49,604 bases of DNA from Erysipelotrichaceae bacterium OttesenSCG-928-M19 (GTDB taxonomy: Bacteria > Bacillota_I > Bacilli_A > JAJDGJ01), in NCBI GenBank assembly GCA_030265585.1, contig JAJDGJ010000006.1:1-49604 (forward strand), in the 5' to 3' direction. Both the position numbers and the translations under genes were made by a program. Positions 1 through 49,604 of the stretch are shown here, piece after piece (the first letter of the stretch is position 1; every line of letters begins with the position of its first letter). Below the pieces are notes generated by a model. It did no database searches, had not been told where the DNA came from, and saw only the letters and a list, made by a program, of their open reading frames with translations.

Positions 1-35
1 GTAGGTTGGGGGTTCAAGTCCTCTAGCCGGCACCA
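1..35 (+). tRNA. tRNA-Thr, 3' part only
   Basis: Only the T arm, the 3' acceptor strand and the encoded CCA lie in the window. The T loop TTCAAGT is closed by a GGGGG/CCTCT stem and is followed by AGCCGGC, discriminator A and CCA. The complementary 5' strand would be GCCGGCT, which is the usual start of Firmicutes tRNA-Thr. The anticodon lies outside, so the Thr identity is an inference. Confidence 0.65.
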
Positions 36-36
36 G

Positions 37-120
37 GGAGAGGTAGCGAAGTGGCTAAACGCGACTGACTGTAACTCAGTTCCTTAGGGTTCGGCGGTTC
101 GAATCCGTCCCTCTCCACCA
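37..120 (+). tRNA. tRNA-Tyr (GTA)
   Basis: A complete class II tRNA. The acceptor stem GGAGAGG pairs with CCTCTCC, followed by A and an encoded CCA. The anticodon loop carries GTA within the ACTGA/TCAGT stem. A long variable arm precedes the T arm GGTTCGAATCC. One base separates it from the preceding tRNA, which suggests one polycistronic tRNA transcript. Confidence 0.95.
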
Positions 121-123
121 TTT

Positions 124-198
124 TGGGGATTAGCCAAGCGGTAAGGCACCGGACTTTGACTCCGTCATTCACTGGTTCGAATCCAGTATCCCCAGCCA
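124..198 (+). tRNA. tRNA-Gln (TTG)
   Basis: The acceptor TGGGGAT pairs with ATCCCCA, followed by discriminator G and an encoded CCA. The anticodon loop CTTTGAC gives anticodon TTG. The T arm is GGTTCGAATCC. It lies three bases after tRNA-Tyr in the cluster. Confidence 0.95.
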
Positions 199-203
199 TA
201 TAT

Positions 204-279
204 GTCCTGTTAGCTCAGACGGTAGAGCATCTGACTTTTAATCAGAGGGTCACAGGTTCGAATCCTGTACAGGATACCA
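204..279 (+). tRNA. tRNA-Lys (TTT)
   Basis: The acceptor GTCCTGT pairs with ACAGGAT (the first pair is a G-T wobble), followed by A and CCA. The D arm is TAGCTCAGACGGTAGAGCA. The anticodon loop CTTTTAA gives TTT. The length of 76 nt is typical of a class I tRNA with encoded CCA. Confidence 0.95.
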
Positions 280-309
280 TTTTTTAAAAACCAGTTTATA
301 TTAACACTT

Positions 310-398
310 GCCCAGGTGGCGGAACTGGTAGACGCACAGGACTTAAAATCCTGCGAATAGCGATATTCGTGCCGGTTCGATTCCGGCTCTGGGCACCA
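310..398 (+). tRNA. tRNA-Leu (TAA)
   Basis: A class II tRNA of 89 nt that starts GCCCAGGTGGCGGAA, the usual tRNA-Leu 5' end, and ends TGGGCACCA. The anticodon loop CTTAAAA gives anticodon TAA. A long variable arm (GCGAATAGCGATATTCGT) follows the anticodon stem. It is the last tRNA of the cluster, just before a terminator. Confidence 0.95.
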
Positions 399-408
399 TA
401 CGAAATCT

Positions 409-434
409 AACTTCTAGTACTAGAAGTTTTTTTA
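409..434 (+). terminator. Terminator of the tRNA cluster
   Basis: Perfect inverted repeat AACTTCTA / TAGAAGTT around a GTAC loop, followed at once by a run of seven T. It lies ten bases after tRNA-Leu and ends the tRNA transcript. Confidence 0.9.
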
Positions 435-451
435 TTTATCTTAAAACATTG

Positions 452-479
452 TTGCAATTTAACTAACATTAGTTATAAT
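452..479 (+). promoter_or_regulatory. Sigma-A-type promoter of alr
   Basis: TTGCAA at 452-457 and TATAAT at 474-479 are separated by 16 bases. They lie just upstream of the ribosome site of the alanine racemase gene and downstream of the tRNA terminator, so the gene is its own transcription unit. Confidence 0.75.
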
Positions 480-499
480 TAATTAAAGAGGTGATGATA

Positions 500-1537
500 A
501 TGATTAAAACAACGATAGAAATTAAAAACGAGAATATTTTAAAAAATTTAAAATATATGAAAGATAATTACCATAAAGAATTTATTTTCGTTTTAAAAAA
601 CAATGCTTATAATACTGGTTTGATTACAACAACAAAAACTTGTTATCAAGCTGGTTATCGTTACTTTGCTGTCTGTACAATTACTGAAGCTTTGCAAGTT
701 AGAGAGCATGCTAAAGAGGCTTTTATTTTTATTATGAATCCTTTAGATCATGAGGAAATACTACTAGCAATTGAAAATGATTTTGTTATTAATCTAAGTA
801 GTAAAGAGTGCTTTGAAAAACATCAAGGAATATTAGCCAATGCTCGCTTACATTTAAAAGTAAATGTTGGTATGAATCGTTTTGGATTTAATGATATAAC
901 TGAGATTAATGATTTAATAAACAATAATTCTAATATTGAAGGATTATATACTCATTTTCCAGTTGCAGACTTAGATGATTTAACAATGCATAATCAACAG
1001 GTTGTTTTCTTTGCTGAAATCTATGAGCAAATTACTAATAAGAATCAATTAAAGATGATTCATGCCGAGAATAGTGCCACAGCATTATATCAAGATGAAA
1101 GATTAGCTTTCTGCAATTATTCAAAAATTGGTTTATTAGGTTATGGAACAACGCCTTTAAAGTTAATTGATGAATTAGTTCCTGTTTTTTATGTTACAAC
1201 GCAAATAGCTTCTCTTATTGAAGTGTTAGAAGATGGCTATGCCGGTTATGGTATTAAGGCAAAGGTTACAAAAGGAATGAAACTTGCTGTATGCCCAATT
1301 GGTTATGGCGATGGTTTATCAAAATTACGTGATGTAATCCCTGTTATCATCAATGATAAAGAATATCAAGTTCTATCAATTACTATGTCACATTTAATCA
1401 TAGCAGTTGATAATAATGTTAAAGTTGGAGATAGTGTTGAGGTTTATGGTGATCGTGTTAAACTTGATCATATGTATCTAATTACAGGAATTCCATCAGC
1501 AATTCAAATGACATCTTTACATACAGAAATGATGTAA
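500..1537 (+). CDS. alr: Alanine racemase
   Basis: PLP-dependent racemase that interconverts L- and D-alanine, supplying D-Ala for peptidoglycan. An Alr-fold barrel is followed by a C-terminal beta domain. The PLP lysine lies in VLKNNAYNTGL near residue 35 (family VKANAYGHG). The opposite catalytic tyrosine fits AGYGIKA near residue 250, and the family signature PIGYGDG lies near residue 270. At 345 residues it is slightly shorter than usual (about 370). I chose ATG 500 because the Shine-Dalgarno AAAGAGG at 485-491 is spaced correctly for it; upstream GTG 491 and ATG 494 overlap or abut that site. The gene is monocistronic, preceded by a promoter at 452-479. Confidence 0.9.
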   Translation: MIKTTIEIKNENILKNLKYMKDNYHKEFIFVLKNNAYNTGLITTTKTCYQAGYRYFAVCTITEALQVREHAKEAFIFIMNPLDHEEILLAIENDFVINLSSKECFEKHQGILANARLHLKVNVGMNRFGFNDITEINDLINNNSNIEGLYTHFPVADLDDLTMHNQQVVFFAEIYEQITNKNQLKMIHAENSATALYQDERLAFCNYSKIGLLGYGTTPLKLIDELVPVFYVTTQIASLIEVLEDGYAGYGIKAKVTKGMKLAVCPIGYGDGLSKLRDVIPVIINDKEYQVLSITMSHLIIAVDNNVKVGDSVEVYGDRVKLDHMYLITGIPSAIQMTSLHTEMM

Positions 1538-1584
1538 TAATAACTTATCGTAATACTTTTATTATGGACAAATAAAATATTAAT

Positions 1585-1613
1585 TTGACAAGCTAATAGG
1601 AGAATAATATAAT
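1585..1613 (+). promoter_or_regulatory. Consensus sigma-A promoter of bfr
   Basis: TTGACA at 1585-1590 and TATAAT at 1608-1613 with a 17-base spacer match the housekeeping consensus exactly. The predicted transcript start near 1620 lies directly before a DtxR-like palindrome, so a strong basal promoter may be held in check by an iron-sensing regulator. Confidence 0.85.
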
Positions 1614-1624
1614 TAATATAGTAA

Positions 1625-1643
1625 TTAGCTTAGGCTAAACAAA
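1625..1643 (+). promoter_or_regulatory. Candidate DtxR/IdeR-type iron box
   Basis: The 19-mer TTAGCTTAGGCTAAACAAA agrees at 15 of 19 positions with the DtxR/IdeR palindrome TTAGGTTAGCCTAACCTAA as I know it, with a core inverted repeat TTAGC-TTAG-GCTAA. It lies just downstream of the predicted transcription start of a bacterioferritin gene, a place where bound protein would block the promoter. The regulator itself is not in the window. Assignment to the DtxR family is an inference from sequence and gene context. Confidence 0.5.
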
Positions 1644-1664
1644 AAAATGAAAGAGGTTTTTGAA

Positions 1665-2129
1665 ATGAAAGGTAATGAAAAATTAATCGATATGTTGAAT
1701 GTATTGCTTGCTGAAGAATTAACAGCAATTAATCAATATATTGTTCATGCAGAGATGTGTGAGGATTGGGGTTATGGTAAACTTCACTCTAGTTTTGAGA
1801 AAAGAGCAATTGATGAAATGAAGCATGCTGAAAAATTAATTGGTCGTATTTTATTTTTAGAAGGGACACCAATTGTTAGTAATTTAAATAATATTAATAT
1901 TGGAAGTGGTGTTGATCTTCAAGTAGAAAATGATCGTGTTTCAGAAGCTGCTGCAATCAAATTATATAATGAAGCAATTATTCTTGCAGGAGAAGTAAAA
2001 GACTATGCTACAAGAGATATTTTAACAGAAATATTGAATGATGAAGATGCTCATATTGATGAACTTGAAGAACAACTTGATCAAATTGAACAAATGGGAT
2101 TATCATTATTCTTAACAACTCAAGTATAA
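1665..2129 (+). CDS. bfr: Bacterioferritin (ferritin-like iron store)
   Basis: Four-helix ferritin-like protein of about 155 residues, the usual Bfr length, which oxidises and stores iron in a 24-mer shell. Ferroxidase-type residues are visible as E in LLAEELTAINQY (helix A), EMKHAE (helix B, the E-x-x-H motif) and the later EDAHIDELE, again E/H-x-x-E. The heme-ligand Met position of true bacterioferritins is occupied in the segment after AIDEMKHAEKL. ATG 1665 is preferred to 1647 because AAAGAGG at 1650-1656 has normal spacing to it and the family starts MKGN. It has its own promoter, a candidate iron box and a terminator, so it is monocistronic. Confidence 0.85.
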   Translation: MKGNEKLIDMLNVLLAEELTAINQYIVHAEMCEDWGYGKLHSSFEKRAIDEMKHAEKLIGRILFLEGTPIVSNLNNINIGSGVDLQVENDRVSEAAAIKLYNEAIILAGEVKDYATRDILTEILNDEDAHIDELEEQLDQIEQMGLSLFLTTQV

Positions 2130-2150
2130 TAAATTACAGTGAAAATAATA

Positions 2151-2182
2151 AAAGTTAGTTGATTTTAACTAACTTTTTTATT
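2151..2182 (+). terminator. Terminator after bfr
   Basis: Arms AAAGTTAGTT and AACTAACTTT around a six-base loop, followed by a T-rich tract. It lies 22 bases after the bfr stop codon. Confidence 0.9.
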
Positions 2183-2274
2183 TGTTATGAACACTATAAG
2201 CAATTTTATGTTTCTCAGTATTTATCATGATATAATTTGATAATTGAAAATAATTATGTGAAAAGAGGCATATA

Positions 2275-2898
2275 ATGCAAGAATATTTAATTGATAATCG
2301 AGAAGTTTTAGAGCTCTCAAATGGTTACTATCGCTTTTATGGAGCAAGTCAGAGTTGGTATCAATCAATTTTTAAAAGACAAGCAGGCTGTGGTCCAACA
2401 ACAGCGACTAATCAATTACTTTATTTATCCCAAAATGATAGTTACTATCGAGATATTTTTTTAAAAGAATTAAACTATCAAAATGTCTTTGAAATGATGA
2501 ATAATGTTTGGAAAGATATAACACCAGGTTTAATGGGTGTCAATCGTTTAGATATTTATGAAACAGGTATTATAAAGTATATGCAACGATTTGCTGTTAA
2601 AATAGCTGTTGATTCACTTAAGATAGCTGTTGATAATAGGGTAAGTGAAACAGTAGTTAAGGAGTATTTGATTAAACATCTAAGTAAAAATAGACCGATT
2701 GCTTTTCTAAATCTTTCCGCAGGGAAATTATATAATTTAAGTAATTGGCATTGGGTTTTAATTGTTGGTTTAACTATTATTGAGAATAGTTTAATTGCTC
2801 ATATTTATGATGAAGGTAGTTATAAAAAAATTGATTTATCATTATGGTTAAATAGTACAACCAAAGGTGGAGGGTTTGTGGCTTTACATCATGAATAA
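2275..2898 (+). CDS. C39-like cysteine peptidase family protein
   Basis: The 207-residue protein has the papain-like layout of peptidase C39-like proteins. A Cys lies in GCGPTTATN near residue 39 (family GCGP[TA]), a His in NWHWVLIVG near residue 160 and an acidic residue in IYDEGS near 182. No signal peptide, membrane segment or double-glycine exporter domains are seen, so it is not a bacteriocin-processing transporter and probably acts in the cytoplasm on an unknown substrate. The Shine-Dalgarno AAGAGG sits ten bases before ATG. No partner gene is adjacent. Fold assignment is fairly safe; the biological role is unknown. Confidence 0.6.
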   Translation: MQEYLIDNREVLELSNGYYRFYGASQSWYQSIFKRQAGCGPTTATNQLLYLSQNDSYYRDIFLKELNYQNVFEMMNNVWKDITPGLMGVNRLDIYETGIIKYMQRFAVKIAVDSLKIAVDNRVSETVVKEYLIKHLSKNRPIAFLNLSAGKLYNLSNWHWVLIVGLTIIENSLIAHIYDEGSYKKIDLSLWLNSTTKGGGFVALHHE

Positions 2899-2988
2899 TT
2901 ACTAACAAATAAAATTCAAGATGCTATAAAGTAATTTAAAGGAAGTATTATTATTTGTAGAATAAAATATTTTTTTTATTATTTTATC

Positions 2989-3018
2989 TTGTTCATTTGT
3001 TTATAGTACTGTTATAAT
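2989..3018 (+). promoter_or_regulatory. Promoter of the interrupted FMN reductase gene
   Basis: TTGTTC at 2989-2994 and TATAAT at 3013-3018 with an 18-base spacer, followed by the ribosome site GAAAGGG at 3024-3030 and ATG 3041. Expression signals therefore look intact although the reading frame is interrupted. Confidence 0.65.
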
Positions 3019-3040
3019 GTAAAAGAAAGGGTTTGATAAT

Positions 3041-3592
3041 ATGAAAAATATCTTAGTGTTAACAAGTAGTCCAAGATATAATGGTAACTCTAATAAACTA
3101 GCATTAGCGTTTTGTAATGGTGCTTGAGATAAAGGACATAATGTTACAGAGGTTAATTTAGCATCCTTAAAAATATTACCCTGTGTTGCCTGTGGTAAAT
3201 GCTGGTCAAATAATAAACCATGTATTTTTAATGATGATAGTAATCAACTTGAAGAAGTGTTATTTAAAACTGACATTATTGTATTAGTAGGACCAGTTTA
3301 TTGGTATACTTTTAATGCTCAAATGAAATTAATGTTGGATAAATTATACCCATACATTGAAAAGAAACTGCCTCGACCATTACCGATTAAACAAAGTTAT
3401 TTACTAGCTTGTTGTTTTGATGATAGTCTGGATACTTTTAGTGGTATGGTGCAAACCTATTTAGATATTACTAAATATATGAAATGGGAAGATGCTGGCC
3501 AATTACTAGTTACTAAAGTAGGTTTGGAAAATGATATTGATAATAATGTTGCATTAGAACAAGCTTATACAATGGCAAACAATATTGAATAA
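3041..3592 (+). pseudogene. NADPH-dependent FMN reductase (flavodoxin fold), interrupted by TGA
   Basis: Read through, the frame encodes a complete 183-residue flavodoxin-like reductase. The N-terminal FMN phosphate loop is TSSPRYNGNSNKLA, a Cys motif PCVACGKCW lies near residue 48, and the flavin-binding segment is VGPVYWYTFNAQMKLMLDKL. Codon 29 is TGA (3125-3127), in the helix between GNGA and DKGHNVTE, where relatives carry an ordinary residue. Promoter, ribosome site (GAAAGGG) and downstream frame are intact, and no second lesion is seen, so the mutation is recent or a sequencing error. TGA is a true stop elsewhere in this genome. A shorter product could start internally near ATG 3323, but it would lack the FMN loop. 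Confidence 0.8.
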
Positions 3593-3622
3593 AAAAATAA
3601 CAGATAATTTCTGTTATTTTTT
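3593..3622. terminator. Bidirectional terminator between convergent genes
   Basis: Arms AAAAATAACAG and CTGTTATTTTT around a seven-base loop, with A and T runs on both flanks. It serves the interrupted reductase gene on the plus strand and the helical-protein gene on the minus strand, whose stop codon lies inside it. Confidence 0.85.
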
Positions 3623-3907
3623 AATGTTTAATTCATCAAATACTTTACCAATTTTTTCTTTAGCCTCATCTTTAGCATCATCTATTTCATCTTTAATATT
3701 ATCTTTAACTTCATCTATTTCATCCTTAATACTATCCTTGACTTTATTAGCAGCTTTTTCTAGACTACTTTGTGCTTCCTCGATTGATTTAGGTAAATCA
3801 AAATCATCAGTTGCGTCTTCAATTTTATCTTTTACCTTATCAGTAAAATCTCCAATTGAATCTTGAGCATCTTCCACTATTTTTGGTAAATCAAAATCCT
3901 TTGCCAT
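3614..3907 (-). CDS. Small LEA/YtxH-like charged helical protein
   Basis: A 97-residue, Cys-free, highly charged protein made of Lys/Asp/Glu/Ala heptad-like or 11-residue repeats, for example KVKDKIEDATDD, KVKDSIKDEIDEV and KDNIKDEIDDAKDEAK. Two copies of a module DFDLPK-x-x-E-(D/E)AQ-x-S lie near residues 4 and 35. There is no membrane segment. The composition resembles late-embryogenesis-abundant or YtxH-type stress proteins; function is inferred only from composition. A perfect AGGAGG seven bases before ATG on the minus strand shows it is a real gene; the overlapping plus-strand frame has no such site. Confidence 0.7.
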   Translation of the reverse strand: MAKDFDLPKIVEDAQDSIGDFTDKVKDKIEDATDDFDLPKSIEEAQSSLEKAANKVKDSIKDEIDEVKDNIKDEIDDAKDEAKEKIGKVFDELNIKK

Positions 3908-4063
3908 AAGGGCACCTCCTAATATAAATTATCTTTTAATATTTATATTATATTCTAGTTTTAAGCTTTTGACTACTATAATGTTTTTGAAACATACAAA
4001 AAACAAATTTACATGAAATGAAATATCCATTATAATATAATGGTATAGAAACGAGTGGATATT

Positions 4064-4480
4064 ATGAAAATTAATCGAATTAGTAGAACAATACACTATA
4101 TTGTTGCAATAGGCGCTAGTTTAGGTGGCGTAGCGGCTTTAATTAATCCTAAAGCTCCACTAGGTATGTCATATGAGAATTTACATGGTATCTTTGATAA
4201 CTTTTTAATTCCGGGATTATTTCTTTTAATTGTAATTGGCTTTGGTAATTTTTTAGCAGCATTAACATTAAAAAATAATAGTATTCTTGGCAATTATCTG
4301 AGTTTAATTTTAGGTTTTATTATGGTGTTATGGATTATTATTCAATGCCTAATTTTAAAGAGTATTGTCATATTACATATTATTTTTTTAATTATTGGCT
4401 TTATTCAATTATTTTTAAATTTAGTCATATTAAAAAGGGAAGTTTTATTTCCCTTTAATGTTTTAAGTGATTATTTTTAA
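4064..4480 (+). CDS. Unknown four-helix membrane protein
   Basis: A 138-residue protein with about four transmembrane segments: residues 9-25, 48-70, 80-102 and 104-128. The loop after helix 1 carries NPKAPLGMSYENLHGIFDNFLIPG. No family motif I can name is present; small membrane proteins of this layout are common in Firmicutes and lack assigned functions. ATG 4064 is preferred to GTG 4055, although the ribosome site (GAGTGGA) is weak. The gene converges on the MgtC gene and overlaps its end by four bases. A hairpin AAAGGGAA/TTTCCCTTT lies inside its last codons. Confidence 0.6.
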   Translation: MKINRISRTIHYIVAIGASLGGVAALINPKAPLGMSYENLHGIFDNFLIPGLFLLIVIGFGNFLAALTLKNNSILGNYLSLILGFIMVLWIIIQCLILKSIVILHIIFLIIGFIQLFLNLVILKREVLFPFNVLSDYF

Positions 4481-5166
4481 ACGGCAATTAAACTAACTTT
4501 TGTAATATTTTTATTGCTTGAAATATCTTCCACAATATCAATATATGCGTATTTTCTAGGTAGTTCAATTGTATATATTGTAACATATATTTTATTATTA
4601 TCTTCAGTTAGAACCTTAAAATCAATATCTTTTATGGTAATATTATGCTCATTAAAGTATTGATAAATAAAATCTTTTGTTTCACGATGTTGATAATTAA
4701 TTTCAATTCGTCTAAGATGTGGAATTTTAATCAAACGTTTTAATAAAACAAGCACAATTAAAATAATGATAAAACCACTAATTGCTATTGTATACATACC
4801 CATACCAATTGCAATACCAAGACCGGCAACAGCCCATAATGAAGCAGCAGTAGTTAGACCAGAAACAAAATGTTTGGTTACAATTATTGTTCCAGCACCT
4901 AGAAAACCAATACCACTAATAATTTGAGCAACGAGATGACCTTGTTCATAGATAAAGATATTACTTATCTCTGGATTCTTTAAAGCCATTTGGTAAGCAT
5001 TTTGAGCAAGCTGTACTTGAACTAAGGCAATTATTGTTGCTCCAGTACAAACTAGAATATGAGTTCTTAGGCCTGCTGGACGATTTTTAAATTCACGATC
5101 AAATCCAATGACTCCAGATATGATTGTTGCCATAATTACTCTAATTATAATGTCTTGAACACTCAT
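4477..5166 (-). CDS. MgtC/SapB family membrane protein
   Basis: A 229-residue MgtC-family protein. The N-terminal half is a hydrophobic domain with the signatures GVIGFDREFKNRPAGLRTH and GIGFLGAGTI plus TTAASLWAVAGLGIAIGMG. The C-terminal half (from about residue 145) is a small soluble ACT-like domain. MgtC proteins affect magnesium homeostasis and virulence in other bacteria, partly by acting on ATP synthase. The branch here cannot be told from SapB-type transporters. AGGAGG stands at a good distance before ATG. It is transcribed alone on the minus strand. Confidence 0.85.
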   Translation of the reverse strand: MSVQDIIIRVIMATIISGVIGFDREFKNRPAGLRTHILVCTGATIIALVQVQLAQNAYQMALKNPEISNIFIYEQGHLVAQIISGIGFLGAGTIIVTKHFVSGLTTAASLWAVAGLGIAIGMGMYTIAISGFIIILIVLVLLKRLIKIPHLRRIEINYQHRETKDFIYQYFNEHNITIKDIDFKVLTEDNNKIYVTIYTIELPRKYAYIDIVEDISSNKNITKVSLIAV

Positions 5167-5297
5167 ATAATTACCTCCTTTTCATTAATTATACGCTAAA
5201 ATCAACTATTTGTCAGTGCAAATAATAAATTTTAAGTAAAAAATAGTTATCTTTATTGATAAAATATTATGATTATGATAGGATATTTAATATAAAA

Positions 5298-5367
5298 GAC
5301 ATCGCCGGATGTCAAGAAATAATAATGTACTATAGGCCTTTGCAGTACATTGTTATTTCTTTTTTTA
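5298..5367 (+). promoter_or_regulatory. Leader attenuator, candidate guanidine riboswitch (class IV-like)
   Basis: The 5' leader of the SMR pair folds into hairpin 1, GACATC-GCCG-GATGTC (5298-5313), directly abutting a long hairpin 2 (arms 5314-5331 and 5344-5361, about 18 pairs with one G-U). Hairpin 2 is followed by seven T, which makes a strong intrinsic terminator before the genes. The loops hold complementary GCC and GGC, so a kissing interaction is possible. A hairpin plus terminator hairpin with loop-loop contact upstream of guanidine exporters is what I know of the guanidine-IV (mepA) class. The class assignment is an inference; the attenuator structure is read directly. Confidence 0.55.
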
Positions 5368-5384
5368 TTTTAGGAGGTTAAGTT

Positions 5385-5717
5385 ATGGAATGGTTATTTT
5401 TAATTATGGCAGGTCTACTTGAAATTATCTGGGCTTATACATTGACACTCTCGCATAGTTTTACAGTATTACCTTATTCACTATTAACGATTTTCTTGGT
5501 TATTTTATGTTTTTATTTTTTAGAGAAGGGTATTGCTAAGCTTGGTATAGGTATCTCATATGCAACTTTCACTGCCTTTGGAACAATCGGAACTTATTTC
5601 ATTGCAATTTATCTTGAGCAAGTAACAATTAATATTTTTAGTATTATAGCAATAGTTGTCTTAATAGGCGGTATTGTTGGGCTTAAGACAATTCAAAAGA
5701 AAGGAAATGATCAATAA
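5385..5717 (+). CDS. SMR family exporter subunit 1 (probable guanidinium exporter)
   Basis: A 110-residue small multidrug resistance protein with four transmembrane helices. The essential membrane Glu lies in GLLEIIWAYT (residue 13), and helix 3 has SYATFTAFGTIGTY. The WAYT/GTIGT pattern is closer to the Gdx/Sug guanidinium subgroup than to EmrE. Such exporters work as proton-coupled antiparallel dimers, here probably as a heterodimer with the next gene. AGGAGG precedes ATG, and the stop TAA overlaps the start of the partner. The gene lies behind a terminator-type leader, so it is probably regulated by transcription attenuation. Confidence 0.88.
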   Translation: MEWLFLIMAGLLEIIWAYTLTLSHSFTVLPYSLLTIFLVILCFYFLEKGIAKLGIGISYATFTAFGTIGTYFIAIYLEQVTINIFSIIAIVVLIGGIVGLKTIQKKGNDQ

Positions 5718-6031
5718 TGGCTTGGTTTATTTTGATTATATCATCCTGTTTTGAAGTACTAGTGATGATTAATCTTGCGAAATCTAATGGTTTTAAGAAT
5801 ATTAAATATACATTACTAGCACTTGTTTTTCAAGTTATTTCAATTTTGTTATTAGGTTATACCTTGCAATATTTAAGTATTAATTTAGCTTATGCAACTT
5901 GGACTGGTTTAGGAACAATCGGAAGTGTTATTTATGGTATTATCTTTTTAAATGAAACAAGAGATTATCGAAAATTTATTTTTATGTCATTAATTATGAT
6001 AGGAATTATTGGTCTTAAATTAACAACCTGA
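5717..6031 (+). CDS. SMR family exporter subunit 2
   Basis: A 104-residue SMR protein with four helices, the conserved Glu in CFEVLVMINLAKS (residue 13) and the helix 3 motif AYATWTGLGTIGSV. Its start overlaps the stop of subunit 1 (TAATG), which fixes one-to-one translation, as in YkkCD-like paired SMR exporters. Its stop is TGA, showing that TGA is not reassigned in this host. The two subunits differ enough for fixed orientation in the membrane, so a heterodimer is likely. Substrate is inferred from the leader. Confidence 0.88.
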   Translation: MAWFILIISSCFEVLVMINLAKSNGFKNIKYTLLALVFQVISILLLGYTLQYLSINLAYATWTGLGTIGSVIYGIIFLNETRDYRKFIFMSLIMIGIIGLKLTT

Positions 6032-6083
6032 CTTATTATATTATGATATAATTTAAGATATCAATAAGATAGTGAGGGATATC

Positions 6084-6896
6084 ATGTTAAAAAGAATTAT
6101 CTATATTGTACTTGTATTATTAGCTAGTTATGGATGTATTAGTGATAGTAATGAAAAATACTTAAACATAAATAAAGATACGATTATAGAACGTGTTATT
6201 CCTTTAACTGAGTATGAAATTATTACATATCCTAAAGATAGTTTTGAATACTATGTTCAACATTTAAAGTTAAAGAAAGATGGTGAAAAAGTATATCTTT
6301 ATGATGGTACTTTAAAGAGTAATCAAAAACTTCATCTTGCTGTTATTGATCTTGATGTGGGGAATCGAGATTTACAACAATGTGCTGATGCTATTTTTAG
6401 AATTAGAGCTGAATATTTATTTGAAAACAAAAGATATGATGAGATTGCTTTTCATTTAACAAATGGCTTTGTTTATAAGTATAGTGATTATCAAGCTGGC
6501 TATCGTCTTCAAGTTGCAGCTAATGAGACTTGGTTAGAACAAAAGGCAGACTTTAAAATATCGTATCAAAGTTTTAGAGAGTATCTTGATGAAGTTTTTA
6601 TGTATGCAGGAACACTATCTTTACAAAATGAAACTGAGCAATTAGCTATTAAAGATATTAAACCGGGTAGTTTCTTTGTTGATGATGGTCATGCAGTATT
6701 AGTTGTTAATGTGGCACAAAAAAAGGGTAGTAATGAAAAAGCTTTTATTATAGCTCAATCATACACTCCCGCTCAATCAGTGCATCTTTTAAAAAATTTT
6801 AATGCTAACAGCCCCTGGTATGAAAGTAGTAAATTAAATAATAAGCTTGTTAGTCCTGAGTGGACTTTTAAAATTAGTGAATTAAGAACATATTAA
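6084..6896 (+). CDS. DUF4846 family putative lipoprotein
   Basis: A 270-residue protein with an N-terminal hydrophobic segment ending in ASYGC at residue 18, a plausible but imperfect lipobox, so a membrane-anchored extracellular lipoprotein is likely. The body matches DUF4846 as I know it. Markers are AVIDLDVGNRDLQQCADAI and RIRAEYLF near residue 100, the aromatic-rich YSDYQAGYR and the late HAVLVV. The role of the family is unknown; cell-envelope function is assumed from export only. Start ATG 6084 is chosen over GTG 6072, which lies in the ribosome site. The gene is followed by a compact bidirectional terminator. Confidence 0.7.
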   Translation: MLKRIIYIVLVLLASYGCISDSNEKYLNINKDTIIERVIPLTEYEIITYPKDSFEYYVQHLKLKKDGEKVYLYDGTLKSNQKLHLAVIDLDVGNRDLQQCADAIFRIRAEYLFENKRYDEIAFHLTNGFVYKYSDYQAGYRLQVAANETWLEQKADFKISYQSFREYLDEVFMYAGTLSLQNETEQLAIKDIKPGSFFVDDGHAVLVVNVAQKKGSNEKAFIIAQSYTPAQSVHLLKNFNANSPWYESSKLNNKLVSPEWTFKISELRTY

Positions 6897-6919
6897 AAAG
6901 CCCATTGGGCTTTTATTCT
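6896..6919. terminator. Bidirectional terminator
   Basis: AAAAGCCC / GGGCTTTT around the three-base loop ATT, placed between the convergent DUF4846 and flavin reductase genes and overlapping both stop regions. Confidence 0.75.
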
Positions 6920-7419
6920 TTAATTAATACTTTTTCAATTTTCGCAAAATAACAACTATGAAAATCCTTATCACCATAGTTTTCAATTACTAAACTCTTA
7001 TCTAGAAAATTTTCTTCTTTTAGTTTATCAACATATAATTTTTTACAAATTAATACTAATTTAGCTTCTTTAAAATATGGGACATCATTTTCATATGCTA
7101 AAGTTAAATCGCTCTTGTCTATTTTGTTTTCATCTCTTCCAGAAACAGTTCCTAAATAGTTTAATGTATTTCTATAATCATCATTAAAGAAGGTTAATGA
7201 AAAGTAATCTTCATGATCAACAAACTCTTTAGTATAACGTTGTGGTCTTATAAAAATCTCTACCACTGGTAAATGCCACATGATTCCCAAAAAGCCCCAT
7301 GATGCTGTCATGGTGTTTGTTTTACCATTACTTTGGGCACTAATTAATGTCCAATCAGTACCAATTAATTTAAAAGGATTTTCTAGGATTGCTTCTGGTT
7401 TTATTTCTTTAAAACTCAT
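6913..7419 (-). CDS. Flavin reductase family protein (FMN-binding split barrel)
   Basis: A 168-residue protein with the split-barrel flavin-reductase layout. An N-terminal beta segment LIGTDWTLISAQSNGKTNTMTASWG binds flavin, with the family-type strand VEIFIRPQRYTKEFV near residue 55 and the helix after SGRDENKIDKSDL. These enzymes bind FMN and reduce free flavins or small substrates with NAD(P)H; the substrate here cannot be told. Its ribosome site AAGGAGTG precedes ATG on the minus strand. It stands alone, convergent to the DUF4846 gene. Confidence 0.8.
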   Translation of the reverse strand: MSFKEIKPEAILENPFKLIGTDWTLISAQSNGKTNTMTASWGFLGIMWHLPVVEIFIRPQRYTKEFVDHEDYFSLTFFNDDYRNTLNYLGTVSGRDENKIDKSDLTLAYENDVPYFKEAKLVLICKKLYVDKLKEENFLDKSLVIENYGDKDFHSCYFAKIEKVLIKE

Positions 7420-7607
7420 TTTATATCACTCCTTAGTTATATTATAACTAAAAAAAATAAAAATCACATCTTTTTTAATAATTTTAATATACTAAAGTGC
7501 TTTAATATGCTATAATTTAGAATGTATATTTGTGGACAGTTTCATTTCTTAAACATTTTATCAACTGATTACTGTGCTAGAATATTAACAATAGTGAGGT
7601 GCATATA

Positions 7608-8513
7608 ATGACAACAAACCGTAGTGTAAGATCACGAAAAAAAGATGCTAATTCCAAAACAGTTATTGATAATAAACGTGCTGCAAAGAGCAGTTTAATT
7701 AATAAAGTTAATGCTGAAAAAGAGAATGTTACTTCTTCTAGAAGTAGTGATTCCGCAAAAAGATCTTTACAAGACAAAGTTAACAGTGAAGGAAAAACAA
7801 GAGATAATCGTGATTTAAATCAAATAAAAGGTGAAGCAAAAAAGTTATCCAAAGATGACACTACTATTAATAGTAAAAACATAAAAAAAGATAATAAAGA
7901 TGATAAGAAAAAGAAGAATAAAAAACCACTAAGTAATCGTCAATCCAAATTTAGAAATTCTTTCTTTTTTAAGTTATCTAAAATTGGTCGTATACAACTA
8001 GTTATTTATTGTGTTGGTATTTTAATATTTGCAATTTTATTTGGTCGTGCTATGATGAATAAGGGTCATGTTGTCTTAGGTAGTCGTCAAGAAGCTAAGG
8101 TAGTTATTAAAAATGATGAGATAGAAAAGGTTAAGACAGCTCTAGATGCTGCCTTACCAAGTGCTGAATCAGTTGATGTTCAATATGTAGCTTATCGTTT
8201 AGTTGTTGTAATTGATATGCCTGACTCTTCAGATGCAGCTGCAGGTAAGAAAGCAAATTATGCAGCTTATCGTGAAATAAATAAAATTTTACCAATCAAA
8301 ACTTATTTTAGTTCTGAGGATACTTTAAATAATGATTTATTTATTTATTCTTCTGATGTGATTCCTAAAGATTATGAAACAAATTCAAAATATATCTTTC
8401 AAACTTATAAGAATTCTAAAATGGCAAAACCATCATCATACAATCTATTAACGCCACGCGATAAGAAATCTGCTCAAGAAGTTTTAGAGACAATGGATAA
8501 GGCAAATAGTTAA
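7608..8513 (+). CDS. Unknown single-pass membrane protein with long charged N-terminus
   Basis: A 301-residue protein. Residues 1-120 are a Lys/Asp/Ser-rich, low-complexity, probably disordered and cytoplasmic tail. One transmembrane segment (LVIYCVGILIFAILFGRAM) lies near residue 130. The C-terminal domain of about 150 residues would be outside the membrane and has no motif I recognise. The type II single-pass layout resembles cell-division or envelope-assembly bitopic proteins, but no specific family can be claimed. Start ATG 7608 follows GAGGTG; upstream GTG 7599 lies in that site. A terminator hairpin straddles its stop codon. Confidence 0.6.
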   Translation: MTTNRSVRSRKKDANSKTVIDNKRAAKSSLINKVNAEKENVTSSRSSDSAKRSLQDKVNSEGKTRDNRDLNQIKGEAKKLSKDDTTINSKNIKKDNKDDKKKKNKKPLSNRQSKFRNSFFFKLSKIGRIQLVIYCVGILIFAILFGRAMMNKGHVVLGSRQEAKVVIKNDEIEKVKTALDAALPSAESVDVQYVAYRLVVVIDMPDSSDAAAGKKANYAAYREINKILPIKTYFSSEDTLNNDLFIYSSDVIPKDYETNSKYIFQTYKNSKMAKPSSYNLLTPRDKKSAQEVLETMDKANS

Positions 8514-8527
8514 TATTTGCCTTTTTT
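8501..8527 (+). terminator. Terminator straddling a stop codon, abutting the next start
   Basis: GGCAAATA / TATTTGCC around GTTAA, followed by six T. The stop codon of the membrane-protein gene lies in the loop. The T run ends two bases before the ATG of the RNA methyltransferase gene, leaving no room for a normal ribosome site. Confidence 0.75.
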
Positions 8528-8529
8528 AA

Positions 8530-9870
8530 ATGAAAAATAAAGTTATTAATGCTCAGGTTGTTGACTATACTCATGATGGTAAAGGTATAGTTAAATATGA
8601 TGGAGCAGCCTTATTTGTTCCGAATTGCTTAATTGATGAGAAATTAGAAGTAAAAATAGTTAAATGGAAAAAGAAATATGGTTATGGAAAAGTAATTAAG
8701 CTTTTAAGTGAAAATAAAAATCGTGTGCAACCAAGTTGTCCATTTTATTTTCAATGTGGTGGTTGTCAATTACAAATTATGAATTATCAGGAACAATTAA
8801 ATTTTAAGAATAGTAAAATAAAAAATGTTTTTTTAAAGCACAATATTACTTTTACTAATTTAAATATCATTGAAAACAAAACACCATTAGCTTACCGCAA
8901 TAAATTATCGATTCCTCTAACTACTAAAAAAGGAACTATTAGTGCAGGATTATACCGTGAAAATAGTAATGATATTATTGTTATTGATAATTGTTTAATT
9001 CAACAGGATAGTATTAATATTGTTTTAAATGAGATTGTTAGTTTATTGAATGCTTATAATATTAATATCTACGATAAGTTTAATCAACAAGGTTATTTAA
9101 GACAGATAGTTATTAGAAGTACTTATAATCAGGATAGTATCTTAATCGGATTTGTTATAAACGAGATAGAATATCATGATGAATTAAAACAAGTAATTGA
9201 ACAACTGGTTAAAAATAATAAAAAGATAAAAACTATTGTGATTAATTATAATAATAAAAATACTAATGTTATTTTAGGAGATAATAGTAAAGTAATATAT
9301 GGAGATGGTTATCTTATTGATGAAGTAAATAATTATCTTTTTCAAATATCGCTTAATTCTTTTTATCAAGTTAATGCCTTACAAATGAATAATCTCTATT
9401 TAAAAGCTATTGAAATGGCTAAGTTATCCAGTGAGGATATTGTTTTAGATGCCTATTGTGGTGTGGGAACTATTAGTATTTACCTTGCTAGTAAAGTAAA
9501 AAAAGTAATTGGAATTGATATAGTTGCTCAAGCAATTAATGATGCCAATGAAAATAAAAAACTAAATAAAATAAATAATATTGATTTTATCTGTGAAGAT
9601 ATTAGTGAATATTTTAATCATGATCATACTAGTTACGATTGTTTATTTGTTGATCCACCTCGCAAAGGTTGTAGTTTAGTTTTCCTAAATGATATTATAA
9701 AAAAACAACCAAAGAAAATTATTTATATTGCTTGTGATCCAGCAACTCAAGCTCGTGATATTCGCTATTTAATTGACAATGGTTATCAAATTATTGAGCA
9801 ATGTGCAGTAGATATGTTTTCACAGACCTATCATATTGAAAATATTATTTCCTTACAATTAATAAATTAA
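8530..9870 (+). CDS. TrmA/RlmD family 23S rRNA (uracil-5-)-methyltransferase, copy 1
   Basis: SAM-dependent RNA m5U methyltransferase of 446 residues. The N-terminal TRAM domain (about 1-60, YTHDGKGIVK) is followed by the iron-sulfur Cys set CPFYFQCGGC near residue 74 with a fourth Cys in NCLIQQ. The Rossmann core starts VLDAYCGVGTISIYLA, the catalytic region is VDPPRKGC then IACDPATQARD. All cluster and catalytic cysteines are present. The start has no Shine-Dalgarno and follows a terminator hairpin by two bases, so translation may depend on coupling or leaderless start. Paralogous to the gene at 10244; which uridine each one modifies cannot be told. Confidence 0.88.
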   Translation: MKNKVINAQVVDYTHDGKGIVKYDGAALFVPNCLIDEKLEVKIVKWKKKYGYGKVIKLLSENKNRVQPSCPFYFQCGGCQLQIMNYQEQLNFKNSKIKNVFLKHNITFTNLNIIENKTPLAYRNKLSIPLTTKKGTISAGLYRENSNDIIVIDNCLIQQDSINIVLNEIVSLLNAYNINIYDKFNQQGYLRQIVIRSTYNQDSILIGFVINEIEYHDELKQVIEQLVKNNKKIKTIVINYNNKNTNVILGDNSKVIYGDGYLIDEVNNYLFQISLNSFYQVNALQMNNLYLKAIEMAKLSSEDIVLDAYCGVGTISIYLASKVKKVIGIDIVAQAINDANENKKLNKINNIDFICEDISEYFNHDHTSYDCLFVDPPRKGCSLVFLNDIIKKQPKKIIYIACDPATQARDIRYLIDNGYQIIEQCAVDMFSQTYHIENIISLQLIN

Positions 9871-9883
9871 AGGTGGTTTTAAA

Positions 9884-10225
9884 ATGAATGGTGATGGTTT
9901 TGATGTTTATTATCAAACAATAACAAATAAACAATATGAAATTTTAAAACAAGTTGATGATTATGTAACTGATTTAATACCTGAAGCGACTAAAAAGATT
10001 GCTTATGGTATGCCATCCTTTTATTTAAAAGGTTATTCACTTCATTTTGGTGCTTTTAAGGGCCATTGGAGCCTTTTTCCAGGTGATGAAATAACAGAGT
10101 CCTTTAAAGATGAATTAAGTGCCTATCAGCTTTCAAAAGGAACAATAAAGATAAAGTATCAACAAGAGATTCCTTTTGCTTTAACTAAAAAAATAGTAGA
10201 ATATCGCATTAAACAAATTAAATAG
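9884..10225 (+). CDS. DUF1801 (YdhG-like) family protein
   Basis: A 113-residue protein of the DUF1801 fold. Family features are the N-terminal helix NKQYEILKQVDDYVTDLIPEATKKIAYGMPSFYLKG and the core LHFGAFKGHWSLFPG, then FKDELSAYQLSKGTIKI. Members include YdhG and a frataxin-like iron chaperone in Bacillus; iron delivery would suit the two flanking iron-sulfur methyltransferases but this is inference. The ribosome site AAAGGTGG precedes ATG. It is spaced 13 bases after copy 1 and 18 bases before copy 2, so the three genes form one operon. Confidence 0.82.
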   Translation: MNGDGFDVYYQTITNKQYEILKQVDDYVTDLIPEATKKIAYGMPSFYLKGYSLHFGAFKGHWSLFPGDEITESFKDELSAYQLSKGTIKIKYQQEIPFALTKKIVEYRIKQIK

Positions 10226-10243
10226 AAAGTTGTGTGTAGAATA

Positions 10244-11566
10244 ATGAAAAATATTGAGATTGCAATAAAAAAGATAGGTATTAATGGAGAAGGAATTGGC
10301 TATTATAATAATACTGTAGTATTTATTCAAAATACTTTTCCTGGTGATCTTGTTGAGATAAATAATTTAGAAAAAAGAGATGGTTATTATTTAGCTAAAG
10401 TTAGTAAATATCTTAAAAAAAGTAATGATCGTCAAAAACCACAATGTCATATTTACGATAAGTGTCAAGTCTGTAGTTTGATGCCATTAAAATATGAGAG
10501 TCAATTACAAGCAAAAGTTGAGTATTTAACTGATAGTATTAGTAAATATGCGCATAAGAAAATTAAAGTTAATAAAGTAATTGCTGATGATAATCCTTTT
10601 TATTATCGAAATTCTATTAAATTACCATTCTTTAATTTTAATGATAAATTAGCAATCGGTATTCATTTTCGTGATACCAATCATTATGTAAAATTAAATG
10701 ATTGTATAGTTCAAAGCAAAATTATTAATCAAATTACACGAGATGTTTTGAATATACTTGATAAATATCGCTATCGTGCCTATGACAAACAAACTAAGCA
10801 AGGCTTGCGTTATTTTTTAGTTAGAGCTTTTGATGATGAAGCAATGGTTACTTTTGTTACTGGTAAGAATACTAAGATTGTTGATGAAGCATTAGATGAG
10901 ATGATGGAGATTACTAATTTAAAATCTATAAATCAAACTACAAATACTAAGGCAAATAACAAGATGATTGTTGAACCGATTAAGAACTTACGAGGAAAGA
11001 AAAGTATTAATGTGCCTTTTAATAATTTTACTTTTAAATTATCACCAGAGTCATTTATACAACTTAATAGTAAACAAGCAATTAAAATGTATGATGTTAT
11101 AAAAGAATATTTAGGTAATAATAATCAGCTTGTTCTTGATCTATTTTGTGGTATTGGGTCGATAACTTGTTATATTAATGAATGTGCACAACGAATAATT
11201 GGAATTGAAATAAATAAAGCAGCTATTAAAGATGCTAAGGAAAATGCTAAAAAGCATCGCTTAAATAACTTAGAGTTTGTTTGTGGTGATGTTGATGAAA
11301 AAATTAAGACTTATGCTAAAAACAGAGACGTTGATGCCATCATTGTTGATCCACCACGTACTGGACTAAGTGATTTTACTATTGAATCAATCATTAGATC
11401 AAAGGCAAAAAAACTTATTTATGCTAGCTGTAATCCTTCTACTCTAGGTAAGGATTTAAAAACATTATTAAAATATTATGAAATAAAAGATGTTACTTTA
11501 ATCGATATGTTTCCTAATACTATGCACGTGGAGTGCGTAGTTTTGATGTCAAGGGTACAGAATTGA
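10244..11566 (+). CDS. rlmD: 23S rRNA (uracil-5-)-methyltransferase RlmD type, copy 2; island attachment gene
   Basis: A 440-residue TrmA/RlmD paralogue. A TRAM-like N-terminus (GEGIGYYNNTVVF), cluster cysteines CHIYDKCQVC with a fourth in DCIVQ, the SAM motif VLDLFCGIGSITCYI, and catalytic VDPPRTG and ASCNPSTL are all in place, so the enzyme should be active. The C-terminus MFPNTMHVECVVLMSR is the segment used as attachment site by several integrative elements. From about 11524 base composition changes abruptly to that of the island, so the last 14 or so codons were probably supplied by the inserted element and the product is a chimera with a restored end. Start ATG 10244 has only a weak ribosome site. 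Confidence 0.88.
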   Translation: MKNIEIAIKKIGINGEGIGYYNNTVVFIQNTFPGDLVEINNLEKRDGYYLAKVSKYLKKSNDRQKPQCHIYDKCQVCSLMPLKYESQLQAKVEYLTDSISKYAHKKIKVNKVIADDNPFYYRNSIKLPFFNFNDKLAIGIHFRDTNHYVKLNDCIVQSKIINQITRDVLNILDKYRYRAYDKQTKQGLRYFLVRAFDDEAMVTFVTGKNTKIVDEALDEMMEITNLKSINQTTNTKANNKMIVEPIKNLRGKKSINVPFNNFTFKLSPESFIQLNSKQAIKMYDVIKEYLGNNNQLVLDLFCGIGSITCYINECAQRIIGIEINKAAIKDAKENAKKHRLNNLEFVCGDVDEKIKTYAKNRDVDAIIVDPPRTGLSDFTIESIIRSKAKKLIYASCNPSTLGKDLKTLLKYYEIKDVTLIDMFPNTMHVECVVLMSRVQN

Positions 11567-11570
11567 ATAC
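11520..11570 (+). other. Left attachment junction of the island (att in rlmD 3' end)
   Basis: The DNA for HVECVVLMSRVQN at the end of rlmD is GC-rich with CAC, GTG and TGC codons, unlike the AT-rich codons before it. Integrative elements of streptococci and clostridia are known to insert at this position and to restore the end of the gene. The composition change and the run of foreign genes that begins here are seen directly. The exact core cannot be fixed without an empty-site sequence. Confidence 0.6.
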
Positions 11571-11672
11571 CGAAAAAGGCTTGAAAACAAGGCGTTTCCG
11601 AGAAAATGACATCTTGCCCTGACTGCTGCTAAACAAGAAATTTTATACCAGGTTTATGGTGAAAAAGATAGG

Positions 11673-11778
11673 TTGAGTTGACAGGTTGAAAATAGGCAAG
11701 GTCGAGTGGACAAGATGATTTTGCTGATTGTTGAGTTGATAGAATAGTTAATTGCACGGCAAGGAGGAATTGAGTTGA
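11673..11778 (+). repeat. Three TTGAGTTGA repeats near the attachment site
   Basis: The nonamer TTGAGTTGA occurs at 11673-11681, 11731-11739 and 11770-11778, and a relaxed copy TCGAGTGGA lies at 11702-11710. All lie within 110 bases in the short space between the rlmD end and the first island gene. They could be arm-type recombinase sites or operator sites; no integrase remains to test this. Confidence 0.45.
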
Positions 11779-12700
11779 TTAATTTAGGAAAACTGAAAGA
11801 AATAAAAGATTTGAGAAAGGTATGGCCGCACGAGGCAATAGACTTCACTCCTTGGCTTGCGGAAGAGGATAATCTTGCGTTGCTGGCGGATGCTGTTGCT
11901 TGGAGATTACCGTTGATGAAACTGAGTCAAGCGTTGGAGATTTCAATGTAGACATTTATGCAACTGAAACCGGAACGGACAGAAAAATCATCATCGAGAA
12001 TCAGCTTGAAGATACCAACCATGACCACCTTGGTAAATTGATTACATACGCATCCGGAAAATCCGCTGATATTGTGATTTGGGTTGTTAAGAGAGCAAGA
12101 GAAGAACATCGTGCTGCAATCGAATGGTTGAACAATCATACTGATGAGAATATTGCGTTCTTTCTGGTAGAAATCAAGTTGTATCAAATCGGCAGTTCCG
12201 ATATTGCCGTTAAATTTGAAGTGGTAGAAAAGCCAAATGACTGGACAAAGGAAATTAAGAGAAATACAAGCAATTCTCCTACGCTCCAGGCAAGATATGA
12301 CTATTGGGTTGCCTTCAATGATTACGCATTCCAAAATAATGCTTTTGCAAAGCAGTTCAACAAGAGAAAAGCAAGTACTGACCATTGGATGACCATGAGC
12401 GTCGGTTCTTCCGCTTGTCATATCAGCATCAATCAGATTCGCAAGGATAATCAGATTGTTGTGGAATGGTATATTTCCGATGATAAAGAACTGTTCCATA
12501 AATTTTGCTCTCGTAAGTCCGAGATTGAAACTGACATGGATATGAATCTTGACTGGAGAGAATTGCCGGATAAGAAAGCCAGCCGAATCCTTATATCCCA
12601 TCCTGCAGATTTTGATAATAAGGATAAGTGGTCTGAACAGTTCGATTGGGCGATGGATGTTGCCTTGAAGATGAAAAATGCCTTCAAGAAATACTTATAA
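11775..12700 (+). pseudogene. DUF4268 domain protein, frameshifted
   Basis: Two frames together give a DUF4268-type protein of about 308 residues. Frame 1 runs from TTG 11775 (after AAGGAGG at 11761-11767) and encodes LINLGKLKEIKDLRKVWPHE up to ALLADAV at 11897. Frame 2 continues at 11900 with LEITVDETESSVGDFNVDIY and runs to 12700. A codon such as GGC is reduced to GC at 11898-11899, that is a one-base deletion. The N-terminal half has a nuclease-like pattern (DFNVDIYA, IIIENQLEDTNHDHLGK), suggestive of the PD-(D/E)xK fold. Such genes often lie beside type I restriction genes, as here. Probably inactive unless the lesion is a read error. Confidence 0.75.
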
Positions 12701-12736
12701 TCAATTGAATACTGATATAGCTTGAAAGCATAACAT

Positions 12737-12776
12737 TCCGAGAGTTGGAGGTATTCTTCTGGCTCTCGGATTTTTT
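12737..12776 (+). terminator. Terminator after the DUF4268 pseudogene
   Basis: TCCGAGAG (12737-12744) and CTCTCGGA (12763-12770) form an eight-pair stem followed by six T. The GC-rich stem fits the island rather than the host. Confidence 0.85.
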
Positions 12777-12795
12777 ATTATGGCTCCTTTGCCTC

Positions 12796-12821
12796 AAACA
12801 TCACTAAACATCAAGAAACAT
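12796..12821 (+). repeat. Three AAACAT repeats at exact 10-bp spacing (candidate operator)
   Basis: AAACAT occurs at 12796, 12806 and 12816, exactly ten bases apart, with a degenerate fourth AAACCAT at 12827-12833 that reaches into the -35 box at 12833. The copies face the same side of the helix directly upstream of the promoter of an HTH gene, which suggests cooperative binding of a small DNA-binding protein, perhaps the product itself. Confidence 0.55.
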
Positions 12822-12832
12822 AATATAAACCA

Positions 12833-12861
12833 TTGAAAACAGATGAAAATAGTGATATAAT
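12833..12861 (+). promoter_or_regulatory. Promoter of the HTH/type I restriction module
   Basis: TTGAAA at 12833-12838 and TATAAT at 12856-12861 with a 17-base spacer. It lies downstream of the AAACAT repeats and upstream of the excisionase-like gene and the HsdM fragment. Confidence 0.75.
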
Positions 12862-12907
12862 ATAAAAAGGAGTTTTGTAACCATCAACATTTGACGAGGT
12901 GAAAATA

Positions 12908-13102
12908 GTGAATGAAATGATGAATGACAAATGGATAGGCATTGAAGAAGCCGCAGAATATTTAGGCGTTAAGCCTATTACAGTTAGAGACTGGATTAAA
13001 AAGGATACTGGTATTCCTGCTCATAAAATCGGAAAAAAGTGGAAGTTTAAATCTTCTGAATTAGATGCTTGGGTTAAGAGTGGAAAGAGTGCTATCGAAT
13101 GA
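12908..13102 (+). CDS. Excisionase-family helix-turn-helix DNA-binding protein
   Basis: A 64-residue protein with the MerR/excisionase-like winged helix pattern: WIGIEEAAEYLGVKPITVRDWIKK, then GIPAHKIGKKWKFKSSELDAWV, the typical motif of the excisionase DNA-binding domain. Genes of this type are often the first gene of type I restriction operons in clostridia, where they probably act as regulators rather than true excisionases. GTG 12908 is chosen since GAGG at 12896-12899 has normal spacing; GTG 12899 overlaps it. It lies 50 bases before the HsdM fragment and behind a promoter with phased repeats. Confidence 0.8.
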   Translation: MNEMMNDKWIGIEEAAEYLGVKPITVRDWIKKDTGIPAHKIGKKWKFKSSELDAWVKSGKSAIE

Positions 13103-13152
13103 TAGCGTATGTTTTAAAGAATAACTTATTAGAATGGAGATAGAAGAGGGCT

Positions 13153-13620
13153 ATGGTTGTGAAAAAATCTGAATTGTATTCAATGCTCTGGGAGGCTTGT
13201 AATAAGCTGAGGGGCGGTGTGGAGCCGTCACGTTATAAGGATTATGTGTTGGTTCTGCTATTTTTCAAATATGTATCTGACAGATATAAGGGTCAACCTT
13301 TTGCTGAATTTACTATCAGCAAGGGTGCATCCTTTGAAGATTTGATTGCTGCAAAAGGCAAGAGTGATGTAGGCGAGCGTGTGGATAAGATTATTCAGAA
13401 GTTTCTTGAGGACAACCGTCTGCAGGGCTCCCTTCCATATGTCAGTTTTAATAACCCGGAAGAATTAGGCTCTGGTAAAGAACTCGTAGATAAGGTTTCC
13501 GGCTTGATTGCGGTGTTCCAAAATCCGGCAATTGACTTTAAAAATAACCGTGCAAGCGGTGATGATATTATCGGTGATGCCTATGAGTATTTCATGATGA
13601 AATTTGCACAAGCATTTGGC
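13153..13620 (+). pseudogene. Type I restriction methyltransferase HsdM, N-terminal fragment
   Basis: About 155 residues match the N-terminal helical domain of HsdM. They run from LYSMLWEACNKLRGGVEPSRYKDYVLVLLFFKYVSDRY to RASGDDIIGDAYEYFMMKFA. In intact HsdM this is followed by a segment GKSKGQFYTPAEVS and the N6-adenine methyltransferase domain with NPPF/Y; these are missing. The frame continues instead into unrelated sequence (next entry), so a deletion has joined two genes. No HsdS or HsdR is present. The fragment cannot methylate DNA. The junction is approximate (about 13610-13660). Confidence 0.75.
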
Positions 13621-13636
13621 AATGCATCGAAAGAAT

Positions 13637-14006
13637 ATACACCAAGAGTTGTGAAACAAACTGACAGCGGTTCCAGAGATTTCTGCGGAAAAGCATTGCA
13701 GCGTATCCCTATGTGGGCAATGAAACCGAGTCAGTACAACCATAAAATTATAAAAGCCTTTTTTATGGCTATTGATATTGCAGGAGAAGCTATTCTGCCT
13801 ATGATGGAGCGTCTGTGCAGTGATAAAGAGCGTCCTGATTTGTTTGTTCCTACTTTTAGAAATAACTATTCCCAAATGAAACTGGATGGACCAAAATCAC
13901 ACGGAAAAGTTTTCAAGATGACGGAGAACGTGTCTGGGTTTGGGACGAGGTTGAAGACACCCTTGTGAAATATAAAGAAAGTTTCTACGTTGGAGAGGAG
14001 TAAACA
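13637..14006 (+). pseudogene. 3' fragment of an unrecognised gene, fused to HsdM and frameshifted
   Basis: The frame after HsdM encodes RDFCGKALQRIPMWAMKPSQ, then IIKAFFMAIDIAGEAILPMM and a stretch with LFVPTFRNNYSQMKLDGPK. It breaks near 13915 by a one-base loss. The next frame continues DDGERVWVWDEVEDTLVKYK to SFYVGEE and TAA at 14006. The continuous sense across two frames shows one former gene. I do not recognise the family. Its end lies directly before the DUF262 fragment, with a good ribosome site for that gene, so the two were probably an operon in the source element. Confidence 0.55.
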
Positions 14007-14198
14007 ATGAGCTTTTTAATTGATAACAGCATCACGATATATGAGGCACTGGAGCATATCAAAAACGGCAAGTATGTTATGCCTGCGTTTCAAAGGCAGT
14101 ATGTATGGAACATGGAACAGATTGAAAAACTCTGGGACTCCATTCTTTTAGATTATCCTACTTTGAAGAGTTCTATGAGAAGCGTAAGGTTTTGCTGA
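14007..14198 (+). pseudogene. DUF262 (GmrSD-type) protein, N-terminal fragment
   Basis: The first 51 residues, SITIYEALEHIKNGKYVMPAFQ then RQYVWNMEQIEKLWDSILLDYP, are the hallmark N-terminus of DUF262/GmrSD proteins (PxFQRxYVW...LWDSI), modification-dependent nuclease relatives used against phage. After LDYP the frame meets unrelated sequence and stops at 14198, so the catalytic DGQQR motif and the HNH DUF1524 domain are lost. It has a good ribosome site (GGAGAGGAG). This is a second broken defence gene in the island. Confidence 0.75.
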
Positions 14199-14368
14199 CG
14201 GTTAGGATTCGTCAGTTGCTGCTGATTGATTTCCGTGCCTTCTATGGCTTAGATAAATATAACCTAAAGCAAATCGACCAGTATGTCTGGCAGCTCTGGA
14301 AGGATTACTTCCCGAAGAACTACGGAAAGAAAAAGAGAGGAGACAAGTATTTTTTCTTTAATCGATAA
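14162..14368 (+). pseudogene. C-terminal fragment of an unrecognised gene
   Basis: In a different frame from the DUF262 fragment, 68 codons are open without a start: FEEFYEKRKVLLTVRIRQLL, then DKYNLKQIDQYVWQLWKDYF and FPKNYGKK to TAA 14368. The pattern looks like a genuine protein end, but I cannot name it. It is joined to the DUF262 fragment at about 14158, so another deletion junction lies here. It ends 15 bases before the nucleotidyltransferase gene. Confidence 0.45.
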
Positions 14369-14383
14369 AAGGAGTGTGCTCGT

Positions 14384-15253
14384 ATGGTAGATAATGTAAT
14401 TCAAATAGTAACAGAGAAATTATCTTCTTTGCCTTGCATAGAAGGCATTGTATTAGGGGGCTCACGTGCAAGAGGCACCCATACAGAGGATTCTGATATA
14501 GATATCGGAATCTATTACAATTCAGAATCATTTGACCTGACAGCGATTAATCAAATTGCTACAGAATTGGATGATGAGAATAGAAACGACCTTGTTGTAC
14601 CTCCCGGAGCGTGGGGTGATTGGGTTAATGGCGGCGGATGGTTAGTTATAAACGGGTATCATGTTGACTTGATTTTACGCGATATAAAACGGGTGGAACA
14701 AATAATCAAAGATACGGAGCAAGGAATTGTTACTGCCAATTATCAGACTGGGCATCCCCATGGTTATATAAGTGCTATGTATCGTGGAGAATTGGCGATC
14801 AGCAAGATACAATATGCTAAGAATGAAAGCTTATGCGAATTAAAAAATCAGGCAGAAATTTACCCTGGTGCTCTAAAGAAGAGCTTGATAAACTTTTTTA
14901 TATTTGAAGCAGAGTTCTCTTTAATGTTTGTAAAAGCAAATGCGGGAGCAGAGGATAAATATTATATTGCAGGCCATGTTTTTCGTATTATTTCATGCTT
15001 AAATCAAGTACTATTTGCATGCAATAATGCTTATTGCATTAACGAAAAGAAAGCTATAAAACTGCTTGAAACTTTTGAATATAAACCTGAAAAATATGCC
15101 GAAAGGGTTAATCATATTTTTGAAGTACTCGGTCTTTCACTTTTTGAATGCTACGATATGACCGAGAAGCTTTATAAAGAAGTGAAAAAAATTGCAACGG
15201 AGATAAATAACTTTTTAAACGAGGGGAATTCAGATGAAAGAAAACAAATATGA
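14384..15253 (+). CDS. Aminoglycoside-type nucleotidyltransferase
   Basis: A 289-residue protein with an N-terminal minimal nucleotidyltransferase domain. The motif GGSRARGTHTEDSDIDIG near residue 25 holds the GS and two Asp that bind metal and nucleotide, and a third Asp lies in YHVDLILRD near 98. The remaining helical domain would bind the acceptor. The sequence resembles a nucleotidyltransferase that stands beside a methyltransferase and aadE in Gram-positive aminoglycoside-resistance clusters; resistance activity of this one is not proven and it differs from AadE itself. AAAGGAG precedes ATG. Its 3' end overlaps the methyltransferase gene by 20 bases. Composition (about 40 percent GC) marks it as foreign. 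Confidence 0.75.
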   Translation: MVDNVIQIVTEKLSSLPCIEGIVLGGSRARGTHTEDSDIDIGIYYNSESFDLTAINQIATELDDENRNDLVVPPGAWGDWVNGGGWLVINGYHVDLILRDIKRVEQIIKDTEQGIVTANYQTGHPHGYISAMYRGELAISKIQYAKNESLCELKNQAEIYPGALKKSLINFFIFEAEFSLMFVKANAGAEDKYYIAGHVFRIISCLNQVLFACNNAYCINEKKAIKLLETFEYKPEKYAERVNHIFEVLGLSLFECYDMTEKLYKEVKKIATEINNFLNEGNSDERKQI

Positions 15254-15974
15254 TGATAATATATTTTTTCAAAAATACAGTCAAATGAGTCGCTCACAGC
15301 AGGGACTAGCCGGTGCAGGAGAATGGGAAACATTGAGAAAGCTGCTGCCGGATTTTAAAGATAAGCGTGTGCTTGATTTAGGATGCGGCTATGGATGGCA
15401 CTGTATTTATGCGATGGAACACGGTGCTTCTTCTGTTGTAGGTGTTGATATTTCTCATAAAATGCTCGAGGTAGCCAAAGAAAAAACACATTTTCCACAG
15501 GTTGAATATAAATGCTGTGCTATAGAAGATGTGGAATTCCCAGAGGAGAGTTTTGATGTAATATTAAGTTCACTTGCGTTTCACTATGTAGCAGATTATG
15601 AGATTTTAGTAAAAAAGATATATAGAATACTGAAGTCTGGTGGTAAGCTAGTTTTTACGGTTGAACATCCTGTTTTTACTGCCTATGGAACACAAGACTG
15701 GCATTATAACGAAAAAGGAGAAATACTGCATTTTCCGGTGGATAATTATTATTATGAGGGCAAACGGACAGCTGTGTTTTTGGGAGAAAAGGTTACAAAA
15801 TATCATAGAACACTGACCACATATCTAAATACACTGCTTTCAAATGGTTTTATAATAAATCAGATTGTGGAGCCGCAGCCGCCGGAAAACATGATGGATA
15901 TTCCGGGGATGCAGGATGAAATGCGCCGTCCCATGATGCTGATTGTATCGGCCAACAAAAAAGTGGATAGATAG
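15234..15974 (+). CDS. Class I SAM-dependent methyltransferase
   Basis: A 246-residue Rossmann methyltransferase. Motif I is VLDLGCGYGWHCIYAMEHGA near residue 47, the acidic ribose ligand lies in VVGVDIS, and the post-II segment is FDVILSSLAFHYVADYEIL, followed by LKSGGKLVFTVEHP. The UbiE/Trm-like pattern suggests a small-molecule substrate, but none can be assigned. The gene overlaps the nucleotidyltransferase gene by 20 bases, has a ribosome site GAGGGG, and is probably translated with it. The two are usually linked in resistance clusters of enterococci, streptococci and clostridia. Complete as far as can be seen. Confidence 0.82.
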   Translation: MKENKYDDNIFFQKYSQMSRSQQGLAGAGEWETLRKLLPDFKDKRVLDLGCGYGWHCIYAMEHGASSVVGVDISHKMLEVAKEKTHFPQVEYKCCAIEDVEFPEESFDVILSSLAFHYVADYEILVKKIYRILKSGGKLVFTVEHPVFTAYGTQDWHYNEKGEILHFPVDNYYYEGKRTAVFLGEKVTKYHRTLTTYLNTLLSNGFIINQIVEPQPPENMMDIPGMQDEMRRPMMLIVSANKKVDR

Positions 15975-16011
15975 AACTAAAACACCTATAAGGTATAAAT
16001 GGAGGTAATTT

Positions 16012-16506
16012 ATTTTTAAAGAAAAAATTATTATAGAGATGAAAGAAGTATTCAAAGAAATTCCTTTTGGCATAGAGCATACTCTCAAAGTTTTGAAAAA
16101 TGCAGAAGATATAATGAAAGGAGAAAATATCGGAGAGGAAGAAAAAGAATTCATTAGTATTATTGCTATACTACATGATATTGGTGCGGTTGAAGCACAA
16201 AAAAAATACGGTTCTATTGATGGTGTCTATTAAGAAAAGGAAGGACCAGCAGTAGCGAAAGAAATATTAAAAAAGGTAGGCTATAACAAAAATATTGATA
16301 GAATATGCTTTATAATAGGCAACCATCATACTCCATCTAAAATTGATGGACTTGATTTTCAAATACAATGGGAAGCTGATTTGCTTGAAAATTTAACGGT
16401 TATGGATAAAGAAAAAGAACAGGAAAAGATAAAAAAGTGTATAGATGAAAACTTTAAAACAAACACAGGAAAAAGGATAGCTTATAATCGCTTTATTTTA
16501 GATTAG
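16012..16506 (+). pseudogene. HD-domain phosphohydrolase, start codon lost and TAA inside
   Basis: One frame encodes an HD-type hydrolase of about 164 residues. FGIEHTLKVLKNAEDI gives the first His, IAILHDIGAVEA the HD pair and IIGNHHTPSKIDG later His residues. Two lesions are seen. A good GGAGG (16001-16005) points to ATT at 16012 where ATG is expected (next ATG at 16039), and codon 74 is TAA (16231-16233) in the segment GVY-stop-EKEGP, where a Gln or Glu codon fits. The frame then stays open to 16506. The gene follows the methyltransferase closely and was probably the last gene of that cargo operon. Confidence 0.75.
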
Positions 16507-16600
16507 TAGTAGATTATTACAGTTATATATTTTATATCGCAAAGAAAAAATAGTAGTTAAGTTTAACCCTAGATAATAAGCAGCAAAGGAGTGCGATAAG

Positions 16601-17185
16601 ATGATATCTAATAATAACTCCATGCCTACAACGGATGATGAGTTGCAAAAGAATACGGTTGGTGAGCTTAAGCCGCACAATGCACCGATCACTCTTGTTG
16701 AATACGATTCAAGTTGGCCTGAATTGTTTGAGCAGGAATCGAACCGGATTCATTCAGTACTCGGCAGCAAAGCGTTGCAAATAGAACATGTGGGCTCAAC
16801 CTCGGTTCCTGGGCTTTGTGCAAAGCCAATCATCGATATACTGTTGGTTGTTAAGGATTCTGCTGATGAGTCATCCTACGTTCCAGTGTTGGAAGCGGCC
16901 GGATATGTGCTACAGATTCGAGAACCTGACTGGTTTGAGCATCGTTTGTTTAAAGGACCGGATACCGATATTAATCTGCATGTGTTCAGTTTGGGTACAT
17001 CAGAGATTGATAGAATGTTACGCTTCCGTGATTGGTTGCGGACTAATGATACTGATCGGGACAAATATGCACAAGTCAAACGAAGCTTGGCAAAGAATAA
17101 ATGGAGGCATGTCCAGCACTATGCGAATGCTAAAACATCAATAGTACAGGAAATCATGAAAAGAGCGAATGGTAATAATACTTAA
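16601..17185 (+). CDS. GrpB family protein (UPF0157)
   Basis: A 194-residue protein of the GrpB/UPF0157 family, a nucleotidyltransferase-like fold also found fused to dephospho-CoA kinase. The family core is visible: ITLVEYDSSWPELFEQE near residue 30, IEHVGSTSVPGLCAKPIIDI near 63 and RLFKGPDTDINLHVFSLG near 113, ending with WRHVQHYANAKT. The biochemical role is not established. AAAGGAG precedes ATG. GC content and codon use are clearly higher than in the host (for example CGG and GCG codons), so it came with the island. It looks intact. Confidence 0.82.
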   Translation: MISNNNSMPTTDDELQKNTVGELKPHNAPITLVEYDSSWPELFEQESNRIHSVLGSKALQIEHVGSTSVPGLCAKPIIDILLVVKDSADESSYVPVLEAAGYVLQIREPDWFEHRLFKGPDTDINLHVFSLGTSEIDRMLRFRDWLRTNDTDRDKYAQVKRSLAKNKWRHVQHYANAKTSIVQEIMKRANGNNT

Positions 17186-17229
17186 GGAGAGTGTCATGTT
17201 TTCTTGGTTTGTTATAGGAGGTTATATTA

Positions 17230-17724
17230 ATGAAAAATACAATAGATAATTTGTCAAAAAGTAAAGTTATTTTAATGTGCGGCCCTGCGGGAGCAGGTAA
17301 ATCAACACTAGCAAAAAAATTTGAAAGTACCGGGATGACAATACTATCTTATGATGAAGAATCATTCAAACGAGGTTTGAAAGAACATCCTTTACCTCAG
17401 GAGGTTTTAGAAGATATTAAAACCTATCTTGATGAAAAACTAATTTCACTTATCATGCAAAACATTGATATTGTTCTTGATTATTCATTTTGGTCTAGAG
17501 AAATGAGAAGTGAATATATTTCATTATTAAAGAAATACGACATAGAACCCAAAATCTATTATATAAAGACACCTAAGGAAGTTGTTATGGAACGTATTCG
17601 AAAAAGAAACGGAAATCATCAAAATGATATCATATTGACGGAGCAAACAGCTTCCACTTATTATGATTATTTTCAACCCCCAACTGCTGAAGAAGGTGAA
17701 GTTATAGTAGTCGAGGGATATTAA
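17230..17724 (+). CDS. P-loop kinase-like ATP-binding protein
   Basis: A 164-residue AAA_33/zeta-like kinase. The Walker A motif GPAGAGKSTLAKKF starts near residue 18, a strand ILSYDEESFKRG follows and NIDIVLDYSFW provides the second acidic strand. A lid-like region FVRE-type is seen as VVMERIRKRNG. Proteins of this size phosphorylate small molecules or nucleic acid precursors; chloramphenicol phosphotransferase and zeta toxins are relatives, but no antitoxin gene is next to it. GGAGG precedes ATG by seven bases. Composition is nearer to the host than that of the GrpB gene, so it may be of separate origin. Confidence 0.75.
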   Translation: MKNTIDNLSKSKVILMCGPAGAGKSTLAKKFESTGMTILSYDEESFKRGLKEHPLPQEVLEDIKTYLDEKLISLIMQNIDIVLDYSFWSREMRSEYISLLKKYDIEPKIYYIKTPKEVVMERIRKRNGNHQNDIILTEQTASTYYDYFQPPTAEEGEVIVVEGY

Positions 17725-18142
17725 TATTTTAGGCATGGAAATTGTACTAGATGATAAGTTTTGTCAAATTTTTTGAAAGAGATACTTCCAACAAGGGGAT
17801 ACTAGCTTCAGGTGATATCATTATTGTTATATCAGAGCAGGGGGTAGTATTGATTCAGCCAGAAGAATAAGTGGCGATGCAATGAAGACGATGAATGCAT
17901 TATTGAAATTGCAGGAAAAAAACTTACTGAAATACGTTATATTTATTCTTTTGACAACTCTACTCAATCATGATTATGCAATTAGACACGTTTTTTTATC
18001 ATGAATGGATATGTTCTCGTCTACCGATAGTGCCAAAAACGCAGTAGATATGTTTCCGCAAACGGCTCAAACAAGGAAACGGCTGTGGATTTGATCCCAT
18101 AAACAGAAAAATAGCAAAGACATTCAGCCTATCGTATCGAGC
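17725..18142 (+). other. Decayed sequence without an intact gene
   Basis: No start-to-stop frame of convincing quality is present. A 39-codon frame at 17751-17870 (SNKGILASGDIIIVISEQGV) has no ribosome site. Other short stretches that look coding (for example FPQT at about 18053) are broken by stops and shifts. The stretch seems to be worn island DNA that leads into the RlmD-like tail. Confidence 0.5.
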
Positions 18143-18361
18143 CATGTTGAAAGTGTCGTTCTTTTGTCTCGTAAATAATATCTGGAACACATTAAAATAT
18201 TTTATGAGCCTGAAAATAAACCATCTACACTTTTTAGAGAAGCAACTTATGAAGAAATTAAATCATGGGTATTAGAGCATTATGGATTTAAAGTCAGTTC
18301 GCTATATATCGGTCAAGTGAAAGATGAATGCGGATTGGCAAAAAGAGAAAATTATAATTAA
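18143..18361 (+). pseudogene. Tail fragment of an RlmD-like methyltransferase gene
   Basis: One frame encodes HVESVVLLSRK, a TAA at codon 12, then HIKIFYEPENKP, ATYEEIKSWVLEHYGFKVSS and LYIGQVKDECGLAKRENYN. The first part is the last motif of RlmD-type enzymes (compare HVECVVLMSR at the other end of the island); the second matches the extra C-terminal domain found behind rlmD genes in clostridial elements, as I recall them. The fragment is broken off after RENYN. It marks the probable right side of the island and supports insertion at an rlmD end. DNA identity with the left junction is only about 17 of 27 bases, so it is not a fresh direct repeat. Confidence 0.6.
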
Positions 18362-18475
18362 TAAAAAAAGATATAAAAGTACCTGTGTGTTCAAGGAATA
18401 TGATTAGAGTATACTTTAGTCTTTTCTGTTTTTTAATCGTATAATTAAATAAATTTGAATTAGAGGAGGTGTTTT

Positions 18476-18823
18476 ATGTTTAATGAAATCTGCATATATG
18501 AAGCGAAATTAACAAAGTTAGATGAAATTGAAGAGCTAATGAAAGAAGTCGCTGAATTTTATTTACAGCAAGAAGATGTCATTGATGTACATTATATAAA
18601 ACGTACTCATCGACAAAAAGATTTTAATGCGGTTAAAGAGGGCGAATTACCTGTTCGTCTTACAAGAAATGTAGGCAAGGTAACATATGTCTTATATTGG
18701 GTGTTGGAAAATGAAGAAGCCCATGCAAGAATATCTAAACTTGGTATAGAGAAATTTTACAAGCGTTGGAATCGATGTTTAACAACAATGCCTAAAATAA
18801 TATTAGGCGAGAATATTGTTTAA
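18476..18823 (+). CDS. Unknown small protein, possibly ABM-like
   Basis: A 115-residue protein. AGGAGG at 18463-18468 is well placed for ATG 18476. The N-terminus EICIYEAKLTKLDEIEELMKEVAEFY resembles the first strand and helix of dimeric alpha-beta-barrel (antibiotic biosynthesis monooxygenase-like) proteins, and VTYVLYWVLENEEAH could be a core strand-helix pair. Assignment is weak. There is no signal peptide or membrane segment. It lies between the island relic and the unknown gene at 19034 and is followed by a terminator, so it is its own unit. Confidence 0.55.
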   Translation: MFNEICIYEAKLTKLDEIEELMKEVAEFYLQQEDVIDVHYIKRTHRQKDFNAVKEGELPVRLTRNVGKVTYVLYWVLENEEAHARISKLGIEKFYKRWNRCLTTMPKIILGENIV

Positions 18824-18861
18824 CATGCAAATTCCAGTTTGTAGAACTGGTAAAAAATTAT

Positions 18862-18893
18862 AATCCCTCTGTATCATGCGGAGGGATTTCAAT
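18862..18893 (+). terminator. Terminator after the small unknown gene
   Basis: ATCCCTC / GAGGGAT arms (18863-18869 and 18881-18887) plus a U-G pair, followed by a short T-rich stretch. The stem is GC-rich, the tail is modest. Confidence 0.65.
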
Positions 18894-19033
18894 TTGTCTC
18901 CTGATTTATCAGGCTTTTTATTGTATCTTATCCTTGTCTATGCTATTATTGTGGGACAAAGACAGACATGATGAGATTGTGGTTTTGATATTTTGAAAAG
19001 TTAAAAAATATATGTTTGATAAGGAGAATGAAG

Positions 19034-20260
19034 ATGTCGAAAAAAAATAATGTGTCAAGCTTAGAACTTGCACAATCAGAAGATATAAATGAAAGTTCCT
19101 TAATAGAAATAGGTGACGGATTATTATTTGATGCACGTGCAGAAATTATGGAACAAAAAGTGCTTAGTGTTCCTATTTCTCAATTAACTACACTTGGTGC
19201 TAGTGTTTCATCACTACATCCAGCGCTTAGAACTATTACAGAGACTTCAACAGTACATACATCAGGTTTATATAAATTCACTAATATGAAAGTTGGAGAT
19301 ACATTAAAACAGGCAAAGAATGGTAATTATTGGGGTGCGTTTAAAACTGCTGAGGGTACTTCAAAGCTTGGTCAACTAAAAGCTGTTGATTCTGTAAAAA
19401 AAACAACAAAAACTGTTGCACCAATTAATCCAGCAACAATGATGATGGCTGTTGCTTTATTCTCAATTGAGCAAAAACTTGGTGAAATCGAAAAAATGCA
19501 GCAACAAATTATTTCTTTTTTGGAAATTGAAAAAGAATCAGAAGTAGAGGCTGATGTTGAAACGCTGTTTAACATTATCTCTAAATATAAGTTTAATTGG
19601 GATAATGAGCACTTTATAGCAAGTAATCATAAATTGGTTCTAGATATTCAAAGAACTGCCCGCAAAAATATGAATGGCTATGAAAAGAAAGTTATAAATG
19701 CACTAAATTTAAATAAATTTCAAAAACCTATTATGACACAAACGCAGATTAATTCAACACTTAAAAATTTACAAAAGAATTTTAAATATTATCGACTTTC
19801 TTTATATGTCTTCTCATTGGCTTGTATGATTGAAATTATGTTAAGTGGTAATTTTAATGAAGAATATATAAGTAGCATTAAAGAGGAAATTGAAAAGCTA
19901 TCATCAATGTATCGAGATTTATTTGGTAAATGCTCTATTTACATCGAAAAAATTAGTGGAATATCAATTGAAGCAAATGTTCTTAAAGGAGTTGGAACAG
20001 TCAGCAATACTGTTGGTAGATTAATTGATAATATTCCTCTAGTAAAAGAAGTACAACTAGGTGATTTTTTACAAGATAGCGGAAAGCAAATTAAAACAAA
20101 TGCAAAAGATCTTGAAATTGCTACAATAAATGAATTTGCAGAAATCAGTAACCCAGAAACACGTGTATTTATAGAAAAAATGGATGACATGATTCAGATC
20201 TATAATCATACAAATGAAATTTGTTTTGATGATAAAATGATTTACCTGATTGTTGAATAG
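19034..20260 (+). CDS. Unknown 408-residue mostly helical protein
   Basis: No family with known function is recognised, though I believe similar conserved proteins exist in other Firmicutes. Residues 1-60 are an acidic leader. Residues 60-110 form a Ser/Thr/Gly-rich segment (VHTSGLYKFTNMKVGDTLKQ). Residues 128-150 are a hydrophobic stretch (INPATMMMAVALFSIEQKLG). A long, probably coiled helical region from about 145 to 325 (FLEIEKESEVEADVETLF) contains a second hydrophobic helix YRLSLYVFSLACMIEIMLSG. There is no signal peptide. ATG 19034 is chosen because AAGGAG at 19021-19026 has ideal spacing. A layout of amphipathic helices with two hydrophobic ones recalls helical membrane-active proteins, but that is speculation. 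Confidence 0.6.
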   Translation: MSKKNNVSSLELAQSEDINESSLIEIGDGLLFDARAEIMEQKVLSVPISQLTTLGASVSSLHPALRTITETSTVHTSGLYKFTNMKVGDTLKQAKNGNYWGAFKTAEGTSKLGQLKAVDSVKKTTKTVAPINPATMMMAVALFSIEQKLGEIEKMQQQIISFLEIEKESEVEADVETLFNIISKYKFNWDNEHFIASNHKLVLDIQRTARKNMNGYEKKVINALNLNKFQKPIMTQTQINSTLKNLQKNFKYYRLSLYVFSLACMIEIMLSGNFNEEYISSIKEEIEKLSSMYRDLFGKCSIYIEKISGISIEANVLKGVGTVSNTVGRLIDNIPLVKEVQLGDFLQDSGKQIKTNAKDLEIATINEFAEISNPETRVFIEKMDDMIQIYNHTNEICFDDKMIYLIVE

Positions 20261-20384
20261 TTTTTTATATAATAAAAACTATTCAATTAAATGAAATGTT
20301 AAGGTTATTACATATTTAAAAAACTATTATTGTATGACAATGTTTAAAAGCTTTAGTTGAGGTGATACTCTTTAAACCAGAATA

Positions 20385-20495
20385 AATAATATTATAAAAA
20401 ATGAACTGTACAAAATTGATTTAACAAAATATAATGATAGTATGGCACCATTAATAAGTAAAGATATTGAGGAGTTATTAAAAAGAATTAATTAA
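20385..20495 (+). pseudogene. Short 3' remnant of an unknown gene
   Basis: A start-less frame encodes NNIIKNELYKIDLTKYNDSM then APLISKDIEELLKRIN and TAA. It reads like a natural protein end with host-like codons and lies just before the aminotransferase gene. The upstream part is missing, so it may be a host gene cut by the event that brought the neighbouring genes. The rest of 20261-20511 shows no feature I can support. Confidence 0.4.
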
Positions 20496-20511
20496 AGAAA
20501 GGATGATTGTA

Positions 20512-21690
20512 ATGGAATATAATTTTGATGAATTAATCGATAGAAAGGGGACACATACTTTAAAACAAGATGTTTTGCCTGAAGGTGCACCAGCAGATAC
20601 GTTGTCACTTTGGATTGCTGATATGGATTTTAGCTGTCCGCAACCGGTAATCGATGCTCTACACCAAAGAGTTGATCAGAGAATATTTGGTTATACTAAG
20701 TATGATAATGATGAATTAAAAGATGCTGTCTATTCATGGTTTAAAAGAAGACATAATTGGGAAATCGTAAAGGATACGATGTTTTTTGCACCTGGTATTG
20801 TTCCAGCACTTGCCTTTTTAATTAATATGTTAACTAAAGCTGGCGAAGGAATTATTATTCAAAAACCAGTTTATTATCCTTTCATGGCTAAGATTGAAGC
20901 TAATGATAGAATAGTAGTTAATAATGCTTTAATTTATGAAAATAATACTTATGTAATGGATTATGATGATTTAGAAAATAAATTAGCTCAACCAAATAAT
21001 AAAGGAATTATTTTAAGTAATCCGCATAATCCAGTAGGTCGTGTTTGGAGCGAATTAGAATTAAAAAAACTTGTTGAACTTGCTAAAAAGTATGATAAAT
21101 GGATTATTTCAGATGAAATTCATTGTGATCTTACCAGAGAAGGTATTTCTTATAATGCATTATTAAAGATTGCACCTGAATATAAGGATCGAATTATTGC
21201 CTGCACTGCACCTTCTAAAACCTTTAATTTAGCTGGAATGCAATTTAGTAATATTATTATTCCAAATAAAAATTATCAAGAATTATGGACAAATGAAATT
21301 GCTGATAAATTCAGTGTAAACTTGTGTAGTCCATTAGGTTTAACAGCAATTATTGCTGCTTATAATGATGGTGAAGAATGGTTAGATCAACTTAGATTGT
21401 ATTTAGATAGTAATATTAAATTTGTTGAAGAATATGTTAAAGAGTATTTACCTAAAGCTAACTTTATAAAATGTGAAGGTACTTATTTAGTTTGGTTAGA
21501 TTTTAGAGAATATTGTAATGATAAAGATCGATTAGAACATGCAATGCTACAAGTTGCTAAAGTATCTTTAGATGAAGGTTATATTTTTGGTGATGAAGGT
21601 ATTGGGTTTGAGAGAATTAATATTGCTTCTCCTAGAAGTGTTATTGAGGATTGTATGAAGAGAATTAAAAAAGGAATTGAAAGTATATAA
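20512..21690 (+). CDS. patB: PatB/MalY-type PLP-dependent aminotransferase or C-S lyase
   Basis: A 392-residue fold-type I PLP enzyme. The N-terminus FDELIDRKGTHTLKQDVLPEG with LSLWIADMDFSCPQPVIDAL is typical of the MalY/PatB group. The PLP-binding features are NPHNPVGRVWS near residue 165, SDEIHCDL near 198 and the Schiff-base Lys in APSKTFNLAG near 232. Members have cystathionine beta-lyase activity and can also aminotransfer; sulfur amino acid metabolism is likely. ATG 20512 is chosen because the ribosome site AGAAAGG is nine bases away, while ATG 20503 abuts it. Monocistronic, ending at a terminator. Confidence 0.85.
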   Translation: MEYNFDELIDRKGTHTLKQDVLPEGAPADTLSLWIADMDFSCPQPVIDALHQRVDQRIFGYTKYDNDELKDAVYSWFKRRHNWEIVKDTMFFAPGIVPALAFLINMLTKAGEGIIIQKPVYYPFMAKIEANDRIVVNNALIYENNTYVMDYDDLENKLAQPNNKGIILSNPHNPVGRVWSELELKKLVELAKKYDKWIISDEIHCDLTREGISYNALLKIAPEYKDRIIACTAPSKTFNLAGMQFSNIIIPNKNYQELWTNEIADKFSVNLCSPLGLTAIIAAYNDGEEWLDQLRLYLDSNIKFVEEYVKEYLPKANFIKCEGTYLVWLDFREYCNDKDRLEHAMLQVAKVSLDEGYIFGDEGIGFERINIASPRSVIEDCMKRIKKGIESI

Positions 21691-21717
21691 ATTAAACATA
21701 TAGATAATTTGATAGTT

Positions 21718-21753
21718 AAGACTAAAACATATTGTTTGTTGTAGTCTTTTTTT
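21718..21753 (+). terminator. Terminator after patB
   Basis: AAGACTA-A-AACA pairs with TGTT-G-TAGTCTT, followed by a T run. It lies 28 bases after the stop codon. Confidence 0.8.
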
Positions 21754-21782
21754 ATCTAAAATTATCTTAACTATTAGTAATA

Positions 21783-21814
21783 AAAAAAAGACATTTATCT
21801 TTTATTATAAATGT
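21783..21814 (-). terminator. Terminator of the proC-cls unit
   Basis: On the minus strand ACATTTAT / ATAAATGT form a stem around an eight-base loop, followed by C and eight T. It lies just after the stop of the cardiolipin synthase gene. Confidence 0.8.
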
Positions 21815-21825
21815 ACTTTATTAAT

Positions 21826-23355
21826 TTACATTAAAGGTGAGAAGACACGTAGTATAGTACGCCCTAATTTTCGATACCAGACAACGTTTTGAGCATCTTC
21901 TAAAGTTATCTGCTGTGATACTTTAATGATATCTTTAAAATCTTCTTTAATTTCTAAGATACTATTAGTTTTATATAACCAAACACCATTTTCAAAGTGT
22001 AAAAAGAGACTACGATAGTCTAAGTTAACACTACCAACATAACCGTATAAGTCATCAACTACGATTGACTTAGCATGTAAGAAACCAGGTGTATACTCAT
22101 AGATTTCAACTTCACATTCTAAGAGTTGTTCATAGTAAGCTCTTGTTACAGCAAAAATATACCATTTATCTGGAATATGTGGTGTTGCAATGATTACTTT
22201 AATACCTGCTTTGGCCGCATTACTTAAAGCCTGTTGTAATTCATTATCAATGATTAGATAAGGAGTTGTAATATAAATATAATCTTTTGCTTTACTAATT
22301 AAATTTAAAAAGATATTTTCACTAACAAACTCATCATCAAAGGGTGTATCAAGAAATGGTTGACAATAACCTGTAGCTTGTTTCATTAGTTTTCTTTTCG
22401 GTTTATAGTAATTATAGTCATCTCTTTCATGTGTTAAATAATCCCAAATAGTAAGAAAAGAGACACTCATTGCCCAGCTTGCATCACCAATTAATTCAAT
22501 AACAGTATCTTTCCAATAGCCAAATCTTTCAATTCGATTAATATATTCATCAGCAATATTAATACCACCAGTATAGGCAATTTCACCATCAATTATTAAT
22601 GATTTACGATGGCTACGATTATTGAATTTAGGTGACAAAACGGGAATGAAAGGATTAAATATCATACATTTGATACCAAGTTTATTTAATTCGTTGTTAT
22701 ATTTATAAGGTAAGGCAAACATACTACCTATATCATCATAAATAACTCTAATATCTAGTCCTTCTTTTACTTTATCTTTTAAAATTTCTAAGATTTCTTG
22801 CCACATTGAACTTGAACTATTTAGAATAAAATATTCAATAAAGATATACTTTTTAGCATTTCTTAAATTTTCTAAAATAACAGGGAAGACTTCTTCACCT
22901 GATTTATAATATTTTGATTCTGTATTATCATAAATAGGAGTATCAGCATATTTATAAATGTATTTAGCTTGGGCAGCTGCATCTTTATTTTCTTTTTCTA
23001 TTTGATCAATTAAATTATTACTTGGTAAGGCTTCTTTATATTTTCGATTAATGGTTTCAAGTTTAGTCTTTTCACTTTTTGAAATATAAACAATTCCAAA
23101 TAAAAGATAAAGAAGTGTACCAAAAATAGGTAAGATTAAAACAGGTATTAGCCAAGCAATACGATATGCTGAGTTAGATTTACTATAAATAATATTAAAA
23201 GTAACAAGAATACTTAGGAAAATATTTAGCGCATAAAAATAAATAAAATAGTTATTGAAAAAGATAACAATTCCAACAAAAATAGCAAGCTGAAATAACA
23301 TTAATGTAATTATTAATGTTATACGATGTGTTAGTAATTGTAATATCTTTTTCAC
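21826..23355 (-). CDS. cls: Cardiolipin synthase
   Basis: A 509-residue membrane enzyme that joins two phosphatidylglycerols into cardiolipin. Two or three N-terminal transmembrane segments (residues 8-85, PLDc_N domain with the signature RIAWLIPVLILPIFGTLLYL) are followed by two phospholipase D domains. The HKD motifs are HRKSLIIDGEIAYTGG near residue 250 and HAKSIVVDDLYGYVGSVNLD near 426. The start is GTG, with AAGGA at normal spacing. It follows proC by 31 bases on the same strand, so the two probably share a transcript. Length and domains are normal for the ClsA group. Confidence 0.92.
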   Translation of the reverse strand: MKKILQLLTHRITLIITLMLFQLAIFVGIVIFFNNYFIYFYALNIFLSILVTFNIIYSKSNSAYRIAWLIPVLILPIFGTLLYLLFGIVYISKSEKTKLETINRKYKEALPSNNLIDQIEKENKDAAAQAKYIYKYADTPIYDNTESKYYKSGEEVFPVILENLRNAKKYIFIEYFILNSSSSMWQEILEILKDKVKEGLDIRVIYDDIGSMFALPYKYNNELNKLGIKCMIFNPFIPVLSPKFNNRSHRKSLIIDGEIAYTGGINIADEYINRIERFGYWKDTVIELIGDASWAMSVSFLTIWDYLTHERDDYNYYKPKRKLMKQATGYCQPFLDTPFDDEFVSENIFLNLISKAKDYIYITTPYLIIDNELQQALSNAAKAGIKVIIATPHIPDKWYIFAVTRAYYEQLLECEVEIYEYTPGFLHAKSIVVDDLYGYVGSVNLDYRSLFLHFENGVWLYKTNSILEIKEDFKDIIKVSQQITLEDAQNVVWYRKLGRTILRVFSPLM

Positions 23356-23386
23356 GTAATCAATCCTTAGTTTAATAATAAAATAT

Positions 23387-24187
23387 TTATCTCATTTCCT
23401 GATCTCTTTTTATAGTTGCTTCAAGAGCTTGAATCATTGTTGATTTAAAACTATTTTCTTCTAAGCTAGCAACACCTGCTATTGTACTGCCACCTGGTGA
23501 ACAAACCATATCGATTAGTTGAGCAGCATGTTTATCGCTTTCCTGAAGCATTTTTGCACTACCAAGCACTGTTTGAATGGCAATCTCAGTGGCTACATCT
23601 TTAGGGATGCCATTTTTTAAGCCACCTGTTGCTAAAGCATCAATAAACATAAAAACAAATGCTGGACCACAACCACCAATTGCTGTAAAGGCTGCAAAAT
23701 CTTTTTCAGCAATCATAAATGTTTTACCAACAGCATTAAAGATTGTTTTTGCAACAACTAAATGCTTTTGAGTTGTTTTTTCATTGTAACAGATTGCGCT
23801 AACACTTTCTTTTATGAGTGCATTAACATTAGGCATAATTCTAATTATAGCGAGATTATCACCAACCAACTTTTCAATTGTTTCTAGTTGAATCCCCGCA
23901 GCAATGGACACTATAATAGGTTGTTTTTTTTGAAGGCTGTCTTTTAAAGAAGGTAAAACAGTCTTAAATAAATTTGGTTTAATTGCTAATAAGATTAAAT
24001 CAACTTGTTCTATTAGTTCTTCATTAGATGCAACAGTATTTATCATGTTTTCCTGTGCAAAATCATCTAATCTTTCAGTGTTTACATCATAACAATAAAT
24101 GTCTCGTTTCGTAAAACTGCCTTGACTAAGTACTCCTTTTATTATTGCACTAGCCATATTTCCAACACCAATGAAGCCAATTTTCAT
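23387..24187 (-). CDS. proC: Pyrroline-5-carboxylate reductase
   Basis: Last step of proline synthesis: NAD(P)H-dependent reduction of pyrroline-5-carboxylate. The Rossmann motif GFIGVGNMASAIIKG stands at the N-terminus. ILLAIKPNLF, ADPH-type IRIMPNVNALIKES, and the C-terminal proC signature GGCGPAFVFMFIDALATGG then SPGGSTIAG are all present. At 266 residues the length is normal. The family start MKIGFIG points to ATG 24187, although GAGG lies 13 bases away; an in-frame ATG and GTG (24199, 24196) lie closer to it and a four-residue longer product is possible. proC precedes cls by 31 bases. Confidence 0.92.
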   Translation of the reverse strand: MKIGFIGVGNMASAIIKGVLSQGSFTKRDIYCYDVNTERLDDFAQENMINTVASNEELIEQVDLILLAIKPNLFKTVLPSLKDSLQKKQPIIVSIAAGIQLETIEKLVGDNLAIIRIMPNVNALIKESVSAICYNEKTTQKHLVVAKTIFNAVGKTFMIAEKDFAAFTAIGGCGPAFVFMFIDALATGGLKNGIPKDVATEIAIQTVLGSAKMLQESDKHAAQLIDMVCSPGGSTIAGVASLEENSFKSTMIQALEATIKRDQEMR

Positions 24188-24366
24188 ATTAATCACCATT
24201 CCTCTTTCATTATATGCTCTTTATTATAGCTTAAATTTCAAATAGATAAAAGTGTTCAACATAAACTAGATGAAAAAATGTTTTATAATACATTCATAGA
24301 CAAAATAATAATATATTTATTTTTAGTCAATTATGGTATACTAAATTAGAAAGATTTGGTGATTAG

Positions 24367-25515
24367 ATGGAGTTAAACACAAAAAATATGAAGAAAATTA
24401 TGCTGTTGATTTTATTTACAATTGCAGTATTTTGGTGTGGTCAATATTTTCTTAAAATATCCAATTTTATTTTTTATTTTCTTGGCTTGTTTACACCTTT
24501 ATTTTTAGGTTTTGCAATTGCTTTTGTCTTAAATGTTTTTATGAAGGGTATCGAAAAAATATGGGATCGATTTTTTACTAAACAAAATAATATTTTAGTG
24601 AAAATTAAACGACCGATTTCTGTAGCAATTACGTTCATATTAGTAATTGCCATACTTAATATTCTTTTATTTATGGTTGTTCCAGAAATATCACGATCGA
24701 TAAGTTCAATAGTAGAGATGTTACCTACATACATGTTAGAGTTGGAAAAAAATATTATTCATTTAATTGATAAATATCAAATTAATTTTATTAATTTACC
24801 AGAATTAGAAATTGACTGGGATAAGCTTACAAGTACAATAGGGAATTTTTTATCAGAGGGTGGTAAATCATTTTTTAGTACCACAATTAATATAACTTCA
24901 TCTATTTTTAGTGGTGTTGTTAGTTTTGTTCTTGGTTTAGTTTTTTCAATCTATATGCTTTTACAAAAAGAAAAACTAAGTATGCAATTTAAAAAGATTC
25001 TTTATGCTTTTTTACCAATTAAGGCAGTTAAAGAAATTTTAAATGTTGGTGAAATCGCTAATCGTGTCTTTAGTAATTTTGTTACAGGACAGATGTTAGA
25101 AGCAATCATTTTTGGTGTCTTATGTTTTATAGGAATGAGTATTTTAGGTTTACCATACAGTGTAATGATATCTACATTAGTTGGCTTTACAGCCTTAATT
25201 CCCATTGTAGGAGCATTTATAGGAACTGGTATTGGGGCTTTTCTTATTCTATTAATTAATCCAATGCAAGCTCTATGGTTTGTTATTTTTATTATAATTT
25301 TACAACAAATTGAGGGTAATTTAATTTATCCTCGTGTCGTTGGTCAATCGGTTGGTTTACCTGGAATTTGGGTTTTAACTGCCGTAACAATTGGTGGTAG
25401 TATTGGTGGTATTTTAGGAATGTTACTTAGTGTTCCAATATGTTCAATTTTATATATAATTTTAAAAAATACAGTTAATTATCAATTAGAGAAGAAAAAG
25501 ATTAAAGATGTTTAA
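24367..25515 (+). CDS. AI-2E family (PerM-like) transporter
   Basis: A 382-residue integral membrane protein of the AI-2E/PerM family, with about eight helices in two groups split by a soluble loop of about 60 residues (residues 115-180). Family marks are LGLPYSVMISTLVGFTALIP and the C-terminal block ILQQIEGNLIYPRVVGQSVG then LPGIWVLTAVTIGGSIGG. Members are linked to autoinducer export, sodium/proton exchange or unknown traffic, so the substrate is not given. The ribosome site GGTG is weak. The gene stands alone between divergent proC and the aldolase unit. Confidence 0.85.
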   Translation: MELNTKNMKKIMLLILFTIAVFWCGQYFLKISNFIFYFLGLFTPLFLGFAIAFVLNVFMKGIEKIWDRFFTKQNNILVKIKRPISVAITFILVIAILNILLFMVVPEISRSISSIVEMLPTYMLELEKNIIHLIDKYQINFINLPELEIDWDKLTSTIGNFLSEGGKSFFSTTINITSSIFSGVVSFVLGLVFSIYMLLQKEKLSMQFKKILYAFLPIKAVKEILNVGEIANRVFSNFVTGQMLEAIIFGVLCFIGMSILGLPYSVMISTLVGFTALIPIVGAFIGTGIGAFLILLINPMQALWFVIFIIILQQIEGNLIYPRVVGQSVGLPGIWVLTAVTIGGSIGGILGMLLSVPICSILYIILKNTVNYQLEKKKIKDV

Positions 25516-25577
25516 ATAGTCATAAAAAAAATGAGTTAATTCTAGTAATAAATAGTGTTTCTATGTGTTATAAATGC

Positions 25578-25606
25578 TTGTAAATATGCTATGTTTATGC
25601 TAATAT
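25578..25606 (+). promoter_or_regulatory. Promoter of the aldolase-nitrilase pair
   Basis: TTGTAA at 25578-25583 and TAATAT at 25601-25606 with a 17-base spacer. AAGGAGG follows before ATG 25644. Confidence 0.55.
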
Positions 25607-25643
25607 TAATGATGATAGTACAAACTAAAAGGAGGAATATTTC

Positions 25644-26675
25644 ATGTATAGTTTTCAAAATGATTATAGTGAAGGGGCCCATCCTCGTATTTTAAAAGCC
25701 TTGGTTGAGTCTAACTTAGTTCAAACTGAAGGTTATGGTTTAGATCCATATTCACAACAAGCAACAGAGATTTTAAAACAAAGATTAGGTAATCAAAATG
25801 TTGATATTCACTTTCTTATGGGTGGAACACAAGCAAATATTGTAGCTTTATCAGCTTTTTTAAAGCCTTATGAAGCAGTTATTTCAACTCATGAAGGACA
25901 TATCTACACTCATGAGGCTGGATCAATTGAAGCAACAGGACATAAAGTTATTTCAATTTATTCACAAAATGGTAAGTTGGATGTTCAAATGATTGATAAA
26001 GTTGTTAAGGAACACCATGGTGATGATCATATGGTTATTCCTCGCTTAGTTTATATTTCTAATTCAACAGAATTAGGAACTAATTATACTAAACAAGAAT
26101 TAGTAGCATTAAGAGAATATTGTAATGCACATGATTTATTGTTATATATGGATGGTGCCAGATTAGGTGCTGCTTTAACTTCAACAAGAAATGATGTCGC
26201 TTTTGCTGATTTATGCAATCTTTTTGATGCCTTCTATATTGGTGCAACTAAAACAGGTGCTTTCAATGGCGAGGCTGTTGTCATTGTTAATGATAGTTTA
26301 AAACCAAATTTCAGAAGAAATATTAGACAACATGGCGCAATGGTTGCGAAGAGTAAAACAATTGCTATTCAATTTATTGAATTATTTAAAGATGAGTTAT
26401 ATTTAAAATTAGCATCTCATTCTAATAAAATGTCAGCAATGATTAAACAAGGATTTATTGATGCAGGATATAGTTTATTTATTGATTCATTTACTAATCA
26501 ACAATTTCCAATTATTCCAAATCAATTACTTGCAAAATTTGATGAAAAGTATTTAACAAGTATCTGGTGTCCTTATGATGAAAATCATACTGTTATTCGT
26601 TTTGTAACTTCTTGGGCAACTAAAGAGGCTAATGTTTTAGAATTAATTGAAGATATGAAAAAATTTAAGGAGTAG
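25644..26675 (+). CDS. ltaE: Low-specificity threonine aldolase family enzyme
   Basis: A 343-residue PLP enzyme of the beta-eliminating lyase/threonine aldolase group, which splits L-threonine or allo-threonine to glycine and acetaldehyde. The N-terminus FQNDYSEGAHPRILKAL matches the family (NDYSEGAHP), FLMGGTQANIVALSAF binds the phosphate, LYMDGARLGAAL gives the acidic PLP ligand and the Schiff-base Lys is in YIGATKTGAFNGE near residue 213. AAGGAGG precedes ATG. The following nitrilase gene begins nine bases after the stop, so they are co-transcribed. Substrate preference cannot be read from sequence. Confidence 0.85.
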   Translation: MYSFQNDYSEGAHPRILKALVESNLVQTEGYGLDPYSQQATEILKQRLGNQNVDIHFLMGGTQANIVALSAFLKPYEAVISTHEGHIYTHEAGSIEATGHKVISIYSQNGKLDVQMIDKVVKEHHGDDHMVIPRLVYISNSTELGTNYTKQELVALREYCNAHDLLLYMDGARLGAALTSTRNDVAFADLCNLFDAFYIGATKTGAFNGEAVVIVNDSLKPNFRRNIRQHGAMVAKSKTIAIQFIELFKDELYLKLASHSNKMSAMIKQGFIDAGYSLFIDSFTNQQFPIIPNQLLAKFDEKYLTSIWCPYDENHTVIRFVTSWATKEANVLELIEDMKKFKE

Positions 26676-26683
26676 ATGAATCT

Positions 26684-27604
26684 ATGTTATATGAAGAGAA
26701 GAAAATAAAAGTTGCCGTAATTCAAGCTGCACCAATTCTTTTTGATAAGACTAAAACAGTGGCTAAAGCAATCTCATTAGTAAAAAAAGCTGCTGATCAG
26801 GGTGCTAAACTTATCGTTTTTCCGGAGGCATTTATTCCTTGTTATCCAAGAGGAATGGATTTTGGCTTCGCTGTTGGTTCACGTACTGAAGAAGGTCGTG
26901 AAGATTGGTTAAGACTAACAGAAAATAGTATTGTAGCTGATGGTCGTGATTCTAAATTACTTGGCGAAATAGCAAAAGAATGTGGTGTTTATGTCTCAAT
27001 AGGTGTTAATGAAAAAGAAGAAAAGACAGGAACAATTTATTGTTCAAATTTTATCTATTCAGATACAGGTGAATTGGTGTCTAGACATCGTAAATTAAAA
27101 CCAACAGGATTAGAAAGATGTATCTGGGGTGAAGGTGATGGTTCAACACTTGATTCTTTCACGACACCATATGGTATTATTTCATCATTAATTTGTTGGG
27201 AAAATTATATGCCATTAGCTCGTGCAAACATGTATGAAGAAGGTGTTTCTTTATATCTAGCACCAACAGCTGATTCTCGTGATACCTGGCAACACACTAT
27301 TAAACATATCGCGATTGAAGGCAGATGCTTTGTTTTAAGTTGTAATCAATATGTTACTAAGAGTATGTATCCACTTGATTTAAAAACATATAGTGATATT
27401 GAAAAATATCCTGAAGTGATGTCTCGTGGTGGTTCAGCAATCATCGATCCTTTTGGAAACTATGTAGTTGGACCAATTTATGATAAAGAGGCAATCTTGA
27501 TTGCAGAATTAAATCTTGATATGGTTAGTGCTAGTCGCTTTGACTTTGATGCTTCAGGTCATTATTCAAGAAAAGATGTCTTTGATTTTAAAGTAAAAAA
27601 ATAG
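26684..27604 (+). CDS. Carbon-nitrogen hydrolase (nitrilase-type)
   Basis: A 306-residue nitrilase superfamily enzyme. The catalytic triad is complete: Glu in VFPEAFIPCYP near residue 48, Lys in RHRKLKPTGLER near 129 and Cys in SLICWENYMPLARANMY near 163. The WGEGDGS segment between Lys and Cys is typical of branch 1 (true nitrilase) enzymes, which convert nitriles to acids and ammonia. The gene is nine bases behind the aldolase gene and ends at a terminator. Coupling with a threonine aldolase is not a standard pathway, so the pair may act on a related amino acid or nitrile. Confidence 0.85.
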   Translation: MLYEEKKIKVAVIQAAPILFDKTKTVAKAISLVKKAADQGAKLIVFPEAFIPCYPRGMDFGFAVGSRTEEGREDWLRLTENSIVADGRDSKLLGEIAKECGVYVSIGVNEKEEKTGTIYCSNFIYSDTGELVSRHRKLKPTGLERCIWGEGDGSTLDSFTTPYGIISSLICWENYMPLARANMYEEGVSLYLAPTADSRDTWQHTIKHIAIEGRCFVLSCNQYVTKSMYPLDLKTYSDIEKYPEVMSRGGSAIIDPFGNYVVGPIYDKEAILIAELNLDMVSASRFDFDASGHYSRKDVFDFKVKK

Positions 27605-27663
27605 AGTTCAACTATAAGTTGAAATATAAGTAATTATTATAATATTGAAATTCACAATTCATT

Positions 27664-27690
27664 AAAAATGGTTTAAATACCATTTTTTTT
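27664..27690 (+). terminator. Terminator after the nitrilase gene
   Basis: AAAATGGT / ACCATTTT arms around TTAAAT, followed by further T. Confidence 0.88.
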
Positions 27691-27777
27691 GTTGTTTTAA
27701 ATAAGTATATTTGTTATAGTCTAGATGATTTTAGGATTTTTTTTATTATCCACCAATTATAGGTGGAGGTGAAAAAA

Positions 27778-28233
27778 GTGAAAAAAATTCTATTATCATT
27801 ACTTTGCTTTGCTGTGATTTTTAGTTTTTTACCACAAACAATCGATGCCAAAACATATAATATGGGTAAAGGCTACCGTATGGTAATTCATGCACCTAAT
27901 AGTGGGAAAAAATATCATCATGTTCATGTTTATTCTACAAATGGTAGATACAATCGTTGTTATCGTTTGGATAATTTTAAGGAATGTGATAAAGGTAAAA
28001 GAAAAGGTGCTTACAAAAAATGGGTTTATGATAAAATATGGACATATTCAACTGTAATGGCAAAAGTTAAAATCTATCATAAAGCTAAATTAAAATTATT
28101 AAAAAAGAAAGTTCCACGTTGGGCGTGGTATGCAGCAGCTGGTCTTACAACAGTTGTAGCTATCACAACGACATTTTTCCCGGTTGATGATGCTGTTGCA
28201 ATCTCATTATGGAAATTAGCTCGTGGAATGTAG
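27778..28233 (+). CDS. Small secreted cationic protein, unknown
   Basis: A 151-residue protein with a clear signal peptide (KKILLSLLCFAVIFSFLPQT, cleavage probably after IDA near residue 24). The mature part is very basic and His/Tyr-rich (GKKYHHVHVYSTNGRYN) with two Cys about 14 residues apart (RCYRLDNFKEC), then YHKAKLKLLKKKVPRWAW. A hydrophobic C-terminus WYAAAGLTTVVAITTTFF ends in VDDAVAISLWKLARGM. The start is GTG 27778, since GGAGGTG at 27765-27771 is spaced for it. A cationic exported protein with a membrane-active-looking end could be antimicrobial or envelope-associated; no family is recognised. It is probably co-transcribed with the next gene, ten bases away. Confidence 0.6.
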   Translation: MKKILLSLLCFAVIFSFLPQTIDAKTYNMGKGYRMVIHAPNSGKKYHHVHVYSTNGRYNRCYRLDNFKECDKGKRKGAYKKWVYDKIWTYSTVMAKVKIYHKAKLKLLKKKVPRWAWYAAAGLTTVVAITTTFFPVDDAVAISLWKLARGM

Positions 28234-28243
28234 GGAGTAAAAA

Positions 28244-28810
28244 ATGCAAGAAAATAAGTATTATCGAATTATTGATTTAATAAAGATATCTCGTGATTTT
28301 AAAAATGATATTGAATATATTTCATTACTTTGTGATGATGAAAGTTATTTGAATACAGAAATCATGATTGATTACAAGAAAAATGATGTTAAGTTGGTTT
28401 CAAATTTAACTGGTTTAAATATTGATACATTACATAATAATTACCCATTAGAACCGATTAATTATCGAGAACAGGTTTATTTAGAACAACTACAGAGAAT
28501 TTACTTTGGTTTTGTAGACCACTACTTTGAGTTTAATGATCTTGAATTTGATATTAATGTCTATTATGTCGATTGTCAAAAAGAGATTGATAAGTTAAAC
28601 AAAATTAGACTAGAAATTGAACAGTTTGAAAATGATAATATCATTATTGATCAATACTATGATTTTGAGGCAACTATTACTAATAATAAAATTAAACTAA
28701 ATTCTAATCAACAAAAGATAATTGAAACACACCGTGAATTAGAGTATAAATATGATGATATTAGTAATGCAATGTTTCAAAAGTTTTTTGACAAAACACT
28801 TTTTAATTAA
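28244..28810 (+). CDS. Unknown cytoplasmic protein
   Basis: A 188-residue acidic protein without signal peptide, membrane segment or known motif. The N-terminus YYRIIDLIKISRDFKNDIEY could form a helix, the middle YFGFVDHYFEFNDLEFDINV is aromatic and acidic, and the C-terminus HRELEYKYDDISNAMFQKFF is helical. GGGAG precedes ATG. It starts ten bases after the cationic secreted protein and both end at one terminator, so the acidic partner might hold or regulate the basic one, for instance as an immunity-type protein. This is inference from charge and linkage only. Confidence 0.55.
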   Translation: MQENKYYRIIDLIKISRDFKNDIEYISLLCDDESYLNTEIMIDYKKNDVKLVSNLTGLNIDTLHNNYPLEPINYREQVYLEQLQRIYFGFVDHYFEFNDLEFDINVYYVDCQKEIDKLNKIRLEIEQFENDNIIIDQYYDFEATITNNKIKLNSNQQKIIETHRELEYKYDDISNAMFQKFFDKTLFN

Positions 28811-28822
28811 AGTGTTTTTTTA
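28793..28822 (+). terminator. Terminator after the unknown gene
   Basis: AAAACACTTT / AAAGTGTTTT around TTAATT, followed by T; the gene's stop codon lies within the hairpin. Confidence 0.88.
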
Positions 28823-28881
28823 TAATGTAATTACCATTAAATACAGCCTGTTTTATGGTATAATAATAAAGAGGTGAGAGT

Positions 28882-29706
28882 ATGCCTGAATTACCAGAAG
28901 TTGAAACAGTTGTTCAAACATTAAAAAATATGATTATTGATGATGAGATTATTTCGGTTGATATTCATTGGGCTAACACTATTGATAAAATTAGTCTCAA
29001 TGATTTTAAAAATAAGATAAAAAATCAAAAAATAAATGATATTACTAGATTTGGTAAAATTATTGCCTTTGTCTTAGATGACTATTTGATGTTTACTCAC
29101 TTACGTATGGAGGGTAAATATTATGTTGATGATAAGCTTACATTAGATAAGCATAGTCATGTTGTCTTTCATTTAAAATCTAATCGCTTTTTGCGCTATC
29201 ATGATGTTAGAAAATTTGGTAAAATTTCATTAATAGAAAAAGCTAATTACTTAAGTCATCCGTATTTAATAAATTTAGGAAAAGAGCCTTTTGTAATAAG
29301 TGTTTCTGAATTGCAAGCTAAGTTAGCAAACAAAAATATTGAGATTAAAGCTGCCTTATTAGATCAACATATCATGGCTGGTTTAGGTAATATCTATGTT
29401 GATGAAGTTCTCTTTAGAGCACGTGTGCATCCTGAAACAAGAGCTAAACTATTAAATAAAAAACAACTTCAATCGATTATTGATAATGCTATTATCGTTT
29501 TAAATAAAGCGATTGAATTAGGAGGTACAACGATTAGAAGTTATACATCAAGTTTAGGGGTAAGTGGTAAATTCCAAAATGAACTTTTGGTTCATACAAA
29601 ACAAAACTTACCATGTCCTAATTGTCAAAGACCAATTACAAAAATAAAAGTAAAAGGGCGAGGTACGTATCTATGTCAACATTGTCAAAAAAAGTTATCG
29701 GATTAA
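28882..29706 (+). CDS. mutM: Formamidopyrimidine-DNA glycosylase
   Basis: Base-excision repair glycosylase/AP lyase that removes 8-oxoguanine. The catalytic N-terminus PELPEVETV includes Pro1 and Glu2, the helix-two-turn-helix part is seen in QHIMAGLGNIYVDEVLFRAR, and the C-terminal zinc finger is CPNCQRP, then YLCQHCQ. At 274 residues it is of normal length. GAGGTG precedes ATG. The end overlaps coaE by 34 bases. It opens a dense plus-strand block with coaE, nfo and recJ, that is, two further DNA-repair genes. Confidence 0.95.
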   Translation: MPELPEVETVVQTLKNMIIDDEIISVDIHWANTIDKISLNDFKNKIKNQKINDITRFGKIIAFVLDDYLMFTHLRMEGKYYVDDKLTLDKHSHVVFHLKSNRFLRYHDVRKFGKISLIEKANYLSHPYLINLGKEPFVISVSELQAKLANKNIEIKAALLDQHIMAGLGNIYVDEVLFRARVHPETRAKLLNKKQLQSIIDNAIIVLNKAIELGGTTIRSYTSSLGVSGKFQNELLVHTKQNLPCPNCQRPITKIKVKGRGTYLCQHCQKKLSD

Positions 29707-30269
29707 CAGGTAATATTGCTAGTGGTAAATCAGCTGTAACTAGTTATTTAATTAAGTTAGGTTATTTAGTAATTGATACTGATAAAATAACTCAAGATAT
29801 TTATGAAAATGATTCTTTTTTTAAAGAACAAATGCAGTTGTTATTTTCTGAAAGCATTATAAAAAATAGCAGGATTGATAAAAAGGCAGTAGCTAAAATT
29901 GTTTTTAATGATCCAATAAAAATGCAACAACTTAATATGCTTATTCATCCCTTAATAAAAGAGAAAACAATTGCTGTAATTAATGATAATGATGGTTTAA
30001 TATTTGTTGATGCACCTTTACTATTTGAAGCCGGTTTTGCTGATATTGTTGAGCAAACAATAGTTGTTGTCGCTAGTGAAAAAGTAAGGTTAAGCAGAAT
30101 AAAAGAGCGCGATAAATTAAGTGATGAAGAAGCAATGAATAGAATAAAATCACAAATGTCACAAGAAGAAAAAATAAAGAAATCACAGTTTATTATTTAT
30201 AATGATACTAGTTTTGAAGAGTTATATCATCAAGTTGATGATATTTTAAATAAGATCTTAAGTATTTAA
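29673..30269 (+). CDS. coaE: Dephospho-CoA kinase
   Basis: Last step of coenzyme A synthesis: ATP-dependent phosphorylation of dephospho-CoA. Walker A GLTGNIASGKSAVTSYL stands at the N-terminus, VIDTDKITQDIYEN binds substrate, and FVDAPLLFEAG is the family signature, with the lid RIKERDKLSDEEAMNRI. The start ATG 29673 (MSTLSKK) is inside the end of mutM; GCGAGG lies before it, so it is translationally coupled. The 198-residue length is usual. Upstream in-frame codons read through the mutM region and are not needed. Confidence 0.93.
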   Translation: MSTLSKKVIGLTGNIASGKSAVTSYLIKLGYLVIDTDKITQDIYENDSFFKEQMQLLFSESIIKNSRIDKKAVAKIVFNDPIKMQQLNMLIHPLIKEKTIAVINDNDGLIFVDAPLLFEAGFADIVEQTIVVVASEKVRLSRIKERDKLSDEEAMNRIKSQMSQEEKIKKSQFIIYNDTSFEELYHQVDDILNKILSI

Positions 30270-30292
30270 AATGATATTAAAGGAGTTATTAG

Positions 30293-31177
30293 ATGTTAAT
30301 AATAGGAAGTCATGTTAGTATGTCTGCACCAGGTTATTTAAAAAGCGCTGTTGAGGAAGCATTAGCTTACAATGCAAATACCTTTATGTTTTATACAGGT
30401 GCACCACAAAATACTAAGCGAAAAGAAATAGCAGAACTAAATGTTGAGCAAGCTAAAAAAATGATGATTGATAATGATATTGATATTAAAAACATTGTTG
30501 TTCATGCACCATATATTATTAATCTTGCTAATACAACTAAAGAAGAAACTTTTTCATTAGCAGTTTCTTTTTTAAAGCAAGAGATTAAAAGGGTTGAAGA
30601 AATTGGGGCTCAATATTTAGTTTTACATCCTGGTTCTCATGTTAATGCTGGTGAACAAATTGGTTTAGAACAAATTGTTAAGGGTTTAAATGAAGTTCTT
30701 GAACAGGATTCAAGTGTTTTTATTTGTCTTGAGTCAATGTCTGGCAAAGGTAGTGAGCTAGGTAAAAAATTTGAGGAATTAAAGTATATTATTGATAATG
30801 TTAAACATAAACATTTATTAAAAGTCTGTTTAGATACTTGTCATCTTCATGATGCTGGTTATGATTTAGTTAATGATTTTGAAAATGTTCTTAATGAGTT
30901 TGATAATATTATTGGTCTTGAATATTTAAAAGTATTTCACATTAATGATTCAAAGAATCCCTGTGGTGCTAGTAAAGATCGTCATGAAAATATTGGTTAT
31001 GGTTATATTGGATTTGAAACACTGAATAGAATAGTAAATCATCCAAAGTTAGTAAATGTTATAAAAATATTAGAAACACCATGGCATGAGGGTAAGCCAT
31101 ATTATAAAAAAGAAATCGATATGTTTAGAAAACAATTATTTGAAGAAGGATATCGTAATAATGAATTATCAGATTAA
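30293..31177 (+). CDS. nfo: Endonuclease IV
   Basis: Zinc-dependent AP endonuclease that cuts at abasic sites, the step after MutM. The TIM-barrel signatures are present: [12 protein letters not shown] at the start, LVLHPGSHV near residue 110, [26 protein letters not shown], and [20 protein letters not shown] holding His and Asp zinc ligands. The length, 294 residues, is normal. AAGGAG precedes ATG. Its end overlaps recJ by 17 bases. Confidence 0.94.
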
Positions 31178-32753
31178 AGATACTAGTCAAGCTAAAACTA
31201 TTCACCAAAACTATAATTTACCTTATTTTGTTGCTAAAGTGCTTGCTTCATATTCTCAAGAACAAATACTTGATATTCTAACTTATCAAGATAAAGAAAT
31301 AATTTTTGATAAGATGACTAATGCTGTTGAGTTAGTTAATAATCATGTAAATAAAAATAATAAAATTGTTATTATGGGTGATTATGATTGTGATGGTATT
31401 TTAGCTACGTCAATTATGGTCAAGGGTTTTGCTAAGTTAAACTATGAAGTAGGTTATTATATTCCTCATCGTATCAAAGATGGTTATGGGTTAACTATCA
31501 ATCTTGTAAAACAATTTATCGCTAAAGATTATAAGTTGATTATTACTGTTGATAATGGTATTAATGCCCAAGAAGCTATCCAATATGCTATTGAGCATAA
31601 TGTTGATGTCTTAGTAACCGATCACCATCAAGTAGATCTAAATAAACAAAGTAATGTAATTTGTCTTCATCCCCAATATTCAAATTTAGATTATGAAGTT
31701 AGTGGTGGTTATGTTGCTTATCAGTTTATTAAAAACTTAATTTCTTATGAAGACGATTATCTTCATGCTCTAGCTGCTATAACATTAATCTCAGATGTGA
31801 TGCCTTTGGTTAAAGGAAATCGTTCTTTTATTAGAAAAGCGTTACAAAATATTCAAGATTTTAATTATCTACAAATAAATGTCCTTGCTAATGGTTTTGT
31901 AGATAGTAGTATGATTGGTAGTGTTATCGCACCAAAGATTAACTCCCTAGGTCGTCTACCTGATATTTATAATCCAAATACTCTAGTAAAATTCTTTTGT
32001 TCAAATAAAAAAATCGCAATTTTAAATTATGCAAAAGAGATAGAGGAATGTAATAATGTTAGAAAGCAAATGACTAATGACTATTATCAAGAACTAGATA
32101 ATTATACTATTAAACATAATTTCTTAATGATTGAAAATGATTCGTATCATGAAGGTTTGTTAGGGCTTTTAGCTTCTCGTTTTTCTAATCAAGAGAAATG
32201 TGTTAGTTTTATAGCAACAAGTAATAAAGATGAATATAAAGCAAGCATTAGGAGTATTCCAGAAATTAATATTTATAATATTTTAAGCCAATATGAGTAT
32301 CTTTTCACTAAGCTTGGTGGCCACAGTCAAGCAATGGGAGTTAGTTATAAAAAAGAAAACGCAAAAGAAATAAAAAAAGTTATCGAAAATGAATTAAAAG
32401 ACTTAGAAATTCCAGAAAAAAGTTATGATGTTATCAAACTTGATGAAGTGGATTTAGAGCTTGATAATATTATTGCTTTGCGATATTTAGAGCCTTTTGG
32501 AAATGGTTTTCAAGCACCATTGTTTTTAATAGATAATGCTATTGTTGCGACAATGAAAGGGTTAAAAAATAATCAACATTACCGTTTGAATATTCTATTT
32601 GAAACTAAATCATATGAAGTAATGTTATTTAATGTTAATTCATGTGATATTAAGGTTAACGATCATCTTGATTTAATTGTTAAACTAGGGTTAAACAACT
32701 ATAATGGCCAAACAAAATTAAATATTATTGTTGAAGATTATTTAATTAGATAA
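31161..32753 (+). CDS. recJ: Single-strand DNA exonuclease RecJ (short form)
   Basis: A 5'-3' single-strand DNA exonuclease of the DHH family for recombination and repair. The DHH domain shows [13 protein letters not shown] near residue 73, ITVDNGINA and TDHHQVD; DHHA1 has [15 protein letters not shown] near residue 390, and an OB-like end follows. At 530 residues it is much shorter than the B. subtilis protein (about 786), and lacks that protein's C-terminal extension. I chose ATG 31161 with GAAGGA in front; longer in-frame extension upstream lies in nfo. The 17-base overlap with nfo suggests coupled translation. Confidence 0.92.
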
Positions 32754-32815
32754 AAATACTATAAAATATTATAAAAAATTGGTATAATAAAGGATGGAAG
32801 AAAGTAGGTAATGAT

Positions 32816-33328
32816 ATGAACTTAAAAGACTATATTGCGAGTATTAATGACTTTCCACAGGAAGGAATTATTTTTAGAGATATAACACCACTGATGGCAA
32901 ATGGTGCTGCTTTCGCATATGCAACTGATCAATTTACTGATTTTGCAAAAGAATTAAAAGCAGATGTTATTGTAGGGCCAGAAGCACGTGGCTTTATTTT
33001 TGGTTGTCCAGTGGCAACAAATTTAAATTTAGGGTTCATTCCAGTTCGTAAACCAAATAAATTACCTCGTGAAACAATTGAGGTTTCTTATGATTTGGAA
33101 TATGGTTCTAATACATTGTGTATGCATGCTGATGCAATTAAACCTAAGCAAAGAGTAGTTATAGTAGATGATTTGTTAGCAACTGGTGGTACTGTTATGG
33201 CATCAATAGAATTAGTTGAAAAAATGGGTGGTATTGTTGTTGGCTGTGCATTTTTAATTGAATTAAGTGATTTAAAAGGAAGAGATTTGTTAAAGGATTA
33301 TCGAGTGTTATCGTTGATGGATTATTAA
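32816..33328 (+). CDS. apt: Adenine phosphoribosyltransferase
   Basis: Salvage enzyme: adenine plus PRPP to AMP. Typical N-terminus [30 protein letters not shown] near residue 57, [11 protein letters not shown], and the PRPP loop [14 protein letters not shown] near 118. At 170 residues it is of normal length. A TATAAT-like -10 (32783-32788) precedes it. It is one base from the rel gene, the conserved apt-rel order of Firmicutes. Confidence 0.95.
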
Positions 33329-33329
33329 T

Positions 33330-35522
33330 ATGAATGAAACGATTTCCTCAGATACTGTAATTCCTTTTGAAACACTAATAAAATATACAACGACATATTT
33401 AAATAGAAAAGAACATCTTGATTTAATTAAAAAAGCATATGATTTTGCGGTTGAAAAACATGCACCTCAAAAAAGAAAATCAGGAGAACCATATGTTAAT
33501 CATGTTATAAATGTTGCGATAACACTTGCAAAGTTACAGGTTAGCCCTAACGTTATTGTAAGTGGTCTTTTGCATGATGTGGTTGAGGATTGTGATGTCA
33601 GTGTTCAAGATTTAGAAGATAAATTTAATTTGGAGGTTGCGACGATTGTTGAAGCAGTTACTAAATTAGGAAATCTACCAAAAATTACTGATGAGGAATA
33701 TCAAGCTGAAAATCATCGTAAAATTTTTATAGCGATGTCAAAAGATATTCGTGTTATTTTAGTAAAGTTAGCGGATCGTCTCCATAATATGTTAACTTTA
33801 CAATATATGCCTGAAAAAAAACAGCGTAAGATAGCTGAGGAAACTTTAGACGTTTATGCACCAATTGCTCATCGTCTTGGTTTAGGTGAAATGAAGGCAA
33901 CACTTGAAGATAAATGTCTTTATTATTTAGATCAAAAGAAATATTTTGAATTAGTTGAATTGGTTAATTTAAAGAAAAAAGAACGTGATTCAATTTTAAA
34001 TGATATGATAAAAGAAATAGATAGTCTTTTGATTTCAAATAATATTATTGTAAATATTTCAGGGCGCTCCAAGCATCTTTATAGTATTTATAAGAAAATG
34101 GTTTATAAACACAAAAAATTTGATGAGATTTATGATTTACAAGCAATTCGTATTATTTGTAATGATGTGATGACTTGTTATGGTGTACTAGGTATCATTC
34201 ATAATATGTATCGTCCAATACCAGGTCGTTTTAAAGATTATATTGCTATGAAAAAACCAAATATGTACCAATCTTTACATACAACAATTATTGGTAATGG
34301 TGGAATGATTTTCGAGTTACAAATTAGAACTAAAGAAATGGATGACATAGCTGAGCGTGGTTTTGCTGCTCATTGGCGCTATAAAGAAGGTAGTGAAAAA
34401 ATATCTCAAAAAGCTATAGAGGAGCAACTACATTGGTTTAGAGACTTCGTTTCACTTTCTGATGATTCAAATGATGTCCAAGCTCAAGAATATATGCATA
34501 ATTTACAACGCGATATTTTTGAGGCTAATGTTTACGCCTTGACTCCTAAAGGAAAGGTTATCAACTTACCAAAAGAATCAAGTGTTATTGATTTTGCTTA
34601 TAAAATTCATAGTAAAGTTGCTGAGAGTATGACTGGTGCTTTAGTAAATGGAAACTTTGTTCCTTTTAATACTAAATTGACTACTGGTGATGTCGTTGAA
34701 ATACAAACACAAAATAACGCTCCTGGACCTTCTGAGGGTTGGTTAGATATAGTCAAAACAAGCAATGCTCGGCAACGTATTAAGCAATACTTAAAAAATA
34801 AAGTTGAATCAGAGCGTAAAGAATTTGTTGAAAAAGGTCGTACAATTTTATTGAGAGGTATTAAAGAACGTGAATTAGATGAAAAAGTTCTGAATCAACA
34901 AGAAGCTCTTGAAAGATGTATTAAATTTTATAAAGTTTCAAATTTTGAAGATGTTTTATATAATTTAGCATCTAAAAAAGCTGATGTTGATGAAATAATT
35001 GATAGTGTCTATAATATTAAACCTGTTTTTTCAATTCCAAAATTACTTAAGAAGCAGACGACTAATATAAAAACTATTGATCAGGGAATTATTGTTGAAG
35101 GAATTGATTCAATTGCTGTTGAACTAGCAAATTGTTGTAATCCTATTCCAGGAGATGAAATAATTGGTTATGTTTCTAGTGGAAAAGCGATTAAAATTCA
35201 TCGACATGATTGTCCAAACGTTAAAGGTTTAAATAGCAATGCATTTATTAATGTCTATTGGGATCCAATTGCATTAAAAGGTAGTTATTATTTTGTGGAT
35301 ATGGTAATTAAAAGTTATGATCGTATGTATTTATTAAGTGATATAATTACTTCTTTATCACAAGGTAATGCACAAGTTATGAATGTTAATACAACAATTA
35401 ATGATATTGTTGCTGAAATCTCATTACAGATTAGGGTGTCTGATGGTGAGCATCTTCAAAGGGTTGTAAATAATATTAAAAAAATTGATGGTGTTATTGA
35501 TGTTATTAGGGTAAATAAATAG
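33330..35522 (+). CDS. rel: Bifunctional (p)ppGpp synthetase/hydrolase Rel
   Basis: Stringent-response enzyme of 730 residues with all Rel domains. The HD hydrolase has VSGLLHDVVEDCDV near residue 73. The synthetase has YDLQAIRII and the segment RFKDYIAMKKPNMYQSLHTT (near 300). TGS has VYALTPKGKVINLPKESSVI and the C-terminus has the ACT/RRM domain. HD residues are intact, so both hydrolysis and synthesis are likely. Most relatives have PKPN where this one has KKPN. The gene starts one base after apt and has no clear ribosome site of its own, so translation may be coupled. Confidence 0.95.
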   Translation: MNETISSDTVIPFETLIKYTTTYLNRKEHLDLIKKAYDFAVEKHAPQKRKSGEPYVNHVINVAITLAKLQVSPNVIVSGLLHDVVEDCDVSVQDLEDKFNLEVATIVEAVTKLGNLPKITDEEYQAENHRKIFIAMSKDIRVILVKLADRLHNMLTLQYMPEKKQRKIAEETLDVYAPIAHRLGLGEMKATLEDKCLYYLDQKKYFELVELVNLKKKERDSILNDMIKEIDSLLISNNIIVNISGRSKHLYSIYKKMVYKHKKFDEIYDLQAIRIICNDVMTCYGVLGIIHNMYRPIPGRFKDYIAMKKPNMYQSLHTTIIGNGGMIFELQIRTKEMDDIAERGFAAHWRYKEGSEKISQKAIEEQLHWFRDFVSLSDDSNDVQAQEYMHNLQRDIFEANVYALTPKGKVINLPKESSVIDFAYKIHSKVAESMTGALVNGNFVPFNTKLTTGDVVEIQTQNNAPGPSEGWLDIVKTSNARQRIKQYLKNKVESERKEFVEKGRTILLRGIKERELDEKVLNQQEALERCIKFYKVSNFEDVLYNLASKKADVDEIIDSVYNIKPVFSIPKLLKKQTTNIKTIDQGIIVEGIDSIAVELANCCNPIPGDEIIGYVSSGKAIKIHRHDCPNVKGLNSNAFINVYWDPIALKGSYYFVDMVIKSYDRMYLLSDIITSLSQGNAQVMNVNTTINDIVAEISLQIRVSDGEHLQRVVNNIKKIDGVIDVIRVNK

Positions 35523-35554
35523 TTTTAATTTAAATGCTAAATTGTCTTTTCGAA

Positions 35555-35583
35555 TTGACAATTTAACTAAATTTTATTATACT
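35555..35583 (+). promoter_or_regulatory. Promoter of hisS-aspS
   Basis: TTGACA at 35555-35560 and TATACT at 35578-35583 with a 17-base spacer, a near-consensus promoter between rel and hisS. It lies upstream of the hairpin at 35617, so its transcript must pass that hairpin. Confidence 0.8.
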
Positions 35584-35616
35584 TGATTAAAGAAACTGTA
35601 TTAATAATGCTGTTTT

Positions 35617-35646
35617 ATAGTCAAGCTTACTTGACTATTATTTTTA
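35617..35646 (+). terminator. Leader hairpin terminator before hisS
   Basis: ATAGTCAAG / CTTGACTAT, nine perfect pairs around CTTA, followed by TATTTTTA. Since a promoter lies upstream of it (35555-35583), it may end the rel transcript and also attenuate hisS transcription. No T-box motif is visible in the short leader of about 80 bases. Confidence 0.75.
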
Positions 35647-35666
35647 TTTAGAAAGGTGGAAATAAA

Positions 35667-36941
35667 ATGGAAAAAATTACTAAGCCACGTGGTACAGAAG
35701 ACTTATTATTTGAGGATACTAGAAAGTGGCATATAATGGAAGAAATTATTAGAACATCCGCAAGAAAATACAATTTTTTAGAAATTAGGACACCGATTTT
35801 TGAACATACTGATTTGTTTGTAAAAGGAGTGGGCGATACAACTGATGTTGTTACTAAAGAAATGTATACTTTCCTTGATAAAAAAGGACGTAGTCTAACA
35901 CTTCGACCTGAGGGAACTACTGGTGCTATTAGAGCTTATATTGAACATAAAATGTATGGTTATGATAATCAACCAATTAAGCTTTATTATATGGGACCTA
36001 TGTTTCGCTATGAACGTCCTCAAAAGGGAAGACAAAGACAATTCCACCAATTTGGCGTAGAAACGATTGGTATTAAAAGTGCTCAAGTAGACGCTGAAAC
36101 AATTTTAGTTGGATTAGATGTATGTAAAGGAATGGGTTTAAAAAATTTAAAGGTTTTAATTAACACTTTAGGTGATAATGAATCTCGATTAAAATATCGT
36201 GAAGCATTAATTGAATACTTACTACAATATAAAGATGAATTGTGTAATGATTGTCAAGTTCGTTTAGAAAAGAATCCATTACGTGTTTTAGATTGTAAAA
36301 TTGATAGTGAAAAAGAATTTTTAGTTAATGCACCAAAATTAATTGATTATTTAAATGAAGAATCTAAAGTATATTTTGAAACAGTACTTAAAATTCTTGA
36401 TGATTTAAATGTTGATTATGAAATTGATAATCGTCTTGTTAGAGGTTTAGATTATTATACTGATACAATATATGAAGTTGTTTCTTTAAACAAAGAAAGT
36501 GGTGCTCAAGCAACGTTATTTGGTGGTGGACGCTATGATGGTTTATCAGCTAGTCTTGGTGGACCTGATGTTAGTGGTATTGGTTTTGGAATGGGATTAG
36601 AGCGTATGTTAATTAGTGCTCAAGTTGAAAATCCAGAACTATTTGATGAAAGACCATTAGATGTATATTTAATGCCGTTATCAAATGAAGTTTCTAGTTA
36701 TACTTTAACAATTTTAGAACAATTACGTGAAGCTGGCGTTGTTGCTGAAATGGAATATTTTGAGAAATCAACTAAAGCTATGTTTAAATATTGTGAACGT
36801 AATAAAATTAAATATGCCATTATTATTGGTGAAAATGAGTTAGAAAATAATACTTTAATTTTAAAAGATTTAGAAAATAATACTCAAGAAGAATTAAGTG
36901 AAGCTTGGTTAGAAATTGTGCTTGAAAGGATTAAGAAATAA
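35667..36941 (+). CDS. hisS: Histidyl-tRNA synthetase
   Basis: Class II aminoacyl-tRNA synthetase charging tRNA-His, 424 residues. Motif 1 is near residue 45 (FLEIRTPIFEHTDLFVKGVG), motif 2 FRYERPQKGRQRQFHQFGVE near 112, the histidine motif LVRGLDYYTDTIYEV near 255 and motif 3 GIGFGMGLERML near 310. A C-terminal anticodon-binding domain follows. AGAAAGGTGG precedes ATG. Its stop overlaps the aspS start (TAATG). Confidence 0.96.
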   Translation: MEKITKPRGTEDLLFEDTRKWHIMEEIIRTSARKYNFLEIRTPIFEHTDLFVKGVGDTTDVVTKEMYTFLDKKGRSLTLRPEGTTGAIRAYIEHKMYGYDNQPIKLYYMGPMFRYERPQKGRQRQFHQFGVETIGIKSAQVDAETILVGLDVCKGMGLKNLKVLINTLGDNESRLKYREALIEYLLQYKDELCNDCQVRLEKNPLRVLDCKIDSEKEFLVNAPKLIDYLNEESKVYFETVLKILDDLNVDYEIDNRLVRGLDYYTDTIYEVVSLNKESGAQATLFGGGRYDGLSASLGGPDVSGIGFGMGLERMLISAQVENPELFDERPLDVYLMPLSNEVSSYTLTILEQLREAGVVAEMEYFEKSTKAMFKYCERNKIKYAIIIGENELENNTLILKDLENNTQEELSEAWLEIVLERIKK

Positions 36942-38686
36942 TGGAAAGAACACATAATAATGGTGAATTAACAATCAACAATCTCAATGAAGAAGTTGTT
37001 TTAATTGGTTGGGTAGCTAAAAAAAGAAACTTAGGATCATTATTATTTATTGATCTTAGAGATCGCTATGGAATTACTCAAGTTTTTATTGAAGAATCAT
37101 GGCATAGTTATTGTGCTGAAATAAAAAATGAATATATTATTAAAGTAAAGGGTAAAGTTGTTGCTCGTCAAGACCCTAATAAACAACTTAAAACAGGAGA
37201 AATAGAAGTTAGTGCAACTGAAGTTGAAATAATCAATGTTGCTAAAACAACGCCTTTGATAATTGCTGATGAAACAGATGCTTTAGAAGATACAAGAATG
37301 AAATATCGTTATTTAGACTTACGCCGTTCAATAATGCAGGATAATTTAATAACTCGTCATCAAATTACTAAAACAATTAGACGTTATTTAGATGATTTAG
37401 ACTTTGTTGATATTGAAACACCTATTCTTACAATCTCAACTCCTGAAGGAGCTCGTGATTATGTTGTACCCAGTCGTATTCATGATGAATCGTTTTATGC
37501 ATTACCACAATCTCCACAATTATTTAAACAATTATTAATGGTTGCTGGATTTGAGAAATATTATCAAATAGTTAAGTGTTTTCGTGATGAAGATTTACGT
37601 GCTGATCGTCAACCTGAATTTACTCAAGTTGATATTGAAACCTCATTTTTAAGTCAAGAAGATATTCAAAATATTATTGAAGGTTTATTTAAAAAAGTAA
37701 TGAAAGAAGTAAAAGGTCTGGATGTTACAATTCCTTTTCAAAGAATATCTTATCATGATGCTATGAATAATTATGGTAGTGATAAACCGGATTTACGTTT
37801 TGCAATGAAATTACATGATTTAAATCAATGCTTGAATGGTATTGAATTTAGTGTCTTCAATGATACAATTAAAGCTAATAATAACGTAAAAGCTATTGTT
37901 GTTAAAAATAATGCTGATAAGTATTCTCGTAAAGATATTGATAAATTACAAGAACTAGCTAAGAAACATCATGCCAAAGGTTTAGCATGGTTAAAAGTAG
38001 AAGAAAATGCTTTTGTTGGTCCAATTTCTAAGTTCTTTAATGAGGAATATACAACAGCTTTGAAAAATGAATTAAATTTAGAAAATAATGATTTAGTATT
38101 GTTTGTTGCTGATGAATGGCAAGTTGCTTGTAATGCCTTAGGTGCTTTACGTTTAGAAATTGCTAATCAATTAGAATTAATAGATAATGATTTATTTGAG
38201 TTTTGTTGGGTTGTTGACTGGCCACTATTTGAATATGATAAAGATGATCAAAGATATTATGCTGCCCATCATCCTTTTACAAGACCTGCTGTTGGTCAAG
38301 AACAATCATTTGCAAGTGATCCTGCTAATGCTTATGCTCAAGCCTATGATATTGTTTTAAATGGTTATGAAATTGGTGGTGGTTCTCTACGTATTTATGA
38401 TCAAGAAATGCAAATGAAAATGTTTGAAGTTTTAGGTTTTAGTGATCAAGAGATTCAAGATCAATTTGGTTTCTTTGTTAATGCGTTTCAATATGGAACA
38501 CCTCCACATGGTGGAATTGCTTTAGGGCTGGATCGTATTGCAATGATTTTAACTAACTCAGAGTCAATTAGGGATGTAATTGCCTTTCCAAAAAATGCTA
38601 GTGCAACATGCCCTTTAACACAAGCACCAGGCTTAATTAGTGAAAATCAAAAAGCTGAATTAGGTCTTAAAACATATAAGAAGTAG
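36941..38686 (+). CDS. aspS: Aspartyl-tRNA synthetase, bacterial type
   Basis: Class II synthetase of 581 residues: N-terminal OB anticodon-binding domain (VVLIGWVAKKRNLGSLLFID), catalytic domain with FRDEDLRADRQPEFTQVDIE (motif 2 region near residue 217), a GAD insertion domain (LNGIEFSVFNDTIKANNNVK) typical of bacteria, and motif 3 GGIALGLDRIAMIL near 525. TPEGARDY and SPQLFKQLLM are family signatures. It overlaps hisS by one base, so the two are translated together, as in many Bacillota. Confidence 0.96.
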   Translation: MERTHNNGELTINNLNEEVVLIGWVAKKRNLGSLLFIDLRDRYGITQVFIEESWHSYCAEIKNEYIIKVKGKVVARQDPNKQLKTGEIEVSATEVEIINVAKTTPLIIADETDALEDTRMKYRYLDLRRSIMQDNLITRHQITKTIRRYLDDLDFVDIETPILTISTPEGARDYVVPSRIHDESFYALPQSPQLFKQLLMVAGFEKYYQIVKCFRDEDLRADRQPEFTQVDIETSFLSQEDIQNIIEGLFKKVMKEVKGLDVTIPFQRISYHDAMNNYGSDKPDLRFAMKLHDLNQCLNGIEFSVFNDTIKANNNVKAIVVKNNADKYSRKDIDKLQELAKKHHAKGLAWLKVEENAFVGPISKFFNEEYTTALKNELNLENNDLVLFVADEWQVACNALGALRLEIANQLELIDNDLFEFCWVVDWPLFEYDKDDQRYYAAHHPFTRPAVGQEQSFASDPANAYAQAYDIVLNGYEIGGGSLRIYDQEMQMKMFEVLGFSDQEIQDQFGFFVNAFQYGTPPHGGIALGLDRIAMILTNSESIRDVIAFPKNASATCPLTQAPGLISENQKAELGLKTYKK

Positions 38687-38693
38687 GGATATA

Positions 38694-38927
38694 ATGATAA
38701 AACAAGAATTAATTGATCGTATTAATTATCTTGCGAATAAAAAGAAAACTGAAGGTTTAACTGATGCTGAGCAATTAGAACAAGATAAATTAAGACAAGA
38801 ATATTTAAAAGAGTTTAAAGCAGGATTTGAACAGCGTTTAATGAATATTAAGGTTGTTGATCCTGATGGTAATGATGTAACACCAGAGAAATTAAAAAAT
38901 GCTAAAAAAGAAAGGAATAAATCATAA
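38694..38927 (+). CDS. DUF896 family protein (YnzC-like)
   Basis: A 77-residue helical protein of the DUF896/YnzC family, known as an SOS-linked small protein in Bacillus. [30 protein letters not shown] and [20 protein letters not shown] are the typical blocks; function is not established. It follows aspS by seven bases and its stop overlaps the cyclophilin start (TAATG), so it belongs to the hisS-tkt run. Confidence 0.85.
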
Positions 38928-39361
38928 TGTTAAAAGCTAAGATTGCAATGGAAAATGGAGATATTATTGAATTAGAATTATTTGAAAATGAAGCACCCAA
39001 AACAGTTGAAAATTTTGTTAAGTTAATCGAGGCTGGTTTTTATGATGGTTTAACTTTTCATCGTGTGATACCTGGATTTGTCTCACAAGGTGGTTGTCCA
39101 AAAGGAAATGGAACGGGAGGACCTGGTTATACTATTCCTTGTGAAACAATTAATAATCCACATCAACACCTTGCTGGTTCATTATCAATGGCTCATGCTG
39201 GTAAAGATACAGGTGGTTCACAATTTTTTATTGTTCATGAACCACAACCACATTTAGATGGTGTCCATACTGTCTTTGGTCAAACAATTAGTGGTTTGGA
39301 ATATGCTAAAGCAATGAAAAATGGTGCTAAAATTAATAAGATTACTGTTGAAAGGGAATAA
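38927..39361 (+). CDS. Peptidyl-prolyl isomerase, cyclophilin type
   Basis: A 144-residue cytoplasmic cyclophilin that speeds prolyl cis-trans isomerisation in protein folding. The catalytic Arg/Phe segment is [13 protein letters not shown] near residue 44, with [20 protein letters not shown] near 85 and [15 protein letters not shown] near 110. No signal peptide. Its start overlaps the DUF896 stop, and tkt begins four bases after its end. Length is that of minimal bacterial cyclophilins. Confidence 0.94.
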
Positions 39362-39364
39362 AAG

Positions 39365-41332
39365 ATGGACCAATTAGTTATTAATACAATTAGAGCACTT
39401 GCTATTGATATGACAAATGAAGCAAAATCTGGTCATCCTGGTATGCCTTTAGGAAGTGCTCCAATTGGTTATAAAATATTTAAAGAAATGAAAATTAATC
39501 CTAAAAAACCTGATTGGTTTAATCGTGATCGTTTTGTTTTAGCTAGTGGTCATGCTTCAACATTATTATATTCACTATTACATTTAAGTGGTTATAATAT
39601 ATGTCTAACGGATTTAAAAAACTTTAGACAATTAGACTCAATCACTCCTGGTCATCCTGAATATTTACATACGGCTGGAGTTGATGCTACAAGTGGTCCT
39701 TTAGGTCAAGGAATCGCAATGGCTGTTGGTATGGCTCTAGCAGAAACTGTTCTTGCGAGTAAATATAATAAAGAAGATTATAATATAATCGATCATTATA
39801 CTTATGTTTTATGTGGTGATGGCGATATGCAAGAGGGTGTAACTTTTGAGGCCTCTTCATTAGCTGGATTATGGAAATTAGGAAAATTAATTGTTTTTTA
39901 TGATTCAAATGATGTTACTTTAGATGGACCATTAAATGATACATCAAGTGATAATATAAAAAACAGATATGAATCAATGGGATGGCAGTATCTTTATGTT
40001 GCTGATGGTAATGATTTAATAGCATTAGATAAAGCACTAAAAATGGCCCAGCTTGAAGATGAAAAACCAACGTTAATTGAAGTTAAGACCATTATTGGAT
40101 ATGGTTCACAAAAACAAGGTACTTCGGCAACCCATGGGGCACCATTAGGTCAAGAGGATGGTACTTATGCTAAAGAGTTCTATGGTTGTTCTTTAACTGA
40201 GTTTGATATTTCAAATGAAATCTATGATACTTTTACTTATCAACAAATTAAACAAGGTGAAAAACAATATAAAGAGTGGTTAAAGCAATTAAAAAAATAT
40301 CAAGAAGCTTATCCACAGCAAGCAAACGAATTACAAGAATTAATCAATGATGATTATCGTATTAATTATGGTGATTACAAATTAAAAAAGACTAATGAAA
40401 GTCAAGCAACAAGAAATAGTAGTAATGATGTTATTAATTATCTTGCAACTAAACATCCAACCTTTATGGGAGGAAGTGCTGATTTATCAAGTTCTACGAT
40501 GACTAAAATTAAAGATAGTTCTCTTTTTAGTGCAACTAATCGTTTAGGACGTAACATTAATTATGGAATAAGAGAGTTCGCAATGGCTGTGATTAATAAT
40601 GGTGTGATCCTTCATGGTGGAATTAAGATATTTGGTGGCACATTTTTTGTCTTTTCTGATTATTTAAAACCAGCTTTAAAAATGGCTGCTTTGATGAAGA
40701 TTCCTACTATTAATGTCTTTAGTCATGATTCGATTGCTGTAGGTGAAGATGGTCCTACACATCAACCAATTGAACATTTAGCGATGTTAAGATCAATGCC
40801 AAATCTTAATGTTATTAGACCTTGTGATGCTAATGAAACTTTTGGTGCCTGGCAAATTGCTATGGAAAGTAAACAAACTCCTTCAGCATTAATTTTATCT
40901 CGTCAGAATTTAATGGTTGAAGCTAATAGTGATTATAATAAAGTAAAATATGGTGCATATGTAATAAAAGAGGAAAGAGAAAAAGTTGACTGTTTATTAA
41001 TTGCTACTGGTTCAGAAGTTAATCTTGCTATTGCTGCTGCTACTGAACTTGAAAAAGATGGCTATGATATTAGAGTAGTTAGTATGCCTTGTCGTAGTTT
41101 ATTTGAACAACAATCAAAGAAATATCAAAATCAAGTTATTCCAACTAAATGCAAACAACGTTTAGTAATTGAAATGGCTACATCATATGGATGGCATAAA
41201 TATGCATTAAAAGATAATCAAATTCTTGGAATTGACACTTATGGCTTAAGTGCTAAAGGTAGTCAAGTTATGGATTATTATGGTTTTAATGTAGACAATG
41301 TTGTCAAATTAGTTAAAACTATTGTTAAATAA
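39365..41332 (+). CDS. tkt: Transketolase
   Basis: TPP-dependent enzyme of the non-oxidative pentose phosphate pathway that transfers two-carbon units, 655 residues. The N-terminal TPP-binding domain starts SGHPGMPLGSAPIGY, with HTAGVDATSGPLGQGIAMAV near residue 100 and the GDGDMQEGVTFEA motif near 156. The pyrimidine-binding domain has FAMAVINNG and SHDSIAVGEDGPTHQP near 455, followed by the C-terminal domain. It is the last gene of the hisS run and has a three-base gap to the cyclophilin gene. Confidence 0.95.
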   Translation: MDQLVINTIRALAIDMTNEAKSGHPGMPLGSAPIGYKIFKEMKINPKKPDWFNRDRFVLASGHASTLLYSLLHLSGYNICLTDLKNFRQLDSITPGHPEYLHTAGVDATSGPLGQGIAMAVGMALAETVLASKYNKEDYNIIDHYTYVLCGDGDMQEGVTFEASSLAGLWKLGKLIVFYDSNDVTLDGPLNDTSSDNIKNRYESMGWQYLYVADGNDLIALDKALKMAQLEDEKPTLIEVKTIIGYGSQKQGTSATHGAPLGQEDGTYAKEFYGCSLTEFDISNEIYDTFTYQQIKQGEKQYKEWLKQLKKYQEAYPQQANELQELINDDYRINYGDYKLKKTNESQATRNSSNDVINYLATKHPTFMGGSADLSSSTMTKIKDSSLFSATNRLGRNINYGIREFAMAVINNGVILHGGIKIFGGTFFVFSDYLKPALKMAALMKIPTINVFSHDSIAVGEDGPTHQPIEHLAMLRSMPNLNVIRPCDANETFGAWQIAMESKQTPSALILSRQNLMVEANSDYNKVKYGAYVIKEEREKVDCLLIATGSEVNLAIAAATELEKDGYDIRVVSMPCRSLFEQQSKKYQNQVIPTKCKQRLVIEMATSYGWHKYALKDNQILGIDTYGLSAKGSQVMDYYGFNVDNVVKLVKTIVK

Positions 41333-41383
41333 ATGTTGATTTGATATAATTAAATAGTCTGAATTGGAAGTGGAGGTATTGAT

Positions 41384-41611
41384 ATGATATTACAAATTTT
41401 AACAATTCTTGTATCTTTAGTAGTTGGAGCCTTTGGTGGATATATGTTTTCGCAAAGAAGAGTTTCTAAGGAAATGGCAGGAAAGACAGTAATTGATGAA
41501 AAAACAATTACAGCAATTTATATGGATATGGGAAGAAAACCATCACAAGCGCAAATTAATCGTGCGATGAAAACTGCAAAAGCAAATTCAAAAAGTAATT
41601 CAAAAAAATAA
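41384..41611 (+). CDS. yneF: YneF family small membrane protein (UPF0154)
   Basis: A 75-residue protein with one N-terminal transmembrane helix (LQILTILVSLVVGAFGGYMF) and a basic cytoplasmic tail with the family block MDMGRKPSQAQINRAMKTAK. Role unknown. It follows tkt by 52 bases, with a TATAAT-like box (41344-41349) of its own and a strong terminator behind. The tkt-yneF order is also known from Bacillus. Confidence 0.88.
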   Translation: MILQILTILVSLVVGAFGGYMFSQRRVSKEMAGKTVIDEKTITAIYMDMGRKPSQAQINRAMKTAKANSKSNSKK

Positions 41612-41635
41612 ACCCTAATTTTATTAGGGTTTTTA
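41611..41635 (+). terminator. Terminator after yneF
   Basis: AACCCTAAT / ATTAGGGTT around TTT, followed by T; the stop codon overlaps the 5' arm. Confidence 0.9.
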
Positions 41636-41650
41636 TCTAGGAGTTATATT

Positions 41651-42628
41651 ATGATAATTAACTATAATTATAAATTAAAATTAAATAGAGATAAACTTAT
41701 TGATTTCTTAACTAGTCAAGGTTTACAATATGATGATAATATTGATACTTGTTTAGTTATTAAAGAGAACAATGATATTATTGCTTGTGCTTGTAAAAAG
41801 GATAATGTTTTTAAGATGATTGCTGTTTCTTGTCACTATCAATCACTTGATTATGTTGCAAAATTGGTTAGTGAGTTAATTGCAATTGCTCATAAACAAG
41901 GTATTTTTCATTATTTTATTTTCACTAAAATGATCTACGAACAACATTTTACTAATTTAGGATTTGCCTTATTGGTTTCTTATAAGGACATTGGTTTATT
42001 TGAAATGGGACATCCTACTTTTATTGAATATTATAGTAATATTCTTATAAAGCCAAATGGGCCTCGTGGTGCTATTGTTATGAATTGTAATCCATTTACA
42101 CTTGGTCATCGCTATTTAATTGAAGAAGCTTTAAAACAAGTTGATCAATTAATAATTTTTATTGTCCAAGAAGACCAATCCTTCTTTAGTTTTAGGGAAC
42201 GTTTTAAACTAGTTGAAGAAGGTGTCAAAGATCTTGAAAATGTTAGTGTCATTGCTAGTGGACCTTATATCATATCACAAGTTACTTTTCCAACTTATTT
42301 TCTAAAATCTTTAGATGACTTGGCAGAATATTATACAAGTATCGATATTAAATTATTTAAAGAAATCATGGAGCGTATGAGTATTACAAAGCGTTTTGTT
42401 GGTAGTGAACCGCATGATTTATTAACTAATTATTATAATGAACAATTAAAAAAATACTTAGGTGATGATTTAATTGTAATTGGAAGAAAGAGTCTAGATG
42501 AAACAATAATTAGTGCTAGTTTAGTTAGAAAATATTATGATAATAATGATTTTATAAAGATAAAACCTTTAGTAAATGAGAATACATATAATTTTTTATT
42601 AAGAAAGAAGGCAACAACTAGTGAATAA
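41651..42628 (+). CDS. CitC-like [citrate lyase] ligase-family protein, orphan
   Basis: A 325-residue protein with a GNAT-like N-terminal part (residues 20-115) and a nucleotidyltransferase domain starting IVMNCNPFTLGHRYLIEEAL (T-x-G-H motif near residue 145), continuing with RERFKLVEEG and VIGRKSLDETIISASLVRKY. This is the build of CitC, which uses ATP to acetylate the CitD prosthetic group of citrate lyase. No citD, citE or citF is near. It may serve a distant citrate lyase or another phosphopantetheine-type substrate. AGGAG precedes ATG. Its end overlaps rdgB by eight bases. Confidence 0.78.
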   Translation: MIINYNYKLKLNRDKLIDFLTSQGLQYDDNIDTCLVIKENNDIIACACKKDNVFKMIAVSCHYQSLDYVAKLVSELIAIAHKQGIFHYFIFTKMIYEQHFTNLGFALLVSYKDIGLFEMGHPTFIEYYSNILIKPNGPRGAIVMNCNPFTLGHRYLIEEALKQVDQLIIFIVQEDQSFFSFRERFKLVEEGVKDLENVSVIASGPYIISQVTFPTYFLKSLDDLAEYYTSIDIKLFKEIMERMSITKRFVGSEPHDLLTNYYNEQLKKYLGDDLIVIGRKSLDETIISASLVRKYYDNNDFIKIKPLVNENTYNFLLRKKATTSE

Positions 42629-43208
42629 GTTAATTGTAGCTAGTAATAATAAACATAAAATAATTGAGATTAAAGAAATGTTGGTTGATTTTGATATTGA
42701 AATTTTATCATTGGAAGAAGCAAATATTAATCTTGATGTTGAAGAAACGGGAACAAGTTTCAAAGAAAATGCTTTGTTGAAAGCTAAAGCAATCTATCAA
42801 ATTGTACAAATACCTGTTCTTAGTGACGATTCTGGTTTAGAAGTTGAAGCATTAGCAAATGAACCAGGTATCTATTCAGCACGATATGCTGGCCTTGATA
42901 AAGATGATAAAGCAAATAATGAGAAATTACTTACTAAGATGAAAAATCAAAAACATCGTAGTGCACGTTATGTATGTGCTATGGCATTAGTTATTGATAA
43001 TAAAACTATCCACTGTGTTGAAGATTATCTTTATGGTGAGATAATTGATGAATACCGTGGTACTAATGGTTTTGGATACGATCCATTATTTTATTTGAAA
43101 GATTTGGATAAAACGCTTGCTCAAATTAGTTTAGAAGAAAAAAATAGGCTTTCACATCGCTATAAAGCCTTGAAAAAAATTTATAATATTATAAAGGAGC
43201 TAGTTTAA
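42621..43208 (+). CDS. rdgB: XTP/dITP diphosphatase (non-canonical purine NTP pyrophosphatase)
   Basis: A 195-residue HAM1/RdgB enzyme that hydrolyses XTP and dITP to keep deaminated purines out of DNA. The N-terminus LIVASNNKHKIIEIKEML binds phosphate, LSDDSGLEVEAL near residue 68 gives the metal and catalytic Asp, and GTNGFGYDPLFYL plus SHRYKALKKI are the other blocks. Start GTG 42621 overlaps the CitC-like gene by eight bases; its stop TAA overlaps trmL ATG by one base. Confidence 0.95.
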   Translation: MNKLIVASNNKHKIIEIKEMLVDFDIEILSLEEANINLDVEETGTSFKENALLKAKAIYQIVQIPVLSDDSGLEVEALANEPGIYSARYAGLDKDDKANNEKLLTKMKNQKHRSARYVCAMALVIDNKTIHCVEDYLYGEIIDEYRGTNGFGYDPLFYLKDLDKTLAQISLEEKNRLSHRYKALKKIYNIIKELV

Positions 43209-43717
43209 TGGCACTTAATGTTGTTTTATACGAACCAGAAATACCACAAAATACCGGTAATATTATTAGAACTTGTGTAGCAACTAATACAAAATTACAT
43301 TTGATAGAACCTTTAGGATTTGATTTATATAAAAAAGATGTTAGGCGAAGTACAGCCAATCATCTTGAAGGGTTAAACTATCAAGTATATCCTGATTATG
43401 ATACTTTTGTAAAAGAAAATCATGGTAGTTATTATTATTTGACAAGGTATGGCAAAAAAGCTCATTCTGAGTTTAATTTTTCCAATACTACAGAAGAGAT
43501 CTATTTTATTTTTGGTAAAGAAAGTAGTGGAATCCCATATGAGATTTTAAAAGCTCATCTAGATCATTGTTTAAGAATTCCGATGGCAAAATCGGCACGA
43601 AGTTTAAATCTTTCTAATTGTGTGAGTATTATTATCTATGAAGCACTAAGACAACAAGATTATCCAGATTTAAGCTTAGTTGAAGTGCAAAAGGGTGCTG
43701 ATTTTTTAAATAAATAA
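43208..43717 (+). CDS. trmL: tRNA (cytidine/uridine-34-2'-O)-methyltransferase TrmL
   Basis: A 169-residue SPOUT enzyme that methylates the ribose of the wobble base in tRNA-Leu. The family signature NVVLYEPEIPQNTGNIIRTC stands at the start, LHLIEPLGFDLYKKDVRR follows and the trefoil knot has YFIFGKESSGIP and RIPMAKSARSLNLSNCVSII. It overlaps rdgB by one base. A bidirectional terminator follows. Confidence 0.94.
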   Translation: MALNVVLYEPEIPQNTGNIIRTCVATNTKLHLIEPLGFDLYKKDVRRSTANHLEGLNYQVYPDYDTFVKENHGSYYYLTRYGKKAHSEFNFSNTTEEIYFIFGKESSGIPYEILKAHLDHCLRIPMAKSARSLNLSNCVSIIIYEALRQQDYPDLSLVEVQKGADFLNK

Positions 43718-43721
43718 CTAA

Positions 43722-43751
43722 AAAGAAGTATAAATAATTTTATACTTCTTT
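43722..43751. terminator. Bidirectional terminator between trmL and folD
   Basis: AAAGAAGTATAAA / TTTATACTTCTTT, thirteen pairs around a four-base loop, lies between the convergent genes; the stop codon of folD is inside. Confidence 0.88.
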
Positions 43752-44594
43752 CTTATTTTGTTCTTGGATTAGTTTAGCTTTAAAAACTTGTTTAGCAAGT
43801 ATCATCGTTGTTATTGATCCCACACCACCTGGAACAGGTGTAATATATTTAACTTTATCAATTACATTATCAAAGTCAACATCACCATAAATTTTATCAT
43901 TTTCAACATTAATACCAACATCAATAACAATAGCATTCTCTTTAACATGCTTAGCTTTTATTAAGTGTTTTACACCTGCTGCTGCTACAATAATATCGGC
44001 TTTTGAGCATTCTTTAACTAAATCTCTTGTTAAAGTACGACAAGTTGTTACAGTTGCTTTACGATTCAACATTAAAAGTGATAAAGGTCTTCCTACAGCC
44101 ATTCCAGCACCAACAATAGTAACATTAAGACCACCAATATCAATTTTTAAATAGTCAATAATTTCCATTATAGCTTGAGGTGTACAAGGGACAAAACCAA
44201 AATCATCAGATGTGAAGAGACGTGCTATATTTGTATATGACATGCCATCAATATCTTTATCATGATCAATCAAGCGTGCTACCAGATCTGCATCTATTTG
44301 CTTAGGTAAGGGACGAAGGATGATAATACCATTAATATCATCATCATTATTTAAGTTAATAATGGTATCAATAAAGATTTCTTGAGCAACATTAGTAGTA
44401 AAAGTTTCTAATTGCGTATTTATATTTAGTTCTTTAAATTTTTTAACAATTGATTTTTCATAAGTAATATCATCACCATTATTTCCAACACGAACAATAG
44501 CAACCTTAGTATCTTTATTTTTAATTTGTTGTTTTAAATTAGCTATTTCTTCATTTATTTTTAAAGCAATATCTTTTCCTTTGATTATCTTCAT
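43740..44594 (-). CDS. folD: FolD-family methylenetetrahydrofolate dehydrogenase/cyclohydrolase
   Basis: A 284-residue FolD-family enzyme of folate one-carbon metabolism. The C-terminal NADP domain is typical: NVTIVGAGMAVGRPLSLLML near residue 170, IDVGINVENDKIYGDVDFD and YITPVPGGVGSITTMIL. In the catalytic N-terminal domain the segment is DDITYEKSIVKKF, whereas classical FolD has a Lys four residues after the Tyr (YVxxK). Here that place is Ile, as in a clostridial subfamily with YERGAxKR, so the cyclohydrolase activity may be weak or absent. Start ATG at 44594; no partner gene. Dehydrogenase role is likely, bifunctionality is uncertain. Confidence 0.85.
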   Translation of the reverse strand: MKIIKGKDIALKINEEIANLKQQIKNKDTKVAIVRVGNNGDDITYEKSIVKKFKELNINTQLETFTTNVAQEIFIDTIINLNNDDDINGIIILRPLPKQIDADLVARLIDHDKDIDGMSYTNIARLFTSDDFGFVPCTPQAIMEIIDYLKIDIGGLNVTIVGAGMAVGRPLSLLMLNRKATVTTCRTLTRDLVKECSKADIIVAAAGVKHLIKAKHVKENAIVIDVGINVENDKIYGDVDFDNVIDKVKYITPVPGGVGSITTMILAKQVFKAKLIQEQNKKEV

Positions 44595-44671
44595 TTTCTA
44601 ACCTCACAATCTTTTATATTCTACCATTTTTTTTACTAAAATTAAATAGATATAATTGAATATGTACATTT

Positions 44672-44698
44672 TTAGCACTCTTATTGATTGAGTGCTAA
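44672..44698 (+). promoter_or_regulatory. CIRCE operator (HrcA site) before clpB
   Basis: TTAGCACTC-N9-GAGTGCTAA is a perfect match to the CIRCE consensus. It overlaps the -35 and spacer of the clpB promoter, so the HrcA repressor would block transcription until heat shock. Confidence 0.95.
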
Positions 44699-44712
44699 AT
44701 TAATTGTATAAT
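44684..44712 (+). promoter_or_regulatory. clpB promoter
   Basis: TTGATT at 44684-44689 and TATAAT at 44707-44712 with a 17-base spacer. The CIRCE repeat covers the -35 box and most of the spacer. Confidence 0.85.
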
Positions 44713-44742
44713 AATAATGGAAATAAATAAGGAGGAGATAAT

Positions 44743-47319
44743 ATGAATCCAGATAAATTTACAAATAAAGTTAATGAAGCATTAATAAATGCAAATACTT
44801 TAGCAATTGAACATAAAAACTTGAATGTTGACACAGTTCATATTATGAATGCTATCTTAACAGATAAAGACTCATTTATTTATCGTATCTTAGATAATCT
44901 AAATATTAATAAAGATGATTTTAGAAATGAAATGGTTGAATTACTTGAAAAAGAAACTACATCTAGTAATTTAGTTGATCAATTAGGAATGAGTGCCCAT
45001 TTAAATAGTTTATTTATTGATGCTGATAAGATAAGAAGTAAGATGAATGATGATTATTTATCTATTGAACATCTTTTTTTGGCTTTTGTTTCACAAAAAG
45101 ATTCTCGATTTAAGCCAATTTTAAATCGTTTTAATCTAAATCGAAAAAATGTTGAAGAGGCTATTAATGTTATTAGAAAAAATCGTAATGTTACCTCAAA
45201 AGATCCAGAAGAAACATATGATGCATTAGAAAAATATGGACGTAATCTCGTTGAAGATGCTCGCAACAATAAGATAGATCCAGTTATAGGACGTGATGAA
45301 GAGATTAGACGTGTGATAAGAATTTTATCACGAAAAACAAAGAACAATCCTGTTTTAATAGGTGAACCAGGTGTTGGTAAAACAGCAATCGTTGAAGGTT
45401 TAGCACAGCGTATTGTTCGTCAAGATGTTCCTGATGGTTTAAAAGATAAAATAATTTATGAATTAGATATGGGTGCATTAATTGCAGGCGCAAAATATCG
45501 TGGGGAATTTGAAGAACGATTAAAAGCAGTACTTGCAGAAATAAAAGATGCTAATGGTCAAATTATATTGTTTATTGATGAATTACATACTTTAGTTGGA
45601 GCTGGTGCAACTGAGGGTGCTATGGATGCTTCAAATCTATTAAAACCTATGTTAGCTCGTGGTGAATTACACTGTGTTGGAGCAACTACAATTAGTGAAT
45701 ATCAAAAATATATTGAAAAAGATGCAGCTTTAGAGAGAAGATTTCAAAAAGTTATGGTTGTTGAACCTACTTTAGAAGATAGTGTTTCAATTTTAAGAGG
45801 GTTAAAAGAACGTTTTGAAATTCATCATGGTGTTAAAATACAGGATGAAGCAATTATTGCAGCAGTAAAATTATCTCAGCGTTATATAACTGATCGTTTT
45901 TTACCTGATAAAGCTATAGATTTAATTGATGAGGCTTGTGCAACAATTAGAACTGAAATTGATTCAATGCCAAGTGAATTAGATGAGTTAACTAGAAGAA
46001 TTAGAATGTTAGAAATAGAGGAAACATCTCTAAAAAAAGAAAAAAGTAAGAAAACTAAAGAAAGACTTGTTAATATTCAAAAAGAATTAGCTAATTTAAA
46101 AGAAGAAGAACAAGTAATGAATGCTCGTTGGGTTAATGAGAAAAGTGATATTGCAAAAATTCAAAAATTAAAAGAAGATTTAGATAAAGCTAAGCATGAT
46201 TTAGAACAAGCTAAATCAAATGCACAACTTGAAGAAGCAGCACGTTTACAATATGGAGTTATTCCAGAATTAGAAAAAAATCTAAAAGCTAATGAAGTAT
46301 TGGAAATGGCAGATGAAGATCGTCTTTTAACTGAATCGGTAAGTGAAAATGAAGTAGCTCAAATTGTTTCTAATTGGACAAGTATTCCAGTTGCTAAACT
46401 AATTAAAAAAGATCGAGAAAAGATTTTATCATTAGAGGATAATCTTAAGGGAATGGTTTTTGGTCAAGATGAGGCAATTCAAAAGATATCAGATGCAATA
46501 ATTAGATCACGTGCTAAAATACAAGATCCTAATCGTCCAATTGGTTCTTTTATGTTTTTAGGTCCTACAGGAGTAGGAAAAACAGAGATAGCTAAATCAT
46601 TAGCTATCGAATTATTTGATAGTAAAGATCAAATTGTCCGTATTGATATGTCTGAATATATGGAAAAACATAGTGTATCTCGTTTAGTAGGAGCACCACC
46701 TGGTTATGTTGGTTATGATGAAGGTGGGCAGTTGACAAATGCTATTCGTCGTAAACCATATTCAATTATTCTTTTGGATGAGATAGAAAAAGCACATAAA
46801 GATGTCTTCAATATTTTGTTACAAATACTTGATGATGGTCAGTTAACTGATTCAAAAGGACGATTGGTTGACTTTAAAAATACTATTATTATTATGACAT
46901 CTAATCTAGGTAGTGAATATATTTTAGAAAACAATGATGAAGCGAATAAAAAACTTGTTAATGACCTTTTAAAATCACATTTTAGACCTGAGTTTTTAAA
47001 TAGAATTGATGAAATTATTACTTTCAATCCATTAACAAAAGATTTAGTTGCTAATATCATTAATAAGTTTATTAATGAAGTAGCATTACGCTTAAAAGAG
47101 GACAATATCACATTAACAATATCAGATAAAGCTATCGATAAGATTATTGAAAATGGTTTTGATTCAGTCTATGGAGCTCGTCCTCTAAAGAGATATATTC
47201 AAAAAAATATTGAGACGCTAATTGCAAAAGAAATAATTAAAGATAATATCTTAGCAAATGATAAGATTATCATTGATTATGATAAAGATTTTATAATTAC
47301 TAAAAATCAATATAATTAA
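44743..47319 (+). CDS. clpB: ATP-dependent disaggregase ClpB
   Basis: Heat-shock Hsp100 that, with DnaK, pulls proteins out of aggregates. Domains in order: Clp N repeat (1-145), AAA-1 with Walker [14 protein letters not shown] near residue 205 and Walker [15 protein letters not shown], the coiled M-domain (about 400-530), AAA-2 with [13 protein letters not shown] near 607 and Walker [12 protein letters not shown], and the C-terminal D2 small domain. The M-domain marks ClpB rather than ClpA/C. At 858 residues it is full length. AAGGAGG precedes ATG. It is controlled by a perfect CIRCE site. Confidence 0.96.
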
Positions 47320-47325
47320 AAAAAG

Positions 47326-47354
47326 AAACAATCTATATAAATAGATTGTTTTTA
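47326..47354. terminator. Terminator between clpB and ktrA
   Basis: AAACAATCTAT / ATAGATTGTTT around ATAA with flanking A and T runs, placed between the convergent genes and usable from both sides. Confidence 0.88.
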
Positions 47355-48017
47355 TAATACTGTTTCAAATTTATTTAAGGCATTATCTTCGCCAATAATA
47401 ATTAGTGAATCATTTTCTTGGATCATAGTTTCTTTATTAGGTAGAATAATTTCATCATCACGCTTTATTGCCGCAATCATAACATTGTATTTTTCCTTTA
47501 TTTGAGCTTCTTTTAAAGTTTTTCCAGTAAACCTTGTTTTGCGAGGGAATAGTTCAATTATGCTATATTTTTCTCCTAGAAGAGAAACATAGTCAGCAAT
47601 AACTGGTATAGCAATTGTCAAAGCAACTTTTTCACCCATTTCATGTTCAGGCATAATAATGTTTCCTTCTGGGATACCAAGTTTTAATAATGCAGCACGA
47701 TGTTGATAATTACTTGCTTTAACAGTAAGGTTATTAACACCCATATCTTTCAAAAGTAAAGTAGTAATAATACTTGATTCAATATGAGAACCAATCGCCA
47801 CAACAACATGATCAAAGTTATTAACACCTAGTTGCTCTAATGCTTCTTCATCACGAGTATCACATATCTTTACAAACTCTGTTTTACTAGCATAACGAGC
47901 AACACGACTTTCTTCCATATCAACAACAGTTACTCTTTGTTTATTATCTAATAATGTATTAACAATAGAACTACCAAATCTTCCTAAACCAATTACTAAG
48001 ACATCTTTTATTTGCAT
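47352..48017 (-). CDS. ktrA: Potassium uptake regulatory subunit KtrA/TrkA type
   Basis: A 221-residue cytoplasmic RCK protein that gates the KtrB potassium channel. RCK_N (1-140) shows the nucleotide motif VIGLGRFGSSIVNTL with VVDMEESRV as the acidic end of strand 2; RCK_C (about 145-221) has the small ligand domain which in KtrA/KtrC binds c-di-AMP in other Firmicutes. The start ATG 48017 is chosen by GGGAGTG in front and by the family start. ktrB lies divergently on the other side of a 225-base space; in most genomes the subunits are co-transcribed or unlinked. Confidence 0.9.
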   Translation of the reverse strand: MQIKDVLVIGLGRFGSSIVNTLLDNKQRVTVVDMEESRVARYASKTEFVKICDTRDEEALEQLGVNNFDHVVVAIGSHIESSIITTLLLKDMGVNNLTVKASNYQHRAALLKLGIPEGNIIMPEHEMGEKVALTIAIPVIADYVSLLGEKYSIIELFPRKTRFTGKTLKEAQIKEKYNVMIAAIKRDDEIILPNKETMIQENDSLIIIGEDNALNKFETVL

Positions 48018-48242
48018 ATTTCTCACTCCCATTACAGCAATATTATACTATTTTATTTATAAATTGCAATACATTTCTTTTTTACTTTACTAATTCATTT
48101 TTTCGTGGTAGACTAGTTTAGTCAAAGCATTATCGTTTTTAAAAGTAAGGATAGCTTTAGCTTAAAATGATGACCAATAGTTTACTTTTAAAATAGTAAA
48201 TGATAAAATGCAATTACATAGAATAGATGAAGAAGGTATATA

Positions 48243-49604
48243 ATGAAACATAGAAGCAAACCTCTTATGGGCAAAAGAAATAGAAAAATTGTTTTTAAAA
48301 GAAATATTGCTTTAAGTTATTTTATTATGATTATTTTAGGAACAATTTTATTGTTTTCACCAATTACGACAAGTAGTAATAATCATGTTTCGTTAATTGA
48401 TGCTTTTTTTGTATCGGCATCTGCTTTTACTGATACTGGTTTAACACCAATTAGTATCCATGAATCATTTAATCGATTTGGACAGATTGTTATTTTAATT
48501 TTAGTTCAAGTTGGTGCAATTGGTTTAATGACAATGAAAGCCGTACTGTTCTTGTTGATAAATAAAAAAATATCGACTGCTGATCGTATGATGATCCACA
48601 ATGAACAAAGACAAACTAAAGTAAGTGGTATGGTTAAATTAATTAAAGATGCAGTTTTAATATTACTTAGTGCCCAAATACTTTTTACAATAATAGTTAC
48701 TCTACATATGGTGTTGTTTTATGATCATTCAATCTTAAATAGTTTATGGTTTTCCTATTTTCATGTAACATCAGCACTTACTAATGTTGGTTTTGATTTA
48801 ACAGGTAGTAGTTTAGCTGCCTTTAGCACTGATTATCTTTTCCAATCATATATCATGTTTTTGATTATTTTAGGTGGGTTAGGTTTTCCTGTTTTAATCG
48901 ATATTAAAAGATATTGTATTGCTAGAAAAAATAAAGAGAGCTTTCGTTTTTCACTATTTTCAAAAATAAGTTTTTATACATATTTTATTGTTGGCATAAT
49001 AGGATTTATCATTATATTATTTCTAGATTATGAATTTATTTTTGTAGAACAAGAAGGAATGAAAGGTGTTTTCTATGCATTATTTCAGGTTGTTTCATCT
49101 CGAAGTTGTGGTTTAGTTACACTTGATTTAAATTCGTTTTCATCGGGCAGTCAATTGGTTTTAGGCTTATTAATGTTTATCGGAGCAGCACCTGCCTCAA
49201 CTGGTGGTGGCGTTAGAACAACTACCATTGCTTTAATGGTATTGTATTTAATTAATTTTGCTTCAAATAAACGTGATGTTGAAGCCTTTAATCGCCGTAT
49301 TCCTATGGATACAATTTTTAAAGCCTTTGTTTCTTTTAGTATCGGTGGAATATTAGTGGTATTATCATCTGTTTTAATTATTGGTTTAAATAGTAATGTC
49401 CCAATTATAGATATTGTTTTTGAAGTTACTTCAGCATTTGGAACAACGGGAATGTCTTTAGGAATAACCAAGAATTTTGAACCAATTAGTAAAATTATAA
49501 TTGCTCTATTAATGATGATTGGTCAATTAGGTATTACAAATGCAATGATTGTATTCTCACGTAATAAAGAGGATAGTAATACAATACGATTGCCAGAAGA
49601 AAAT
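48243..49604 (+). CDS. ktrB: Potassium channel subunit KtrB/TrkH type, cut by window end
   Basis: The frame is open from ATG 48243 to the end of the window (454 codons) without a stop, so only the C-terminus is lacking. It is a superfamily-K-transporter membrane protein with four M1-P-M2 repeats. The pore loops are SAFTDTGLTP, TSALTNVGFDLTG, VSSRSCGLVTLD and TSAFGTTGMSLG, each with the central Gly of the filter (DTG, NVG, SCG, TTG). It transports K+ with KtrA, encoded divergently. AAGGTATATA precedes ATG, so the ribosome site is modest. No terminator or end can be seen. Confidence 0.93.
   Translation, partial: MKHRSKPLMGKRNRKIVFKRNIALSYFIMIILGTILLFSPITTSSNNHVSLIDAFFVSASAFTDTGLTPISIHESFNRFGQIVILILVQVGAIGLMTMKAVLFLLINKKISTADRMMIHNEQRQTKVSGMVKLIKDAVLILLSAQILFTIIVTLHMVLFYDHSILNSLWFSYFHVTSALTNVGFDLTGSSLAAFSTDYLFQSYIMFLIILGGLGFPVLIDIKRYCIARKNKESFRFSLFSKISFYTYFIVGIIGFIIILFLDYEFIFVEQEGMKGVFYALFQVVSSRSCGLVTLDLNSFSSGSQLVLGLLMFIGAAPASTGGGVRTTTIALMVLYLINFASNKRDVEAFNRRIPMDTIFKAFVSFSIGGILVVLSSVLIIGLNSNVPIIDIVFEVTSAFGTTGMSLGITKNFEPISKIIIALLMMIGQLGITNAMIVFSRNKEDSNTIRLPEEN

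Follow-up and report, generated by a model that had tools for sequence, protein, structure and literature searches.

A probable guanidine-IV riboswitch upstream of a predicted paired exporter

The closest described counterparts of the locus presented here are the riboswitches of the guanidine-IV class (mepA motif, GGAM-1). Genes named for this class in the accessible text of the discovery paper include SugE, MATE and PnuC (PMC7736828, Lenkeit et al. 2020). According to the same text, the L. lactis switch requires G66, U67 and G72, of which U67 is 97 % conserved and essential as judged from a single mutation, while G62 is 90 % conserved and less strict, the G62C change having weakened the switch (PMC7736828). 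For the C. botulinum switch, the available sections of a second study describe the pairs A29-U72 and C30-G71 as well as a requirement for G77; of two double mutants, A29G/U72C regained the kissing loop and C30G/G71C did not (PMC11611296). On the side of the transporters, an opposite bias in Lys and Arg residues has been reported in over 95 % of adjacent SMR pairs, and the entries 6wk5, 6wk8 and 6wk9 correspond to Gdx-Clo, in the part of the source at hand (PMC9574504).

The window, by which we mean the whole 49.6-kb stretch (positions 1 to 49,604) from contig JAJDGJ010000006.1 of Erysipelotrichaceae bacterium OttesenSCG-928-M19 (genome of 1.12 Mb), contains a leader that is very probably a guanidine-IV transcriptional ON switch controlling a heterodimeric guanidinium exporter (paired Gdx), both the response and the transport being predicted from the families concerned. 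A guanidine-IV switch and paired Gdx would thereby occur together in a lineage that seldom carries SMR genes.

The leader element

Two hairpins on the plus strand make up the element. The first one, P1 (5298-5313), has the form GACATC-GCCG-GATGTC with 6 bp and a GCCG loop at 5304-5307, and is supported by the sequence, the fold and the match to the covariance model R1 described below. It directly abuts the complete second hairpin (5313/5314), with no linker in between. P2 (5314-5361) comprises 18 pairs in the computed fold, and its arms, AAGAAATAATAATGTACT at 5314-5331 and AGTACATTGTTATTTCTT at 5344-5361, can be read directly from the plus strand. It doubles as the stem of an intrinsic terminator, of which the T7 tract (5360-5366, plus strand) begins with two T that still lie inside the P2 stem. 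Loop 2 (5332-5343, 12 nt, plus strand), ATAGGCCTTTGC (= AUAGGCCUUUGC), contains AGGCC, and its GGC at 5335-5337 is complementary to the GCC at 5304-5306 in loop 1, on the same strand, so that the two can form a kissing contact. An earlier note on this DNA had described exactly such an arrangement, a GCCG-loop hairpin abutting a terminator hairpin with AGGCC in its loop and followed by T7, with loops able to kiss. This description stands: the arrangement is read directly at 5298-5366, and the fold of 5280-5390 includes both hairpins at -29.5 kcal/mol, an energy that none of 200 shuffles attained (z -4.26).

The ATG at 5385 and, ahead of it, a Shine-Dalgarno-like AGGAGG (5372-5377) both lie outside the hairpins, so that control of transcription rather than of translation is expected. 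Upstream, a consensus scan gives a possible, weakly supported promoter at 5256-5284 on the plus strand (TTGATA, 17 nt, TAGGAT, with TG before the second hexamer); it has 9 of 12 consensus matches, and four such sites occur in 5150-5400 over both strands, with 2.3 expected from shuffles. On the minus strand of 5298-5313, P1 followed by TTTTATATTA also resembles a weak terminator.

The SMR gene pair and its surroundings

The two genes downstream, both on the plus strand, encode SMR subunit 1 (5385-5717, 110 aa) and SMR subunit 2 (5717-6031, 104 aa), which match the Pfam family Multi_Drug_Res with 61.1 and 69.7 bits, respectively (cut-off 23.7). The ATG of the second gene overlaps the last base of the stop codon of the first. 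Gdx-Clo matches subunit 1 with 57.6 bits and subunit 2 with 76.5 bits, and the near-identical chain 8vxu with 57.8 and 74.2 bits, whereas none of the EmrE chains reaches E 0.001 with subunit 1 and the best one obtains 27.2 bits with subunit 2. In both proteins, E13 and the Tyr of YAT align to the central Glu and the TM3 Tyr of Gdx-Clo. With loops assigned by eye, K48, K52, K101, K105 and K106 of subunit 1 are all found on the side of the N-terminus, loop 2 and the C-terminus, while K22, K27, K30, R82, R85 and K86 of subunit 2 lie on the side of loops 1 and 3, with K101 opposite. The resemblance to heterodimeric guanidinium exporters that had been pointed out in the earlier note is thus supported by a closer relationship to Gdx-Clo than to EmrE and by the opposite charge bias, guanidinium export itself being the predicted activity. 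Paired Gdx transporters of the SMR family are YkkCD-like.

In a tree of 59 rows, subunit 1 falls among the first and subunit 2 among the second subunits of pairs. This tree, which has few columns and long branches and in which the joining of the window with the pair at locus L075 is possibly false according to the tool's own warning, is used only for placing the subunits in two different paired-SMR clades. The same clades also hold the pair just mentioned (genome G618, with a GCCG-type element) and a Vagococcus pair that has a guanidine-I switch. The nearest pairs by identity, those of G547 and G532 (L044 and L048; 44 % and 41 %), were not matched by R1 up to E 1, and Rfam assigned them no guanidine family at its gathering score. 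Most of the SMR pairs examined are without a detected switch.

Scans of the class and of the phylum yielded few true SMRs. Among 394 genomes of the class, nine match PF00893 at E 0.001 and six pass the cut-off; judged by frame lengths, real SMR genes occur in only three of the 394 (G000, G030 and G346), and what remains are partial matches within longer frames. A search with subunit 1 at E 0.001 gave matches in 4 out of 80 relatives, its own genome included. The SMR pair of G030 (L004), from the same class, has no R1 match and none at the Rfam gathering score, only weak ones at E 1. Its leader (L004:1380-1490) has one hairpin of the form CAAAG-UAUAGAA-CUUUG and, apart from it, a terminator hairpin, which echo loop 2 (UAUAG..CUUUG). 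A Vagococcus locus (L009), known from one weak transporter match in the contig search, likewise gave nothing at the Rfam gathering score and nothing with R1. A Paraclostridium sugE gene reached via plasmid matches is preceded by a guanidine-I switch, which is not kin of the window element.

Within the same family, the genomes G002 and G003 have an mgtC-like gene and, next after it, a homologue of the gene at 7599-8513 of the window (50 % and 47 % identity), and at these loci (L086 and L087) the SMR, DUF4846 and flavin-reductase genes are absent between the same flanking genes. G001, of the same genus, has no match to the mgtC-like protein and is therefore uninformative on origin. The segment 5167-7598 of the window, with the riboswitch, the SMR pair and the DUF4846 and flavin-reductase genes, appears as a cassette that was either gained here or lost in kin. 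The window starts with four consecutive tRNA genes (37-395).

Covariance models and library searches

The seeds for a covariance model came from 118 Lactobacillales genomes (centre G514), 71 of which contain a PF00893 match and from which 30 loci were fetched. A first pattern for loop 2 and a looser one gave many matches that were not leaders. Seven leaders were chosen by eye as lying just before an SMR start and ending in a terminator. Their loops read ACCG and UAGGUC..(U/A)G, with one seed, L034, carrying GCCG and UAGGCC like the window; the P1 of L029 is limited to three pairs, and that of L042 is absent from the minimum-energy fold. The model R1 was built from these seven Lactobacillales SMR leaders with the window left out, and R2 from the same set minus L034, its sole GCCG seed. 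With filters off, R1 matches the window at 5298-5368 with 43.9 bits (E 1.8e-7), the runner-up in the 49.6 kb scoring 15.8 bits, and R2 finds the same element with 39.9 bits (E 6.9e-6) and nothing further up to E 1, the E-values being rough by the tool's own statement. In the 1.12-Mb genome, searched under stricter filters, R1 matches nothing but this element at E <= 0.001. With strict filters and part of the candidates scored, R1 matches were obtained in at least 22 of the 118 Lactobacillales genomes and in at least 8 of 247 genomes that comprise the window's own and those around it. The window element ranks 18th of 30 by R1 score.

The library search that the earlier note had suggested as a check gave a different outcome. 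At the gathering score, Rfam 15 finds no guanidine family in the whole window, only the four tRNAs, and at E 10 the leader returns 20 matches without any guanidine family, which are chance matches (plastid, miRNA and others). Rfam 15 also reports nothing for seven loci with strong relatives (37.5-90 bits by R1; three are seeds), nothing for 20 loci from Lactobacillales, six of them seed loci, and no guanidine family for ten further loci, one of which supplied the seventh seed. As a positive control, it does detect guanidine-I in two Paraclostridium leaders and in a Vagococcus genome. Most likely, Rfam 15 lacks a guanidine-IV model. Since it misses strong relatives at the gathering score (e.g., L026, L054 and L075), the null for the window is uninformative and should not be taken as absence of a guanidine-IV element. 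The lack of a model hit, one of the results that the earlier note had named as refuting it, thus did occur with the library but does not count against the proposal, and a match was obtained with R1 and R2.

Covariation and loop letters

The alignment A2 has 30 rows, corresponding to the 22 and 8 R1 matches with the window row replacing the copy from its own genome (L078); seven of the 29 other rows are R1 seeds. Including the kissing contact, 98.4 % of 500 cells can pair, compared with a mean of 75.8 % after shuffling and at most 45.3 % when the alignment is slid, and 14 of the 17 pairs show changes on both sides over the 30 rows. These values are biased towards the model for the stems, which belonged to the R1 structure, while the kissing contact was unpaired in R1. 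Over the 30 rows, each of the six P1 pairs has changes on both sides, and the CCG of its loop never varies; in P2 eight inner pairs were counted, of which seven changed on both sides, and pairing is kept in 98.8 % of the cells. For the kissing helix, all 90 cells can pair: two of its pairs are invariant and the third is A-U in 24 rows, G-C in five and G-U in one, five rows having changed on both sides. The covariation among relatives whose lack was to count against the earlier proposal is therefore present and extends to the loop-loop contact.

The third kissing pair of the window is G-C, which is shared by four of the 29 other elements (L059, L061, L075 and L077). L059 and L061 are near-identical, so that the number of independent G-C events is below five. 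L059, L061 and L075 precede SMR genes and L077 a Pyridox_ox_2 gene.

The letters A5334, G5335, G5336, C5338 and G5342 fall on the columns 55, 56, 57, 59 and 63 of A2, which are invariant in 30 of 30 rows. In both L. lactis and C. botulinum, as given in the accessible parts of the two reports cited above, the second G follows five bases after the U, and column 63 is likewise five after column 58. Mapped by this published spacing, G5336 (column 57) and G5342 (column 63) represent the conserved G66 and G72. The position of U67 is occupied in the window by C5337, and pairing is retained via G5304 in loop 1. In C. botulinum this combination corresponds to A29G/U72C, with which the kissing loop was regained; retained pairing may nevertheless not be enough, in view of the failure of C30G/G71C, at the neighbouring pair, to restore it. 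G is found in 18 of 30 rows at column 52 and in 3 of 30 at column 53, where the window has U and A, and which of the two columns corresponds to G62 depends on the loop length.

Genes downstream of related elements

The 29 other elements precede genes for SMR (16), MATE (6), PnuC (5), a pyridoxamine-oxidase-like protein (1) and a B3/4 protein (1), the first three kinds being among the published guanidine-IV genes. By coordinates, 16 of the 22 Lactobacillales R1 matches lie directly before a PF00893 gene. The MATE genes were recognized by Pfam at L068 and L076 and by N-terminal likeness to L068 at L069, L070, L072 and L073; Pfam also identified PnuC at L079-L083, and the Pyridox_ox_2 and B3/4 genes are those at L077 and L074. 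The B3/4-domain gene at L074 might presumably be linked to the canavanyl-tRNA editing protein. Within the window's class, five of the seven other elements (L079, L080, L081, L082 and L083) stand before PnuC-family genes. At L049 (G531:C27:162361-162639), the SMR gene after a GCCG-type element, counted among the 16 PF00893 genes, carries an in-frame TAG.

Alternative readings

The leader could in principle be a plain intrinsic terminator or attenuator without a sensor, P1 being a chance hairpin, and the terminator hairpin does give most of the fold energy (-18.3 kcal/mol for 5314-5360, -7.0 for P1 and -28.2 for the whole element). A chance hairpin, however, would not be expected to change on both sides in each of its pairs around an invariant CCG, nor would the leader be expected to match a model from other genomes with 43.9 bits, and this reading is exceedingly improbable. 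A switch from one of the guanidine classes I to III would be in line with the guanidine-I switch of the paired Vagococcus SMR genes, given that the class varies within the transporter clade, but the window has no such family at the gathering score and the leader none among its 20 matches at E 10, although guanidine-I does match on other loci; the probability of this option is practically negligible.

A guanidine-IV-like fold in which the G-C kissing pair goes with another ligand or with a much weaker response, as in the orphan variant Gd4v, is very unlikely too. Changes of conserved letters separate Gd4v from guanidine-IV (PMC9788692, in the part available), and loop 2 of the window deviates where L. 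lactis has U67 and, by alignment, lacks a G in the place of G62. On the other hand, the counterpart of L. lactis G72 is still a G in the window. According to the same partial text (PMC9788692), D1 is not G in Gd4v; by elimination, D1 would be G72, which is G5342 in the window. Transaminase-linked Gd4v RNAs are described there as always having an extra terminator hairpin (PMC9788692), whereas loop 2 of the window has no insertion compared with the other elements, its fold giving only a three-pair closure with G-U, as in five of the seven seeds. Moreover, no Gd4v RNA is placed upstream of COG2076 (SMR) genes in the available text (PMC9788692), which is where the window element and three of the four other GCCG/GGC elements are found. 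It is also very unlikely that the GCCG/GGC subtype (the window and 4 of the 29 others) forms a functionally distinct branch of guanidine-IV, in which the third kissing pair determines an affinity or a range of ligands of its own.

Proposed mechanism

With the guanidine-IV switch as the preferred reading, P2 would zip fully into the terminator when no ligand is present, as in the computed fold, and transcription would stop at the T tract. By analogy to the published mechanism of the class, bound guanidine would favour kissing between the GCC of loop 1 and the GGC of loop 2 at a stage when transcription has covered no more than the inner part of P2. Once P2 is complete, no linker separates it from P1, so that kissing and a full terminator would be mutually exclusive, and the result would be read-through into both SMR genes. 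As members of their family, the subunits are predicted to insert with opposite topology, to pair in an antiparallel manner and to export guanidinium in exchange for protons. The switch would then probably turn on a two-subunit pump upon build-up of toxic guanidine.

Comparison with known systems

By structure, sequence, covariation and context the leader is an ordinary member of the guanidine-IV class, from which a response to guanidine can be predicted. It shares with the class the two hairpins, the second of which is the terminator, the loop-loop contact, the invariant loop letters at the published spacing and SMR genes downstream. It differs in that the third kissing pair is G-C and not A-U, in that the less conserved G62 position is without G by alignment, in the lack of a linker between P1 and the complete P2, and in driving a gene pair. 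The guanidine-IV type put forward in the earlier note is borne out by the R1 and R2 matches, the covariation of the kissing pair, the spacing of the loop letters and the gene context; the divergent or new class that it also considered is not needed, since the main difference, the G-C kissing pair, recurs in 4 of the 29 other elements. With Gd4v the leader has in common the overall design of two hairpins and a pseudoknot, but its terminator is without an inserted hairpin and an SMR gene lies downstream. The exporter resembles paired Gdx of the SMR family in Glu13 and the TM3 Tyr of both subunits, in the opposite K/R bias and in being closer to Gdx-Clo than to EmrE; subunit 1 differs from Gdx-Clo by a Phe instead of Trp in YAxW, a Phe that is also found in other first subunits (the L075 pair). 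The single feature of mild interest at the locus is the natural G-C form of the third kissing pair: the window presents a naturally compensated version of a loop-loop pair at which one mutation is sufficient to abolish the switch of L. lactis, and it offers a clean way to tell if guanidine sensing depends on base pairing or on the letters themselves.
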